A stretch of 64,000 nt of DNA from an uncultured SAR116 cluster alpha proteobacterium (lineage in GTDB: Bacteria; Pseudomonadota; Alphaproteobacteria; Puniceispirillales; GCA-002684695): assembly GCA_902539295.1 (NCBI GenBank), contig CACBIM010000010.1, positions 1 to 64,000 of the forward strand, in the 5' to 3' direction. How positions within the stretch are numbered: the first letter of the stretch is position 1; each line of letters begins with the position of its first letter. A model generated the notes under the pieces. That model searched no databases. It saw only the letters and a program-made list of their open reading frames with translations, and was not told the DNA's origin. The translations under genes were made by a program, and so were the position numbers. Shown one piece after another: positions 1 through 64,000 of the stretch.

Positions 1-1
1 A

Positions 2-1159
2 ATACTGGAGAAAAAAATTAAAAATTTTAATGCTATTTTAGTTGCTGCTGGGAAAGGATCTAGACTAGGAAGCAAAGTACCAAAACAATACCTGAAAATT
101 GGGGAACAGCAAATAATTGATATTTGTATTAATAAGATATCTAGTCATAAATTTTGTAAGTATCTTATTGTGGTATTAGATAACAATTTTTCTCAACACT
201 ATAAATTAAAAAATACAAATAAAAATATAATATTTATTACTGGTGGTGAAAGCCGGCATCTATCAGTATCAAGAGCTATAAAAGTATTGCCTAAGAATAA
301 TTTTTTAGTACTAATTCATGACGCTGCTAGACCTGGTATAGATCATTTAATTATTGATAAATTAATTAACAATCATAGCAAAGAATTTTCATGTGTGGTA
401 CCTGCATTACCAATGAGTGATAGCATTATTAAAAAAGATAAAGTTTTATCATCAGTAAAAAGAGAAAACTTATATAGAATTCAAACACCCCAAATCTTTT
501 CATCTAATGTTCTAAGTTTTAAAGATTTTAATAAAAAAAATGAAGCTTCTGATGAATCAGAAATAATTATTAGAAAAAATAAAAAAGTGAAAATTATTCA
601 AGGAAATGAAAAACTACATAAAATTACAACAGAATGGGATTACAAGCTATTAATGAAAATTTTAGATACTAAAATTGATACTAGAATAGGTAATGGATTT
701 GATGTTCATGCATTTACAAAAGAGCCTTCAAAACTAATACTTGGTGGAGTTGTTATTGATCATCCGTTTGGTCTTAAAGGTCATTCTGATGCTGATGTTT
801 TACTCCATTCAATTACAGATGCAATTCTCGGTTCAATTTCTATGGGAGATATAGGTACACATTTTCCTCCAAATGAAAGTAAGTGGAAAAATGCAAACAG
901 TTCTATTTTTTTAAAAAAATCTTTAAAAATACTTAAAGATAAAAATGGAGAGATTAATAATTTAGATATTACAATAATTTGTGAAGAACCCAAAATTAGC
1001 AAATATACCAAAAAAATCGTACACAACTTAACTAAACTTTTAAATATCAAAGGAGAAAAAATTTCTTTAAAAGCAACTACTTCGGAAGGTCTTGGATTCA
1101 CAGGTAGGAAAGAGGGTATAGCTGTAATGTCAAATATTTTAGTAAATATTAAATCTTAA
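2..1159 (+). CDS. ispDF: Bifunctional IspD/IspF (5' truncated by window edge)
   Basis: Frame is open from base 2: ILEKKIKNFNAILVAAGKGSRLGSKVPKQYL (IspD nucleotide-binding motif), then IspF domain GNGFDVHAF...HSDADVLLHSITDAILG. The tracked ORF start at 170 is internal. Confidence 0.95.
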   Translation: MLEKKIKNFNAILVAAGKGSRLGSKVPKQYLKIGEQQIIDICINKISSHKFCKYLIVVLDNNFSQHYKLKNTNKNIIFITGGESRHLSVSRAIKVLPKNNFLVLIHDAARPGIDHLIIDKLINNHSKEFSCVVPALPMSDSIIKKDKVLSSVKRENLYRIQTPQIFSSNVLSFKDFNKKNEASDESEIIIRKNKKVKIIQGNEKLHKITTEWDYKLLMKILDTKIDTRIGNGFDVHAFTKEPSKLILGGVVIDHPFGLKGHSDADVLLHSITDAILGSISMGDIGTHFPPNESKWKNANSSIFLKKSLKILKDKNGEINNLDITIICEEPKISKYTKKIVHNLTKLLNIKGEKISLKATTSEGLGFTGRKEGIAVMSNILVNIKS

Positions 1160-1590
1160 TTATTATACAAATGGGCAGCTCTTTTTTCAAAAGCAGCTAC
1201 CATTCTTTTAACTGCATCTGAAAAAAGGCGCTCCATTAAAGATTGAAAAAAAATATTTTTAAACTCAAAATCTAAATAAAAATTTATTTCACAATGATCT
1301 TTATCTTCATTAAATTCCCACTTATTAGTTAAAAACTTAAATGGACCATCTTCATAAGATACAGATATTTTCATATTTTTTTTATCTAATTTTACCCTGC
1401 TTCTAAATTTTTCTTTGAAGACTTGAAACCCAATCATTAAGTCCGCAATTAAAATATTTTTGTCATTTGTTATAACCCTAGATGCAACACACCAAGGAAG
1501 AAATTCTGGATATTTTTCTACATCAGCAACTAAATCAAACATTTTCAGTGGCGAATAAGGAACTTTTCTTTTTTCAGAATGCTTAGTCAT
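1156..1590 (-). CDS. Coenzyme Q-binding COQ10/RatA START-like protein
   Basis: 144 aa; PYSPLKMFDLVADVEKYPEFLPWCVASRV is typical of the COQ10/RatA family; next to lipA. Confidence 0.85.
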   Translation of the reverse strand: MTKHSEKRKVPYSPLKMFDLVADVEKYPEFLPWCVASRVITNDKNILIADLMIGFQVFKEKFRSRVKLDKKNMKISVSYEDGPFKFLTNKWEFNEDKDHCEINFYLDFEFKNIFFQSLMERLFSDAVKRMVAAFEKRAAHLYNN

Positions 1591-1596
1591 TTAAAA

Positions 1597-2538
1597 TTAT
1601 GAAGATTTTTTAAGGTCCAATTTAATTCTCTCATTTTTGAGCTTTTGGAAATCTTCACTAGCATGATATGAAGATCTTGTTAATGGAGAAGATGACACCA
1701 TTAAGAATCCTTTACCGTAAGCATACTTCTTATAATATTCAAATGTATCTGGAGAAATAAATTCTTTAATTGGAAAGTGTTTAGGAGTTGGCTGAAGATA
1801 TTGACCAATTGTTAAAAAATCTACATTGGCTGCCCTTAGATCATCCATTAATTGCAAAACTTCTTTTTTGGTTTCACCAAATCCAACCATAATACCTGAT
1901 TTTGTGAAAACGTCAGGCATTATATTTTTTGCATCATCTAAAAGTTTTAATGATGTAAAATACCTGGCTCCAGGTCTAATATCATTGTAAAGACCGGGAA
2001 CAGTTTCAAGATTATGATTAAAGACATCTGGTTTTGATTCCATAATAATATCCAATGAATGAGATTTATTTCTAAAATCAGGTGTCAAAATCTCTATAGT
2101 TGTATAAGAGGACTTTTTTCTAATCTCATGAATAGTATTTGCGAATTGAGCTGCACCACCATCAATTAAGTCGTCCCTATCAACTGAAGTTATTACTACA
2201 TGCTCAAGCTCCATATCTCTAACAGCTTCAGCAACTCTAACTGGCTCAAATACATCTATAGCATTTGGTACTCCTGTTGTAATATTGCAAAATGCACAAG
2301 CTCTGGTGCAAATCTCACCTAATATCATCATTGTAGCATGTCTTTTTGACCAGCATTCTCCAATGTTCGGACATGCTGCCTCTTCGCACACAGTAACTAA
2401 TTTCTTTGACTCCATCAAATTTTTAACTTTTTTCCAGTTATTAGATGATGGAGCCCTTACTTTAAGCCATTCTGGCTTTTTAAGTGAAACTGTTGAAATA
2501 TTTTTTTGTTTTTCAGGGTGTCTCATAGTTTTAGTCAT
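1597..2538 (-). CDS. lipA: Lipoyl synthase
   Basis: Radical [13 protein letters not shown] plus [13 protein letters not shown] motifs. Confidence 0.97.
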
Positions 2539-2547
2539 TAATTATAC

Positions 2548-3957
2548 TCAAATATGTATAGCTTTATCATATGCTGATAGAACAGATTCGTGCAAAGTTT
2601 CAGATAAAGTTGGGTGAGCAAAAACAGTTTTCATTAATTCAATTTCAGTTGTTTCAAGAGTTTTAGCAACACTTAAACTATTAATTAATTCGGTAACATC
2701 TGATCCAATCAAATGTGCTCCTATCAATTCTCCAGTTTCCTTATTAAAAATTGTTTTTACTATACCTTCAGTATCTCCTATAGTAATTGACTTACCATTT
2801 GCTAAAAAAGGAAATTTTCCAATTTTTAATTTTATATCTTTTTGTTTAGCTTGTTTTTCTGTAAGTCCAATTGATGCAATTTGCGGATTAGAATAAGTAC
2901 AACCTGGAATAACTTCTTTTTTTAATTCATGATTTTTCTGATGCCCAGCCATAATTTCAGCAACAATAACTCCCTCATGAGAAGCCTTATGAGCTAACCA
3001 TGGAGGGGAAGTAACATCACCTATTGCATATATATTTTTAACATTTGTTTCCATTTTCTTGTTTGTAACAATATGTCCATTTTCTGTTTTAATACTAAAC
3101 TTTTCTATCCCTAAATTACTAATATTACCTTTCACACCAATTGCAACTAAAACGTTTTCTGAAACTATTTCGTGAATTTTATTATCTATTTTAAATTTAG
3201 AAATAGCATTATTTTTTGTTAGATCAATAGTTTGCAACTGAGCATTATTAAAAAATTTTATACCTTTTTTTGTAAAAATAGATTTTGCTAACTCTGAAAT
3301 TTCTTCATCTTCATTTGGCATAATATTTTTTTCAGCCTCAATAACTGTTACTTTAGAACCCATATCATTATAAAAACTTGCAAACTCAATTCCTATTGCC
3401 CCAGATCCAATAATTGTAAGAGATTTTGGTAATTTTTTAGGGATCATTGCCTCTTTTGCCGTCCATATTCTATCACTTTCGTTATCAATTCCTGGAAGTG
3501 ATTTTGGAATAGCGCCAGTTGCAATAACTAAGTTTTTAGTTTCTAATTTTTCATTGTTTCCATTATCTTTAGTGATATTTATTTCTATAAATTCTGCAAT
3601 ACTAGAAATTGAAGCAAATCCTTTAATTACTTCAACTTTATTTTTTTTAAGAAGAAATTTAACACCTGATGATAATTGTTTTGATGCGTCTCTTGATCTT
3701 TTTACGATTTTTTCAATATCAAAAGTTATTTCACCACTTATATTGAAACCAAAATCCTTAAATTTGTCTAGATTCTTTTTAAATTCACTAACTTTAAGAA
3801 GAGATTTTGTAGGTATGCAACCCCAATTTAAACAAATACCACCTAATTCTTTGTTTTCAATTAATGTGACATTTAAACCTAATTGACTAGCTCTAATAGC
3901 AGAAACATATCCACCTGGCCCTCCACCGATAATGATAACATCTTTCAAATTTGTCAT
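2548..3957 (-). CDS. lpdA: Dihydrolipoyl dehydrogenase (E3)
   Basis: GGGPGGYVSAIRASQLG, GGICLNWGCIPTKSLL; start set at MTNLKDV rather than the 4020 ORF start. Confidence 0.96.
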   Translation of the reverse strand: MTNLKDVIIIGGGPGGYVSAIRASQLGLNVTLIENKELGGICLNWGCIPTKSLLKVSEFKKNLDKFKDFGFNISGEITFDIEKIVKRSRDASKQLSSGVKFLLKKNKVEVIKGFASISSIAEFIEINITKDNGNNEKLETKNLVIATGAIPKSLPGIDNESDRIWTAKEAMIPKKLPKSLTIIGSGAIGIEFASFYNDMGSKVTVIEAEKNIMPNEDEEISELAKSIFTKKGIKFFNNAQLQTIDLTKNNAISKFKIDNKIHEIVSENVLVAIGVKGNISNLGIEKFSIKTENGHIVTNKKMETNVKNIYAIGDVTSPPWLAHKASHEGVIVAEIMAGHQKNHELKKEVIPGCTYSNPQIASIGLTEKQAKQKDIKLKIGKFPFLANGKSITIGDTEGIVKTIFNKETGELIGAHLIGSDVTELINSLSVAKTLETTEIELMKTVFAHPTLSETLHESVLSAYDKAIHI

Positions 3958-3965
3958 TTTCAAAC

Positions 3966-5231
3966 CTATAATAACATTAATGATGGGTTCTCTATGAAAT
4001 CTTTGAATTTGTTTAACCATTGAGCTCCTAATGCACCATCAACGGCACGGTGATCACAGGACAAGGTTACAGTCATTAAATTTGATATTGTGATTTCATT
4101 GTTACTTACAACAGCTCTTGGCTCTGCTTTTCCTACAGCGAGTATCATGCTTTGTGGGGGGTTTATTATGGCATTAAAATTTTTAATACCAAACATTCCT
4201 AAATTAGATACTGTGAAATTTCCACCACTATATTCTTCAGGAGATAATTCACCTTTTTTTGCTTTTGATGCTAATAATTTTACTTCTATTGAGATTTCTT
4301 CAATTCCTTTGCTAATTGCATTTTTAACAATTGGGGTTATCAAACCATCCTCTACTGCAACTGCAACAGATATATCATAAGAATTATAATATCTTATAAA
4401 ATCGTTGTTCCAACTGCAGTTAGCTTTGGGAAATTTTTTTAATGCTAAAGCTGATGCTTTTATTATAAAATCATTAATTGAAATATTTGTGTCACCTTTA
4501 TTAACATTTTCCCTAATCTTATTGATCTCTGAAATATCGCAATCAACAGAAAGGAAAAAGTGTGGCGCTTCAGTTGCAGATTTAACTAATCTATCAGCAA
4601 TTGTTTTTCTCATTGAACTATGAGTTATGTCTCTATATGACTTGTCAGATGAGCTTTTATGATGACTATCAAAGGAAGTAATATTTTTATTAGATTTAAT
4701 TAAATCTTCTATATCTTTTTTTACAATTCTTCCATGAGGGCCCGTTCCTAAAAGACTAGAAAAATTTATATTGTTTTTAAGAGCAATTCTTTTAGCAAGT
4801 GGTGAAATTTTTATTCTTTCATCTTTTGGAATATTTTCTTTAACATTCATAAATTTTTTATCAACATTTGTATCATGTATTTCTTTATTAGTTTTAGAAT
4901 TAATTTCTTGGACTATCTTTTTGTCCTTTTCAGATAAATTTTTAATATTATTTTTTTCCAAAAATGAGTTAAGTTGATCTTCAGTATCATTATCTTCTTT
5001 AATTAATGCCAAAGTAGACCCAACGGCAACATTATCAGTTCCTTCTTCAACAAAAATTTCATACAACAAACCATCATCAACAGCCTCTATTTCCATAGTA
5101 GCTTTGTCAGTTTCAATTTCAGCAATGATGTCCCCTGAAACAACTTTAGAACTTTTTTTGATTAGCCATTTTGACAACTTCCCTTCTGTCATAGTAGGAG
5201 ATAGGGCTGGCATTTTTATTTGAGCAACCAT
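3966..5231 (-). CDS. pdhC: Pyruvate dehydrogenase E2, dihydrolipoamide acetyltransferase
   Basis: N-terminal lipoyl domain (ETDKATME), peripheral-subunit-binding domain, C-terminal DHRAVDGALGAQWL. Confidence 0.95.
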   Translation of the reverse strand: MVAQIKMPALSPTMTEGKLSKWLIKKSSKVVSGDIIAEIETDKATMEIEAVDDGLLYEIFVEEGTDNVAVGSTLALIKEDNDTEDQLNSFLEKNNIKNLSEKDKKIVQEINSKTNKEIHDTNVDKKFMNVKENIPKDERIKISPLAKRIALKNNINFSSLLGTGPHGRIVKKDIEDLIKSNKNITSFDSHHKSSSDKSYRDITHSSMRKTIADRLVKSATEAPHFFLSVDCDISEINKIRENVNKGDTNISINDFIIKASALALKKFPKANCSWNNDFIRYYNSYDISVAVAVEDGLITPIVKNAISKGIEEISIEVKLLASKAKKGELSPEEYSGGNFTVSNLGMFGIKNFNAIINPPQSMILAVGKAEPRAVVSNNEITISNLMTVTLSCDHRAVDGALGAQWLNKFKDFIENPSLMLL

Positions 5232-6526
5232 TACTCTTTAGCGCTTCTATTGAGTGTAGAAAGAACACCTTCCACAATATCATTTGCCTGTGGTAATGCT
5301 AATTTCTCAAGATTTTCTGCGTAAGGAAGAGGAACATCCAAACCAGTTATTCTTTTTATAGGAGAGTCAAGCCAATCAAATGCTAGCTCTTGGACTTGTG
5401 AGATAATTTCGGAACTAATTCCAGCAAATGGAAAACCCTCCTCACAAACTACTAAATTATTAGTTTTTTTAATGCTATTGATAATTAAATCGATATCCAA
5501 AGGTTTTATTGTTCTCAAATCTATTACTTCACAAGAAATATTCTCATTTGATAAAGTTTCAGCAACTTCAAGAGCTTTACCAACCATTATAGAAAAAGCA
5601 ACAATAGTAATATCATTTCCTTTTCTTAAAATATTTGCTTTACCAAGAGGAATTAAATCATCAATTTCATTTACTTCAAACTTTTCACCGTAAAGTAATT
5701 CATTTTCCAGAAAGATTACTGGGTTTGGGTCCCTAATAGAGGATTTTAAAAGTCCTTTTGCATCAGAAGCAGACCACGGTGAAACAACTTTCAATCCAGG
5801 ACAATGAGCATACCAACTTGCAAAACATTGTGAATGTTGAGCAGCAACTCTAGATGCCGCTCCATTAGGGCCTCTAAAAACAATAGGGCATCCCATTTGA
5901 CCACCAGACATGTATAATGTTTTTGCAGCAGAATTTATTATTTGATCAATAGCCTGCATGGAAAAATTGAAGGTCATAAACTCAATTATCGGTTTTAAAC
6001 CCCCAAATGCTGCGCCTACACCTAAACCTGCAAAGCCTTGTTCAGTAATGGGTGTGTCGATCACTCTTTTTTCACCAAATTCTTCAAGAAGACCTTGAGT
6101 AACCTTATAAGCTCCTTGATATTCTGCAACTTCTTCTCCCATAACAAAAATATTATGATCTAAACGCATTTCTTCTGCCATTGCGTCTCTTAAGGCCTCG
6201 CGAACAGTTATTGTATTTTTATTTAAAATTGGATTTTCATCTTTGTTAATACTAGGAAGATTACTAATTATTTTGTCATCACTTTGATCATCATCACCAA
6301 TTTTTGCGATTACAGTTCCAACTTCTATATTTTGTTCACCTTCTTTGAATAAGATTTTATTAACTATACCCTCATCAATGCTTTCTAATTCCATTGTTGC
6401 TTTATCAGTTTCTATTTCAGCAATAATGTCTCCACTTTTTATATTATCTCCTTCTTTAACCAACCATTTAGCTAAAGTACCTGATGTCATTGTAGGTGAC
6501 AAAGCTGGCATTTTTACATTTGTCAT
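5231..6526 (-). CDS. pdhB: Pyruvate dehydrogenase E1 beta with N-terminal lipoyl domain
   Basis: Lipoyl domain [13 protein letters not shown] followed by E1-beta [14 protein letters not shown]... Confidence 0.95.
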
Positions 6527-6537
6527 TAAAGCCTCTT

Positions 6538-7584
6538 TTATAAATAAATATCTGTTAACAATTCATTCTCATCAGGTAATTTGCTTTCTAGAGCAAAATC
6601 TGATGCGTTTGTTACTAATGATTTTATTTCACTGTCAATATTTTTAAGTTCTTGATCAGTTACTTTGTTCTCCTGTAGAACTTCTTTTAGATTTTCAATA
6701 CAATCTTTTTGTTGACGAACAGCGTCAACCTCAGTTCGAGTTCTATATTTAGCTGGATCAGACATTGAATGCCCCCTGTAACGGTAAGTCTTCATTTCCA
6801 ATATATATGGCCCTTTACCACTTCTGGTAAAATCCAATGCTTCTTTCCCAGCTTCTCTTACTGAAAAAACATTCATTCCATCCACTTCCACACCAGGAAT
6901 GCCATAAGCCTTTCCCCTATCTGCTAATGAACTGCCTGCAGAAGCTCTATCTACAGAAGTCCCCATTCCATATTTATTATTTTCAATTATAAAAATTACA
7001 GGCAAGTTCCAAAGAGCAGACATGTTAAAACTTTCATAAACCTGACCTTGATTGACTGCTCCATCGCCTAAATAGGTCATACAAACAAAACCATCATTTT
7101 TATATTTATGAGAGAAAGCTAATCCGACGCCAATTGGAACTTGTGCCCCAACAATGCCATGTCCACCATAAAAGTTTTTGTCTTTACTAAACATGTGCAT
7201 GGAACCACCCTTGCCCTTAGAGTAGCCCCCCTCTCTGCCAGTAAGTTCTGCCATAACTCCTTTAGGATCCATCCCACAGGCTAACATGTGCCCATGGTCT
7301 CTGTAAGAAGTAATTACACTATCACCTTCTTTAGAAACTGATTGCATACCAACGACCACAGCTTCTTGACCTATATATAAGTGACAAAACCCACCAATAG
7401 AACCCATGCCGTATAATTGGCCAGCCTTTTCTTCAAATCTGCGAATTAAAAGCATTTCTTGATAAAGTTTAATTAAATGCTCTTTGTTTAATATATTAAT
7501 TTCAGAATTTTTTTTTATAATATTAATTGGTTTTTTTCTTCTAAGAATAGGCTTTGATAAAATATTTTTTTTAGATTTTGACAT
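6538..7584 (-). CDS. pdhA: Pyruvate dehydrogenase E1 alpha
   Basis: [21 protein letters not shown]..., [20 protein letters not shown] ThDP motif. Confidence 0.96.
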
Positions 7585-7697
7585 TTTGATTTAATTAATA
7601 AACATACTAATAATATAATCTATTTTAAAAAATATTCAATACTAACTAAGTTATTGATAATATTTATATTAATACTTTTAACTAAATTCAGTTAAAA

Positions 7698-8009
7698 TTA
7701 TTTAATTGCAATAAATAAATCTTGCTGATAGGCAAAGCCTAAATATTGATAGGCCAATTCTTCCAATATATCCGGATCAACATTAGGACCTTTGATTAAG
7801 TTAACTTTATTCTGCAGAATAGAAATATCATGCTCAAGTTTTTTCAGCTCTGTTTTAGCTTCTTTTATATCATTGTTTAAAATATTTAAAACCGGAATAC
7901 CGCCATTGTTTCTAGAAGCGTTTACAATTAACAAACCTGATATAATTAATGGTATTGAAAAATAAAAAAAATTAAACTTTTCATTTTTAATTTTATTTAA
8001 GATAAACAT
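7698..8009 (-). CDS. FtsB/DivIC-like septum formation initiator
   Basis: Single TM plus coiled coil (LKKLEHDISILQNKVNLIKG), located between pdhA and eno as in alphaproteobacteria. Confidence 0.7.
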   Translation of the reverse strand: MFILNKIKNEKFNFFYFSIPLIISGLLIVNASRNNGGIPVLNILNNDIKEAKTELKKLEHDISILQNKVNLIKGPNVDPDILEELAYQYLGFAYQQDLFIAIK

Positions 8010-8050
8010 ACTCTAATTGAATCAGATTAAAATGAAACGGTCAACAATAT

Positions 8051-9325
8051 TTATTTCAAAATATTTGATCCATTAAATATTGCTTTACTTCCAAGATCCT
8101 CTTCAATTCTAAGAAGTTGATTATATTTGCAAAGTCTTTCAGACCTTGATAATGATCCTGTTTTAATCTGACCTGAGCACAATGCTACAGAGAGGTCTGC
8201 AATAAATGTATCCTCTGTCTCACCTGATCTATGTGAAATGATTGTTCCGTAATTATTATTTTTAGCTAAATTAATTGTATCAATCGTTTCTGTAAGAGTG
8301 CCAATTTGATTAAGTTTAATTAAAATTGAGTTAGCAGCCCCTTTATCAATACCTTTTTGTAGTCTTTGCGAATTTGTTGCAAAAAAATCATCTCCAACAA
8401 TTTGTATGCTTTTTCCTAATAAATCTGTTAAGTGACCATAACCCTCGAAGTCATTCTCATCTAAAGGGTCCTCAATAGAAATAATTGGGTAATCATTTAT
8501 TAATGTTTCCCAGTATTTTATCATTTCAGAAGTGTCTAATTTTCTTTCTCCGTTATCAATTATATAAATTCCATCTTTGAAAAACTCTGAAGAAGCAGCA
8601 TCAATAGCGAGCTTAACCTCATCTTCTAAGTTTCTACCTGCTTTTTTAATTGCTCTAGACACAAGAGAAAGAGCATCATATACATTTTTAATCTCAGGTG
8701 AAAAACCTCCTTCATCACCTACAGATGTTGAATAACCTTTATCAGAAAGAATTTTTTTTAATTCTTGGAAAATTTCAGACCCCCACCTTAATGCTTCAGA
8801 AAATGTTTTAGCACCGACCGGCATTATCATAATCTCCTGAAAATCCAAAGCATTATTTGCGTGAGCGCCACCGTTAATTATATTCATCAAAGGAGTTGGT
8901 AAAATATACTCACTTTTTTTATTTAAATAGTGAAATAAATTTGAATTTTGGTCTAATGAAGCGGCTCTTGCAACAGCTAGACTTACACCTAGAACAGCAT
9001 TTGCTCCTAAGCGACTTTTATTATTAGATCCGTCAAGATCAATTAACATTCTATCAATTTTTCTTTGATCAAAAGGAGTTAAGCCCACTAAATTTGTATT
9101 AATTTCATTGTTTATTTTATAAATGACATTAAGAACACCTTTGCCACCAAACCGAGATAAATCATTGTCCCTTAATTCAATTGCTTCATGCTGACCTGTT
9201 GATGCACCGGAAGGAACTGCTGCACGACCAATTTGCCCACTAGTAAGATGAACATCCACTTCAACAGTTGGGTTGCCCCTTGAATCTAAAATTTCCCTTC
9301 CAATCAATTTTTTAATTCTAGACAT
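8051..9325 (-). CDS. eno: Enolase
   Basis: REILDSRGNPTVEVDVHL, GDEGGFSPEI, SHRSGETEDTFIADL. Confidence 0.98.
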   Translation of the reverse strand: MSRIKKLIGREILDSRGNPTVEVDVHLTSGQIGRAAVPSGASTGQHEAIELRDNDLSRFGGKGVLNVIYKINNEINTNLVGLTPFDQRKIDRMLIDLDGSNNKSRLGANAVLGVSLAVARAASLDQNSNLFHYLNKKSEYILPTPLMNIINGGAHANNALDFQEIMIMPVGAKTFSEALRWGSEIFQELKKILSDKGYSTSVGDEGGFSPEIKNVYDALSLVSRAIKKAGRNLEDEVKLAIDAASSEFFKDGIYIIDNGERKLDTSEMIKYWETLINDYPIISIEDPLDENDFEGYGHLTDLLGKSIQIVGDDFFATNSQRLQKGIDKGAANSILIKLNQIGTLTETIDTINLAKNNNYGTIISHRSGETEDTFIADLSVALCSGQIKTGSLSRSERLCKYNQLLRIEEDLGSKAIFNGSNILK

Positions 9326-9332
9326 ATAAAAC

Positions 9333-10148
9333 CTAAATATATTTTTTTGAAACCTTATCTAAATCTATTAAAACCTTAAGAAGATTTTCTAACTTATTTA
9401 ATGGTACCATATTTGGACCATCAGATGGAGCCTTGTCAGGATCTTTATGAGTTTCAATGAACAAACCAGCTACACCGACAGCTACAGCAGCTCTTGATAA
9501 AACAGAGACAAACTCTCTCTGGCCACCTGAAGATATACCTTTACCACCAGGCTGTTGCACACTATGAGTAGCATCAAAAATTACTGGACAATTTGTTTTT
9601 TTTAACTCAGGCAAAGCTCTCATATCTGAAACTAAAGTATTATAACCAAAGGAAACACCTCTCTCAGTAACTAGTACTTTATTATTTCCAGAGTTTTTTA
9701 TTTTATTTACAACTTGATGTATATCCCAAGGTGCTAAAAATTGACCTTTTTTGACGTTTACTACACAATCTGTTTTAGCAGCAGCAATAAGTAAATCTGT
9801 TTGCCTGCAAAGAAATGCTGGTATTTGCAATATGTCTACAACTTTTGATGCCATATTACATTGGCCTTCATCATGAATATCTGTAATGGTGGTTAAATTA
9901 AATTCTTTTTTAACTTTCAATAAAATTTCAAGACCTTCATCTATTCCTATTCCTCTATGCGAGGATAATGAAGTTCTGTTTGCCTTGTCAAAAGATGATT
10001 TAAAAATTAATTGTAAATTAAGTTTATCACATATATTTTTAATTTTCTCAGCATGATAAAGAGTATCATTTAAATTTTCTATTGCACAGGGTCCTGCGAT
10101 TAAAATAAAAGGCTGGTCATTGCCAATAGTTATATTATTAATTTTCAT
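9333..10148 (-). CDS. kdsA: 3-deoxy-8-phosphooctulonate (KDO-8-P) synthase
   Basis: FILIAGPCAIEN, FDATHSVQQPGG. Confidence 0.97.
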   Translation of the reverse strand: MKINNITIGNDQPFILIAGPCAIENLNDTLYHAEKIKNICDKLNLQLIFKSSFDKANRTSLSSHRGIGIDEGLEILLKVKKEFNLTTITDIHDEGQCNMASKVVDILQIPAFLCRQTDLLIAAAKTDCVVNVKKGQFLAPWDIHQVVNKIKNSGNNKVLVTERGVSFGYNTLVSDMRALPELKKTNCPVIFDATHSVQQPGGKGISSGGQREFVSVLSRAAVAVGVAGLFIETHKDPDKAPSDGPNMVPLNKLENLLKVLIDLDKVSKKYI

Positions 10149-10160
10149 ATAATCAAAATC

Positions 10161-11789
10161 CTATACCAACCTAGAAAAATTAGAAGCAGCCTTTACGAAG
10201 TCTTTAAAAAGAGGATGAGGCTCAAATGGCTTAGACTTTAACTCAGGATGAAATTGGACGCCTATAAACCATGGATGATTTTCGTGCTCCACTATTTCTG
10301 GTAACAAACCATCTGGGGACATTCCAGAAAATTTTAAACCAGCTCGCTCTAACTCAGATTTAAATTCAATATTTACTTCATATCGATGCCTGTGCCTTTC
10401 AAAAATAATATTTTTTTGATAGATATCTTTTACCAAGGTCCCATCAGAAATATGGCATTCATATGCGCCTAAACGCATTGACCCCCCCAAATCATCTTTA
10501 GAGGATCTTTTTTCGATACTATTTCCTTTAGTCCATTCCAATAGGAGGCCCACAATCGAAGACTTAAAAATTCCAAATTCTGACGAACCAGGATCAGGTA
10601 TATTAGTTAAATTACGAGCGGCCTCTATAACAGCCATCTGCATACCGAAGCATATTCCAAGAAATGGTATATTATTCTCTCTCGCATATTTTATTGATAA
10701 TATTTTTCCTTCTGAGCCTCTTTCACCAAATCCACCAGGAACTAAAATACCATGTATATTTTCAAAAATAGAATTAAATTTTTTTTCATCCTCAAGTTCT
10801 GATGAATCAATCCAATGAACTTTAACTTTTGTTTTATTAAATATACCTCCATGTGTGAGCGCTTCATCAAGAGACTTATAACTATCAATTAAGGATGTAT
10901 ATTTACCTACAACTGCAATATTAATTTCACCCTCAGGGTTTTTGATAGCTGATTTAATATCTAACCAGATTTTTAAGTTTGGTTCTTTGGGCTTAATCTT
11001 AAAATGATCACAAATAACTTTATCTAATCCATTTTTATTATACTCTAATGGAACATCATAAATGCTTTCTGCGTCCATAGCCTCAATTACAGATTGTTTA
11101 GGTATATTGCAAAAAAGAGCTATTTTATCCTTCTGATCATCAGGAATATGTTCTTCTGTTCTACACAAAACAATATCTGGTCTTATGCCTACAGATTGAA
11201 GCTCTTTAACAGAATGTTGTGTAGGTTTGGTTTTTAACTCCCCAGCAGCAGCAATAAAAGGCACTAAAGTTAAATGTAGAAAACAAGTTTTTTCCCTCCC
11301 TAGCTCATTGCCAAGCTGTCTTATTGCCTCAAGAAATGGAAGAGATTCAATGTCACCAACTGTTCCACCAATTTCACATAATACAAAATCTTCATTACTT
11401 ATATCTGAAATTATAAAATCTTTTATAGCATTTGTAACATGTGGGATAACCTGAATAGTCGCTCCTAAGTATTCACCTTTTCTTTCTTTAGCAATAACTT
11501 GTGAATAAATTTGACCTGTTGTAACATTATCCGACTTTTTTGCAGCCACACCAGTAAATCTTTCATAGTGCCCGAGGTCTAAATCAGTTTCTGCACCATC
11601 GTCGGTCACAAATACCTCACCATGCTGTGTTGGGCTCATTGTTCCTGGATCAACATTCAAATATGGATCTAACTTTCTTAGTCTTACTTTAAAACCTCTT
11701 GACTGAAGAATTGCTCCTAAAGCTGCTGATGCAAGCCCTTTTCCCAAGGAAGAAACCACGCCACCAGTAATAAAAATAAAATTTGGCAT
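10161..11789 (-). CDS. pyrG: CTP synthase
   Basis: [22 protein letters not shown], glutaminase GICFGMQ and VQFHPE. Confidence 0.98.
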
Positions 11790-11854
11790 GGTTTATTTTT
11801 ATACAACTCAAATAAAATTTTTGCTAGTTTAAAAAAATAAAAATTTGAATTCAA

Positions 11855-12166
11855 TTAATCTGTTGGGACTGCAGGTTTAGTGTCTTTATTATTATTATCT
11901 TCAATAACTTCTTGTGAAACTTCGTCAACTATTGAATTGGTTTTTTTCCCATATCCTGCAATCATTGCTAAGAGGATTGACGTACAAAAAAAAGCTATTG
12001 CTAAAAATGTTGTGGCCCTAGTTAAGAAATCTGCGGTTCCCCTTGCAGACATAAAATTATTTCCACCACCAATACCAAGTCCGCCACCCTCACTTCTTTG
12101 CATCAGAACCAAGCCAACGATCGAAATAGATATTATAATATGAATAATTAAAATTACAGTGGTCAT
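11855..12166 (-). CDS. secG: Preprotein translocase subunit SecG
   Basis: LVLMQRSEGGGLGIGGGNNFMSARGTADFLTRAT. Confidence 0.92.
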   Translation of the reverse strand: MTTVILIIHIIISISIVGLVLMQRSEGGGLGIGGGNNFMSARGTADFLTRATTFLAIAFFCTSILLAMIAGYGKKTNSIVDEVSQEVIEDNNNKDTKPAVPTD

Positions 12167-12236
12167 AAAAAAACTCTTGAATGCTTATATATTTGTTTTC
12201 TTCAAAATTTACAAGTTGAAAATTTACATAAAAGAG

Positions 12237-12986
12237 CTACATTGAATTTTTAATAATTTTTAAGAACTCATCTGATTTTAAACTTGCGCCCCCTACTAAA
12301 ACTCCATCAACATTATTAATTTTAAAAATTTCTGAAGAGTTTTTGGAATTAACTGATCCACCATATAAAATTGGTAGATCGTAATTAAATTGATAATTTG
12401 AACTAATAATTTCTTTTATAAATTTATGTACTTCTTCTATATCTTTTTTAGAAGCGGTATTTCCAGTGCCGATAGCCCAAACTGGTTCATATGCTATTAT
12501 TATATTATTACTTAAAAGATTATTATCATTTGAAAGATCAGACAGGCTCTGTTTAAGCTGGTCTTCTAATACAAATAGATAATCTCCTTTTTCTCTATCT
12601 TTAGAATTTTCGCCTATACAAATAATAACTTTTAGGCCAGCGGAAACTGCCTTTACAGCTTTTTGTGAAACAATACTCGATGTTTCATGGCAAAGAGATC
12701 TTCTTTCAGAATGGCCGATAATAACATATTTACATCCAGCATCCTTAATCATTTCAGCGGAAACTTGTCCAGTGAATGCACCATTATCATACATTGAACA
12801 ATCTTGGGTACCAATTGAAATTTTTGAATTTTTAAATAAATTATAAATTTCAGGTATAATTAAAAAAGACGGGAAAATAATTATTTTTTCTTCAACAAAA
12901 ACTTCATTATGTTTTAATAATCCATTTGATAGCTCAATTGCTTCATTTATATTTAAATTCATTTTCCAATTTCCAGCTACAATCAT
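12237..12986 (-). CDS. tpiA: Triosephosphate isomerase
   Basis: AGNWKMN, VIIGHSERR, AYEPVWAIGTG. Confidence 0.97.
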   Translation of the reverse strand: MIVAGNWKMNLNINEAIELSNGLLKHNEVFVEEKIIIFPSFLIIPEIYNLFKNSKISIGTQDCSMYDNGAFTGQVSAEMIKDAGCKYVIIGHSERRSLCHETSSIVSQKAVKAVSAGLKVIICIGENSKDREKGDYLFVLEDQLKQSLSDLSNDNNLLSNNIIIAYEPVWAIGTGNTASKKDIEEVHKFIKEIISSNYQFNYDLPILYGGSVNSKNSSEIFKINNVDGVLVGGASLKSDEFLKIIKNSM

Positions 12987-13090
12987 AATATATATCCATT
13001 TTTGTCAATTTATCTATTTTAATAATTTTTGTTTTGAAGTACAACCTTCAGAGTATTAAAGATGAACAAATTCACTAGATAGGTCACTAA

Positions 13091-14956
13091 ATGCTAAAGT
13101 CTATTCGAAAACATTCTAAACACCCAGTTGCAAAAATTTTTTTGGGCCTAGTATTAATTGCTTTTGCTGGTTTAGGACTTGGAAGTTTTGTTCCCTCACT
13201 TCAATTTAATAGAGACTACATAAAAGCAGGAGACACATCTATAGAGATACAAGAAATTGCTAATCAATTTAATAAACTTCGATCAGAGGTTGCTCCAGAT
13301 TTAACCATTAATGAGGCTGTTACGAAAGGTTATTTAGACTTGTTGATAACGTACCTTTCTAATGAAGCCATTATTCTTGAAGAGGCCTCTAAACAAAAAA
13401 TTACTGTTACACGGGAAAATTTAAAGAAAACTCTTTTAGAAAATGGAGCATTTCTTGATGATGATGGAAAATTTAGTCCCACAAAATTCGAAATGTCCTT
13501 ATTTAGAGCGGGTGTTTCTGAAGAAAAATATTTAGAGCTTTTAGGAAGAGATATTATAAAAAAACAGATCACAGAAACAATTTCAGAGTCAGCAAAAATA
13601 TCTGAAAAAATAATATTTGCAATAGCTGAAAAAAACTTAGAAAAAAGAAATGGAACTATTGTTGATTTAGATTTAGTCCCTTTATCAACAATAAGAAAAC
13701 CATTTGATAATGAGCTTAAAACATTTTATGATAATACTACCAGTTCATGGATTGAGCCCGCAAGAAGGTCAGGCAAGTATTTTATTCTTGATCCCAAAGA
13801 CTATGCAGATACGGTTACACTCAGTGCACAAGAACTTATCGACGAATTTGATATTAGAAGAAAAGATTACTTTAAAGAAGAAACAAGGTCAATTAATCAA
13901 ATAATTTTTGATGATAAAAGCAAAGCAGAAAAATTTCTTTCTGATTTATCAAATGAAACACAATTCAACAAGTTAGCAAAAGATAAATACAATAACGAAA
14001 ACTCAATTATTGATGACATAAAGAAGGGAGATTTACTCAACGAAATTTCAACAGTTGTATTTAATTTAAAAACAAATGAAGTAAGTGATATCATCAAAAC
14101 TGACTTAGGATACCATGTGATTAAAGTTGAAAAAATTATTCCTGCAACAGATCCAAAATTTGAGGATATAAAATTAGAACTTGAGAAAGATGTTAGATTA
14201 GATTTAGCAACTGATATTGTTTATGATATTGCAAATTTTGCAGATGACGCTTTTTCGACTGGCTCTAGTATTGATGTTGTTGCAAACAAAAAAAATCTTG
14301 AGCTTTTTTCAACAGATTATCTCGATAAGAATGGTTTAGATGTAAATAGATCCAAGCCAAAAAATAATTTACTAAGTGATAAGGTTTTTCTTGAAGTTTT
14401 ATGGAACAGTGAAAAAGATGGAAATCTTTCAATTAATGAAACCGAAGACGGAAAGTTTTTTGCTTTATCACTTTTTGATGAAAAAAAGGAATTTTTACCA
14501 AGCCTTGATGAAGTTAAAACCAAACTTGAAGTATCTTGGAAACAGAGTAAAGCAATAGAAGAAACTTTAAACAAAGCTGGAAAACTATCTGCAGCAGATG
14601 ATTTCATAAAATTTGCAAATGAAAACAATATGAAAATATCTGAAGTAAAAGGCGTATCTCAAAATGATATCAGCTATCCAAGACCTGAAATTGTTAAAAC
14701 ACTTTTCAATATAAATAAGTTAAATGAAAAACAAATTGCAGCAACAGAATTGGGCATATCTGTTGTTAGGTTTGATGATGCCATCAAACCTGAAGTAGAG
14801 GATGTCAAAAACTTAGAAAAATTACTATTAAATCCATTTAACCAATCATTAAAAAGTGATATCAACAGTGCACTTGTTTCAGAGTTATCTGAAAAGCATG
14901 AATTAGAGGTTAATAAAAGTTTAATATTGCAAGCATTAGGTCTTAACTCACCATAA
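13091..14956 (+). CDS. ppiD: Peptidylprolyl isomerase PpiD/SurA_N family
   Basis: N-terminal TM anchor, SurA_N-like region, PPIC-like domain (NEVSDIIKTDLGYHVIKVEKI); upstream of trpE. Confidence 0.88.
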   Translation: MLKSIRKHSKHPVAKIFLGLVLIAFAGLGLGSFVPSLQFNRDYIKAGDTSIEIQEIANQFNKLRSEVAPDLTINEAVTKGYLDLLITYLSNEAIILEEASKQKITVTRENLKKTLLENGAFLDDDGKFSPTKFEMSLFRAGVSEEKYLELLGRDIIKKQITETISESAKISEKIIFAIAEKNLEKRNGTIVDLDLVPLSTIRKPFDNELKTFYDNTTSSWIEPARRSGKYFILDPKDYADTVTLSAQELIDEFDIRRKDYFKEETRSINQIIFDDKSKAEKFLSDLSNETQFNKLAKDKYNNENSIIDDIKKGDLLNEISTVVFNLKTNEVSDIIKTDLGYHVIKVEKIIPATDPKFEDIKLELEKDVRLDLATDIVYDIANFADDAFSTGSSIDVVANKKNLELFSTDYLDKNGLDVNRSKPKNNLLSDKVFLEVLWNSEKDGNLSINETEDGKFFALSLFDEKKEFLPSLDEVKTKLEVSWKQSKAIEETLNKAGKLSAADDFIKFANENNMKISEVKGVSQNDISYPRPEIVKTLFNINKLNEKQIAATELGISVVRFDDAIKPEVEDVKNLEKLLLNPFNQSLKSDINSALVSELSEKHELEVNKSLILQALGLNSP

Positions 14957-16438
14957 ATGAATAAGCCTTCTAAAACTTTTATAGAAAACTACAATTCTGG
15001 CAAACCTCAATTACTTTGGGAATTCATAGTTGCAGATCTCGAAACACCTGTTTCAGCACTTATAAAGTTGACAAAAAATAAAGATTACAATTTTTTATTG
15101 GAATCTGTTGAGGGCGGTGAAAATAGGGGCAGGTATTCAGCAATTGGAATTGCACCTGATCTTATATGGAAGTGTAAAAATGGAACTTCTGAAACAGCCA
15201 AGCCTCAAAATGGAAACTTTGTTTTTGAAAAAAATAATGAAGACCCTATTAAATCTCTAAAAAAGTTAATTAAGCAATCAAGAATTGATATTCCAGAACA
15301 TTTGCCTCCTTTGTCAGCTGGTTTATTTGGTTACATAGGCTATGATATGGTCTCATACTTTGAAAATATAAAAATTAAAAATAATGATCCTTTAAATCTT
15401 CCTGAAACAATATTAATGAGACCTTCTTTAATTTGTATTTTTGATAGATTAAAAGATGAATTTATTTTAATAACACCAGTTAGAGCTAAAAAAGATATTT
15501 CTGCACTAGATGCTTGGGAGAATGGAAAAAATATTTTATCAAATGCTGTTAATGAGCTTAATGTTGGTCTTGAACATAGAAATCTTCCAGTTCAAAAAGA
15601 CACAATGCTTGATAATAATGCGCCTAGCAATTTAGAAAGATTAGATTTTTATAATTCTGTAGAGAGGGCTAAAGAATATATTAAATCAGGTGATATATAT
15701 CAGGTTGTTTTGTCACAAAGATTTGAAATTCCTTTCAAAAAATCATCAATTTCATTTTATAGGTCTTTACGAAGATTAAACCCCTCGCCTTTTCTATTTC
15801 ATTTTAATTTCAAAGATTTTTTTGTTGTTGGCTCCTCTCCAGAAATTCTTGTTCGCTTGCGAAACAATGAATGTACGATTAGGCCAATAGCTGGCACAAG
15901 GCCAAGGGGGGCAAATAAAGCTGAAGACTTATCTCTTAAAGAAGAATTACTTAATGACCCAAAAGAAAGAGCGGAGCATTTAATGCTACTGGACTTAGGA
16001 AGAAATGATGTCGGGCGCGTTTCAAAGCCAGGAAGTGTGGAAGTTACGGAAAGCTTTAGTGTTGAAATGTATTCACATGTCATGCACATAGAATCTGAAG
16101 TTAAAGGTGAATTAAGAGATGGGATGGATAGTTTAGATGCTTTAATAGCAGGTTTCCCAGCAGGAACTGTAAGCGGGGCTCCTAAAATAAGAGCAATGCA
16201 AATTATCGAAGAATTAGAAAGCGAAAAAAGAGGATTATATTCAGGCGCAGTTGGATACTTTAGTGCTTCAGGAGATTTAGATACGTGTATAGCACTGAGA
16301 ACTGGTATAATAAAAGATGGTAAATTATACGTCCAGGCAGGTGGTGGCATAGTTCATGACAGTACTAATCATGGTGAGGAATTAGAAACACGCAATAAAG
16401 CAAAGGCATTAATTAGAGCTGCAGAACTAGCAGATTAA
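14957..16438 (+). CDS. trpE: Anthranilate synthase component I
   Basis: LLESVEGGENRGRYSAIG, FPAGTVSGAPKIRAMQIIEELE, VQAGGGIVHDS. Confidence 0.95.
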   Translation: MNKPSKTFIENYNSGKPQLLWEFIVADLETPVSALIKLTKNKDYNFLLESVEGGENRGRYSAIGIAPDLIWKCKNGTSETAKPQNGNFVFEKNNEDPIKSLKKLIKQSRIDIPEHLPPLSAGLFGYIGYDMVSYFENIKIKNNDPLNLPETILMRPSLICIFDRLKDEFILITPVRAKKDISALDAWENGKNILSNAVNELNVGLEHRNLPVQKDTMLDNNAPSNLERLDFYNSVERAKEYIKSGDIYQVVLSQRFEIPFKKSSISFYRSLRRLNPSPFLFHFNFKDFFVVGSSPEILVRLRNNECTIRPIAGTRPRGANKAEDLSLKEELLNDPKERAEHLMLLDLGRNDVGRVSKPGSVEVTESFSVEMYSHVMHIESEVKGELRDGMDSLDALIAGFPAGTVSGAPKIRAMQIIEELESEKRGLYSGAVGYFSASGDLDTCIALRTGIIKDGKLYVQAGGGIVHDSTNHGEELETRNKAKALIRAAELAD

Positions 16439-17335
16439 TTATTGCTTTAATTCTGAAGAACTTTGAGCGTATATTATCCCAAATAAAATAATAATCCCTC
16501 CAAAGAATTGTAATGCAGATAAATATTCACCTAATATAAGCCAAGCAAGAAAAGCGGCTGTAACAGGTTCACTCATTAAAGTGAGGGAAGCAAGCCCTGT
16601 TTTTACCTTCCCCAAAGCCCAAGTAATTAACCCAATTCCAATAAATTGACTTATAAAAGCCAAGCAGAATACTACTAACCAACCTGAAAAAGAATTTGGT
16701 AAAAAAGTTTCATTTGCAAATAAAACTATTACAAGCAAAGTTACTGCACTAAAAAAAGTACCAACAAAAAATATAATATAAATATTTAAATTTTTATCTC
16801 TTAAAATGCCAGTTGATAATAAATATGCAGCGTAAAAAGCTCCAGCCAAAATTGACCAAAAGTCACCAAACAAATTTTGAATGCTAAATTCTAGAGAATT
16901 ATAAAGCAATAAAACAGCACCAATAACTGAAGCTATCAAACCCACAAAGAATTTTTTTGTTATTTTTGTGGAGAATAAAATGTAACTATAAATAACAACA
17001 AATACTGGTGCCATAGAAGCAAATAAAGTCGAGTTTGCTATCGATGTTAACATTATCCCATGATGCCATGCAGCGTGATCAATACCTAAAAATATTCCTG
17101 GTAGTGCAAGATAGAAATAATTTAGTTTATCACTCTTTAATTCTGTCTTGATATTAATACTTTTGATTAAAATCAGTATAAATGGAAGGGCTAAAAAAGA
17201 TCGCCAAAAAGCTGATGAGGCAGGGTCTACTTCGCTAATTCTTACAAATAATGGACTCACTCCCAAACAAGCAGCCCCTAAAATTAAAGTCAAAGCTATA
17301 AACCAAATTGGTGGAGTTTCAATAATTTTTTTCAA
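16439..17335 (-). CDS. EamA/DMT-superfamily transporter
   Basis: ~10 hydrophobic segments; two EamA-like repeats with C-terminal GEYLSALQFFGGIIILFGI. Confidence 0.85.
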   Translation of the reverse strand: MKKIIETPPIWFIALTLILGAACLGVSPLFVRISEVDPASSAFWRSFLALPFILILIKSINIKTELKSDKLNYFYLALPGIFLGIDHAAWHHGIMLTSIANSTLFASMAPVFVVIYSYILFSTKITKKFFVGLIASVIGAVLLLYNSLEFSIQNLFGDFWSILAGAFYAAYLLSTGILRDKNLNIYIIFFVGTFFSAVTLLVIVLFANETFLPNSFSGWLVVFCLAFISQFIGIGLITWALGKVKTGLASLTLMSEPVTAAFLAWLILGEYLSALQFFGGIIILFGIIYAQSSSELKQ

Positions 17336-17445
17336 TTAAAATAACACAGTTCGTTTAATTTTATCCTGCCTAGTATATATTGATTTATTTTATAATTAAA
17401 TTTGTATATTAGATTTAATTAAATTTAATTTGTAAAGGTTGGTAT

Positions 17446-17841
17446 ATGTTTAGTTTATTTATTGGAATATTTTGTATTATCGGATTGGTAATTGGAACTA
17501 TATTATCAGTATCCAATTTTGGTGTATTTTTTGATGCACCCGCGTTTGGGATTGTTATAATTGGCGCATTTTTATATTCCATTGCTTCTGGGGGCGAAAT
17601 TACAGACAGAATTGAAAATTTTGGAATAGGAGCTGTAAGATTTGGATGGTTGGGTTTGTTTATTGGCATCATAATTATGTCAGCAAGCAATATTATAATT
17701 TCTTTAGATAATATTGGACCTGCATTAGCTGTAGCGCTTTTAACACCTTTTTATGGTTATTTTATTCAAATAATAACTAATGTTTTAGTGAATAAAATGG
17801 ATTACAATAAATTCGTCGAAGAGTTAGACGACCAAAATTAG
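17446..17841 (+). CDS. Small membrane protein with weak MotA N-terminal-like pattern
   Basis: 131 aa, ~4 TM; IIGLVIGTILSVSNFGVFFDAPAFGIVIIGAFLYS; preceded by aaagg RBS-like sequence. Confidence 0.7.
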   Translation: MFSLFIGIFCIIGLVIGTILSVSNFGVFFDAPAFGIVIIGAFLYSIASGGEITDRIENFGIGAVRFGWLGLFIGIIIMSASNIIISLDNIGPALAVALLTPFYGYFIQIITNVLVNKMDYNKFVEELDDQN

Positions 17842-17851
17842 AGTTTTTAAT

Positions 17852-17880
17852 ACAAGTGATCACTTTTTGTGATCACTTGT
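17852..17880. terminator. Bidirectional hairpin terminator between convergent genes
   Basis: Perfect 12-bp inverted repeat acaagtgatcac-ttttt-gtgatcacttgt, flanked by T/A-rich tracts. Confidence 0.75.
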
Positions 17881-17885
17881 TTATT

Positions 17886-18242
17886 TTACCCGTAAATATT
17901 TGTTAATTGAATAACAGCATTAATTAGAAATAATGCAGCAAAAACCAATCCCAACCTATCAACAGGAATATCTTTAGTTTCCTTACCAAAGTTTGTTTTT
18001 GCTAATTTATCGTCCATCTCTAAAAGCAATAGTTTAAAGTTCTTTGTAAGTCTTACTAAACCAAAAGAGCCAATTAATGTAATAGCAACTATTGTTCCTG
18101 CAACAACAAGCTCTTTACCAGCTAAATCGCCAAATATAATTGTCATTGTCATTGTAATATGTGTAACTGATAAGATAGAAAGAACTATCATCATATAGTA
18201 GAAAGTATTAATTTGAAGTGTTTGTCTTTGATTTGGATCCAT
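17886..18242 (-). CDS. Small membrane protein of unknown function
   Basis: 118 aa with 3 hydrophobic segments; convergent with the preceding gene. Confidence 0.65.
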   Translation of the reverse strand: MDPNQRQTLQINTFYYMMIVLSILSVTHITMTMTIIFGDLAGKELVVAGTIVAITLIGSFGLVRLTKNFKLLLLEMDDKLAKTNFGKETKDIPVDRLGLVFAALFLINAVIQLTNIYG

Positions 18243-18349
18243 TAGCCTCTCCTTAATTTTTAAAAAACTATTTTTAAATTCACTATAAAATAATTATCAT
18301 TTAGATTAGATAAAAGATATTTAAAAATTGAATACCTCAGTATTAAAAA

Positions 18350-19261
18350 ATGAATAATATTATTGATAAATTTCCTCAAGGTGCTGCATGGATGGGCGGT
18401 AATTATATGGACATTTCTGAAGCAAAAATACCTGTTTTAGATTGGGGTTTTTTAAGGTCAGATGCTACTTATGATGTAGTTCATGTGTGGAACAATAGAT
18501 TTTTCCAATTAGACGAACATATTAGTAGATTTTTTGCCTCAACTGAAAAACTAAGAATGCCCTGCTCACTTAATAGAAAAGAGCTAAAAAAAATTCTTGC
18601 AGGATGCGTCAGAAGGGCCAATTTTAATAATTCCTATGTTGAGATGATTCAAACAAGAGGAATGTCTCCTACTTTTGATAGAGACCCAAGAAAATCACAG
18701 CCTAGATTTTTAGCATTTGCAATTCCATTTGGATGGATTCTTGACCCAAAAAAATTTGATACTGGCATTGATCTAGCAATAAGTAAAATAAAAAGAATTT
18801 CTCCAGAATCAGTAGATCCTAGAGTAAAAAATTATCATTGGCTTGATCTCGTGAATGGAATGTTTGAAGCTTACGATAGAGGTCATTATACTGCTGTTTT
18901 AGTTGATGAAAAAAATAATGTTCTTGAGGGGCCTGGTTTTAATATTTTTTCTTTAGATGAAAATGGGCTAAAGACACCTAAAATTGGAGTATTAGAGGGC
19001 ATTACAAGACAAACTGCAATTAGATTAGCATCAGAATTAGATATTCCCGTTCAGGAAAAATCAATTGGATCTGAAGAGTTTATTAATTCAGATGAAGCAT
19101 TTGCTACTTCAACTGCTGGAGGGATTATTCCAATTACAAAAATTAATGGGAAAAAAATCAATAACGGAAAAATTGGCAAAATCACCTCACTATTAAAAAA
19201 CCTGTATTGGGAAAAACATACAGATCCTCAATGGAGTCAAAGTGTAGATGAATTAATATAA
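18350..19261 (+). CDS. Class IV PLP aminotransferase, (R)-amine transaminase / BCAT-like
   Basis: SDATYDVVHVWNNRFFQLDEHISRF...YVEMIQTRGMSP...VKNYHWLDLVNGMFEAYDRG...TSTAGGIIPITKINGKKI. Confidence 0.88.
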   Translation: MNNIIDKFPQGAAWMGGNYMDISEAKIPVLDWGFLRSDATYDVVHVWNNRFFQLDEHISRFFASTEKLRMPCSLNRKELKKILAGCVRRANFNNSYVEMIQTRGMSPTFDRDPRKSQPRFLAFAIPFGWILDPKKFDTGIDLAISKIKRISPESVDPRVKNYHWLDLVNGMFEAYDRGHYTAVLVDEKNNVLEGPGFNIFSLDENGLKTPKIGVLEGITRQTAIRLASELDIPVQEKSIGSEEFINSDEAFATSTAGGIIPITKINGKKINNGKIGKITSLLKNLYWEKHTDPQWSQSVDELI

Positions 19262-19265
19262 GGAA

Positions 19266-20303
19266 TTATATTGTTTTTGTAACTTTTGATAAATATCTAG
19301 GAAAATCAGCGTCGATCCCTTTATAAAAAGCATATTTTATTATCATTGGATAAAATTTTGACATTATTAAGATTGAATCTATTTCTGGTATTTTTGCAGA
19401 TAAAAATCTAAAATCTGTATTCTTGTCATTGGAAGAATTTATACAGTAAATATTTTGTGAATATTTTTGGAGTTCTTCTATTTCATTATTCACAGCAATA
19501 CCAGATGCATCAGACAAGGATAGTGTTACAATTTTTAAAGACTGATCAATTAAAGTTTTCGGTCCATGCATTACTTCAGCGCTACTAAAAGGCTCGATTA
19601 ATTCAAGACACAACTCTTTAAACTTCAGAGAAATCTCAGTTGAAAGTGCAAAGCCCATTCCTCTACTAATAATAAAACCCTTAGAAATTGATTTATCGAT
19701 TATTTTGTAATCCCAATCATTAATTTTGTCTTTTTCAATGTTTTCAGGTAAATAATTTAATTGTTGCAAAATTTCTTGTTGATTTGCTGTAATCGCAACT
19801 AATTTAATGATATTTACTAAAGAAAGTATATAGGTCTTCGTTGCAGCAACACTTATTTCTTTTGAAGTATTCATATCAAAAAAGAAATCAGTATTTTTTA
19901 TAATTGGACTTGAAGGATTGTTTGAAAGAAGCAAAATTTTTGCTCCCATTTTCTTACACTGCTCAGAGCAAATTATTAGATCGTCACTTAATCCAGACTG
20001 AGAAATAATCAAAACAAGAGTACTGGAAAAGTCAAATTTAGATTTCTCTAGTGTGATTACCGATGGAGGAAGGCTGTATGTTGATATGCCAAGTGTTTTA
20101 GCAAATGCATATGATGCAAATAATGCTGCACTATCAGAAGACCCTCTTGCCACAGTAACTAAATGCTTAATTTTTTTTTTATTTATTAAATTACCTACCT
20201 TATTATATTCATTCTTGTCATTAGTATTAAAGTTTTCTATTGCATCTGATACTTCAAGAGCCTCTTGAAGAACTTTACTATTTTTCATATACAGTTTCTC
20301 CAT
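19266..20303 (-). CDS. SIS-domain protein, glucosamine-6-phosphate deaminase-like (GlmS C-terminal type, no glutaminase domain)
   Basis: Tandem SIS: VARGSSDSAALFASYAFAKTLG, IISQSGLSDDLI, SSAEVMHGPKTLI; no N-terminal Ntn glutaminase. Confidence 0.85.
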   Translation of the reverse strand: MEKLYMKNSKVLQEALEVSDAIENFNTNDKNEYNKVGNLINKKKIKHLVTVARGSSDSAALFASYAFAKTLGISTYSLPPSVITLEKSKFDFSSTLVLIISQSGLSDDLIICSEQCKKMGAKILLLSNNPSSPIIKNTDFFFDMNTSKEISVAATKTYILSLVNIIKLVAITANQQEILQQLNYLPENIEKDKINDWDYKIIDKSISKGFIISRGMGFALSTEISLKFKELCLELIEPFSSAEVMHGPKTLIDQSLKIVTLSLSDASGIAVNNEIEELQKYSQNIYCINSSNDKNTDFRFLSAKIPEIDSILIMSKFYPMIIKYAFYKGIDADFPRYLSKVTKTI

Positions 20304-21381
20304 TTAAAAAAACTTGCAATAAATCAAATTTATCATCAAGAACAACTATATTTGCGTTACAACCAAAGGATAAACTTCCGATATCTTTTCGTTCTATGTA
20401 ATCAGCTGCATTAGTTGAAGTCATTTTTACTGCATCAATAATTGAAAAGCCAATTTCAATCAAATTTTTAAAAGCTTGATGCATTGTTAATACACTTCCT
20501 CCTAATGTATCATTATCTAATTTAACAACATTACCTTTTTTAAATACTTCGTTGCTTCCAATTTTATACTTTCCGTCCTTCATTCCGGCAGCAGAAATAC
20601 AGTCAGTAATTGCATAAAGGTTTTTAATATTTTTTTTTGCTATTTTAATCATTTCACTATCCACATGTATCAAATCGCAAATAACTTCTGAATAATCAAG
20701 ATTACCTAAAGCAGCAGCTACAGCTCCAGGTTTCCTGTGATCAAAACCAGACATAGCGTTGTAAAGATGCGTAAAACTTTTTACACCTTTTTTGATTGAG
20801 GAATTACACAAACTAAATTCAGCAAGCGTATGACCCAACTGGGGCTTGATATTTTTTTTGATTAAATAGTCAATAAATTCGAAACCATTATTCACTTCTG
20901 GCGCCATAGTCATAATCTTTAATGGCGCCTCATCGCAAAGAGCTTCAATGAATTGAGAATTAGGTATTTGAGAAAATGGTGGCTGAGCTCCTAGCTTGTA
21001 AGGGTTAATGAATGGTCCCTCAAGGTGTATGCCTGCAATATTAGTTTTTTGTTTATTTGAATGAATATATGAATTTAAGCCTTTTAGAGCGTTCTTAGTG
21101 ACAGTGAGTGGAGCTGTTACGGTAGTAGGATAAAGAGTTGTAGTTCCATATTTTAGATGAAATTCAGATAGGCCTATTATTGCATCGAGACCATCCATCG
21201 TATCAAACCCATTTCCTCCATGACAATGCAAGTCAATAAATCCAGGTATAATTAAATGTGAGCTTTGAATATCATCACTTTCTAAAATATCTATGATTTT
21301 ATCAGTAAAATGTAATGCACCTGGAAAAATTTTTTCATTTGCAACAATTTTTCCTGAAATTTTATTCATATTTTTATTCAT
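20278..21381 (-). CDS. nagA: N-acetylglucosamine-6-phosphate deacetylase
   Basis: GFIDLHCHGGNGFDTMDG, GIHLEGPFINPYKLGAQPP; start chosen at an internal Met (uncertain). Confidence 0.93.
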   Translation of the reverse strand: MNKNMNKISGKIVANEKIFPGALHFTDKIIDILESDDIQSSHLIIPGFIDLHCHGGNGFDTMDGLDAIIGLSEFHLKYGTTTLYPTTVTAPLTVTKNALKGLNSYIHSNKQKTNIAGIHLEGPFINPYKLGAQPPFSQIPNSQFIEALCDEAPLKIMTMAPEVNNGFEFIDYLIKKNIKPQLGHTLAEFSLCNSSIKKGVKSFTHLYNAMSGFDHRKPGAVAAALGNLDYSEVICDLIHVDSEMIKIAKKNIKNLYAITDCISAAGMKDGKYKIGSNEVFKKGNVVKLDNDTLGGSVLTMHQAFKNLIEIGFSIIDAVKMTSTNAADYIERKDIGSLSFGCNANIVVLDDKFDLLQVFLNGETVYEK

Positions 21382-22306
21382 ATTTATCATTAAAATCAAA
21401 ATAAGCTGATTTTGCAAAGCATCCAAAAAGTTCAGCATCATTTTTAAGTTGAGCTTTTTTAAATTTAATGACTTGGCTTGAAATTAAACTTGTTTGCTTT
21501 TGAATTTCTTCAAAAAATCTGTTGTTTAGTCCTATACTACCCCCAATAATAAAGTCATTAATTCCAAGTAATAAATTAACGTTGACTATTCCTTCAACCA
21601 AGTATTTACATGATTTTTGAATTAATTCTGTTACCCAAGGATTATCTAATTTATTCATCAAAACATCTTTAACTGTCAGGCTCTCAAACTCAGAATTATT
21701 TATTATTTTTTTAAGAGCTGTACCTGATGAATAAGCTTCAATGCAACCTTTTCTGCCACAACCACATAAATTTCCATCACTGACTACTACCATATGTCCA
21801 AAAGCACCTGCTAGGTTAGGCGATTTACTATATAATTTTTTATCAAGAACCATACTACCACCAACACCTGTAGAAACAGTAATATAATAAAAATCTTTTA
21901 ATTCTTTTCCAGCTCCAAACTTAAATTCACCTAAGGCGGCAGCTTCTGTATCACTAAATGCAAATACAGGGACATCAAATACTTTATTAAAATATTTAGT
22001 TAGAGGAAATTCAGAAAACTCCCCTAAAATTTTCTTATTTAAAACTGACCAATAACCCTTATGAATGACTCCTGTTGTTGCAATCCCAATTTCAGTTATT
22101 TTTTCTTTATAATTTATCAAACTATTAATAATATTATCTGCTATTAAATGAGGTTTATCTTTAGTTGGTTGTTCTTTAGGGTTAGTTTCTAATCTTATTT
22201 TTTTGAATATTTTAGAATTTTTAAATAAAGCAATTGAAATCTTAGTGCCACCTATATCTACTGCAACAAAAATATTTTTATCCACTTCTTTGTACCCCTT
22301 TAACAA
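21374..22306 (-). CDS. ROK-family sugar kinase (ManNAc/GlcNAc kinase-like)
   Basis: VAVDIGGTKISIALF; zinc motif CGCGRKGCIEAYSSG. Confidence 0.88.
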   Translation of the reverse strand: MLKGYKEVDKNIFVAVDIGGTKISIALFKNSKIFKKIRLETNPKEQPTKDKPHLIADNIINSLINYKEKITEIGIATTGVIHKGYWSVLNKKILGEFSEFPLTKYFNKVFDVPVFAFSDTEAAALGEFKFGAGKELKDFYYITVSTGVGGSMVLDKKLYSKSPNLAGAFGHMVVVSDGNLCGCGRKGCIEAYSSGTALKKIINNSEFESLTVKDVLMNKLDNPWVTELIQKSCKYLVEGIVNVNLLLGINDFIIGGSIGLNNRFFEEIQKQTSLISSQVIKFKKAQLKNDAELFGCFAKSAYFDFNDKYE

Positions 22307-22952
22307 ACCAACTTGTAATAATCTCTATTCTATTAATTGCAGTGCCAACAACTACCGCGTGAGCGCCTTTATTAATTGCCTTTTTTGCCTGATCAGGAGT
22401 ATTTATACGTCCCTCTGCAATTATTGGCGTTTTGATTTTACTATTATAAAATTGAGAAATCATTCGATAATCTGGAAATTTTGGAACCTTTTTTGATACG
22501 TAACCTGATAGAGTAGACGCTACTATATCAGCGCCTAAAAAAGAGGCATTTACTGCTTCATCATAATTTGAACAATCTGCCATAGCTAAACAATTTTTTT
22601 TGTGTATAAGATCAATTAAAGTGGATATTTCAATTGGTCTGTTTCTATTGGTCGCGTCGAAGGCAATGATATCTGAACCACTTTCTGCAAGACCTATTAC
22701 ATCTTCTTCTAGCGGGGTTATTATTATGTTACTGCCTTTTAATTCTCTCTTTTTAATACCTATAATAGGCACTTTTAATCTTTTTTTTATATTGTATACA
22801 TTTTTTTTATCATTAATCCTTAGACCTGCAGCACCACCATCTACAGCAGCTTCAGCAATATTTAATATTGAATTTTCATTATCTAGAGCACCACCAACAA
22901 CAGGCTGGCAGGATACAATAAGCTTTGATTTTAAATCTTTAATAATACCCAT
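22278..22952 (-). CDS. nanE: N-acetylmannosamine-6-phosphate 2-epimerase
   Basis: VSCQPVVGGALDNENSILNIAEAAVDGGAAGLRI...MADCSNYDEA...IIAEGRINTPDQAKKAINKGAHAVVVGTAI. Confidence 0.92.
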   Translation of the reverse strand: MGIIKDLKSKLIVSCQPVVGGALDNENSILNIAEAAVDGGAAGLRINDKKNVYNIKKRLKVPIIGIKKRELKGSNIIITPLEEDVIGLAESGSDIIAFDATNRNRPIEISTLIDLIHKKNCLAMADCSNYDEAVNASFLGADIVASTLSGYVSKKVPKFPDYRMISQFYNSKIKTPIIAEGRINTPDQAKKAINKGAHAVVVGTAINRIEIITSWFVKGVQRSG

Positions 22953-22974
22953 AAGAAAATAGTATTCTTAATAA

Positions 22975-23811
22975 TTATTTGACAGCACCTGAGGTAATAC
23001 TTCTAATTAATTGACGAGAAAAAATCATATAAAAAATAAGTATTGGTATTAATGCTGTTGATAAAGACGCAAAGACTGCATTCCAATTTGTTACATATTG
23101 ACCAATATATTGTTGCATCCCTAAAATTACAGTCTGTTTACCACCAGAAGGAGCTAAAACTAAAGGCCACCATAAGTCATTCCAAACAGGAACCATAGTA
23201 AATACTGCTACAGTTGCCAACGGCGGTCTCATTAATGGAAGGATTATATAAAAAAACAACTGATACTCATTCACTCCATCGCATCGCGCTGCTTCTTTTA
23301 ACTCTTGGTTAACTTGTTTCATAAATTCAGTTAATATCCATATTGCTAATGGCAAACTTTGAGCTGTATAAACAATTACTAGACCCGTGAGAGTATTAAC
23401 AAGGTTCATTGAATTCAATAGTTGGAGAATACTAACTGTTCCTAATTTAATAGGAAGCATTATACCAAATGCCAAATACAGTCCGAGCATGGTATTTCCC
23501 TTGAATTTATATTCTGATAAAGCCCATGCAGCCATGGCGCCAAATAACAACACAAGAAATAATGTTGTTAATGTAACAAAAGTAGAATTGTAAAAATATA
23601 TTGAAAAATCTACTCTTGAAAACATTTTTGTAAATCCAACAAGACTAAAAGTTTCTTCCGTTGGCAAAGAAAGAGGCTCCTTAAAGATAGCTCTCCTTTT
23701 CTTAAATGAATTATTAACCAAAAGATAAACAGGAAAAATACAAATAAGAGTATAAGATAATAATACAACATGCATTATCAGATGATTGTATTTATCTTTG
23801 ACGTTATTCAT
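22975..23811 (-). CDS. Sugar ABC transporter permease (MalG type)
   Basis: EAA loop EAARCDGVNEYQLFFYIILPLMRPPLA; 6 TM. Confidence 0.92.
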   Translation of the reverse strand: MNNVKDKYNHLIMHVVLLSYTLICIFPVYLLVNNSFKKRRAIFKEPLSLPTEETFSLVGFTKMFSRVDFSIYFYNSTFVTLTTLFLVLLFGAMAAWALSEYKFKGNTMLGLYLAFGIMLPIKLGTVSILQLLNSMNLVNTLTGLVIVYTAQSLPLAIWILTEFMKQVNQELKEAARCDGVNEYQLFFYIILPLMRPPLATVAVFTMVPVWNDLWWPLVLAPSGGKQTVILGMQQYIGQYVTNWNAVFASLSTALIPILIFYMIFSRQLIRSITSGAVK

Positions 23812-24749
23812 TAGTATTGATACCTGGTTACGCGTTGTTGAAAGGCAAATAAATATATTAAAACGCCTAAAAGTATTATTCCAAAAGTAGTTGATGCGAC
23901 AGTTGCTCCCATAGTAGGATTGCCTAATTGCATTTGAAAACCAAAAAATGTTCTATAGAAAAAGGTGCCCATTAAATCTGTTGAGTACTCTGGACCTGCA
24001 TACAAGCTTTTCATAGCAAAAATTAAATCAAAAGCATTGTAGTTTCCAACGTAAGTTAAAATAACCATTAAGCCAACAGTCGGAAGTATCAAAGGAAATT
24101 TTACAAACCAGAAAGTAGTCATTGGCCCAGAACCATCTATTTTAGCAGCGTCAAGTATCTCGTCAGGTATATTTAACAGCGCCGCATAAAAAAGCATCAT
24201 TGGTATTCCTACAAATTGCCAAATAGATATTAAAGAAATTGTAATTAAAGCCGGACCTTTTAAACCAAGCCAAGGTTGATATAAATGCTCAAGACCAACA
24301 ACTCCTAAAATAGTCTGTGGAATACCCCAAAGATTAGAAAGAATTAAATTAAACAAGTACCCAACAATCACAATAGACATCATCGCGGGTAAAAATATTA
24401 ATGTCCTGTAAGTGTGTTTAAACCTTAAATCTTTTGATGATAAAAAGGCAGCTATAAGAAGTCCTATTGGTGTTTGAATTGAAACATGTAATAGAAAAAA
24501 GTAGGTATTATTTTTTAATGCATTCCAAAAATGCCAGGACCAATTCTCATTTGTGAATAAATCATAATAATTTCTAAAGCCTATAAAAGCTCTTATATTC
24601 GATGAGTTATCCATATTTTCACCCATTAAATTTTGAGTAAAAAGACTTATTCTAATTGTATCAAAAAGGGGGAAAATCATAAAGAGCGTGTAAATAAAAC
24701 ACGCAGGAAATAAGAACACTAAAATATGTAATGGAAAACGTTTCTTCAT
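23811..24749 (-). CDS. Sugar ABC transporter permease (MalF type)
   Basis: DAAKIDGSGPMTTFWFVKFPLILPTVGLM EAA loop. Confidence 0.92.
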   Translation of the reverse strand: MKKRFPLHILVFLFPACFIYTLFMIFPLFDTIRISLFTQNLMGENMDNSSNIRAFIGFRNYYDLFTNENWSWHFWNALKNNTYFFLLHVSIQTPIGLLIAAFLSSKDLRFKHTYRTLIFLPAMMSIVIVGYLFNLILSNLWGIPQTILGVVGLEHLYQPWLGLKGPALITISLISIWQFVGIPMMLFYAALLNIPDEILDAAKIDGSGPMTTFWFVKFPLILPTVGLMVILTYVGNYNAFDLIFAMKSLYAGPEYSTDLMGTFFYRTFFGFQMQLGNPTMGATVASTTFGIILLGVLIYLFAFQQRVTRYQY

Positions 24750-24762
24750 TTTATCAAAATAA

Positions 24763-24792
24763 GTAATGCGGCAAAATATTTTACCGCATTAC
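24763..24792 (-). promoter_or_regulatory. Intercistronic hairpin between solute-binding-protein and permease genes (partial terminator / mRNA stabiliser)
   Basis: 9-bp perfect arms gtaatgcgg / ccgcattac; on the minus strand followed by TTATTTTG. Confidence 0.55.
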
Positions 24793-24801
24793 ATTTAAAT
24801 T

Positions 24802-26049
24802 TTATTGATGTGGAGCATACCAGTTAGCAAGACTTGCTTCTGCTTTTGCACCTGCATCTTCAGGTGACATTGTTCCGTTTACAACACCTGAAACAACTTC
24901 CCATAGAACTGATTCCAAGTTTGGCTCACCACGACCCACAATATGAACACTGTTTCTAATTGTTGTATCGCAGTCATCTTTCCAGCTAATAAACTCTTTT
25001 GCAACTGGGTCATTCACATTAATTGAATGTGTGTGCAAAGGAAAAAAGCCTGGCACTTCATTTGCAAAAATTTCAGCAAATTCAGCAGATGTAAGCCACT
25101 CTAGAAAAATTTTGGATTCCTCAGGATTTTTTGAGGCCGCATTCATACCAATTCCAATATCAGTATGATCATCTACAAAGCATTTTGCCTGACCATCTGG
25201 CTTGTATGGAGGAAATGCGCTAAACTCAAAGTCTGCATTTTGAGAAAAAGTAAAAATCTCCCATGAACCTGTTGGATAAATAGCCGCATCACCTAATGTA
25301 AATAAATTTTGACTATCAGGATAAGTTTGCGCTTGATAACCAGGAGCCATGTAGTCTCCCCATTTGGCAAGTGATTTTAAAAGCTCAATGTAATGAGAGT
25401 CAGTGAACTTTTCATCACCAGAAATAATTCCCTTACGCCCCTTCTCACCTTGCCAAAAGTTTGGTCCAACATTTTGAAAACCCATAGTAGCAATGGCCCA
25501 TGTATCTGCAGTACCAATAGCAAGTGGCGTGTAATTACCGTCAGCTTTAATTTTGTCTAAAACTCCAAAGAACTCACTTTCTGTTTTTGGAATCGAAAGT
25601 CCCAACTCTTTAAAAATTTCTTTATTATACATAAATCCATGCGAAACTGATGCCATTGGCACACAGAAAATATCACTTTGGTCATCAGTACTCCATGCAT
25701 CTTTAGCAACCTGCGGGTAATTATCTAATCCATTAAGACCATTTAATGAGGCTAACCATCCTCTGTTGAACAATTTCAATGACTGATCAAAAGGAATACA
25801 AGTAATTAGATCACCAGCATTCCCTCCTTCAAGTTTTGCACTTACGCTAGCTGCATACTGGTTAGGTATAGTTGTTTGAAAAACTACTTCTATATTTGGA
25901 TACTTAGCATTAAATGCTGGAATAATTTTTTCATTCCATGCGTCTGCATCATCATTCCTCCATGATTCAATTATCACAGTTCCTGCAAAAGCAGAACTCA
26001 ATGACAATAAAAATGAGAAAAAAATTGTAATAGATAAAAGTTTTTTCAT
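24802..26049 (-). CDS. Sugar ABC transporter substrate-binding protein
   Basis: Signal peptide MKKLLSITIFFSFLLSLSSAFA; extracellular solute-binding protein family 1 pattern. Confidence 0.92.
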   Translation of the reverse strand: MKKLLSITIFFSFLLSLSSAFAGTVIIESWRNDDADAWNEKIIPAFNAKYPNIEVVFQTTIPNQYAASVSAKLEGGNAGDLITCIPFDQSLKLFNRGWLASLNGLNGLDNYPQVAKDAWSTDDQSDIFCVPMASVSHGFMYNKEIFKELGLSIPKTESEFFGVLDKIKADGNYTPLAIGTADTWAIATMGFQNVGPNFWQGEKGRKGIISGDEKFTDSHYIELLKSLAKWGDYMAPGYQAQTYPDSQNLFTLGDAAIYPTGSWEIFTFSQNADFEFSAFPPYKPDGQAKCFVDDHTDIGIGMNAASKNPEESKIFLEWLTSAEFAEIFANEVPGFFPLHTHSINVNDPVAKEFISWKDDCDTTIRNSVHIVGRGEPNLESVLWEVVSGVVNGTMSPEDAGAKAEASLANWYAPHQ

Positions 26050-26155
26050 AAATTCTCCCAATTTATTTATATTAATTATATTTATAGTAGATTAAACTAA
26101 TGCACAAATTTAACGCGTTTACAAATAGTAAATTTATTTTTAATTCAAATCGATT

Positions 26156-26884
26156 ATGAAAAATATTCAACAATTTCAAAAAGAAGTTACAAAAAGAATA
26201 AATCAAATATCCCAAAATGAGAACACTTCTATCTTAGAAGCTGCCTATCAATTTTACAAAACATATAAAAATGATGGAATGATATATATTTTTGGAACTG
26301 GTCACTCTCACATGCTTGCAGAGGAAGGACACTTTCGAGCTGGAGGTTTTGCTCCTATTTGTCCAATTCTTTTTTCAGGATTAATGCTTCACGAGGGTTC
26401 GCTTTTAAGTGGCGAAATTGAGAGAACGGAGGGTATTGCAACAAGAGTATTACAAAATTATAAATTAAAAGAAAAAGATACTTTAATGATATTTACCAAC
26501 AGTGGAGTAAATCAAGCTCCTCTAGAAGCTGCTCTATACGCAAAAGAAGTTAAGTGTAAAACTATTGGAGTTTCATCTTTAGATTATGCTAAGCTCGCAC
26601 CAAAATCTAAATTCAACAAAAGGCTCGATGAAGTTGTAAATATATATATTAACAATCACGGCCCGCCAGGAGATACTTTGTTGAGTATATCAGATACCCA
26701 AAAGGTTTCTCCATTTTCAACCATAAGCGGAGCTTTTATATTAAACTCAATAATTGCTCATGTGGCTGAATTATGTAAAGAAGAAGAGTTTTTCCCTTTT
26801 TTTATAAGTGCAAACATGCCAAACGCAAGTCACCATAATGAAAAATTACTGGAAAAATATAAAGCAAGAAACCCTCATATCTAA
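26156..26884 (+). CDS. SIS-domain sugar isomerase-like protein (UPF0309 type)
   Basis: IYIFGTGHSHMLAEEGHFRAGGFAPICPIL, FTNSGVNQAPLEAALYAKEVKCKTIGVSS. Confidence 0.82.
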   Translation: MKNIQQFQKEVTKRINQISQNENTSILEAAYQFYKTYKNDGMIYIFGTGHSHMLAEEGHFRAGGFAPICPILFSGLMLHEGSLLSGEIERTEGIATRVLQNYKLKEKDTLMIFTNSGVNQAPLEAALYAKEVKCKTIGVSSLDYAKLAPKSKFNKRLDEVVNIYINNHGPPGDTLLSISDTQKVSPFSTISGAFILNSIIAHVAELCKEEEFFPFFISANMPNASHHNEKLLEKYKARNPHI

Positions 26885-26931
26885 ATAAATTTTTATTGAC
26901 TTAAAATTTCTGTTTAGCATTACTTATACAT

Positions 26932-27606
26932 ATGTTTGATCCAGGAAAGCCTGATGGCACAAATGATACTCTAAAAATAGGTATTTCAAATGATGGAAAA
27001 CCAAGTTTAGATCATTTTTATAAAGTTCCAGCTAGGTGCGGGATCGCAGTAAAATTAGAAAAAAATCAAACAATCCAAATTGAAAATAGATTTGGTACTC
27101 AAGTTTGTGATTTTTGGGCATTTAACTCACATAATTTACACGAGCATCTTTCTATGGAGCATGTACATACGTCTCTTGGATCCGTTTTGCCGAAAATAGG
27201 TGATAGCCTGGTATCAAATACTAGAAAGAAAATGTTTACAATAATTGAAGATACGTCTGAAGGATTTCATGATACAATAATTGCGTCTTGCGACCACCAC
27301 CGCTACCAAGAATTAGGCTGCAAAGATTACCATGATAACTGTGTTGACAATCTTAGAATGGCACTTATAGCCATTGGAAAAAAAGCACCAGCTATTCCGT
27401 CTCCTTTTAATATATGGATGAATATTCCTATTGACCAAAATGGAAGAATTGAATGGTTGCCACCAAGAGCTAAACCTAAAGATATAATAAAATTAAAATC
27501 TCACATGGAAAGCATTGCTGTTATGTCTTCATGTCCTCAAGATTTAACTCCTATCAATGGAGAAAATTGCAAGATACAGGATGTTTATTTTAAAGTTTTC
27601 AATTAA
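26932..27606 (+). CDS. DUF1989 / urea carboxylase-associated family protein
   Basis: KVPARCGIAVKLEKNQTIQIENRFGTQVCDFWAFN...DHHRYQELGCKDYHDNCVDNLRMAL. Confidence 0.82.
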   Translation: MFDPGKPDGTNDTLKIGISNDGKPSLDHFYKVPARCGIAVKLEKNQTIQIENRFGTQVCDFWAFNSHNLHEHLSMEHVHTSLGSVLPKIGDSLVSNTRKKMFTIIEDTSEGFHDTIIASCDHHRYQELGCKDYHDNCVDNLRMALIAIGKKAPAIPSPFNIWMNIPIDQNGRIEWLPPRAKPKDIIKLKSHMESIAVMSSCPQDLTPINGENCKIQDVYFKVFN

Positions 27607-27676
27607 TTATATTAATTTATCATTTAAAATATTTTATTATTTACTTTAAATATATTGTATAAATAATTGTTTTAAT

Positions 27677-28606
27677 TTATTTTATTAACTTTTTTAATTC
27701 TTTAATATGATCAACATTTATACCGCAGCAACCGCCAATAAAATCTACACCAAAGTCAGTCCAGGTTTTAGCATAATCTATGAATTTTTCTTTTTGCATG
27801 ACTTGTTTAAAAGCCCATTCAGTAGACTCAAGATTTTTCGAGTTATTATAAGAGCTAGAATTTGGGTACACTCCAATAAGCCCGTCCCATACTTTTTTTA
27901 ACTCTTTGAGACAATTTAATGTATCTTTAATTCTAGTATGCATAATACATATTGCATCAACATTTATTTCATTTAAATACATTACTGCTTTCTCTAGACT
28001 TTCACCATTCTCAATAGCTGCTTCTACACTTTCACCTAAATAAATACCTCCCTTGTAATCTATAGAACATGTTAATCCTACCCAAATAGGCAATTTAGTC
28101 TTTTTTACTGCATCCAAAGTTGTAATCATTTGTTCCATATCAACCATCATTTCTAGAACAAGAAAATCAACGCCCATATTTTTCATAATATTTGCCTGAG
28201 TTTCAATTGAAGAACTTAATTCTTTGGAAGATGGTTTACGGCCTGTCCAAGTCCAATAAGACACGCCACCTGCAACTAAAACATTTTTGGAAAGTTGTTT
28301 TCTTGCCTCAATTGCAAGCCTTACACCCTCAATATTATACTTCTCAAAGTTTTCTAATTGACCTGCATCCTCTAATGCATGCTTCGCATTTGCAAAAGTA
28401 TTAGTAATAATAATTTCTGAACCTGAGCGAATATAGTCTTTGTGGACATCTAAAAGAATTTCAGGATGAGACAAGGCCGCACCGCCATTCCAAGCGTGCT
28501 TAAGTTGGGGAACTCCCCTTCTTTCACACTCTGTTCCTGTAGCTCCATCCAAAAGAATAGTTTCGCCATTTCTAGCTCTAAAAATTAAATCTTGATATCT
28601 GCTCAT
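27677..28606 (-). CDS. Homocysteine S-methyltransferase family protein
   Basis: ILLDGATGTECERRG, IIITNTFAN, C-terminal zinc ligands GGCCGI. Confidence 0.88.
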   Translation of the reverse strand: MSRYQDLIFRARNGETILLDGATGTECERRGVPQLKHAWNGGAALSHPEILLDVHKDYIRSGSEIIITNTFANAKHALEDAGQLENFEKYNIEGVRLAIEARKQLSKNVLVAGGVSYWTWTGRKPSSKELSSSIETQANIMKNMGVDFLVLEMMVDMEQMITTLDAVKKTKLPIWVGLTCSIDYKGGIYLGESVEAAIENGESLEKAVMYLNEINVDAICIMHTRIKDTLNCLKELKKVWDGLIGVYPNSSSYNNSKNLESTEWAFKQVMQKEKFIDYAKTWTDFGVDFIGGCCGINVDHIKELKKLIK

Positions 28607-28662
28607 GTTAAATTTTATTATATAAAAATATTTAATTATTCAAAATAAAGTTATTTATATCA

Positions 28663-29436
28663 ATGAAGTTTGAAAACGATAATAGTATTCTTCAAAGAAA
28701 GATGTCTTCAAGTTATGTGGGTGTTTCCAGACGACAAGCTATGATAAAGGCACTTAATATTAACATTGGTGATATCGTCTTGGATGTAGGTTGTGGAGGT
28801 GGACAACTTATTGAAGATATTGCAAAAAGCGTCGGAAGAAAGGGTAAAGCAATTGGAGTTGATCCAAGTAGTTCCCAGATTTCTTCTGCTAAAGAACTTT
28901 GTTCGGGTCTTGAAAATACTTTATTTATTTGCTGTTTAGCAGATAATATTGATTTAGAGAGCGACAGTATTAACGCTGCAGCTTCTATCCAAACTTTTGA
29001 ATACATTAATGATATTGATAAGGCTTTAATAGAAATCAAAAGACTCTTGAAACCAAGATCAAAGTTTTTAAATATATCTACTCTTTGGGATTACTATCGA
29101 TTTCACGGTCCTGAAAAAAAACTTAATGATTTGATGCATGATGTTTTCAAAGAACACTGCTCACATCAAATGGTGCCAACCTTTCTAAATGGCAGGTTAA
29201 AAAATTTAGGTTTCAAAGATATCAAGACAACTGAATTAGCCTATGTTTTTACAAAACGAGATGAAAACTCTTTTGCAAAATATGCTGAAACACTTATAGC
29301 AAATTTTGCTCTGGGAAAAGGGGTCGATCAAGAAAAAGTTTCAGAATGGCAAAGGCAAATTAAAAAAGCAGAGGAAAATGGAAGGTTTTGTTTTACATCA
29401 ATTCCTGTTTTAACTGAAGCCATACTTGAAAAATAG
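28663..29436 (+). CDS. Class I SAM-dependent methyltransferase
   Basis: VLDVGCGGGQLIEDIAKSVG...AIGVDPSSSQISSA. Confidence 0.85.
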   Translation: MKFENDNSILQRKMSSSYVGVSRRQAMIKALNINIGDIVLDVGCGGGQLIEDIAKSVGRKGKAIGVDPSSSQISSAKELCSGLENTLFICCLADNIDLESDSINAAASIQTFEYINDIDKALIEIKRLLKPRSKFLNISTLWDYYRFHGPEKKLNDLMHDVFKEHCSHQMVPTFLNGRLKNLGFKDIKTTELAYVFTKRDENSFAKYAETLIANFALGKGVDQEKVSEWQRQIKKAEENGRFCFTSIPVLTEAILEK

Positions 29437-29438
29437 TT

Positions 29439-30416
29439 TCACTTACTCCAACCTCTAAAGTAATTTTCATTGGCAAATTCTGAAAGTTTATAGGTACACC
29501 AATAAGAACCTTTATCAATGTTTTCAAATTTCTTGTGATTATATTTCGATGGCCATAATTTCCCAAATCCATAAGATCCACCATGAGCTCGACCAGATCT
29601 TTCAGCTAAATGGCATACCATCGGCAAAGGGTCATAAGGCTCATCTGATGTAGGTGTTAAATAGACCGAATCTTTAAGATCAGGGCATCCTGTATTGTTA
29701 TGATTATAAATCATATTCCCTAAAAGATTAGCATTATTTTGTATACTTAATATACTCGGCCCAAAAACATGACCATTTTGATTTCCATCTGTGCATTTCC
29801 AGGCAAACCCTTGACCGTGAAGTAGTTCATGCATAGTAATTTGGATACGCCGTTTTTTTCCATCATTATGACGACTTTTTAAGAATGTGTATCCTGAATG
29901 GACTCCCATTTGACCACCATTTGAGTGAACCACATCAGCCCAAACATAATATAATTTTTTTGGGTTATTAAATCCTAGTTTCTGGATAAAGTAATCCGCG
30001 TAACTATTATTCCAACCCTGTGAAGAGCCTTTTCTATCTAATCTAATAAATGTAATGTCTAACTTGCCATCTGTTCTGTAATCAAACTTATACTTTTGTT
30101 TATTTCCTGTAAGACGAAACATTTCTTCATTAAGTTCCTCAAGCTCTTTTTGCATTTTCTCGTTAATATCCCATTCATTATCTTTTCCATCTTTATCAAG
30201 CATATAAATAAAATGAATTTGATAATCATCATTTAAATCAGGCTGATCTTCAAAGTATCTTTTCCCTTTTTCATTAGATGAAAATTCAGATGAACTTTCA
30301 TCATCTTTAGAACAGTTAAAAACACAACTTGCTTTTGATGAAGTTGAGCAAATTAAAAATAGGATAAAAATTAGAGTAAATGAAAAAAATAGTGAATTAT
30401 TTAGTTTTTTAAACAT
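29439..30416 (-). CDS. Secreted zinc-metallopeptidase-like protein of unknown family
   Basis: N-terminal signal peptide ending near STSSKA; HELLHGQGF (HExxH) motif; several Cys. Confidence 0.65.
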   Translation of the reverse strand: MFKKLNNSLFFSFTLIFILFLICSTSSKASCVFNCSKDDESSSEFSSNEKGKRYFEDQPDLNDDYQIHFIYMLDKDGKDNEWDINEKMQKELEELNEEMFRLTGNKQKYKFDYRTDGKLDITFIRLDRKGSSQGWNNSYADYFIQKLGFNNPKKLYYVWADVVHSNGGQMGVHSGYTFLKSRHNDGKKRRIQITMHELLHGQGFAWKCTDGNQNGHVFGPSILSIQNNANLLGNMIYNHNNTGCPDLKDSVYLTPTSDEPYDPLPMVCHLAERSGRAHGGSYGFGKLWPSKYNHKKFENIDKGSYWCTYKLSEFANENYFRGWSK

Positions 30417-30422
30417 TAAATT

Positions 30423-30707
30423 TTAAGAAGGCATATAATCTTTACCAATAGGTGAAATTATCTTTGTACTGGCAACATCAGCACCAGCCTCCTCTCTGGC
30501 CTTTGCAATATCCTCTCTCTCACCAAATGTTTTCATTTGGATTGGATCTTGAACCTCAATTACAGTATAAACCTGTGTTTCATCCGGGTTAGTTCCAGCC
30601 CATATCATTTTCATTCCATTTTTCTCAGCTTCAGGAGCAAGAGTTTTACTCATTTTGGTCCAAGTTTCAAATCCTTTAGATATATTAACTGTTACTAGTA
30701 ATTTCAT
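30423..30707 (-). CDS. Small DUF3764-like dimeric alpha/beta-barrel protein
   Basis: 94 aa; MKLLVTVNISKGFETWTKMSKTLAPEAEKNGMKMIWAGTNPDETQVYTVIEVQD. Confidence 0.6.
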   Translation of the reverse strand: MKLLVTVNISKGFETWTKMSKTLAPEAEKNGMKMIWAGTNPDETQVYTVIEVQDPIQMKTFGEREDIAKAREEAGADVASTKIISPIGKDYMPS

Positions 30708-30853
30708 TTTTGTTTCCTTAATTTTTTCGAAATCTCTTGAAGTTTATATAAATGATATATTTATTTATAACTAACTATTGCAAAATTTTAATCATTAGTG
30801 AAATGTTATTATAGTCTTATTAATATCAAAACATATCAATGGAGGATGTTCAT

Positions 30854-31915
30854 ATGATTTTTAGCTTTAAAAAATTTTTTTATGCAACAGCATGTTCAAC
30901 TTTATTAGCTGGATCTGCATTTGCTGATGCAGTTACAGTAGTTTCATGGGGTGGATCATACGGTAAAGCTCAGGATGCAGCTTTATTTACAGATGCTTCA
31001 AGAGATTCTGGAATTGCAATAAATAGAGAATCTGGTGCAAGTATGTCTAAAGTTATGCTTCAAGTTGAGTCTGGGGCTGTTATTTGGGATTTAGTTGTAA
31101 CTGGTTCTGGTGGAGCAGCAAATGCTGCTAAAAATGGTGCCCTTGAAAAAATTGATTTCAATGTAGTAGATGTATCAAACTTTTTAGATAATACATATAC
31201 AGATTATTGTATAGGTTCAGATGTGTTCGCAACCGTGGGTGCATGGAATACTGAAAAATATGGTGAACCAGGCACTCCAGGTGCACCTAACTCGTGGGCT
31301 GACTTCTGGGATGTGGAAAAGTATCCTGGCACAAGATCACTAAGATTAAATAATGTTGATGGAGTTTTAGAGCCAGCTGTAATGGCTATGGGAATTCCTC
31401 CTGAAGAAGTATACGATTTTCTTTCATCTGAAGGTGGCATCGATAAAGCAATCGATAAAATTAGAGAATTAAAGCCTCATATTTCAGTTTATTGGAAATC
31501 AGGAGCTATGCAAGCTCAACTTATGAAAGATGAAGAAGTTGATTTCATAACAGGATGGAACGGTCGTTTTGATAATGCAAAAAAGGATGGAGCTAAAGTT
31601 GGATATACTTTTAATCAAGCTTTGAGGGATTATGATTGCTTTGCAATACCGAAAGGAGCACCGAATAAAGATCTTGCAATGAAATTTCTTGGTGAAGTTT
31701 CAAAAGCAAAATACCAAGCCAATCTTCCATTCCATATTACTTATGGGCCAACTAACAAAGAGGCTTATGAGATTACAACTGCTCCAAAAGAGTTAATTGA
31801 GGCGTTACCATCTCACCCAAAAAACTTCTCAAAAATGTTAGCAGTAAGTCTTGACTGGTATGCAAATAACAGGGAAGTAGCTTTAGAAAAGTATATGGAA
31901 TTTCTAAGCGAATAA
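30854..31915 (+). CDS. Spermidine/putrescine-type ABC substrate-binding protein
   Basis: Signal peptide, VTVVSWGGSYGKAQDAALF; start set after ggagg RBS (30841-30845). Confidence 0.88.
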   Translation: MIFSFKKFFYATACSTLLAGSAFADAVTVVSWGGSYGKAQDAALFTDASRDSGIAINRESGASMSKVMLQVESGAVIWDLVVTGSGGAANAAKNGALEKIDFNVVDVSNFLDNTYTDYCIGSDVFATVGAWNTEKYGEPGTPGAPNSWADFWDVEKYPGTRSLRLNNVDGVLEPAVMAMGIPPEEVYDFLSSEGGIDKAIDKIRELKPHISVYWKSGAMQAQLMKDEEVDFITGWNGRFDNAKKDGAKVGYTFNQALRDYDCFAIPKGAPNKDLAMKFLGEVSKAKYQANLPFHITYGPTNKEAYEITTAPKELIEALPSHPKNFSKMLAVSLDWYANNREVALEKYMEFLSE

Positions 31916-31927
31916 TTTTCAAAAACC

Positions 31928-31962
31928 TTTGCTGACGTTATTTAAAAAATAATGTCAGCAAA
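31928..31962 (+). promoter_or_regulatory. Intercistronic hairpin between substrate-binding-protein and ATPase genes
   Basis: tttgctgacgttatt-taaaa-aataatgtcagcaaa: 15-bp stem with one G-U pair, no strong U tract after. Confidence 0.6.
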
Positions 31963-31976
31963 ATACTATAAACAAA

Positions 31977-33059
31977 ATGAAACAAAATATTACCTCTTTA
32001 GAGATATCAATTAAAGATCTTACCAAGAGATATGGTAAGATTTATGCTCTCGATACTGTCAGCCTAGATATTAAAGCAGGTGAATTTTTAACTTTGTTAG
32101 GCCCTTCAGGATCAGGAAAAACGACCTTACTTATGGCAATAGCAGGTTTCAATCGCCCCGACTCAGGGAGTATTAAATTTGCCAATCAAGAAATGATATT
32201 GACGCCACCGCATAAGAGAGAAGTCGGTATGGTCTTTCAAAACTATGCTCTTTTTCCACATATGTCAGTATTTGAAAATATTGGTTTTCCTCTCAAACTT
32301 CGAAAAGCACCAAATGATCAAATCAAAGAAAAAGTTCATGACGCTTTGAAAACTGTCCAACTGTCAGATTACGCAAATAGGAAAATTGATCAACTTTCCG
32401 GTGGCCAGAGACAAAGAGTTGCACTTGCAAGAGCATTTGTATTTGGTCCAAGGATATTGTTAATGGATGAACCGCTCTCCGCATTAGATAAAAAACTAAG
32501 AGAGCAAATGCAAATTGAGTTAAAGCAACTACACAGGAAGTTAGGAGTTACAACTGTTTATGTTACTCATGACCAGAGAGAGGCTTTGACAATGTCTGAT
32601 CGAATTGCTGTAATTAATGAAGGTAAAATTGAACAATTAGGAACACCAAAAGAAATTTACAACTCACCAAATTCCAGTTTTGTAGCTGATTTTATTGGGG
32701 AGTCCTCTTTTCTCCAACTTAATAGAAAAGGTGATGATCTATATTTTTCATCCGAAAAAATTATAACGAATAAAAAATTAAATAAAAATAAAGAGTGGGC
32801 GATGGTTATAAGGCCCGAGAGATTATCAATTGTAAATAAAAGTTACAGGAAAAACTCTTCGAATATTCACTTTTCAGGGGAAATTTCTGAATTGGTTTTT
32901 CAAGGAGAAACAGCCCTAGCATTAGTAAAACTAATGGAGGGAAATTTCTTATCTGTTAGGTTAAGTACTAAATCCAGTGATGATTTTAATAATTTAAAAA
33001 CTGGAAACAAAATACAACTTTGTATGAACCGAAAAGATGTAATTATTATTCCACATTAA
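31977..33059 (+). CDS. potA: PotA-type ABC transporter ATP-binding protein
   Basis: Walker A GPSGSGKTT, LSGGQRQRVALARAF, Walker B ILLMDEPLSALD, TOBE C-terminus. Confidence 0.92.
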   Translation: MKQNITSLEISIKDLTKRYGKIYALDTVSLDIKAGEFLTLLGPSGSGKTTLLMAIAGFNRPDSGSIKFANQEMILTPPHKREVGMVFQNYALFPHMSVFENIGFPLKLRKAPNDQIKEKVHDALKTVQLSDYANRKIDQLSGGQRQRVALARAFVFGPRILLMDEPLSALDKKLREQMQIELKQLHRKLGVTTVYVTHDQREALTMSDRIAVINEGKIEQLGTPKEIYNSPNSSFVADFIGESSFLQLNRKGDDLYFSSEKIITNKKLNKNKEWAMVIRPERLSIVNKSYRKNSSNIHFSGEISELVFQGETALALVKLMEGNFLSVRLSTKSSDDFNNLKTGNKIQLCMNRKDVIIIPH

Positions 33060-33079
33060 TAATTAGAATTAAAAATATA

Positions 33080-33949
33080 ATGAATGAAAAACTTTTGAAA
33101 TCAGCTGAGAGAAAAGAGCAATTGTTGCTAACAGCGCTTACAATCCCGGCATTAATTTCAGTTACACTAATTATTGTAATCCCTGTTGGTTGGCTTTTTT
33201 CATTATCTTTCCTTGGGAAAAGTGGTGATTTTTCTCTTGAAAATTATCAAAAAATGATTGTTTACAAATCATATTTTAGAGTTTTTAAAACAACATTTAA
33301 TGTTAGTTTTTTAACTACGATATTTTGTATTTTACTTGGTTACCCACTTGCTTATTTCTTATCTCAAGTTCCAAAAAAATTAGTTGGTATTTTTATGATA
33401 ACTGTTCTTCTACCTTTTTGGACTTCACTCCTAGTAAGAACTTACGCTTGGCTAGTGTTGCTGCAGAAAAAAGGGATGATAAATAATTTTGCTATTGATA
33501 TGGGAATTTGGGAGACTCCTATTAAGCTTGCGCACAACTTAAATGGAACACTTGTCGGAATGATCCATATAATGCTTCCTTTTATGGTTCTGCCTTTGTA
33601 TGCAGCTATGCAAAGGATTGATAGACAAACAATGCAAGCCGCATCAAATTTAGGCGCTTCACCAATTCAAGCATTTTGGCAAATATTTGTTCCTTTATCT
33701 CTGCCCGGTGTTGCAGCTGGGTCGCTTATAGTTTTTATCCTCTGCTTGGGCTTTTACGTTACTCCAGCAGTTCTGGGCGGTGGTAAAGTTATAATGGTTT
33801 CAATGCAAATTACGGCTATTTTAGAGGATCAATTTAATTGGGGGGCGGCCAGTGCTTTAGGAGTAGTGTTATTAGTAACAACTTTTATATTTTTACTTTT
33901 AGCATCAAGGTTTTTAAAACTCGATAGTATAATGTTTGGGAAACATTAA
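33080..33949 (+). CDS. potB: PotB-type ABC permease
   Basis: QAASNLGASPIQAFWQIFVPLSLPGVAAG EAA loop; start set at MNEKLLKS. Confidence 0.88.
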   Translation: MNEKLLKSAERKEQLLLTALTIPALISVTLIIVIPVGWLFSLSFLGKSGDFSLENYQKMIVYKSYFRVFKTTFNVSFLTTIFCILLGYPLAYFLSQVPKKLVGIFMITVLLPFWTSLLVRTYAWLVLLQKKGMINNFAIDMGIWETPIKLAHNLNGTLVGMIHIMLPFMVLPLYAAMQRIDRQTMQAASNLGASPIQAFWQIFVPLSLPGVAAGSLIVFILCLGFYVTPAVLGGGKVIMVSMQITAILEDQFNWGAASALGVVLLVTTFIFLLLASRFLKLDSIMFGKH

Positions 33950-33950
33950 G

Positions 33951-34763
33951 ATGAATTGGTTGAGTAAACAGGCTTCGGATACGCAAATTACACATGGCCA
34001 GAGAATGTGGCTTTATTTTCTTGCAGCAGTAATAATGTTTTTATTGGTTTTCCCAACTTTAATTGTAATTCCTATGTCATTTTCAGATTCTCAATATTTA
34101 GAATTTCCTCCTGAAAAATGGTCAATTAGATGGTATGAAGAGTACTGGGAAACACCTCGCTGGATTAATGCAACTATAACATCTTTGCAAGTTGCTTTCT
34201 TTACAATGCTCTTAGCCACACCAATAGGCACAATGGCAGCATACGGCCTGTTTGTTTCTGGAAGTAAATTAGGACGGTATGTATTTTTTTTATTAATGAC
34301 GCCAATGATAATTCCAGTAATATTAATAGCTATAGGTACTTTTTATGTTTTTGGAAAAGTAGGAGTTGTGAACTCTATTCCTGGTCTTGTGTTGGCTCAT
34401 ACTGTACTGGCTGTTCCAATTGTTATGATAATTATGACCTCAGCTTTAAGAACGTATGACTTGAACCAGGAGTTGGTAGCAAGAAGTTTGGGGGCATCAA
34501 GAATAAGAGCATTTTTTTCAATAACATTACCGCAAATAAAATTTTCTATAATTATCTCTGCTTTATTTGCATTCCTTACATCATTTGATGAAGTTATAAT
34601 ATCAATTTTCTTGTCTGGAGGTGGCAATTCAACACTTACTAAACAAATGTTCAATGCTTTAAGAGATTACATTGATCCAACAATAGCTGCAATTTCTACC
34701 TTAATGATTATTCTTTCCACTACTTTAATGCTGGGTGCCCAATATTTAGGAAAGCAAGATTAA
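33951..34763 (+). CDS. potC: PotC-type ABC permease
   Basis: VARSLGASRIRAFFSITLPQIKFSI; FDEVIISIFLSG. Confidence 0.88.
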   Translation: MNWLSKQASDTQITHGQRMWLYFLAAVIMFLLVFPTLIVIPMSFSDSQYLEFPPEKWSIRWYEEYWETPRWINATITSLQVAFFTMLLATPIGTMAAYGLFVSGSKLGRYVFFLLMTPMIIPVILIAIGTFYVFGKVGVVNSIPGLVLAHTVLAVPIVMIIMTSALRTYDLNQELVARSLGASRIRAFFSITLPQIKFSIIISALFAFLTSFDEVIISIFLSGGGNSTLTKQMFNALRDYIDPTIAAISTLMIILSTTLMLGAQYLGKQD

Positions 34764-34800
34764 ATATTGATTATAATATTTATTAATTAAAGAGGGATTT

Positions 34801-36186
34801 ATGAAACGTTTAGTAATACTATTTTTTACATTATTAAGTTTTAATGCATTCAGTGAGGGTCTTCCTCATACGAAGCTATACGCTGTCACAGACGGATTTT
34901 GTTGCGGCGGAGAAGAATCAGACCCTCATGCAGTTCACGGTTTTGAGGTTACGAACAAAGGGTTTGTTTTATCAGGTAAAAGCATTGATAGTGAAGGTAC
35001 TGAAGAAGGTTTTGTTATTAAATTTCCAGACAACTTGCCTGACGATAGAATTTTTCTTAGTCCAGATGAAGAACACTCATTTGACTGGGTTTATTTATTT
35101 GGATCCCCTGGGAAAAGAGATGGAGCAAATGGTGCTGCTTCAATTTTTAATTCAGTTTTTGTTGCTGGATACAAAGAGAACAATAGTGGTGTAATTAACG
35201 GTTATTTAGCGAAAGTAAATTTACAAGACGGGAAATTAAAGTGGGAAAAATTTTTTGAAAGTATGAGTAAAAATAAAAGCACTGCTTTTGAGTCAATTTT
35301 AATTACAAGTGATCAAGGCCTAATTTTATCAGGAGTAACTAATTCTCATAAAGAGAGTTTTGAAGGTTTTAAATCTTACGGTAACCCTCAATCAGGTGAA
35401 ACTATAGTTATGTATTTCGACAAAGCAAGTTTAATCTCTGACAACCCTCCAAGAAAACCGTCCTGGGAAATTATATTAAAGAATTCGCGATCTGGAATTA
35501 CTATTAAGGAAATTACTGAAGACAATTCCTTTGCAATAGCGACTAAAACAAATAATGAAGAAGGTATTGCCAAAATAATAAAAATAGATAGCCGTGGAAA
35601 AGTCATATGGTCAAAAAAATATCCAAATTTTGGTGAAATTACTGATATTGATGTTTCTTCTTTGAATGGAAGAGAAGATGGAATTTTAATTTCAGGTCAC
35701 AAACATGATGATTTCAGTGGAATTGACGGATCAATTGGAAAAGTTTCCTTAGATGGCAAATTAATTTGGAATTTTTCATTCGGAAACCCTGTAGGTGGGA
35801 AAAATAAATTTTCAGAAATTAAAAATAAAAATGAGAAAATGGTATTAGATGAATGCTGGGGCATATCTGCAATCAGTGACGGTGGAGCAGTAATGGCATG
35901 TGGAACTGGAATAGAAGAATGTGAGATGTTTGAAAATAACCATAAATTATATGAGCAATGTTCTAATGACCCTAGAACTACATGGAGGAGCCTTTTAATA
36001 AGGGTAGATAAAAATGGAAAACAGTTATGGCAGCATGTTGATTCATTTGTATTTCCTGGTGAAGAAGATGAGTTTGATGTGCCATCTACAGCATCAGAGT
36101 ATGTTTTTATAACTAGTGATAATCATATAGCTTCTGTTTTAGATCTTGGATTTGGCATAGGATTACAAATCTTAGAACACAAGTAA
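34801..36186 (+). CDS. Secreted beta-propeller-like protein of unknown function
   Basis: Signal peptide MKRLVILFFTLLSFNAFS; repeated GxxxxxSGxxxS / KIxxxGKxxWxxxF blade-like segments; RBS agaggg upstream. Confidence 0.72.
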   Translation: MKRLVILFFTLLSFNAFSEGLPHTKLYAVTDGFCCGGEESDPHAVHGFEVTNKGFVLSGKSIDSEGTEEGFVIKFPDNLPDDRIFLSPDEEHSFDWVYLFGSPGKRDGANGAASIFNSVFVAGYKENNSGVINGYLAKVNLQDGKLKWEKFFESMSKNKSTAFESILITSDQGLILSGVTNSHKESFEGFKSYGNPQSGETIVMYFDKASLISDNPPRKPSWEIILKNSRSGITIKEITEDNSFAIATKTNNEEGIAKIIKIDSRGKVIWSKKYPNFGEITDIDVSSLNGREDGILISGHKHDDFSGIDGSIGKVSLDGKLIWNFSFGNPVGGKNKFSEIKNKNEKMVLDECWGISAISDGGAVMACGTGIEECEMFENNHKLYEQCSNDPRTTWRSLLIRVDKNGKQLWQHVDSFVFPGEEDEFDVPSTASEYVFITSDNHIASVLDLGFGIGLQILEHK

Positions 36187-36220
36187 TAAAGTTTATAAAA
36201 TATATAATTATCAAATAAAA

Positions 36221-36296
36221 TGGCATCCCGTACGGGATTCGAACCCGTGTTGCCGCCGTGAAAGGGCGGTGTCCTAAACCTCTAGACGAACGGGAC
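36221..36296 (-). tRNA. tRNA-Glu (anticodon TTC), CCA encoded
   Basis: Reverse complement GTCCCGTTCGTCTAGAGG...CCGCCCTTTCACGGCGG...GGGTTCGAATCCCGTACGGGATGCCA folds as a cloverleaf; anticodon UUC. Confidence 0.96.
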
Positions 36297-36351
36297 TTAG
36301 GATATCAATATATTTAATAAAATGTTACAATTAAATCAAGTAAAGTTTAAT

Positions 36352-38133
36352 TTAATTGATGAGATAACAATCAATTACAGTAAGTTGAGGCTGACTATTA
36401 AAACTATTTTCTCTTAAATAACCAATCAAGTGCAATAATGGGCCATTACTAGCTATTTTAATTGCATCACCTAATGGAGATCCTGCAACATTAAATGCTA
36501 TGCAATTTAGAGTATCTCCACTTTCATCTGAAGCAATAAAACTAAAATGCTTACCCTCTTTTCCAACTGAACGGAAATTTTTAATTCTAATTTTGCTAAT
36601 TGCTATAATTGGTTCAGAATTTTCAGATCCAAATGGTGCAATTTTTCTAAATTCTTCTACAAGTTTTTTATTTGCAGCTCTTAAATTTATATCTGCTTCA
36701 ATTTTATAGTCTTTCAATCTGACTGAAGGTTTTATAGATTTAATAAACCTTTCATTTAAAAAATTGTCTAGCTCTTCTAATTTTTGTTGTTCAACTGTTA
36801 ATCCCGCAGCCATTGCATGACCACCTCCACTTAACAGAATTCCATTTTGTTGGGCTGCGATTATAGCTGAACCAATATCAAAACCAGAAACTGAACGACT
36901 TGATCCTTTTCCTATGCCGTCTTTATTTATCGAAATTATAATTGACGGCTTATGGAATCTATCTTTTATCCTTCCTGCAACAATTCCAATAACACCCTCA
37001 TGCCATTCAGTGTCAGCTAAAACAATAACGTTTTTATTAGAAATATCTTCTTTATTTAATTTATCAATTGCACTTTCTAAGACACTGTTTTGTATATCTT
37101 TTCTTTTTTCATTAAGTTGATTTAGCTTTTCTGCTATAACACTTGCCTCAACTTCACTATTACAACACAGTAACTCGACGCCTAGACTAGAATTTCCTAA
37201 CCTCCCTGCTGCGTTAATACGAGGTCCTATAATGTAACCTAAGTTTTGTTCATTTGGAATTTCTCGCAAATTTGACAAATCAAACAAAGCTTTCAAACCA
37301 TGATTTTGCCTCCAGCCCATTACTTTTAATCCTGTAGAAACAAATGCTCTGTTTAAAAATCTTAAAGGCACAACATCACAAATTGTAGCTAAAGCGACCA
37401 AGTCTAAATAGAGCTTTAAATCAACATTTGATTTAATATTATTTTCTCTTAATTTCCTATCTAAAGCTACTAATGTTAAAAAGCAAACACCTGCTGCTGA
37501 TAAATAACCAAGCTTGCTTTCCTCATCGAAACGGTTGGGGTTGATAATTGAATAGGCTTCAGGCAAATTTGGCTCTGTTATATGATGATCAATTATTATG
37601 ATATCGATATTTTCCTCATTAGCTTTTTTTAGAGGCCCAAATGCTGTTATGCCGCAATCAACAGTAATTATTAAGTTACACCCTTGCTCTTTAAGCTTCA
37701 TGAGTGCTTGAGTATTTGGTCCGTAGCCTTCAGTAAATCTGTCAGGTATATGAACCTCAACTTTACAGCCCAACTTAATTAGATATGAGTAAATTATAGC
37801 AGATGAGCACGCACCATCCACATCATAATCACCAAAAATACCAATAGTTTCTTTGTCTAGAATTGCTTTTAAGAGCCTATTAATTGTTTTATCCATATCT
37901 TTCAAAACTAATGGATCAGGCATTAAATTTTTGATTTTAGGATCAAAAAAATTTGACAATTCTTCAATATTAAAATTTCTATTTACGAGCAATTCTGACA
38001 TTGCTTCCGTCAAATCAAATTCTTGTTTGAAAAGGTCTTTTAAATTCTCTTTTGCTTTTCTGGGAGCAATCCAGCTTGCTCCAGAAACTGATTGTTCAAC
38101 GCCAAATAAAAATGAAGTTGTATGGTCATTCAT
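36352..38133 (-). CDS. recJ: Single-stranded-DNA-specific exonuclease RecJ
   Basis: IGIFGDYDVDGACSSAII, IDHHITEPNLPEA, SGGGHAMAAGLT. Confidence 0.96.
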   Translation of the reverse strand: MNDHTTSFLFGVEQSVSGASWIAPRKAKENLKDLFKQEFDLTEAMSELLVNRNFNIEELSNFFDPKIKNLMPDPLVLKDMDKTINRLLKAILDKETIGIFGDYDVDGACSSAIIYSYLIKLGCKVEVHIPDRFTEGYGPNTQALMKLKEQGCNLIITVDCGITAFGPLKKANEENIDIIIIDHHITEPNLPEAYSIINPNRFDEESKLGYLSAAGVCFLTLVALDRKLRENNIKSNVDLKLYLDLVALATICDVVPLRFLNRAFVSTGLKVMGWRQNHGLKALFDLSNLREIPNEQNLGYIIGPRINAAGRLGNSSLGVELLCCNSEVEASVIAEKLNQLNEKRKDIQNSVLESAIDKLNKEDISNKNVIVLADTEWHEGVIGIVAGRIKDRFHKPSIIISINKDGIGKGSSRSVSGFDIGSAIIAAQQNGILLSGGGHAMAAGLTVEQQKLEELDNFLNERFIKSIKPSVRLKDYKIEADINLRAANKKLVEEFRKIAPFGSENSEPIIAISKIRIKNFRSVGKEGKHFSFIASDESGDTLNCIAFNVAGSPLGDAIKIASNGPLLHLIGYLRENSFNSQPQLTVIDCYLIN

Positions 38134-38139
38134 TATAAA

Positions 38140-39417
38140 TCAAATAATTTTCATGCAAACTGGCTTATTTAAAAGTTCTTTGGATTTTGAAAGATCCTCC
38201 ATAACAGATTGCAAAGTATTGAAATCTGTTTCATGTGTAGTAATTATAACAGGAACTTCTTCATTTGGATTTCTGCCTCTTTGTATTAGAGACTCAATGG
38301 ACAAGCTATACTTTCTAAATATTTCTGTTACCCCTGCTAAAACGCCAGATTTATCAATTACATTTAAACGAAAGTAATAACGATAGTTTTCTTTTTCACC
38401 TGTATCAACGTTTAAACTAAGTTCATTAGTAGATAATCCAAATACATAAGGACATTTTCCTTGTGCCACTGTAATGATATCACTCAAAACTGCAGTAGCA
38501 GTTGGTTCAGCACCAGCGCCATAACCTGTAAGCATAACAGAACCTGCGAGCTCTGTATCTAAATCAACAGCATTTAAAACACCCTCAACATTTGAAATTT
38601 GCCTGCCCAATGAAATCATACATGGTGACACCTCCTGAACGAGACCTTTATCAAACTTACTCGAAGCAAGTAACTTTATTCTATAACCTAGTTCTTGGGC
38701 AAAAATTATATCCGTAACATCAACTTCCCTAATACCCGAAATACTTAAATTATTGATATCTGGAGAAATTCCAAAAGCAATCGCAGATAAGATTGACAAC
38801 TTTTGCGCTGCATCTACTCCGTCAACATCAAATGAGGGATCTGCCTCTGCGTAACCTTTGTCCTGAGCATCTTTTAAAACCTCATCAAAATTCAAACCTT
38901 TTTCTCTCATTTCAGTAAGAATATAATTGCAAGTACCATTTAGAATTCCAGTTATTTTATTAACTTTCGTTCCGGATAGACCGTCTCTTAATGACTTTAT
39001 TATGGGTATGCACCCAGCAACTGATGCCTCAAAAGCAAGTGAACAGTCATTTTTCTCACTTAATTTAGCTAAATCATATCCGTGTTTTGACATCATCGCT
39101 TTATTAGCAGTCACAACAGATTTTCCATTTATTAATGAATTTTTGCATAATTCTAATGGAACCCCATCAGAACCACCAATAAGCTCAACCACTAAATCTA
39201 CTTCATTTAATGAAGCTATATCTGTAGCGTCTTCAAACCAATTTAATTTTGATTGATCAAAACCTCTGTTTTTACTTTTATCCTTGGCAGACACGGCAAT
39301 TAAATTTAATTTTCTACCTGCTTTTTTGGATAAAAATTCATTATTAATTTGTAATTGCTTAGCAACCTCTGAGCCCACAGTTCCAAGACCAGCAATTGCA
39401 ATATTTATTTTATTCAT
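38140..39417 (-). CDS. hom: Homoserine dehydrogenase
   Basis: IAGLGTVGSEVAKQL, VTANKAMMSKHG, GILNGTCNYILTEM, ACT domain. Confidence 0.95.
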   Translation of the reverse strand: MNKINIAIAGLGTVGSEVAKQLQINNEFLSKKAGRKLNLIAVSAKDKSKNRGFDQSKLNWFEDATDIASLNEVDLVVELIGGSDGVPLELCKNSLINGKSVVTANKAMMSKHGYDLAKLSEKNDCSLAFEASVAGCIPIIKSLRDGLSGTKVNKITGILNGTCNYILTEMREKGLNFDEVLKDAQDKGYAEADPSFDVDGVDAAQKLSILSAIAFGISPDINNLSISGIREVDVTDIIFAQELGYRIKLLASSKFDKGLVQEVSPCMISLGRQISNVEGVLNAVDLDTELAGSVMLTGYGAGAEPTATAVLSDIITVAQGKCPYVFGLSTNELSLNVDTGEKENYRYYFRLNVIDKSGVLAGVTEIFRKYSLSIESLIQRGRNPNEEVPVIITTHETDFNTLQSVMEDLSKSKELLNKPVCMKII

Positions 39418-39436
39418 TAATAAATCTTTCTTTAAG

Positions 39437-40432
39437 CTAAATATTCACGTCTACAATAACTCTGCCTTTAATTTTTCCTTCTAAAATATCTTTCCCAATA
39501 TTAGGTAAATCTGATAATGATATTACTTTTGTTATTGGCTCAAAAAATTTTTTAGGAAAATCTTTATTAAGCCTGTCCCATATCTTCACTCTGTTTTCAA
39601 AAGGCTGCATTGCACTATCAATGCCAAGCATGTTAATACCTCTTAACATAAATGGAATAGCAGATGCTGAAATATTGTTACCTCCAGCATTTCCAACCAC
39701 TGCAACAGAAGCTCCATATTTTAATTGCCCTAACAACCTTGATAATGTATCTCCTCCAACAGTGTCAACACAAGCTCCCCAAGCGGCACTTTCTAAAGGT
39801 CTTTTTATTACTTCATGCAATTCTGATCTATCAACAAGCTTTTTTGCACCAAGAGATAGTAAATAATCTTTTGAAGATTTTTTACCTGTAACTGCAGCAA
39901 CTTCGTAACCTAAATTAGATAGAATAACAACTGCTACTGAACCTACTCCGCCTGTTGCTCCTGTTACCAAAACCTCTCCATTTTCTTTTTTCATTCCTAA
40001 CTCTTCAAGCCTCATAATTGCAAGCATTGCTGAAAAACCAGCAGTACCCATTGACATTGCTTCTTTTGAACTCATCCCTTGAGGCATTTTTACTAGTTGA
40101 CTAGCTTTTACACGTGCTTTTTGAGAATAACCGCCCCAAACAACTTCTCCTACTCTCCACCCCGTTAGAATAACTTTATCACCCTTTTTATAAAGATCAC
40201 TTTGAGAACTTTCTACTTCTCCAGCAAAATCTATTCCTGGCACATGCGGATATGTTTTAACTAATCCAGCACCAGGTCCTATGCAAAGGCCATCTTTATA
40301 ATTTACATTTGAAAATTCAACATTTACCAGAACATCCCCCTCGGGAAGTTGAGATACATCAATTTTTTTTACTTGAGATGATGTGATATTTTTTTCTTCA
40401 TCCTTATCTACAACAAGTGCATTAAATTCCAT
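39437..40432 (-). CDS. AcuI/YhdH-family acrylyl-CoA reductase / quinone oxidoreductase
   Basis: NYKDGLCIGPGAGLVKTYPHVPGIDFAGEV...VTGATGGVGSVAVVILSNLGYEVAAVTGK. Confidence 0.88.
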   Translation of the reverse strand: MEFNALVVDKDEEKNITSSQVKKIDVSQLPEGDVLVNVEFSNVNYKDGLCIGPGAGLVKTYPHVPGIDFAGEVESSQSDLYKKGDKVILTGWRVGEVVWGGYSQKARVKASQLVKMPQGMSSKEAMSMGTAGFSAMLAIMRLEELGMKKENGEVLVTGATGGVGSVAVVILSNLGYEVAAVTGKKSSKDYLLSLGAKKLVDRSELHEVIKRPLESAAWGACVDTVGGDTLSRLLGQLKYGASVAVVGNAGGNNISASAIPFMLRGINMLGIDSAMQPFENRVKIWDRLNKDFPKKFFEPITKVISLSDLPNIGKDILEGKIKGRVIVDVNI

Positions 40433-40483
40433 TTATATCTCCTTAAATTAGTAATTTCGAATTTTCACATTCAAAATCACATG

Positions 40484-40519
40484 AATTTTGAAAGCAATAA
40501 AAATTTTGAAAGCAATAAA
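40484..40519. repeat. Perfect 18-bp tandem duplication in a divergent intergenic region
   Basis: aattttgaaagcaataaa at 40484-40501 and 40502-40519. Confidence 0.95.
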
Positions 40520-40573
40520 ATATATACATACCTGTAAATAACAAATATACCTTAATTTAAAAAGTGTAATATT

Positions 40574-41812
40574 ATGTCATTGTCAGTTTTAATTATTGGT
40601 GCAGGGATTTCTGGCATATCTGCTGCAGAATTCTTGAGACGTGAAGGAGTATCAGTTACTCTTGTAGACAGGGTTAATCCTGGAGACCCTAAACAAACCT
40701 CTTATGGAAATGCTGGCTTACTTGCTAGTTCAGCTATTGTGCCTATCTCATCACCAGGAATATGGAAAAAACTACCTTTTTATTTATTTGGAAAAAATTC
40801 ACCACTTTCTATTAATTGGCTTTACCTTCCAAAACTTTTACCATGGCTTATTCCTTTCCTGAAAAATACAAGAAAGGAAAAGTTTTTATCAGTTATAGAT
40901 GCGCTTCAGTCTCTAACATATGACAGCATTGAACAACATTTAGCCCTTTCAAAAGGTACAAAGGCTTCGAAATATATTAAACTAGGAACGTGGACTTTAC
41001 TTTATAAAGACAAAAATGAATTTCTCTCTGACAGTTATGAAAATAATCTTAGAAAGAAATATGGTTTTGATTTTACTGAATTGAAACAAAATGAACTCAT
41101 TGAAAAGGATCCTTTTTTGGGATCATACTATAACTTTGGAGCTGAATTTAAAAATCACGGCTGGCTTACTTCACCTTCTCTTTACATAAAAGAACTCGCC
41201 AATCATTTCAAAAATAATGGTGGAAAAATTTTAAATAAGAAAGTTAAGGAAATTAATAAAAATACAGTAATAACTGAAGAAAATGAAATTTTAGAAGCAG
41301 ACAAGATTGTTATTTGCGCAGGGGCTTGGTCAGGCAAATTATTAAAAAGTATGAAACTTAAAACAAATCTTGAAACAGAAAGAGGGTATCATTTATTTCT
41401 TAAAGATGTGAATTATATGCCTCAAAATCCCTACGCTGTTTCAGATTTAAAGTTTGCAATAACTCCTATGAAAAATGGCTTGAGATGCGCAGGAACAACT
41501 GAACTTGGAGGCTTAAATGCTAAACCAAGTTTTAGTAGAGTTAATATACTGCGTGAAGGGATAAAAAAAGTTTACCCTAAACTAGAATGGAAGGACGAAG
41601 AGGTTTGGATGGGTCACAGACCGACCACACCAGATTGTATGCCTATTTTGGGTAAATCAGAAACTTCAAACGACATTTTCTTTGCTTTTGGAGGCCAACA
41701 TATAGGCCTTACAATAGGCCCCAAAATGGGAAGAATTATAACTAATTTAATTCTAGACAAAAAACAAAATATTCCCTTGGCTCAATTTAGAAATGATAGA
41801 TTTTATAAATAA
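40574..41812 (+). CDS. FAD-dependent D-amino acid dehydrogenase-like (DadA family)
   Basis: VLIIGAGISGISAAEFLRREGVSVTLVDRVNPGDPKQTSYGNAG...WMGHRPTTPDCMPILG. Confidence 0.87.
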   Translation: MSLSVLIIGAGISGISAAEFLRREGVSVTLVDRVNPGDPKQTSYGNAGLLASSAIVPISSPGIWKKLPFYLFGKNSPLSINWLYLPKLLPWLIPFLKNTRKEKFLSVIDALQSLTYDSIEQHLALSKGTKASKYIKLGTWTLLYKDKNEFLSDSYENNLRKKYGFDFTELKQNELIEKDPFLGSYYNFGAEFKNHGWLTSPSLYIKELANHFKNNGGKILNKKVKEINKNTVITEENEILEADKIVICAGAWSGKLLKSMKLKTNLETERGYHLFLKDVNYMPQNPYAVSDLKFAITPMKNGLRCAGTTELGGLNAKPSFSRVNILREGIKKVYPKLEWKDEEVWMGHRPTTPDCMPILGKSETSNDIFFAFGGQHIGLTIGPKMGRIITNLILDKKQNIPLAQFRNDRFYK

Positions 41813-41831
41813 AATCAGTAAATTATATTTA

Positions 41832-43139
41832 TTAGTTAATATATTTATTTATCTCTCTACTATCTCTAAATTTGTATAATTCCACAACAGCTGGTAGAAA
41901 CCATGGTCTACCATAATAAAGCGGTCTAGTTGGGAATTTTAGGCTGTCAAATGCAGTATGGCCTTCCTTGTCCTTAATTACCTTTTTGCCAAGTTTCATA
42001 CCTAAGTAGCTAGATAAGGCAATGCCTGAACCACAATATCCCATAGAATAAAATACTCCATCGATCTGACCTGTATGAGGAAGATGATCAAATGTGTATG
42101 AAACGTATCCCATCCAAGAATGAGATACATTTATTTCAGGCAAATCAGGAAATACTCTTTTTAAATCTTTAAGTAGTAGTGGTGCACTATCATGTAAATC
42201 AATTTCTCTTGAAGAAACTCTTCCTCCGAAAATAATTCTTTTTTTGTCTGGACTAGCTCTAAAATAATACACTACTCTGCAGGAATCAGTGATGTGCCTA
42301 TTTGATGGAAAAAGTTGTGATATAAAACTTTTTGGTAATTCTTGGGATGCAATAACATAGCTTCCAATTGGAATGCTTCTTCTATTCAGCCAAGGTGTAA
42401 CTTTTGACGTATAACCATTTGTAGCGATAATTAAATTTTCTGTATTTGTTACCCCTTTGTTAGTTTCAACATTAAAAATATCACTATTTTTTTTGTAACT
42501 CAGCAACTCACAATTTTGTATAATTACTATCCCTAAACTTTTTGCTTTTTGAATAAGTGACTTATGATACTTTGCAGGATTTAGAGATGAATGATCAGGA
42601 AAGACAATTCCCCCGTGATATAAATTTGAATTTATTTCATTTTTTTGTTCTGATTTTGGGACAATATATGTTTCAATACCCTCAATATCTTTTAATTTTT
42701 TACTTTCTTCTACAAATTTGTTAAATTCTGTAGGAGTATGTGCTCCGTGAAAGAGACCATCTCTTATAAAATCGCAATTAATATTTTCTTTATTTATAAA
42801 TTCAATTATCCAATTAAGTGCGTTAACACCCTCGGCTCTTATAGACTTTGCTTTTTCAAATCCATACTTTTTAGTTAGCTTTTCAATAGATGGCTTTAGT
42901 AAATTACTAATTTGACCCCCATTTTTTGACGAACAACCATCACCAAAATTACATTTATCAATGACACATACTTTCATTCCATTTTTTGCCATTTCAAAAG
43001 CTGCATGCAATCCAGTGTATCCAAAACCTACAACTAAAGCGTCAGATTTTTCAGGTAAGTTAGCATCTTTTAAAAAGTCTTGGTCTACTGTATCGAGCCA
43101 ATAAGAATATTTTTTCATTTTTTTCTCAATTTTATCCAT
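41832..43139 (-). CDS. FAD-dependent oxidoreductase, PuuB/OrdL (gamma-glutamylputrescine oxidase)-like
   Basis: ALVVGFGYTGLHAAFEMAKNGMKVCVIDKCNFGDGCSSKNGGQ...GYCGSGIALSSYLG. Confidence 0.85.
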   Translation of the reverse strand: MDKIEKKMKKYSYWLDTVDQDFLKDANLPEKSDALVVGFGYTGLHAAFEMAKNGMKVCVIDKCNFGDGCSSKNGGQISNLLKPSIEKLTKKYGFEKAKSIRAEGVNALNWIIEFINKENINCDFIRDGLFHGAHTPTEFNKFVEESKKLKDIEGIETYIVPKSEQKNEINSNLYHGGIVFPDHSSLNPAKYHKSLIQKAKSLGIVIIQNCELLSYKKNSDIFNVETNKGVTNTENLIIATNGYTSKVTPWLNRRSIPIGSYVIASQELPKSFISQLFPSNRHITDSCRVVYYFRASPDKKRIIFGGRVSSREIDLHDSAPLLLKDLKRVFPDLPEINVSHSWMGYVSYTFDHLPHTGQIDGVFYSMGYCGSGIALSSYLGMKLGKKVIKDKEGHTAFDSLKFPTRPLYYGRPWFLPAVVELYKFRDSREINKYIN

Positions 43140-43926
43140 CTGTTCTGCCGTAAAAAGTCATTTGCGCAGATTTTGATAGTGATACACCAGGTTTGTCATT
43201 ATATGCTAGAACAGCTAATATTCGTATCTCATCACAGTCAACCTTTGTAACGCGATGCATAGAGTTTTTACCATTAAATAAAAGCAATCCACCTGACTTC
43301 ATAGAAATTTTTTTTATTTCAGTTTTTCCATATAAAACATTACTGACATTTTCAAACTCTTTTGCTTGATTGATTAATGACCCCCTTAGAGGTTCTGTAT
43401 ATTCAAATTCTCCACCCCTTGAAACTTCATTAATCATTAACGTGATAGCAAATGAGGAATTATCAAAATGCCATCCTAGTTCCTCCCCTCTTCTAGCGTA
43501 GTGAATGTTAATCGATGACAATTTATCTTTGTATGGGTGTATGCTTTCTTGTTTTGTAACAAACGAAATAAAATCTATGAATTTACATGAATTATAAATA
43601 ATTTTGAGAGGAGACAGTGAGTTTATCAAGTCATCGGTTATACAGCCTTTTGATGATTTTACTTTTTTATTTCTTGGGTGTTCTGAAGGATACATTATAT
43701 CCTCTGACTTAAGATAGACATTATGCTCTTGAGGATTAAAGTAAGCATGATTTAATTTTGATAAACTCTCTTTTTTTATATTATCCATACTTTCCGGCAA
43801 GACAAAATTTTCAAGAGACACTATACCAGTTTCATCAAACTGATTTTGAATTTTTTTTAACCAATTAGCTTCATTTATTGGATAGTCTTTAAAATTTATA
43901 ATATTTTTCAAGTTATCTTCATTCAT
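43132..43926 (-). CDS. 2-oxoglutarate/Fe(II)-dependent oxygenase, BesD/HalD-like fold with HxD
   Basis: IHYARRGEELGWHFDNSSFAITLMI...GGLLLFNGKNSMHRVTKVDCDEIRILAVLAY: HxD, distal H and Arg. Confidence 0.78.
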   Translation of the reverse strand: MNEDNLKNIINFKDYPINEANWLKKIQNQFDETGIVSLENFVLPESMDNIKKESLSKLNHAYFNPQEHNVYLKSEDIMYPSEHPRNKKVKSSKGCITDDLINSLSPLKIIYNSCKFIDFISFVTKQESIHPYKDKLSSINIHYARRGEELGWHFDNSSFAITLMINEVSRGGEFEYTEPLRGSLINQAKEFENVSNVLYGKTEIKKISMKSGGLLLFNGKNSMHRVTKVDCDEIRILAVLAYNDKPGVSLSKSAQMTFYGRTDG

Positions 43927-43978
43927 TTCTTTACAGGTTTATATAAAATTTTTATTTAATATATAAAATATTTTATTT

Positions 43979-44941
43979 TTGAAAAATATGAAAACCATTA
44001 AATCAAAAAATAATGAAGAATTTAAGTTTGCGGCTCTTTATTGTTTTAACATTATCAACAATCCTGAAAAAAGAAAACAATCACTTTTAAGAGTTTGTAA
44101 AGATAATAAAATTCTAGGTACAATTTTATTAGCTAAAGAAGGAATTAACGGTACTATTTCTGGTTCAAATCAAAGTATAGATAAAATTGTTCAATATTTA
44201 AGAAATTGGAAGGAAATAAACAATATTGAAGTTAAATATTCATACTCCTCGCAAAATGGATTTTATAGAATGAAGGTAAAAGTAAAAAAAGAAATAGTTA
44301 CAATGGGAAAACCTTTTATTAATTCATCTGTTACAAAAGGTACTTACGTAGAACCTGAAAACTGGAATAAACTTATTTCAGATGAAAATGTTGTAGTAGT
44401 AGACACGAGAAATACTTATGAGACTGGTGTTGGAAAATTTACTGGTTCAATTGATCCAAAAACTAAAAATTTTAGAGAATTTCCTCTTTGGGCAGATCAA
44501 TTTGCAACAAATAAATTAAATAAAAATAAAAAAATAGCAATGTATTGTACAGGTGGAATACGATGTGAAAAAGCTAGTTCATATCTAAAAGAAAAAGGCT
44601 TTAAGAATGTTTTTCATTTAAAAGGAGGAATACTAAAATATTTAGAAACTATTCCTATAAATGAAAGCCGATGGGAAGGAGAGTGCTTTGTTTTCGACCA
44701 ACGAGTTACTGTAAATCATAATCTTGAGAAAGGAGATTTTAGCCAATGCTATGGATGTAAAATGCCATTATCAAAAAAAGAAGTTGAAGATAAAAAATAT
44801 ATTAAAGGTGTAACTTGTAAATACTGTTTTGATAACTTGTCGAACGATCAAAAGAAAAGATTCAGCCAAAGGCAAAAGCAAATAGAGTTAAGTCTTAGTA
44901 GAGGTGAGGCTCACATTGGTCAAACTAAAAAAATAAAATAA
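43979..44941 (+). CDS. trhO: tRNA uridine(34) hydroxylase / rhodanese TrhO (YceA)
   Basis: KEGINGTISGSNQSI, VDTRNTYETGVGKFTGSIDPKT, MYCTGGIRCEKASSYL. Confidence 0.93.
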   Translation: MKNMKTIKSKNNEEFKFAALYCFNIINNPEKRKQSLLRVCKDNKILGTILLAKEGINGTISGSNQSIDKIVQYLRNWKEINNIEVKYSYSSQNGFYRMKVKVKKEIVTMGKPFINSSVTKGTYVEPENWNKLISDENVVVVDTRNTYETGVGKFTGSIDPKTKNFREFPLWADQFATNKLNKNKKIAMYCTGGIRCEKASSYLKEKGFKNVFHLKGGILKYLETIPINESRWEGECFVFDQRVTVNHNLEKGDFSQCYGCKMPLSKKEVEDKKYIKGVTCKYCFDNLSNDQKKRFSQRQKQIELSLSRGEAHIGQTKKIK

Positions 44942-44947
44942 AGATTT

Positions 44948-46132
44948 TCAATTATTTCTTACAGCCTTGAGTCCTGATATCATTGCAAAACAAGAAAAAA
45001 ACATAACTGTAAAAATGTATGGATAAATTGTTTTGTCATTCATAATGCTTACGCATCCAGCACCAATCATTCCAAAACCAAATCTTAAGGAAATTGCGAG
45101 TGCATTTGCAGCTCCTTTATTTTTCTCAAATTCATCCATTAACCCAGTAAGTGATGTGGCATTTGCTATATGAAATAATCCCATAAATAATAGCCCAGAT
45201 AAATAAATAGACCATCTATCTAAAATTTCTAAACCACCAAAAAGTAGAACTATTGCGTTTAATAAAATCAAATAACAAGTAATTACTATTATTTTTTTAT
45301 ATCCAATAATAGAAGTAAATTTTATATTTATTATGTTACTGAAAGCTGCAATTACAGCACCCGATCCAAAAACATAACTATATTGAATTGGGGTTAATCC
45401 AAATTGTTGAATATATAGAAAAGGAGATGCTGCTAAAAAAGCAAAAAATACTGCAGAAGTTGAAGACAAAAATAAAATATAAAAGAGTGCGGTTCTATTT
45501 TTTAAAATTTTAATGTAACTTAAAAAAACACCATTTAAATCAAAAACTGTCCTATCCTTTAATTTAAGCGTCTCAGGAATATTAAAGAAACTAATTAAAA
45601 AAAATAAAGCTCCTGATAAAGCCATGAAAACAAAAATATATCTCCATCCAAAGTACTCATTTATCCAACCGCCAATTATTGGGGCTAAAATTGGTGCAAT
45701 TGTTAAAATCAAACCTAAAATTGAGTAATTTTTTGCTAATTTATTCCCTGAAAAAAGATCTGCTACAGCAGCTCTACCGCAAACTGTGCCAACACTTCCC
45801 GAAACTGCTTGAAAAAATCTAAAAAAGATTAATAGGTAAATATTAGTTGATAATGAGCATAGTAAGCTAAACAAACTAAAAAAAATTAAAGACAGGCAAA
45901 TAAGTTTTCTTCTACCAAATGCATCAGAAAGAGGCCCAAAAATTAAAGGGCCTAATGAAAAACCCATCAAAAAAATGGCAATGGATAATTGGACTGAATT
46001 AGCAGATGCAAGTAATTCTTTTGAAATGTCTACTGTAGCAGGGATATAAGCATCAATAGAAAATGGCGCTAAAATTGTAATGCAAGCAACAGAAACTAAA
46101 AAATAAATGGAAATATTAATTGAAATATTCAA
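44948..46132 (-). CDS. Bcr/CflA-family MFS drug-resistance transporter
   Basis: DAYIPATVDISKEL, GPLSDAFGRRKLI, 12 TM. Confidence 0.88.
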   Translation of the reverse strand: MNISINISIYFLVSVACITILAPFSIDAYIPATVDISKELLASANSVQLSIAIFLMGFSLGPLIFGPLSDAFGRRKLICLSLIFFSLFSLLCSLSTNIYLLIFFRFFQAVSGSVGTVCGRAAVADLFSGNKLAKNYSILGLILTIAPILAPIIGGWINEYFGWRYIFVFMALSGALFFLISFFNIPETLKLKDRTVFDLNGVFLSYIKILKNRTALFYILFLSSTSAVFFAFLAASPFLYIQQFGLTPIQYSYVFGSGAVIAAFSNIINIKFTSIIGYKKIIVITCYLILLNAIVLLFGGLEILDRWSIYLSGLLFMGLFHIANATSLTGLMDEFEKNKGAANALAISLRFGFGMIGAGCVSIMNDKTIYPYIFTVMFFSCFAMISGLKAVRNN

Positions 46133-46159
46133 TCCTATTAAAATTAGTAAATATAAAAT

Positions 46160-47029
46160 TTAACTTTTCGTAACATTTTTACTTTCGTTTCTAATATTAA
46201 TTAAATTAGCTAATAAAACTAATATAGCTCCCAAGAAAACCACAGCTTCTAGATCTTCATTATAAATAAAATATCCTATTATTGATATAAAAGGTAACCT
46301 TAAAAATTCTAATGGTGAAACAACCAATGCAGGCGCAAGTGCTAGTGCTTTAGTAATACAAAAATGAGCACAAAGGCCACATATTCCTATGATCAGAATC
46401 CATACATACTCAAATCCATTTGGAACGTCAATATCACCATCTATCCCTGCACAAATTAATCCAAAAACAAGTTGCATTAAGGTAAGCCAAAATAAGATAC
46501 AAGTTATTGTTTCAGTTTTTGTCAATTTTTTAGTTGCAATAGATGTAACTGCAAACCCAATTGCGCAAAGTGCAGCTGCGATAATTGCTGGATTAAAAGT
46601 GCTTAAATCAGGTCTGGCAACAATTATTATGCCAATAAAACCTAGTAAAATTGCAAACACTCTAATAAAAGTAATTTGTTCTTTTAAAAAGATTGGCGCT
46701 AATACTGCAACCCAAATAGGAACTGAAAACTCGAATGCAAACAATTGAGACAAGGGTATATATATTACAGCAAAAAACCAAAGGTTTTGGCCAAAAAAAT
46801 GGAATATATTTCTTATAAAATGTAATTTGATTTTTTTTAAACTTATCTCTTTTAAACTTCTATTATAAATGACAACAAATAATACTATTAGAACGCCAAC
46901 TAAAGACCGATAAGTCATTATTTCAAAAGTATCTAATAAGCCACCTAATTCCCTTCCACCTACGGCCATAAGGCTAAAAGAAAACATTGCACCTATCATC
47001 CAGTATGCAGCGATTATGGTATTAGACAT
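46160..47029 (-). CDS. EamA/DMT-superfamily transporter
   Basis: TYRSLVGVLIVLF, FAFEFSVPIWVAVLAPIFLKEQIT, 10 TM. Confidence 0.87.
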   Translation of the reverse strand: MSNTIIAAYWMIGAMFSFSLMAVGGRELGGLLDTFEIMTYRSLVGVLIVLFVVIYNRSLKEISLKKIKLHFIRNIFHFFGQNLWFFAVIYIPLSQLFAFEFSVPIWVAVLAPIFLKEQITFIRVFAILLGFIGIIIVARPDLSTFNPAIIAAALCAIGFAVTSIATKKLTKTETITCILFWLTLMQLVFGLICAGIDGDIDVPNGFEYVWILIIGICGLCAHFCITKALALAPALVVSPLEFLRLPFISIIGYFIYNEDLEAVVFLGAILVLLANLINIRNESKNVTKS

Positions 47030-47065
47030 TTACTAAAATTTTAAAGATATTATTTATCATTTTTA

Positions 47066-47096
47066 CAAAAAAAGGGCTGCAAATAACTACAACCCT
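47066..47096 (-). terminator. Rho-independent terminator downstream of rpsI
   Basis: Minus strand agggttgt-agttattt-gcagccct followed by TTTTTT; stem of about 8 bp with G-U pairs. Confidence 0.72.
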
Positions 47097-47122
47097 TAAA
47101 TTATAAAAAATATATTTCAAAT

Positions 47123-47650
47123 TTAACGCTTAGAAAATTGATAGCTTCTTCTCGCCTTTGCCCTTCCGTATTTCTTTCTTTCAACAACTCTTGAATCTCT
47201 GGTTAAGAATCCTTTGCTCTTTAGAGAAGGCCTTAGACCAGGTTCAAAGTTAACAAGAGCATGACTAATACCATGTCTCAACGCTCCAGCTTGACCAGAT
47301 AAACCTCCACCCTTAACAGTTGCAACGACATCAAATTCCCCTTTTCTATCTGCGACCTCAAATGGGGATTCAATAATCATTAACAGCACAGCTCTTCCAA
47401 AATGTTTAGATGGTTCTCCACCATTTACAGAGATTTTTCCTTTACCTCTTTTTATCCAGACTCTTGCAATTGAAGATTTTCTTCTACCAGTTGCATAAGA
47501 ACGACCAAGGTTATCAATAACTGGCTCTTTTTTTGTAATTTCTTCTTGAACAACGTCCTTATTTTCCTGCTCATTCTGCAGATTTTTAAGAGCTTCTAAT
47601 CCTTTTCCATCATTTTCGTTGGAAATATTTTTCTCTGTTAATTCAGCCAT
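47123..47650 (-). CDS. rpsI: 30S ribosomal protein S9 with N-terminal extension
   Basis: [26 protein letters not shown]...[17 protein letters not shown]. Confidence 0.97.
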
Positions 47651-47653
47651 AGT

Positions 47654-48124
47654 TTATCTCTTATTTTTTTCGTTTAATTTAGCAACATCATATACTTCGG
47701 GCTTTTGAGCCTCATGTGGATGAGTATCACCAACATATACGTGGAGTTTTCTTAATACTTTTCTGCCAAGTGGACCCTTAGGCACCATTCTGGTAACAGC
47801 TTTTTCAATAACTCTTTCTGGATGTTTGCCATCTAAAATTTTAGCAGCTGTCCTAGATTTAATACCTCCAGGGTAACCAGTATGCCAGTAGTAAGTTTTA
47901 TCTTCACGTTTATTTCCAGTTAATTTTACCTTTTCAGCATTTATTATAATGACGTTATCACCGCAATCCATGTGAGGAGTATAAGTAACTTTGTGTTTAC
48001 CTCTTAGTCTTGTAGCAACCAAAGCCGCAAGTCTACCAAGCACAAGTCCATCAGCATCAATTAAAACCCAATCATGTTTGATCTCATTAGGTTTTGCGGA
48101 ATATGTTTTTTGATTTAATACCAT
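47654..48124 (-). CDS. rplM: 50S ribosomal protein L13
   Basis: [27 protein letters not shown]...[28 protein letters not shown]. Confidence 0.97.
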
Positions 48125-48273
48125 TTTGAAATCTCATTTGAATAAAGACATTGATTTCTATATACTGAAATTTTATATTGTCAATTTAAAAATATAAATT
48201 AATTAAAATTAATTAATTCAATAAGTTAATTATGTGGTAACATATAACCGTATTATGTGATATTTTTTTTATT

Positions 48274-48909
48274 ATGATTATATTATTAGATAATTACGAT
48301 AGCTTTACTTGGAATTTATGGCATTTTTTACAGGAATTAGGTTCAGAAGTTAAAATTGTAAAAAATGACGAATTAAGTGTAGAAAATATTATTTCTATGA
48401 AACCTAATGGATTAGTCATTTCTCCTGGACCTGGGATACCTGAAAATGCAGGAGTAACGATAGAACTAATAAAAAAAGTTAAAAGCTTATTTCCAATTTT
48501 TGGTGTATGCTTAGGTCATCAAGCTATAAATAATGCTTTTGGTGGAAAACTTTTACGATTATCACCACCTATTCATGGTAAATTGTCCAAGGTAGAACAT
48601 AATCAACAAGGTGTATTTAAAAATATAAATGATAAAGAGTTTGAGGTCACACGTTATCATTCATTAGCAGCTGATCCTAAATTTCTTCCTAAAGAATTGT
48701 TTATTACGGCTTCATCAAAAGATGGTGTTATAATGGGCTTGATGCATAAAAAGTTTAAAATATATGGCGTTCAATTTCACCCAGAAAGTGTGCTGTCTTT
48801 AAATGGTTATAGAATTATTTCTTCTTTCCTCAGTGAATGCGGATACAAAATATTAGAAGAAAATCAATTCAAATTTTTAGAACAAAAATTAGTAGGACAT
48901 ATAAAATGA
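48274..48909 (+). CDS. trpG: Anthranilate synthase component II (glutamine amidotransferase)
   Basis: LLDNYDSFTWNLWHFL, GVCLGHQAI, VQFHPESVLS. Confidence 0.94.
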   Translation: MIILLDNYDSFTWNLWHFLQELGSEVKIVKNDELSVENIISMKPNGLVISPGPGIPENAGVTIELIKKVKSLFPIFGVCLGHQAINNAFGGKLLRLSPPIHGKLSKVEHNQQGVFKNINDKEFEVTRYHSLAADPKFLPKELFITASSKDGVIMGLMHKKFKIYGVQFHPESVLSLNGYRIISSFLSECGYKILEENQFKFLEQKLVGHIK

Positions 48910-49928
48910 GTAGTGAAGATCCCTTTAAACCCATAATCTCTAAAATTTCAAAAGGAAAAACACTTACATCAAGCGATGCCGATACTGCATTCTCATTAAT
49001 AATGAGCGGTTCAGTTACAAATGCTCAAATCGGTGCTTTTTTGATGGGATTGAGCCTTAATGGTGAAACTTCAGATATTATTGCTTCAGGCGCGAATATG
49101 TTAAGACAAAATGCAATTAAAATTAAATCTGACAGTAATACAATTGATACTGTAGGCACTGGTGGTGACGGGGCTCATACATTAAATATTTCAAGTGCTG
49201 CTGCATTTGTTGTTGCTGGAGCTGGAGTTAAAGTTGCAAAACACGGTAGCCGCTCACTTTCAAGTAAATCAGGCGCTGCAGACGTTCTGTCTGAACTGGG
49301 AATAAATCTTGATTGCTCTTTTTCTATTGTTCAAGAGGCTTTAGATAAGATTGGGATTTGCTTTCTCATGGCCCCAAGGCACCACGTTGCAATGAAACAT
49401 GTTGGCCCATCAAGAGTCGAGCTTGGAATAAGGACAATTTTTAATTTATTAGGTCCTTTATCAAATCCTGCTTTTGTAAAAAGGCAAATGGTTGGTGTTT
49501 TCGATAAAAGATGGCTTTTGCCTTTTGCAGAGGCCCTGAAAAAAATGGGATCTACGAATGCTTGGATTATTCATGGCAGAGACGGTTTGGATGAAGTGTC
49601 AATAAGTGAGATGACTGACGTTGTTGAATTAAAAAAAGGAAAAATCAGTGAGTTTTCTTTAGACCCTTCAATATATGGTTTTGAGAAAAAAGAGCTTGAA
49701 ACGATAAAAGGCGGCGACCCAAAATATAATGCTATCGAATTAAAAGAATTACTTAATGGTAAGGAAGGCCCATATAAAGATATAGTATTATTAAATTCTG
49801 CTGCTGCAATTATTGGTTGTGGTCATGAGGATGAATTTGAAGTTGCATTAAAGAGAGCGAGACTATCATTAGAAAATGGTCATGCATTATCAAAACTTAA
49901 CGGGCTAATTCAAATCACAAATAAGTAA
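48906..49928 (+). CDS. trpD: Anthranilate phosphoribosyltransferase
   Basis: DTVGTGGDGAHTLNISSAAAFVVAGAGVKVAKHGSRS; ATGA overlap with trpG. Confidence 0.96.
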   Translation: MSSEDPFKPIISKISKGKTLTSSDADTAFSLIMSGSVTNAQIGAFLMGLSLNGETSDIIASGANMLRQNAIKIKSDSNTIDTVGTGGDGAHTLNISSAAAFVVAGAGVKVAKHGSRSLSSKSGAADVLSELGINLDCSFSIVQEALDKIGICFLMAPRHHVAMKHVGPSRVELGIRTIFNLLGPLSNPAFVKRQMVGVFDKRWLLPFAEALKKMGSTNAWIIHGRDGLDEVSISEMTDVVELKKGKISEFSLDPSIYGFEKKELETIKGGDPKYNAIELKELLNGKEGPYKDIVLLNSAAAIIGCGHEDEFEVALKRARLSLENGHALSKLNGLIQITNK

Positions 49929-50729
49929 ATGTCTGATATTTTAAAACAAATCACTGACTATAAAAAAAGTGAAGTCCTTGAATTGAAAAAAAAACAATCA
50001 ATAAAGGATTTTGAAAAAGAAATAATCAATATTGAAAACCCAAGAAAATTTTCAGATACTCTAATCTCAGCGAGCAATGATAAATTTGGGTTAATTGCTG
50101 AAGTTAAAAAAGCATCACCCTCAAAAGGAATAATTAGAAAAGATTTCAATCCTGAAAAAATTGCAATAGATTATGAAAAAGCTGGAGCGGCATGTCTTTC
50201 AGTGTTGACAGATCAAAATTTTTTTCATGGCAAAAATGAATATTTGGAAAAAATTAAAAAAATTGTAGATCTACCAATTTTAAGAAAAGATTTTATAATT
50301 GATGAATTTCAAATTTTTGAAAGCAGGTTCATTGGTGCTGATTGTATACTTCTGATAGTAGCATGCCTAAATGATACTGAACTAAACGATTTCTATAATA
50401 TATCTAAATCTCTTAAAATGGATGCTTTAATCGAAGTGAACAACGAAGATGAATTGCAAAGGGCTCTCAAACTCAACCCTAAAATGATTGGTATTAACAA
50501 TAGAAACTTAAAAAAAATGACAGTTACTCTTGATACTTCAATAAAACTTGTGAAAAAAATCCCAAAAAATATTTTGGTTGTTTCTGAGAGCGGTTTTAAA
50601 AATCACAGTGACTTAAAACTTATGGAGCAGTATGGTATAAAAAGTTTTTTAATCGGTGAAACATTTATGAAGTCAAAGAACATTCAATCGTCTGTAGAAA
50701 ATATTCTTTTTGGGAGAAATAATGCCTAA
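49929..50729 (+). CDS. trpC: Indole-3-glycerol-phosphate synthase
   Basis: LIAEVKKASPSKGIIRKDFNPEKIA, VSESGFKN. Confidence 0.96.
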   Translation: MSDILKQITDYKKSEVLELKKKQSIKDFEKEIINIENPRKFSDTLISASNDKFGLIAEVKKASPSKGIIRKDFNPEKIAIDYEKAGAACLSVLTDQNFFHGKNEYLEKIKKIVDLPILRKDFIIDEFQIFESRFIGADCILLIVACLNDTELNDFYNISKSLKMDALIEVNNEDELQRALKLNPKMIGINNRNLKKMTVTLDTSIKLVKKIPKNILVVSESGFKNHSDLKLMEQYGIKSFLIGETFMKSKNIQSSVENILFGRNNA

Positions 50730-51204
50730 ATTAACTCATTTTGATGATAATGGTAATCCAAACATGGTCGATGTAAGCCAAAAAGAAACAACAGTTAGAA
50801 TTGCAGAAGCATCTGGCTATGTGTACATGGAAAAAGCAACCTTATATACTATTTTAAATAAAGAAATATCTAAAGGTGACGTATTCCAAATTGCAAAAAT
50901 TTCAGGAATTATGGCTTCCAAGCAAACATCATCAATTATTCCTTTATGTCACCCTATAATTATAGACAAAGTAACATTAGAAATTTCACCTGATTTAGAT
51001 AAATCTAGAGTATTTATTACTTCATCAGTTACATGTAGAGGAGCAACAGGCGTTGAAATGGAAGCATTAACTGCTGTTTCAGTTGCAGCATTAACTATAT
51101 ATGACATGTGTAAAGCAATCGACAGATCAATGACAATTGATGAGATCAAACTAAATAAAAAAACAGGTGGAAAATCAGGCGAATGGATTAGGAAAAGTGA
51201 ATAA
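50722..51204 (+). CDS. moaC: Cyclic pyranopterin monophosphate synthase MoaC
   Basis: MVDVSQKETTVRIAEASG, IPLCHPI, GVEMEALTAVSVAALTIYDMCKA. Confidence 0.96.
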   Translation: MPKLTHFDDNGNPNMVDVSQKETTVRIAEASGYVYMEKATLYTILNKEISKGDVFQIAKISGIMASKQTSSIIPLCHPIIIDKVTLEISPDLDKSRVFITSSVTCRGATGVEMEALTAVSVAALTIYDMCKAIDRSMTIDEIKLNKKTGGKSGEWIRKSE

Positions 51205-52429
51205 AAAACTTACTTCTGTTGAAAAGGCAACTTCAACTATTTTAAAAAATATACCTGTATTGCCATCTCATGAAGAGATAGTTTTAAATTCATTAGGAAA
51301 AACATTAGCAAAACCTGTAACTGCTTTATTATCTAATCCACCATCAAATGTTTCTTCAATGGATGGGTATGCCTTAAAAAATTCTGATATTGATAATGGA
51401 GTGCTTGAATTTAAAGTTATTGATGAGAGTGTTGCTGGCAAAAGTTCTTCAAAAACTGTTGAGACTATGCAAACAGTCAGAATATTTACAGGTGCAAAAA
51501 TACCTCATGGTGCTGATAGAGTTATTCTTCAAGAAAATATCAATAGCCTTGGAAACAATTTAATAAAAATTAATAAAAATAATTTAGAAAATAATAATTT
51601 TTTTATCAGAAAAGCAGGCATGGATTTTAAATTAGGAGAAAAACTAATCGACAAAGGAGAAGTATTAAATACTAGGAATATTTCACTTTGTGTAGCATCT
51701 GGAAACTCATGGGTAACAATTAGACGAAAGCCAAAAATTGGAATTATATCTACAGGTAATGAATTATTAAAATTTGGCGAAATTCAAAACTCTAAAAACA
51801 ATGACAAAATAATTTCATCAAATGATATTTTTTTATTTAATTTTATAAATCAATTAGGCGGAGAAGCATTTATATTACCTACAGCAAAAGACGATATAAA
51901 ATCCTTAACAAACATTTTAGATGAAGCTAATGACTTAGATTTAATCATCTCTTCAGGTGGAGCGTCAGTTGGAGACTATGATATAGTACAAAGAGCACTA
52001 GAAAAAAATAATTTTGAACTTCTGTTCTGGCGAATTGCTATGAGACCAGGAAAACCTTTATTTTTTGGGTTATTGGAAAAAATACCTTTCCTTGGGTTAC
52101 CTGGGAATCCAGTTTCTACTGGGGTATGCTCTATAATTTTTTTAACCAAAATTATTCAAAAATTTTTTGGACGCCAGGTATCTGAAAACATAGCTATGAT
52201 GCGTGTAAATTGTAGTTTGGATAAAAATGATCACAGAAAAGATTTTATTCGATCAAAAGTCATTAAAGGTATAAATAATGATTACATAGTTGAACCATTT
52301 GCAAAACAAGACTCAAGTCAAATTTCTTTATTTGCTAAAGCACAGGGCTTTATTATTAGAGAACCTCATGAAAACAAAATTAAAAAAGGTACGAAAGTAC
52401 CTGTACTTCTTATCTCAGAAAATATTTGA
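51197..52429 (+). CDS. moeA: Molybdopterin molybdotransferase MoeA
   Basis: SSMDGYALKNSDI, IISTGNELL, SSGGASVGDYD; likely GTG start. Confidence 0.94.
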   Translation: MNKKLTSVEKATSTILKNIPVLPSHEEIVLNSLGKTLAKPVTALLSNPPSNVSSMDGYALKNSDIDNGVLEFKVIDESVAGKSSSKTVETMQTVRIFTGAKIPHGADRVILQENINSLGNNLIKINKNNLENNNFFIRKAGMDFKLGEKLIDKGEVLNTRNISLCVASGNSWVTIRRKPKIGIISTGNELLKFGEIQNSKNNDKIISSNDIFLFNFINQLGGEAFILPTAKDDIKSLTNILDEANDLDLIISSGGASVGDYDIVQRALEKNNFELLFWRIAMRPGKPLFFGLLEKIPFLGLPGNPVSTGVCSIIFLTKIIQKFFGRQVSENIAMMRVNCSLDKNDHRKDFIRSKVIKGINNDYIVEPFAKQDSSQISLFAKAQGFIIREPHENKIKKGTKVPVLLISENI

Positions 52430-52440
52430 TTTTATATAAG

Positions 52441-52477
52441 ATTCACGTTATGTTCTATATTAGAATATAACGTGAAC
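52441..52477. promoter_or_regulatory. Candidate LexA operator: two inverted RTTC-N7-RTTC boxes
   Basis: ATTC-ACGTTAT-GTTC on plus (52441-52455) and GTTC-ACGTTAT-ATTC on minus (52477-52463); lies just upstream of lexA ATG at 52493. Confidence 0.7.
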
Positions 52478-52492
52478 AAAATATTTATTACT

Positions 52493-53122
52493 ATGCTTAC
52501 TTTTCAACAGGAAAAATTATTAAAATTTATAATTGACTATCAAAAGGAAAATAATGTTACGCCTAGTTTTGATGAAATGAAAGACGGTTTAGATTTGAAG
52601 TCAAAATCAGGAATTCATAGAATAGTGTCAGCCCTTGAAGAACGAGGATATATTAAAAAACTTAATAACAGAGCTCGAGCAATAGAAATAATAAAAAACG
52701 TAAATTTAATTGATACAGAAAGTGGCAAAAATAAAAATAATATTATTTCAATTCCAATTTTGGGCAAAATAGCTGCAGGCCTTCCCATTGAAGCAATTTC
52801 TGATAATACAAATTATATAGAATTACCTGAAACATTATTAAAAAAAGGTGAATATTTTATACTTAATGTTGAGGGCGATTCAATGATTGAAGCAGGAATC
52901 TTTGATGGTGATCAGGTTGTTATTAGAAAAGCTAATGATGCCAATAATGGCGAAATTGTAGTTGCGCTAATTGATAATAATGAAGCAACATTGAAAAGAA
53001 TATTTAAACGCGGGCAACAAGTTGCTCTACAACCAGAAAACAGTAACTATAAAACAGTTATTTACGGTCCAGATAGAATCCAAATTCAAGGTGTATTAAA
53101 GCATTTAATTAGAAGCTATTAA
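52493..53122 (+). CDS. lexA: LexA repressor
   Basis: MLTFQQEKLLKFI start, cleavage-site AAG (GKIAAGLPIEAI), GDSMIEAGIFDGD, EATLKRIF; GTG at 52472 lies within the operator, so ATG 52493 is preferred. Confidence 0.95.
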   Translation: MLTFQQEKLLKFIIDYQKENNVTPSFDEMKDGLDLKSKSGIHRIVSALEERGYIKKLNNRARAIEIIKNVNLIDTESGKNKNNIISIPILGKIAAGLPIEAISDNTNYIELPETLLKKGEYFILNVEGDSMIEAGIFDGDQVVIRKANDANNGEIVVALIDNNEATLKRIFKRGQQVALQPENSNYKTVIYGPDRIQIQGVLKHLIRSY

Positions 53123-53177
53123 TATAAGTAATTTAATCATATTGAAATAAAAACTTTTTAAGTTATATTTCCCATTA

Positions 53178-54557
53178 ATGAATGTAGTAACAAGATTTGC
53201 CCCCTCACCTACAGGTTTCCTTCATATTGGTGGAGCTAGAACGGCTTTATTTAATTATCTTTTCACCAAAAGATATAAAGGTCAATTTTTGCTTAGAATT
53301 GAAGATACTGACAAAGCTAGATCTACAGATATAGCTATTAAAGCAATAATATCAGGATTAGAGTGGTTAAATTTAAATCATGATGGAAAAATTGTTTTCC
53401 AGTCACATAATTCATTAAGGCACAAAAATATAGCAGATGAATTATTGAAAAGCGGTAATGCCTATCGTTGTTACCTCTCCAATGAAGAGCAAAATCAAAT
53501 AAGAAATGATTATATGAAACGTGGACTACCCTTTAGAAGCCCATGGAGAAATAAGAAATATAATAATGAAAATGAAAATTCGTATGTAATTAGAATTAAA
53601 ATGCCAGATGAAGGATTTACAGAAATTAAAGATTTAGTTCAAGGTAAAGTTAGAATTGCAAATAATAAACTTGATGATTTTGTTTTATTAAGAAGCAATA
53701 ACCTTCCAACTTATATGCTAGCAGTTGTTGTTGATGATTATGATATGGGTATAACGCATATTATTAGAGGAGACGACCATCTAAACAACGCATTCCGACA
53801 GCACTGGATATATAAATTTTTAGACTGGAAAGTTCCTGATTTTGCCCATATACCTCTAATACATGGGGAAGATGGATCAAAGTTATCTAAACGTCATGGA
53901 GCCCTAGGCGTTGAAGAGTACAAAGAAATGGGGTTTCTATCAGACAGTATTAATTCATATCTTATGAACTTGGGATGGAGGGCTTCTGAAAAAGAACCGA
54001 TTACATTAAGTGAAGCATCAAAAATCTTTGAAATTAAATCAGTTGGAAAATCTTCATCGAAATTTAACATCTCAAAGTTAAAAAACATTAACTCATATTT
54101 TTTAAAAACTGAAAATCCAAAAAATATTATTAATTTAATAATAAGCAATAACGAGTTGGGAATTGAGAAATACAAAAAAAGAATTGTAAAAGCTTTACCG
54201 TACCTAATTGAAAGAGCCAGTACAATAAATGATCTAGTTGATGCTTCTACATGGTTAAAAAATGATAATTATGAAGTTATCTTTGAAGAAAATTTAAAAT
54301 TTAATTCAAATGATTTATCTCTCTTAGTATCTTTTAAAGAATACCTAAGGGGCTTAAATATCGATAGCAAGATTGAAATCGAAGACCATTTTAATAAATG
54401 GCTTACTAAAGAAAATATAAAAATTAAGGATATTGGCAAAAATTTAAGACTTTGCTTAACAGGTTCAGGCTCTTCAATAGATTTAATGAAAATACTTGAT
54501 ATTCTAGGCATTGAAGAAATTATTCGTAGATTATCTTATAATTTAGACAGATCATAA
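53178..54557 (+). CDS. gltX: Glutamyl-tRNA synthetase
   Basis: RFAPSPTGFLHIGGARTALFN; KLSKRHGA. Confidence 0.97.
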   Translation: MNVVTRFAPSPTGFLHIGGARTALFNYLFTKRYKGQFLLRIEDTDKARSTDIAIKAIISGLEWLNLNHDGKIVFQSHNSLRHKNIADELLKSGNAYRCYLSNEEQNQIRNDYMKRGLPFRSPWRNKKYNNENENSYVIRIKMPDEGFTEIKDLVQGKVRIANNKLDDFVLLRSNNLPTYMLAVVVDDYDMGITHIIRGDDHLNNAFRQHWIYKFLDWKVPDFAHIPLIHGEDGSKLSKRHGALGVEEYKEMGFLSDSINSYLMNLGWRASEKEPITLSEASKIFEIKSVGKSSSKFNISKLKNINSYFLKTENPKNIINLIISNNELGIEKYKKRIVKALPYLIERASTINDLVDASTWLKNDNYEVIFEENLKFNSNDLSLLVSFKEYLRGLNIDSKIEIEDHFNKWLTKENIKIKDIGKNLRLCLTGSGSSIDLMKILDILGIEEIIRRLSYNLDRS

Positions 54558-54580
54558 TTTTATAGATTTTGGAGATTCTA

Positions 54581-55879
54581 ATGAGTGAATTTGATAAAAT
54601 ACAAATTAATAGAAATAACAAAAAAATAGCTGAATTAGATATCCTCAAAGGATCACTTGGTCCAGATGTTATAGATATAAGAAACCTTCAAAAACAAACA
54701 GGTTTTTTTACTTACGACCCAAGTTATGGCGCGACAAGCTCTTGTGAATCATCAATTACATTTATAGATGGCGATAAAGGAATTTTATTGTATAGAGGCT
54801 ATCCAATCGAACAACTAGCCGAAGAGTCAACATTTTTAGAGATTGCTTATCTTTTATTAAAAGGCGAGCTTCCAAATAAGCAACAATTTGAAATGTTTTC
54901 ACATAATATAATTAATCATACGATGGTACACGAACAAATATTAAATTTTTATCAGGGCTTTAGAAGAAATGCTCACCCAATGGCAATTCTTTGCGGTGCA
55001 ACAGGCGCAATGTCAGCTTTTTACGAAGATAGTGCCGATATTAACGACCCTAACCAAAGGATGATTTCCACTAATCGGTTGATTGCAAAGATACCTACAC
55101 TAGCAGCCATGGCCTACAAGTACTCTGTAGGACAACCATTTAATTATCCTGACAATGAGCTTTCATATTCTGAAAATTTTTTAAAAATGTGTTTTGCAGT
55201 TCCTACAGAAAAATATAATTCTCAAAAGGTATTATCAGATGCTATTGAAAAAATATTTATTTTACATGCTGATCATGAGCAAAATGCTTCCACTTCAACA
55301 GTAAGATTAGCTGGGTCATCCGGAGCCAACCCATTCGCATGTATTTCAGCAGGAATAGCTTCTTTATGGGGGCCTGCGCATGGCGGAGCGAATGAAGCTG
55401 TATTGAAAATGCTAAATGAAATACAAGATGAGAGAAATATTTCAAAGTATTTAAAAAAAGCAAGAGATAAAAATGACCCTTTTAGACTTTTTGGGTTTGG
55501 GCACAGAGTGTACAAAAATTATGATCCTAGAGCAAAAGTTATGCAAAAAACCTGTCATGAAGTTTTAGATTTGCTTGGGATTAAAAATAATCCCCTGCTT
55601 TCTTTAGCAATGAAATTAGAAAAAATTGCCCTAGAAGATGAATATTTTATTAAAAGAAAATTATACCCAAATGTTGATTTTTACTCAGGAATTATTTTAC
55701 AAGCAATTGGCTTTCCAACAAGTATGTTTACTGTATTATTTGCCGTAGCCAGGACCGTAGGATGGGTAGCTCAATGGAATGAAATGATTGAAGATCCTAA
55801 CCAAAGAATTGGAAGACCAAGGCAACTATACACTGGGCCAAACAAAAGAAATTATGTTAAATTAAATAAGAGAGGTTAG
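54581..55879 (+). CDS. gltA: Citrate synthase
   Basis: [75 protein letters not shown]. Confidence 0.97.
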
Positions 55880-55884
55880 TGATA

Positions 55885-57042
55885 TCAAACATTTAATTTA
55901 GCTTCAATTACATTTTTAATGTTTTCTTTAAAGGTTCTGTTATTAGCAGTAAGTAAATCTCTTAATTTTTTTGCATAAGCCAATAGCTCATTTGGTTTAT
56001 TTTTATCATTAATTAATTGAATCATTTTCTCCGAAATATATTCAGGATTACATTTTTCCTGAAAAATAAAATCCATATACTTTTTACCAAGTATCCAATT
56101 AGGTAGTATAATTTTATCCATCTCTATTAATCTTCTACCAATGAAGGCTGACAAGAAATTTGTTTTATATAATGCTATACTAGGTATACCGTTCAGCGCA
56201 TATTCTAGAGTGGCAGTACCTGATGTAATAATTGCATAATCAGAAGAACTTGTAAGTTCATTGCCTAATAAATCTTTATGTACTATTTTTATATCATTAG
56301 GTATTTTTTTTAAAATTTGATCAACTAACTTTTCTTGATTAGGTGTCACTTGGCATAAAAATAAAATTGGTTTATTTATTTTTTTACTCAATAGTTTAGA
56401 TACAGATATCAATATAGGTAAAATATATTGAACTTCTTTTTTTCTGCTTCCTGGAAGAAGAGAAATTATTAATTGTCCATTATTTTTAATTTTTAATTTA
56501 GACAAAAGACTGGATTTTTTTTGTTGAAATGAAAATTTTTGAACAGCTGGATGGCCTATAAATATTGCTTCAATTTTATTTTTGTCAAAATAAAATGGTT
56601 CCCTTGGAAACAAACAAAGTAAGGTATCAACAATTATTGAAACTTTATCAGCTCTATTTGCTCTCCAAGCCCAAACAGTTGGTGCAACTATATGGATAAA
56701 CTTAGGTATATTATTTTTATTTTTTAATTTATTTCTAATTAATTTTATTAGATAAAAATTAAATCCTTTTGTATCCACAGTTATAATAATCTTTGGATTA
56801 ATTTTTATAATTTTATCTGCTATTTTTGATGCGTAGTAATAAAGTCTTGGCAAGCTAAATATTACATCACTTAAACCAAACGCGCTGATCTTATCCCAAT
56901 CATAAATTTTATTTAATTTTTTTGCTCCCATTAAAGGGCCACCAATGCCATGCCATTCTATATTATTAATGGCTGACATAATTTCTACACCTATTACATC
57001 AGCAGAAAATTCGCCAGCAATAATTACACATTTGCTTTTCAT
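55885..57042 (-). CDS. lpxB: Lipid-A-disaccharide synthase
   Basis: AGEFSADVIG, WHGIGGPLM, LLPGSRKKEV. Confidence 0.93.
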   Translation of the reverse strand: MKSKCVIIAGEFSADVIGVEIMSAINNIEWHGIGGPLMGAKKLNKIYDWDKISAFGLSDVIFSLPRLYYYASKIADKIIKINPKIIITVDTKGFNFYLIKLIRNKLKNKNNIPKFIHIVAPTVWAWRANRADKVSIIVDTLLCLFPREPFYFDKNKIEAIFIGHPAVQKFSFQQKKSSLLSKLKIKNNGQLIISLLPGSRKKEVQYILPILISVSKLLSKKINKPILFLCQVTPNQEKLVDQILKKIPNDIKIVHKDLLGNELTSSSDYAIITSGTATLEYALNGIPSIALYKTNFLSAFIGRRLIEMDKIILPNWILGKKYMDFIFQEKCNPEYISEKMIQLINDKNKPNELLAYAKKLRDLLTANNRTFKENIKNVIEAKLNV

Positions 57043-57045
57043 ATA

Positions 57046-57870
57046 CTAAAAACCAAATAATGTTATCTGTCTTTTTTCAGCAAGTTTGATCACTTTTTCT
57101 AAATTTATAATCAGAACATTTTTATGCTTACACGCAATTCCTGAAAATCCACTTTTGTATGCATTTTCGATAGTTTGTTCACCAATTACAGGTTGATCAA
57201 ACCTCATGTCTTGATTTATTTTAGGAGCTTTAACTAAAATTGGTCCCAAACCAGAAAATTTAAATTTTCCAGCTCTTTTAATCATTTCATCAGTCCCTTC
57301 AATAGCCTCTACTGCTAAAATAAGGCCATTCTGAATAACAACTGACTGTCCAACATCGCTTTTTGATAAACTTTTCAAAACTCCGTAACCCCTATTAATT
57401 TCTTTTTGAAAAGTAGAAAATGGTTTAGGGCCTGCAAAATGACCCTTTGGTGAAAATGATTTTTCTAAAAAATGATTTGCTGAAATAATATTGAAACCTT
57501 CATTTTCAATTTCTTCTGATAATATTTTCAGTGCACCATCATCACCTTTAAAGGCAATTTTAGACATTATATTCAGCCCTTTAAAATCAAATTTCATTTC
57601 ATATAATTTAGGCCTACTTATACCTCCACATAAAACAATATGGGTTATTTTTTCTAAATGGAGTTTTTTAAAAATTTTACCAATATTACCAATTTTAAAA
57701 TCATAAATTTTCCAATCAGACTGGGATTTTAATTTTTGATTATCTGCAATATCAATTACTACTCCATTCCAGCCATTTGAAACTGCACTTTCTAAAATAT
57801 TATAAGGCAGATCGCCATTACCTGATATGATAGCCAATTTTTTATTTATAGGAGCGATTTCGGATGACAT
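57046..57870 (-). CDS. lpxI: UDP-2,3-diacylglucosamine diphosphatase LpxI
   Basis: LAIISGNGDLPYNI...GAPK-type segment AGKFKFSGLGPILVKAPKINQDMRFDQPVIG; between lpxA and lpxB. Confidence 0.9.
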   Translation of the reverse strand: MSSEIAPINKKLAIISGNGDLPYNILESAVSNGWNGVVIDIADNQKLKSQSDWKIYDFKIGNIGKIFKKLHLEKITHIVLCGGISRPKLYEMKFDFKGLNIMSKIAFKGDDGALKILSEEIENEGFNIISANHFLEKSFSPKGHFAGPKPFSTFQKEINRGYGVLKSLSKSDVGQSVVIQNGLILAVEAIEGTDEMIKRAGKFKFSGLGPILVKAPKINQDMRFDQPVIGEQTIENAYKSGFSGIACKHKNVLIINLEKVIKLAEKRQITLFGF

Positions 57871-58649
57871 ATTCCATTCTTAGTTTCTTTTAAAAGAAAG
57901 TCTTTAATAATATTATTAACTTTATTAGAAGAAATTAATTGTAATTTTTGCAGTCTCTTTTGATACGTATCAGTATCATTAAAAAATGACTTTAAAGTTC
58001 CTGAGGCACAATTTATTTCTTCCTTTGAAAACCCTTTTCTTTTCATACCAATTATATTTACGCCATTTATATAAGCTCTTGAACCATCAATTCCACTTGC
58101 AATAGTAAAAGGAGAAACATCCATGTCAACTGCACAAAGACCACCAATCATTGAGTAACTTCCTATTCTTCTAAATTGAACTACCCCAACCATTGCACTT
58201 AATATAGCATTATCATTGATTTCAACATGGCCAGCTAATGCTACATGATGTGATAAAACAGTATTATTACCTATTTTACAATCATGAGCCACATGGGCGC
58301 CAGTCATAATCAAATTGTTATTTCCAATTATTGTTGTTCCTCCACCACTTTCTGTTCCTAAATGTATTGTTGAATGCTCTCTAAAAATATTTTGATTTCC
58401 AATTTTTAAAAAGGTTTTTTCACCTTTATATTTTAAGTCCTGTGGCACCATTCCTATAACTGAAAAAGGATAAAATTCACAGCCATCTCCAATAGTAGTA
58501 TTCCCATCAATAACAACGTTACTAATGAGTTTGCATTTTTTTCCAATTTTGACATTTTCGCCAATTACGCAATTAGGACCAATAATACAAGACGGGTCGA
58601 TATTTGCCTTTAATGAAACAATTGATGTTGAATGAAAGTTGTTTTTCAT
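57846..58649 (-). CDS. lpxA: UDP-N-acetylglucosamine acyltransferase
   Basis: Left-handed beta-helix hexapeptides; HSTSIVSLKANIDPSCIIGPNCVIGENVKIG; start set at MKNNFHS. Confidence 0.95.
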   Translation of the reverse strand: MKNNFHSTSIVSLKANIDPSCIIGPNCVIGENVKIGKKCKLISNVVIDGNTTIGDGCEFYPFSVIGMVPQDLKYKGEKTFLKIGNQNIFREHSTIHLGTESGGGTTIIGNNNLIMTGAHVAHDCKIGNNTVLSHHVALAGHVEINDNAILSAMVGVVQFRRIGSYSMIGGLCAVDMDVSPFTIASGIDGSRAYINGVNIIGMKRKGFSKEEINCASGTLKSFFNDTDTYQKRLQKLQLISSNKVNNIIKDFLLKETKNGICHPKSLL

Positions 58650-59113
58650 TACTTTCCAGCGTCTACAATCATTGCGGAAAAAATACACTCAGAGACAACA
58701 CTACCATTTACTTTTGCTGTTCCTGAAAATTTCCATAATGTGCCCCTACCTCTAATCTTTTCAATGTAAAGACTTAATATTTCACCTGGCCTTACTGGTT
58801 TTCTAAATTTTGCATTGTCAATACTTGCAAAGTAAACCAACTTTCCTTTAGATGATTTTTTTGAGCCATACCCCTCTGTAAAAGACACAAGACAACCAGC
58901 AGTTTGAGCCATTGCTTCAATAATTAAAACACCAGGCATAACTGGATAATTAGGAAAGTGGCCGGCAAAGTGAGGTTCAGTGACTGTTACAGACTTAATA
59001 CCAACAGCTGACACATCTGGAACTAAATTTTCTACTCGATCAATAAGAAGGAATGGAAGCCTATGCGGTATTAATTTTAAAATTTCATTATAATCTAAAT
59101 TAATTTCATTCAT
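58649..59113 (-). CDS. fabZ: 3-hydroxyacyl-ACP dehydratase FabZ
   Basis: LIPHRLPFLLIDRVE, GHFPNYPVMPGVLIIEAMAQ. Confidence 0.96.
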   Translation of the reverse strand: MNEINLDYNEILKLIPHRLPFLLIDRVENLVPDVSAVGIKSVTVTEPHFAGHFPNYPVMPGVLIIEAMAQTAGCLVSFTEGYGSKKSSKGKLVYFASIDNAKFRKPVRPGEILSLYIEKIRGRGTLWKFSGTAKVNGSVVSECIFSAMIVDAGK

Positions 59114-60123
59114 TTTTTTAACTTTTTTGTCATGATTCTAAGTGTTGCCTGTTGCTTTCTAAATTCTTTTATTGGAATAGCAGGAAAACCTCCCATCAAT
59201 TCTGCATTATTAATATCCTTTGTAACGCCGCTACGGGCAGAAAGTATAGTATTAGATTTTATGTTAAGATGTCCAGAAATTCCTACTTGAGCAGCAATTA
59301 CTACGTTATCTCCTATATTGGTGCTTCCTGCAATTCCTGATTGACCGCAAATAATTGAACCTTTACCAATTTTAACGTTGTGAGCTATATGAACTAAGTT
59401 ATCTACCATTACAAAATCATTAATTATAGTATCTCCTAAAGAACCTCTATCTATTGTAGAATTAGCGCCTATCTCAACGTTATTTTTAATTATAACTCTC
59501 CCTCTATGAGGAAATTTATAAACTCCACTTTTATCATAATTAAAGCCAAATCCTGTCATGCCTATTCTTGCACCAGGATAAATAATACAATTTTTTCCAA
59601 TAACTGAATATTGTATTGTGCAATTAGATCCAATTTCAGTTCCTTCAGAAATAATTACCCCATCACCAATTACACTATTTTCTCCAATAACAACATTGTT
59701 TTCTATCTCAACATTTTTTCCTATAGCTACACCTTTTTTTAATATAGCACTTTTTGAAATCTCAGAATTGATTTTTTTATCTACTTTGCCTGGAGAAATT
59801 AGATTTAATATATGAGCAAAAACTCTTCGTGGCTGTTTAGTTGCAATAAAATAATCTTTATTTGATAATTGATCTAAAACCTCTGGTTCAATAATCAAAC
59901 ATACTCCATTAGTATTATTCAAATATTTGAAATATTTTTTATTTTCTAAGAAAACTATATCTTTATTTTGAGCGTCTTGAATAGAAGAGCAACTGTTGAC
60001 TGTCTGATCTTTTAAGAAATTGCAAGAATGAAAAAAATCAGGGAAGGTAGATTTAATAATTTTTGATAAATCAGAGAGTTTATAAGATTTAACTTCACCA
60101 TAAAATCTTTTATCTATTTTCAT
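59110..60123 (-). CDS. lpxD: UDP-3-O-acylglucosamine N-acyltransferase LpxD
   Basis: Hexapeptide repeats; FGFNYDKSGVYKFPHRGRVIIKNNVEIGANSTIDRGSLGDT. Confidence 0.95.
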   Translation of the reverse strand: MKIDKRFYGEVKSYKLSDLSKIIKSTFPDFFHSCNFLKDQTVNSCSSIQDAQNKDIVFLENKKYFKYLNNTNGVCLIIEPEVLDQLSNKDYFIATKQPRRVFAHILNLISPGKVDKKINSEISKSAILKKGVAIGKNVEIENNVVIGENSVIGDGVIISEGTEIGSNCTIQYSVIGKNCIIYPGARIGMTGFGFNYDKSGVYKFPHRGRVIIKNNVEIGANSTIDRGSLGDTIINDFVMVDNLVHIAHNVKIGKGSIICGQSGIAGSTNIGDNVVIAAQVGISGHLNIKSNTILSARSGVTKDINNAELMGGFPAIPIKEFRKQQATLRIMTKKLKK

Positions 60124-60671
60124 TTTTCCAAATTTTCTATTAGATCAGTGTATATTTGTCTAAAGTTAAACTGACTTTCTCTCTTATTTAATTCTTCTAG
60201 AATTAATGTTGTATAATTAAAATCATCATTAACATAAATAATATTATCAGATTTAAAAACTATGAGTAAGTTTTCTTTTTTTGCCATATTAATCACTAAT
60301 TCATTAATAGTATCAGCAATAAGTTTTTGTGAAAGTTGGAAATTAGTTTCGAGCTGCTGCCTACTTTTCTGAACCAACTTTTGTATTGAAGCAACTTTTT
60401 CCTCAAAGTCTTTTACTAATAATTGAAAATCTTCTTTACTTATAGTATCTCTTTTTTCATTTATTTCTTTTTCAGCCTGCCTTAATGCGTTTTCTTCTTG
60501 ATTAATAGACTGCTGAAATAAATTCCTTCCTTTATCCATTTCAATTTGCAAGTTTTTTGAAGGAAGTGAGTTTTTAAGAATATATTTTAAGTCTACATAC
60601 CCAAATTCTTGAATATCAGAAAATGAAAATAGTGGATAAAAAAAAATAAAGATTAAAATTAATAATCTCAT
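60120..60671 (-). CDS. OmpH/Skp-family periplasmic chaperone
   Basis: Signal peptide, FGYVDLKYIL..., coiled-coil body; between bamA and lpxD. Confidence 0.85.
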   Translation of the reverse strand: MRLLILIFIFFYPLFSFSDIQEFGYVDLKYILKNSLPSKNLQIEMDKGRNLFQQSINQEENALRQAEKEINEKRDTISKEDFQLLVKDFEEKVASIQKLVQKSRQQLETNFQLSQKLIADTINELVINMAKKENLLIVFKSDNIIYVNDDFNYTTLILEELNKRESQFNFRQIYTDLIENLEK

Positions 60672-60675
60672 TATT

Positions 60676-62958
60676 TTAAAAATATGACCCTAGTCGGAAT
60701 TCAAACTTTTGAAGCTGATCATAAGATTCTTTCTTTATAGCATCCGCCCATGTGAAACTTAATGGACCTATTGGTGTCTCCCATTGAAAACCATATCCAA
60801 ATGACATTCTTAAGCCTTTTTGATCTGTACTTACTGCATAATTATTAGCAGTATCATCAACACCCCATAAAGTACCAAAGTCAGTAAAAACCGTCCATTG
60901 AAGAGCAGTTTCACTAGGTATACCTATACCAGATCTTACAGCAACTCTTCCAGTGTAATAGTTGTTACCCCCAACTGCTGAAGCTGACGAATTTGCACTC
61001 ACTCTTGGTCCAACTCCTGAAGAGTCAAATCCTCTAATTTTACGGCCTCCTAAAAAAAACCTATTTGATTTTGAAACATTCTCACCTAATCCTTCAATAT
61101 TTCCATATTCAGCTCCAATGCCAACTATCAAATCTATGTAATCATATTTGTAATAATAGCTTCCTTTTAAAATTGAGCTTAGGTAATTTATATCTCCGCC
61201 CAAGCCTGCAAACTGTTCTGATAATGCATAATAATAACCACTGGTTGGGTTAAACCTATTATCTCTTGTATCTTTTGAAATACGATAACCTAAAGAAGAT
61301 AAAACTTTTCCTCCATCAGAAGAAATTTTATTCTCTTGGCTGTCAAGAATTTCAGTTTCAACATTTTGAAGTGTATAACTAAAATTATGTGCAAAATCAT
61401 TAGCAGAACTAAATCCTAGACTAGAACTAATTCCTAATGATTTTGTTCTTTGATCAGCGGAGCTGTCAGTATAAGTATTATTAAAAACATCGAAACTTCC
61501 AGTTAAATTTCTATTAAAAAGATATGGCTGTGTTAACCCTGTTGAAAAATTTTGTCTTTTGTCAGATAACGACAAACTAAATTTAGCCCTTTGGCCTCTA
61601 CCCAAAAAATTTTTTTCTGATATTCCAAAAGAAGTACTAAATTCATCAAAAGTTGAGTAAGCAATTCCTAAAGAGATATCCCCTGTAGCTTGTTCTTCAA
61701 CATCTATATTTAAATTTGCTAAATTTGATTTTGACCCAGCTTCTGCTTTAACATTAACTTTTTTAAAAAAGCCTAAATTTCTAATATTTCTCTCTGATCT
61801 TTTTATTTTAAGTCTGTTAAAAGGATCGCCTTCAACTAACAATATTTCCCTTCTAATCACACTATCTAATGTTCTGGTGTTGCCTGTAATATTAATATAT
61901 TCAATGAAATTTTTTGTACCCTCATCAATATTAAAAGTTAATTCTATCGTTCCATTATCATCGTTAATTTTAAAAGAAGGTCTAATTTCAGAAAATGCAA
62001 AACCTAAATCGGCAAGTGTGTTATTTATATTTGCAATACCTTTTTCCAGTTTTTTAACATTATACCATTCACCATCATTAACTGGTATAAGATTTCTAAA
62101 ATTAATATTCGGTAAATCAGATAACAATGTATCTATAGTTATTGAAGAAACTCTGTATCTTTTACCTTCATTGATAACAAATAAAACTGAAAATCCATTT
62201 TTATCAGGAAGTAAATCACCTTGTTTTTTTAGAACTCTGAAATTTACGTAACCCCTCGTAAAATAAAAGTCTCTTAACTTGGAAACATCAATCTCAAGGC
62301 GATCAGGATTAAAATTATCTGATGAAGTTATAAATCTCCACCAAGCTGTTTGCTTTGTAGAAATAACTTCTTTTAATATTCTATCTGAAAATACTTTATT
62401 ACCTACAAAACTTATATTTCTTACAGTATAAAGTGGCCCCTCATCAATTTCAAAAACGAGATCTACTCGTTTTCCATCTAACTCTACTACTTTAGGAACA
62501 ATTGATGCAGCAAACCTTCCTTGGGTTTTATATAATTCAATTAGTTTATTAGTTGCTTCAGAAACAATCTTTTTTGAATATATTTGATTCTTTTTTAAAC
62601 TTATAATCTCATTTAGAACTTCATCTTCAAATCTTTTGTTTCCCTCAAATCCTATAAGGTTTAATATAGAATTTTCCTCAACTAAAATGACAAAAACACC
62701 ATCCTTATTTGAAACCTGAACATTAGAAAAAAAACCAGTTTTATATAAATCTTTTAAAATAACATTAACATCAATATCAACATAACTTGAACCTTCAGAT
62801 AAAGAAATAAAGGACAATATAGTATCATCATCAACTCTTTGGTTGCCTTCAATTAATATTTTTGAAACTTTTTGCTCAGCGTAAGCAATAAATAAATTAG
62901 AGTTTATTAAAACAAAAGCAAAAAATATTAGTTTTAAAAAAAATTTTATATTAAGCAT
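60676..62958 (-). CDS. bamA: Outer membrane protein assembly factor BamA
   Basis: POTRA repeats plus C-terminal barrel; FFLGGRKIRGFDSSGVGPR, MSFGYGFQWETPIGPLSFTWA. Confidence 0.96.
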   Translation of the reverse strand: MLNIKFFLKLIFFAFVLINSNLFIAYAEQKVSKILIEGNQRVDDDTILSFISLSEGSSYVDIDVNVILKDLYKTGFFSNVQVSNKDGVFVILVEENSILNLIGFEGNKRFEDEVLNEIISLKKNQIYSKKIVSEATNKLIELYKTQGRFAASIVPKVVELDGKRVDLVFEIDEGPLYTVRNISFVGNKVFSDRILKEVISTKQTAWWRFITSSDNFNPDRLEIDVSKLRDFYFTRGYVNFRVLKKQGDLLPDKNGFSVLFVINEGKRYRVSSITIDTLLSDLPNINFRNLIPVNDGEWYNVKKLEKGIANINNTLADLGFAFSEIRPSFKINDDNGTIELTFNIDEGTKNFIEYINITGNTRTLDSVIRREILLVEGDPFNRLKIKRSERNIRNLGFFKKVNVKAEAGSKSNLANLNIDVEEQATGDISLGIAYSTFDEFSTSFGISEKNFLGRGQRAKFSLSLSDKRQNFSTGLTQPYLFNRNLTGSFDVFNNTYTDSSADQRTKSLGISSSLGFSSANDFAHNFSYTLQNVETEILDSQENKISSDGGKVLSSLGYRISKDTRDNRFNPTSGYYYALSEQFAGLGGDINYLSSILKGSYYYKYDYIDLIVGIGAEYGNIEGLGENVSKSNRFFLGGRKIRGFDSSGVGPRVSANSSASAVGGNNYYTGRVAVRSGIGIPSETALQWTVFTDFGTLWGVDDTANNYAVSTDQKGLRMSFGYGFQWETPIGPLSFTWADAIKKESYDQLQKFEFRLGSYF

Positions 62959-63002
62959 TTTAAAGTCCTAATACTAATTATAGTTCTTAATTTTATAAAA
63001 TG

Positions 63003-64000
63003 TCAAAAAAAGCGTGCTACATCATAAATTGTTATTAATATCATCAGCGCTAAAAGAAGACTTACTCCGCCTCTCATCAATATATTTTGTACATAAATTG
63101 GCAATGGCTTACCTAAAATAATTTCGATTATATATAGAATTATGTGGCCACCATCTAAAGCAGGAATTGGCAATAGATTGACTAGAGCAAGATTTAAAGA
63201 AATAAGAGCTCCAAAAAAAACCAAAGGTATAATTCCAGATACTAAGGCTTGACCTGATAACTCAGCTATTCTAACAGGACCACCAATTTCACCTTTCTGA
63301 GCATTACCTGAAAATAATTTGATTATACCTCTTATCATAGACTGTGTAATAAAAATTGTATCTATAAAACTGTTATAAATTGATTCAGAAAAGCCAAATT
63401 TTTTTAAAACACCTTTATTTGAAATTATTCCTAGTTTTCCAACATAAATTTTTAACTCTTCTGACCATTCGGCCTCAGGATTTACTTTCACAAAAATAGA
63501 TTTGTCTTTTCTTGATATTTCTAATTCTAATAATTTATTTGGGCTCTCAAAAATTAACTGCCGAATTTCTTCAAAATTTTTAACTTTTATTCCATTTATC
63601 GAGATAATTTTATCACCTGGAATAATGCCTGCAATATCAGCAGGTGAATTTTCTACAATGTCATTAATGGTATTAGAAATTTCAACTTTACCAAAAAATA
63701 AATAAATACCTGCTATCAATACTATGGTTAACAAAAAATTAAATAGTGGCCCCCCAAAAACAATTAAAAGCCTTTGAAATGGATTTGCTAATTGAAAAGA
63801 ACCAATTTCACAGTTTTTTGCATTAGATACACTTACACTTAGCTCCCCTTTCATTTTTACAAAACCACCTATTGGTATAGCTGCTATTTGCCATTTTGTT
63901 TTATTTTTATCATGAAAAAAAAATAATACTGGACCAAAGCCAATAGAGAATTTTTCAACTTCTACACCAAAAAATCTTGCAAAAATAAAATGCCCTAGTT
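63003..64000 (-). CDS. rseP: RIP metalloprotease RseP (5' truncated by window edge)
   Basis: Frame open to the window edge: LGHFIFARFFGVEVEKFSIGFGPVLFFF...(remnant of HEFGH), PDZ, LLPIPALDGGHIILY. Confidence 0.94.
   Translation of the reverse strand, partial: LGHFIFARFFGVEVEKFSIGFGPVLFFFHDKNKTKWQIAAIPIGGFVKMKGELSVSVSNAKNCEIGSFQLANPFQRLLIVFGGPLFNFLLTIVLIAGIYLFFGKVEISNTINDIVENSPADIAGIIPGDKIISINGIKVKNFEEIRQLIFESPNKLLELEISRKDKSIFVKVNPEAEWSEELKIYVGKLGIISNKGVLKKFGFSESIYNSFIDTIFITQSMIRGIIKLFSGNAQKGEIGGPVRIAELSGQALVSGIIPLVFFGALISLNLALVNLLPIPALDGGHIILYIIEIILGKPLPIYVQNILMRGGVSLLLALMILITIYDVARFF

Follow-up and report, generated by a model that had tools for sequence, protein, structure and literature searches.

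Why does a gene for an Fe(II)/2OG oxygenase lie directly beside one for an FAD-dependent oxidase in an uncultured SAR116 alphaproteobacterium, and do the two enzymes serve one pathway? The 64,000-nucleotide stretch of DNA analysed here (the window) carries both genes on the minus strand, the 264-residue oxygenase at 43132-43926 and the annotated oxidase ORF of 435 codons at 41832-43139, and the translated oxygenase contains the segments GWHFDNSSFA, MHRVTKV and EIRIL, as reported in a preliminary description made from the sequence alone. That description regarded the pair as a dedicated amine or amino-acid oxidation module, translationally coupled through an 8-nt overlap. The overlap hinges on the start chosen for the oxidase: the oxygenase gene ends in GGC AGA ACA GAT GGA TAA, and the annotated oxidase ORF begins within this end. 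In the related genomes (L003 and L004), the FAD protein starts with ATG-AAA-(GAA/AAC)-TA(T/C)-TC, matching Met8 of the window ORF, and the intergenic gaps are 20 nt and 9 nt, respectively. Because the FAD proteins of relatives begin at the equivalent of residue 8, the overlap is probably an artefact of start-codon choice; with Met8 as the start (ATG at 43118), the oxidase would span 41832-43118 on the minus strand and leave a gap of 13 nt. Coupling by overlap is thus no longer indicated, while the co-directional, operon-like spacing holds, and the two genes probably form an operon. Each protein matches its family strongly, which argues against a chance pair of ORFs.

The oxygenase matches the Pfam HalD family (PF23169) with 55.1 bits against a gathering cut-off of 26, and a search of NCBIfam returned no match and hence no family name. 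Assignment to the BesD/HalD group, already proposed from motifs, was confirmed by profile and structure comparisons: a profile built from 37 relatives retrieved HalB, HalA, Hydrox, BesD and HalD as its best PDB chains, and with an AlphaFold2 model of high confidence (pLDDT 95.2, pTM 0.90) the best 41 PDB matches in Foldseek were all BesD, HalA, HalB, HalD or Hydrox structures, at TM scores of about 0.6-0.7. The facial triad (H153, D155 and H224) and the downstream R235, presumed to be the 2OG-binding arginine, are intact, and these four residues together with N156 are kept in 60 of 60 listed relatives of at least 39% identity. In the HalD/BesD halogenases, Gly or Ala replaces the facial-triad Asp (PMC13244439); the window protein instead reads H153-F154-D155 (codons at 43462-43470, minus strand). 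As the HxD carboxylate is present and the distal His and the Arg are intact, hydroxylation rather than halogenation is predicted, and the alignment of 60 relatives bears out this earlier expectation of a hydroxylase. The protein resembles the lysine hydroxylase Hydrox (PDB 7jsd, 9oet) in its fold (TM about 0.65-0.69), HxD motif, distal His and Arg, but is only about 16% identical to it and has replacements at the aligned lysine-contact residues. It also departs from the wider HalD/BesD family in that many members of its clade stand alone, outside biosynthetic clusters.

The FAD oxidase belongs to the DAO family (PF01266, 173.7 bits) and falls in a clade of 38 sequences, 35 of them orthologs, that has a support of 98/100 and stands apart from SAR116 paralogs and from PuuB. 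The PuuB/OrdL-like label of the preliminary description survives at the level of the family only: E. coli PuuB, a gamma-glutamylputrescine oxidase, is likewise a DAO-family FAD oxidase and is 28% identical over 404 residues, but it is not the closest relative. In Ruegeria pomeroyi, one cluster holds two FAD genes, SPO_RS21760, which is the ortholog of the window oxidase (30% to PuuB), and SPO_RS21785, whose product is nearer to PuuB (35%), and no PuuA-, PuuC- or PuuD-type genes were seen among the ORFs listed around the oxidase in the window, so that neither homology nor context places it with PuuB.

Orthologs of the oxidase occur in 13 other SAR116 genomes, and in each of them the gene adjoins a PotABCD-like ABC importer (SBP-ATPase-TM1-TM2). 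Of 15 other Alphaproteobacteria that were sampled, 6 have such an importer within a few kb of the ortholog; the linkage recurs in R. pomeroyi and on Roseovarius plasmids. The same importer, absent from the preliminary description, is encoded on the plus strand of the window at 30839-34763, about 7 kb from the oxidase. It resembles the oxidase-adjacent importers of five SAR116 genomes (G072, G073, G082, G087 and G091), with identities of 85% for the SBP (30839-31915), 63-64% for the ATPase (31977-33059) and 74-80% for the permeases (33020-33949 and 33936-34763). By orthology and linkage, the window oxidase thus belongs to the group associated with polyamine-type importers. A sister genome that has the pair and is 86% complete (G001) yielded no ortholog of the window's SBP.

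The R. pomeroyi megaplasmid ortholog, SPO_RS21760, is 48% identical to the window oxidase and has the importer alongside, with an SBP 60% identical to that of the window; this locus differs in having the importer immediately adjacent and no HalD-fold oxygenase next to it. From a gene count that starts at the TRAP binding protein SPOA0374, we infer that SPO_RS21760 is SPOA0380 and that its neighbouring importer is SPOA0381-0384. In one source, which cites Mou et al. 2010, SPOA0381-0384 is entered as a system for spermidine influx (PMC9038784), and in another as a spermidine/putrescine system (PMC9870897), entries that convey the spermidine assignment second-hand from expression and annotation literature.

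The reading that we favour, with a probability of about 0.5, combines a polyamine-type amine oxidase and a widespread orphan HalD-fold hydroxylase, with separate histories, that became joined in one lineage. The FAD protein would be an amine oxidase of the DAO family, from the group whose genes adjoin a spermidine-type importer in many Alphaproteobacteria. Its most likely reaction would be oxidation of a C-N bond, either in an imported polyamine or in an N-substituted compound derived from one, yielding an aldehyde or oxo acid. The oxygenase would represent a branch of the HalD/BesD fold that has HxD, is widespread and otherwise stands alone; with Fe(II), 2OG and O2, it would hydroxylate a small free substrate bound differently from lysine in BesD. 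In a single SAR116 genus (g1), it appears to have become co-transcribed with the oxidase and to have altered second-sphere residues beside the distal His, changes that suggest adaptation to a function within the amine pathway of the oxidase or alongside it. A common substrate for the two enzymes is plausible, and a two-step pathway is best treated as a lead rather than an established system.

The restricted distribution of the pairing weighs against the dedicated module originally proposed. A scan of genome contigs recovered 45 relatives of the oxygenase, with a close FAD partner at L003 and L004 only, and adjacency is confined to three genomes of g1; outside this genus the genes are not conserved as neighbours, the outcome named in advance by the preliminary description as telling against its module. 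Across the order, the oxygenase is present in 37 genomes, the FAD ortholog in 16 and both in 8 (sets defined at E values of 1e-40/1e-120). This co-occurrence reaches a Fisher p of 0.034 with the window genus included and is not significant without it (p = 0.22), nor is it significant in the class outside the genus (p = 0.13; 1e-50/1e-95). Genomes outside the genus that possess both genes have them far apart, 220 kb in one case, or on separate contigs. The clade of the oxygenase extends through marine Alphaproteobacteria, Gammaproteobacteria, Acidimicrobiales and Pantoea megaplasmids, and its orthologs elsewhere stand alone in regions with rhomboid, RadC and adenylosuccinate-lyase genes, or near LysR, panB-panC, GGT, S-methyltransferase or PhyH genes. 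Gamma-glutamyltranspeptidase genes recur near the oxygenase at five loci (L132, L133, L134, L023 and L025) from SAR116 and the gammaproteobacterial Woeseiaceae.

It is accordingly quite possible that the two genes are chance neighbours, the oxygenase being an independent metabolic enzyme whose gene came to lie next to that of the oxidase in an ancestor of the genus, with no pathway in common. The varied contexts of the oxygenase orthologs and the non-significant co-occurrence outside the genus favour this explanation, as does synteny: the entire RecJ-TrpD block is syntenic in g1, with the pair and the DadA-like gene in place in three of its genomes, and adjacency could be neutral because the pairing occurs in one genus only and within such a block. 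Against it, the operon-like spacing has persisted although the proteins have drifted apart, to 62-72% identity among the g1 genomes, and the g1 oxygenases have changed at positions that are otherwise conserved. One further genome (G004), considered as an empty-site comparison, was set aside; its contig stops just past the importer, which makes the absence of the pair uninformative.

The changes in the g1 oxygenases are found in the segment N218-K228 (43243-43275, minus strand) around the distal iron ligand H224. The oxygenases of the three g1 genomes with the pair show R218N, R220K and P228K, the first and last replacing an Arg and a Pro that are present in 29 of 29 other members of the main clade and at the equivalent positions of BesD, HalB, HalA and Hydrox in profile alignments, so that the g1 proteins lack Arg218 and Pro228 in addition to their other differences from the HalD/BesD family. 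Among listed relatives of at least 39% identity, the combination N-K-K at 218, 220 and 228 is restricted to the three g1 proteins, and the stem branch of the g1 oxygenases is long (1.39). The proteins of these genomes (G000, G001 and G003) have a skewed composition, so that AT bias may account for some of the changes peculiar to g1, but both R218 and P228 are retained in genomes that lie outside the genus and have 32-35% GC (L020 and L023-L025). The substitutions could reflect an enzyme that adapted to a different role. A more specific proposal, which seems unlikely, is that a HalD-fold enzyme whose second coordination sphere was remodelled has been recruited for the oxidation of polyamines or their products; it would hydroxylate either a substrate or an intermediate in a pathway for imported polyamines, before or after the FAD oxidase acts. 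We know of no earlier description of an oxygenase-assisted polyamine route.

The substrate pocket bears on the proposal that the oxygenase hydroxylates free lysine, ornithine or putrescine and that the FAD oxidase then deaminates the product. This scheme draws on the PDB descriptions of HalD, BesD and Hydrox enzymes as acting on free lysine or ornithine, on the HxD motif and on the membership of the oxidase in the amine/amino-acid oxidase family. In BesD, lysine is held through its amines by D239, D143 and E123 and through its carboxylate by R77, H137 and W241 (PMC13244439). HalB, HalA, BesD and Hydrox share the motif THGWHW[G/D]D, whereas the window clade has EELGWHFDN, and BesD H137 and D143 (numbering of PMC13244439) correspond to L150 and N156, each of them shared by 31 or more of the 32 members of the main clade. 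BesD R77 aligns with Ser91, with a conserved Lys93 two residues further on; the equivalent of E123 is ambiguous, and D239 and W241 lie outside the aligned region. Those lysine contacts of BesD- and Hydrox-type enzymes for which the alignment gives a counterpart are thus replaced, and free lysine or ornithine is consequently an unlikely substrate, at least with lysine-like binding. Since, in addition, the pair is not conserved outside the genus, we regard the lysine, ornithine or putrescine module as improbable. The literature on the hydroxylase branch of BesD/HalD yielded just the BesD and Hydrox mechanism papers and halogenase reviews, and a reading based on homarine was dropped for want of a usable lead in the literature.

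Least probable is a supply of a vitamin or its precursor by the oxygenase, such as beta-alanine for pantothenate in lineages without the aspartate decarboxylase PanD: although the oxygenase gene follows panB-panC directly, with at most a few nt between, in two genomes (G072, L132; G077, L134) and comes shortly downstream of panC in two others (G073, C9; G074, C43), and PanD is absent from 136 of 136 genomes of the order and from 28 of 28 other genomes with an oxygenase ortholog, no PanC match was found in five of five g1 genomes, three of which keep the oxygenase, and many genomes of family f2 have PanC but not the oxygenase, which led us to reject it as a general role. With neither PanD nor PanC matched, g1 is itself predicted to be auxotrophic for pantothenate.

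The third enzyme at the locus, a DadA-like FAD dehydrogenase (40574-41812, plus strand; PF01266, 169 bits), does converge on the pair across a 19-nt gap, as first described, but is not bound to it: orthologs of 47-57% identity occur in family f2, and none of the DadA-like loci examined (four from f2, one from f4) has the pair, AcuI or TrhO as neighbours. Adjoining the DadA-like gene and kept in place in the genus is a quinone-oxidoreductase-type gene (39437-40432), whose product we take to be AcuI/YhdH-like (acrylyl-CoA reductase).

As solved structures with the HalD/BesD fold, our searches named lysine or ornithine halogenases and one lysine hydroxylase. The fold is prized for C-H functionalisation, and the substrate of the window clade, with its different pocket, would bring new chemistry to it. 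For the FAD oxidase, the tie to a spermidine-type importer offers a testable assignment for a common, unnamed marine polyamine-related gene.

In SAR116, the FAD oxidase cluster is often accompanied by LysR, a DMSP-lyase-family cupin, a GMC oxidoreductase, a mandelate-racemase-family enzyme, or an acyl-CoA ligase and an enoyl-CoA hydratase. The mandelate-racemase and GMC enzymes were rejected as partners, the mandelate-racemase homolog of the window genus being encoded at an unrelated locus. The cupin and LysR adjoin the oxidase and importer in five SAR116 genomes (L112, L116, L117, L119 and L120); we know of no functional link between this cupin and the oxidase or importer, and a connection to DMSP, considered in view of the cupin and of the AcuI-like gene in the window, was rejected, given that spermidine is the reported substrate of the importer and that roseobacters have a different published system for DMSP import. 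The genome from which the window comes also encodes a second, distant HalD-family oxygenase of about 30% identity (G000, C39, 3793-4563; L135, 3772-4617), with genes for a molybdopterin oxidoreductase subunit and a sulfatase nearby.
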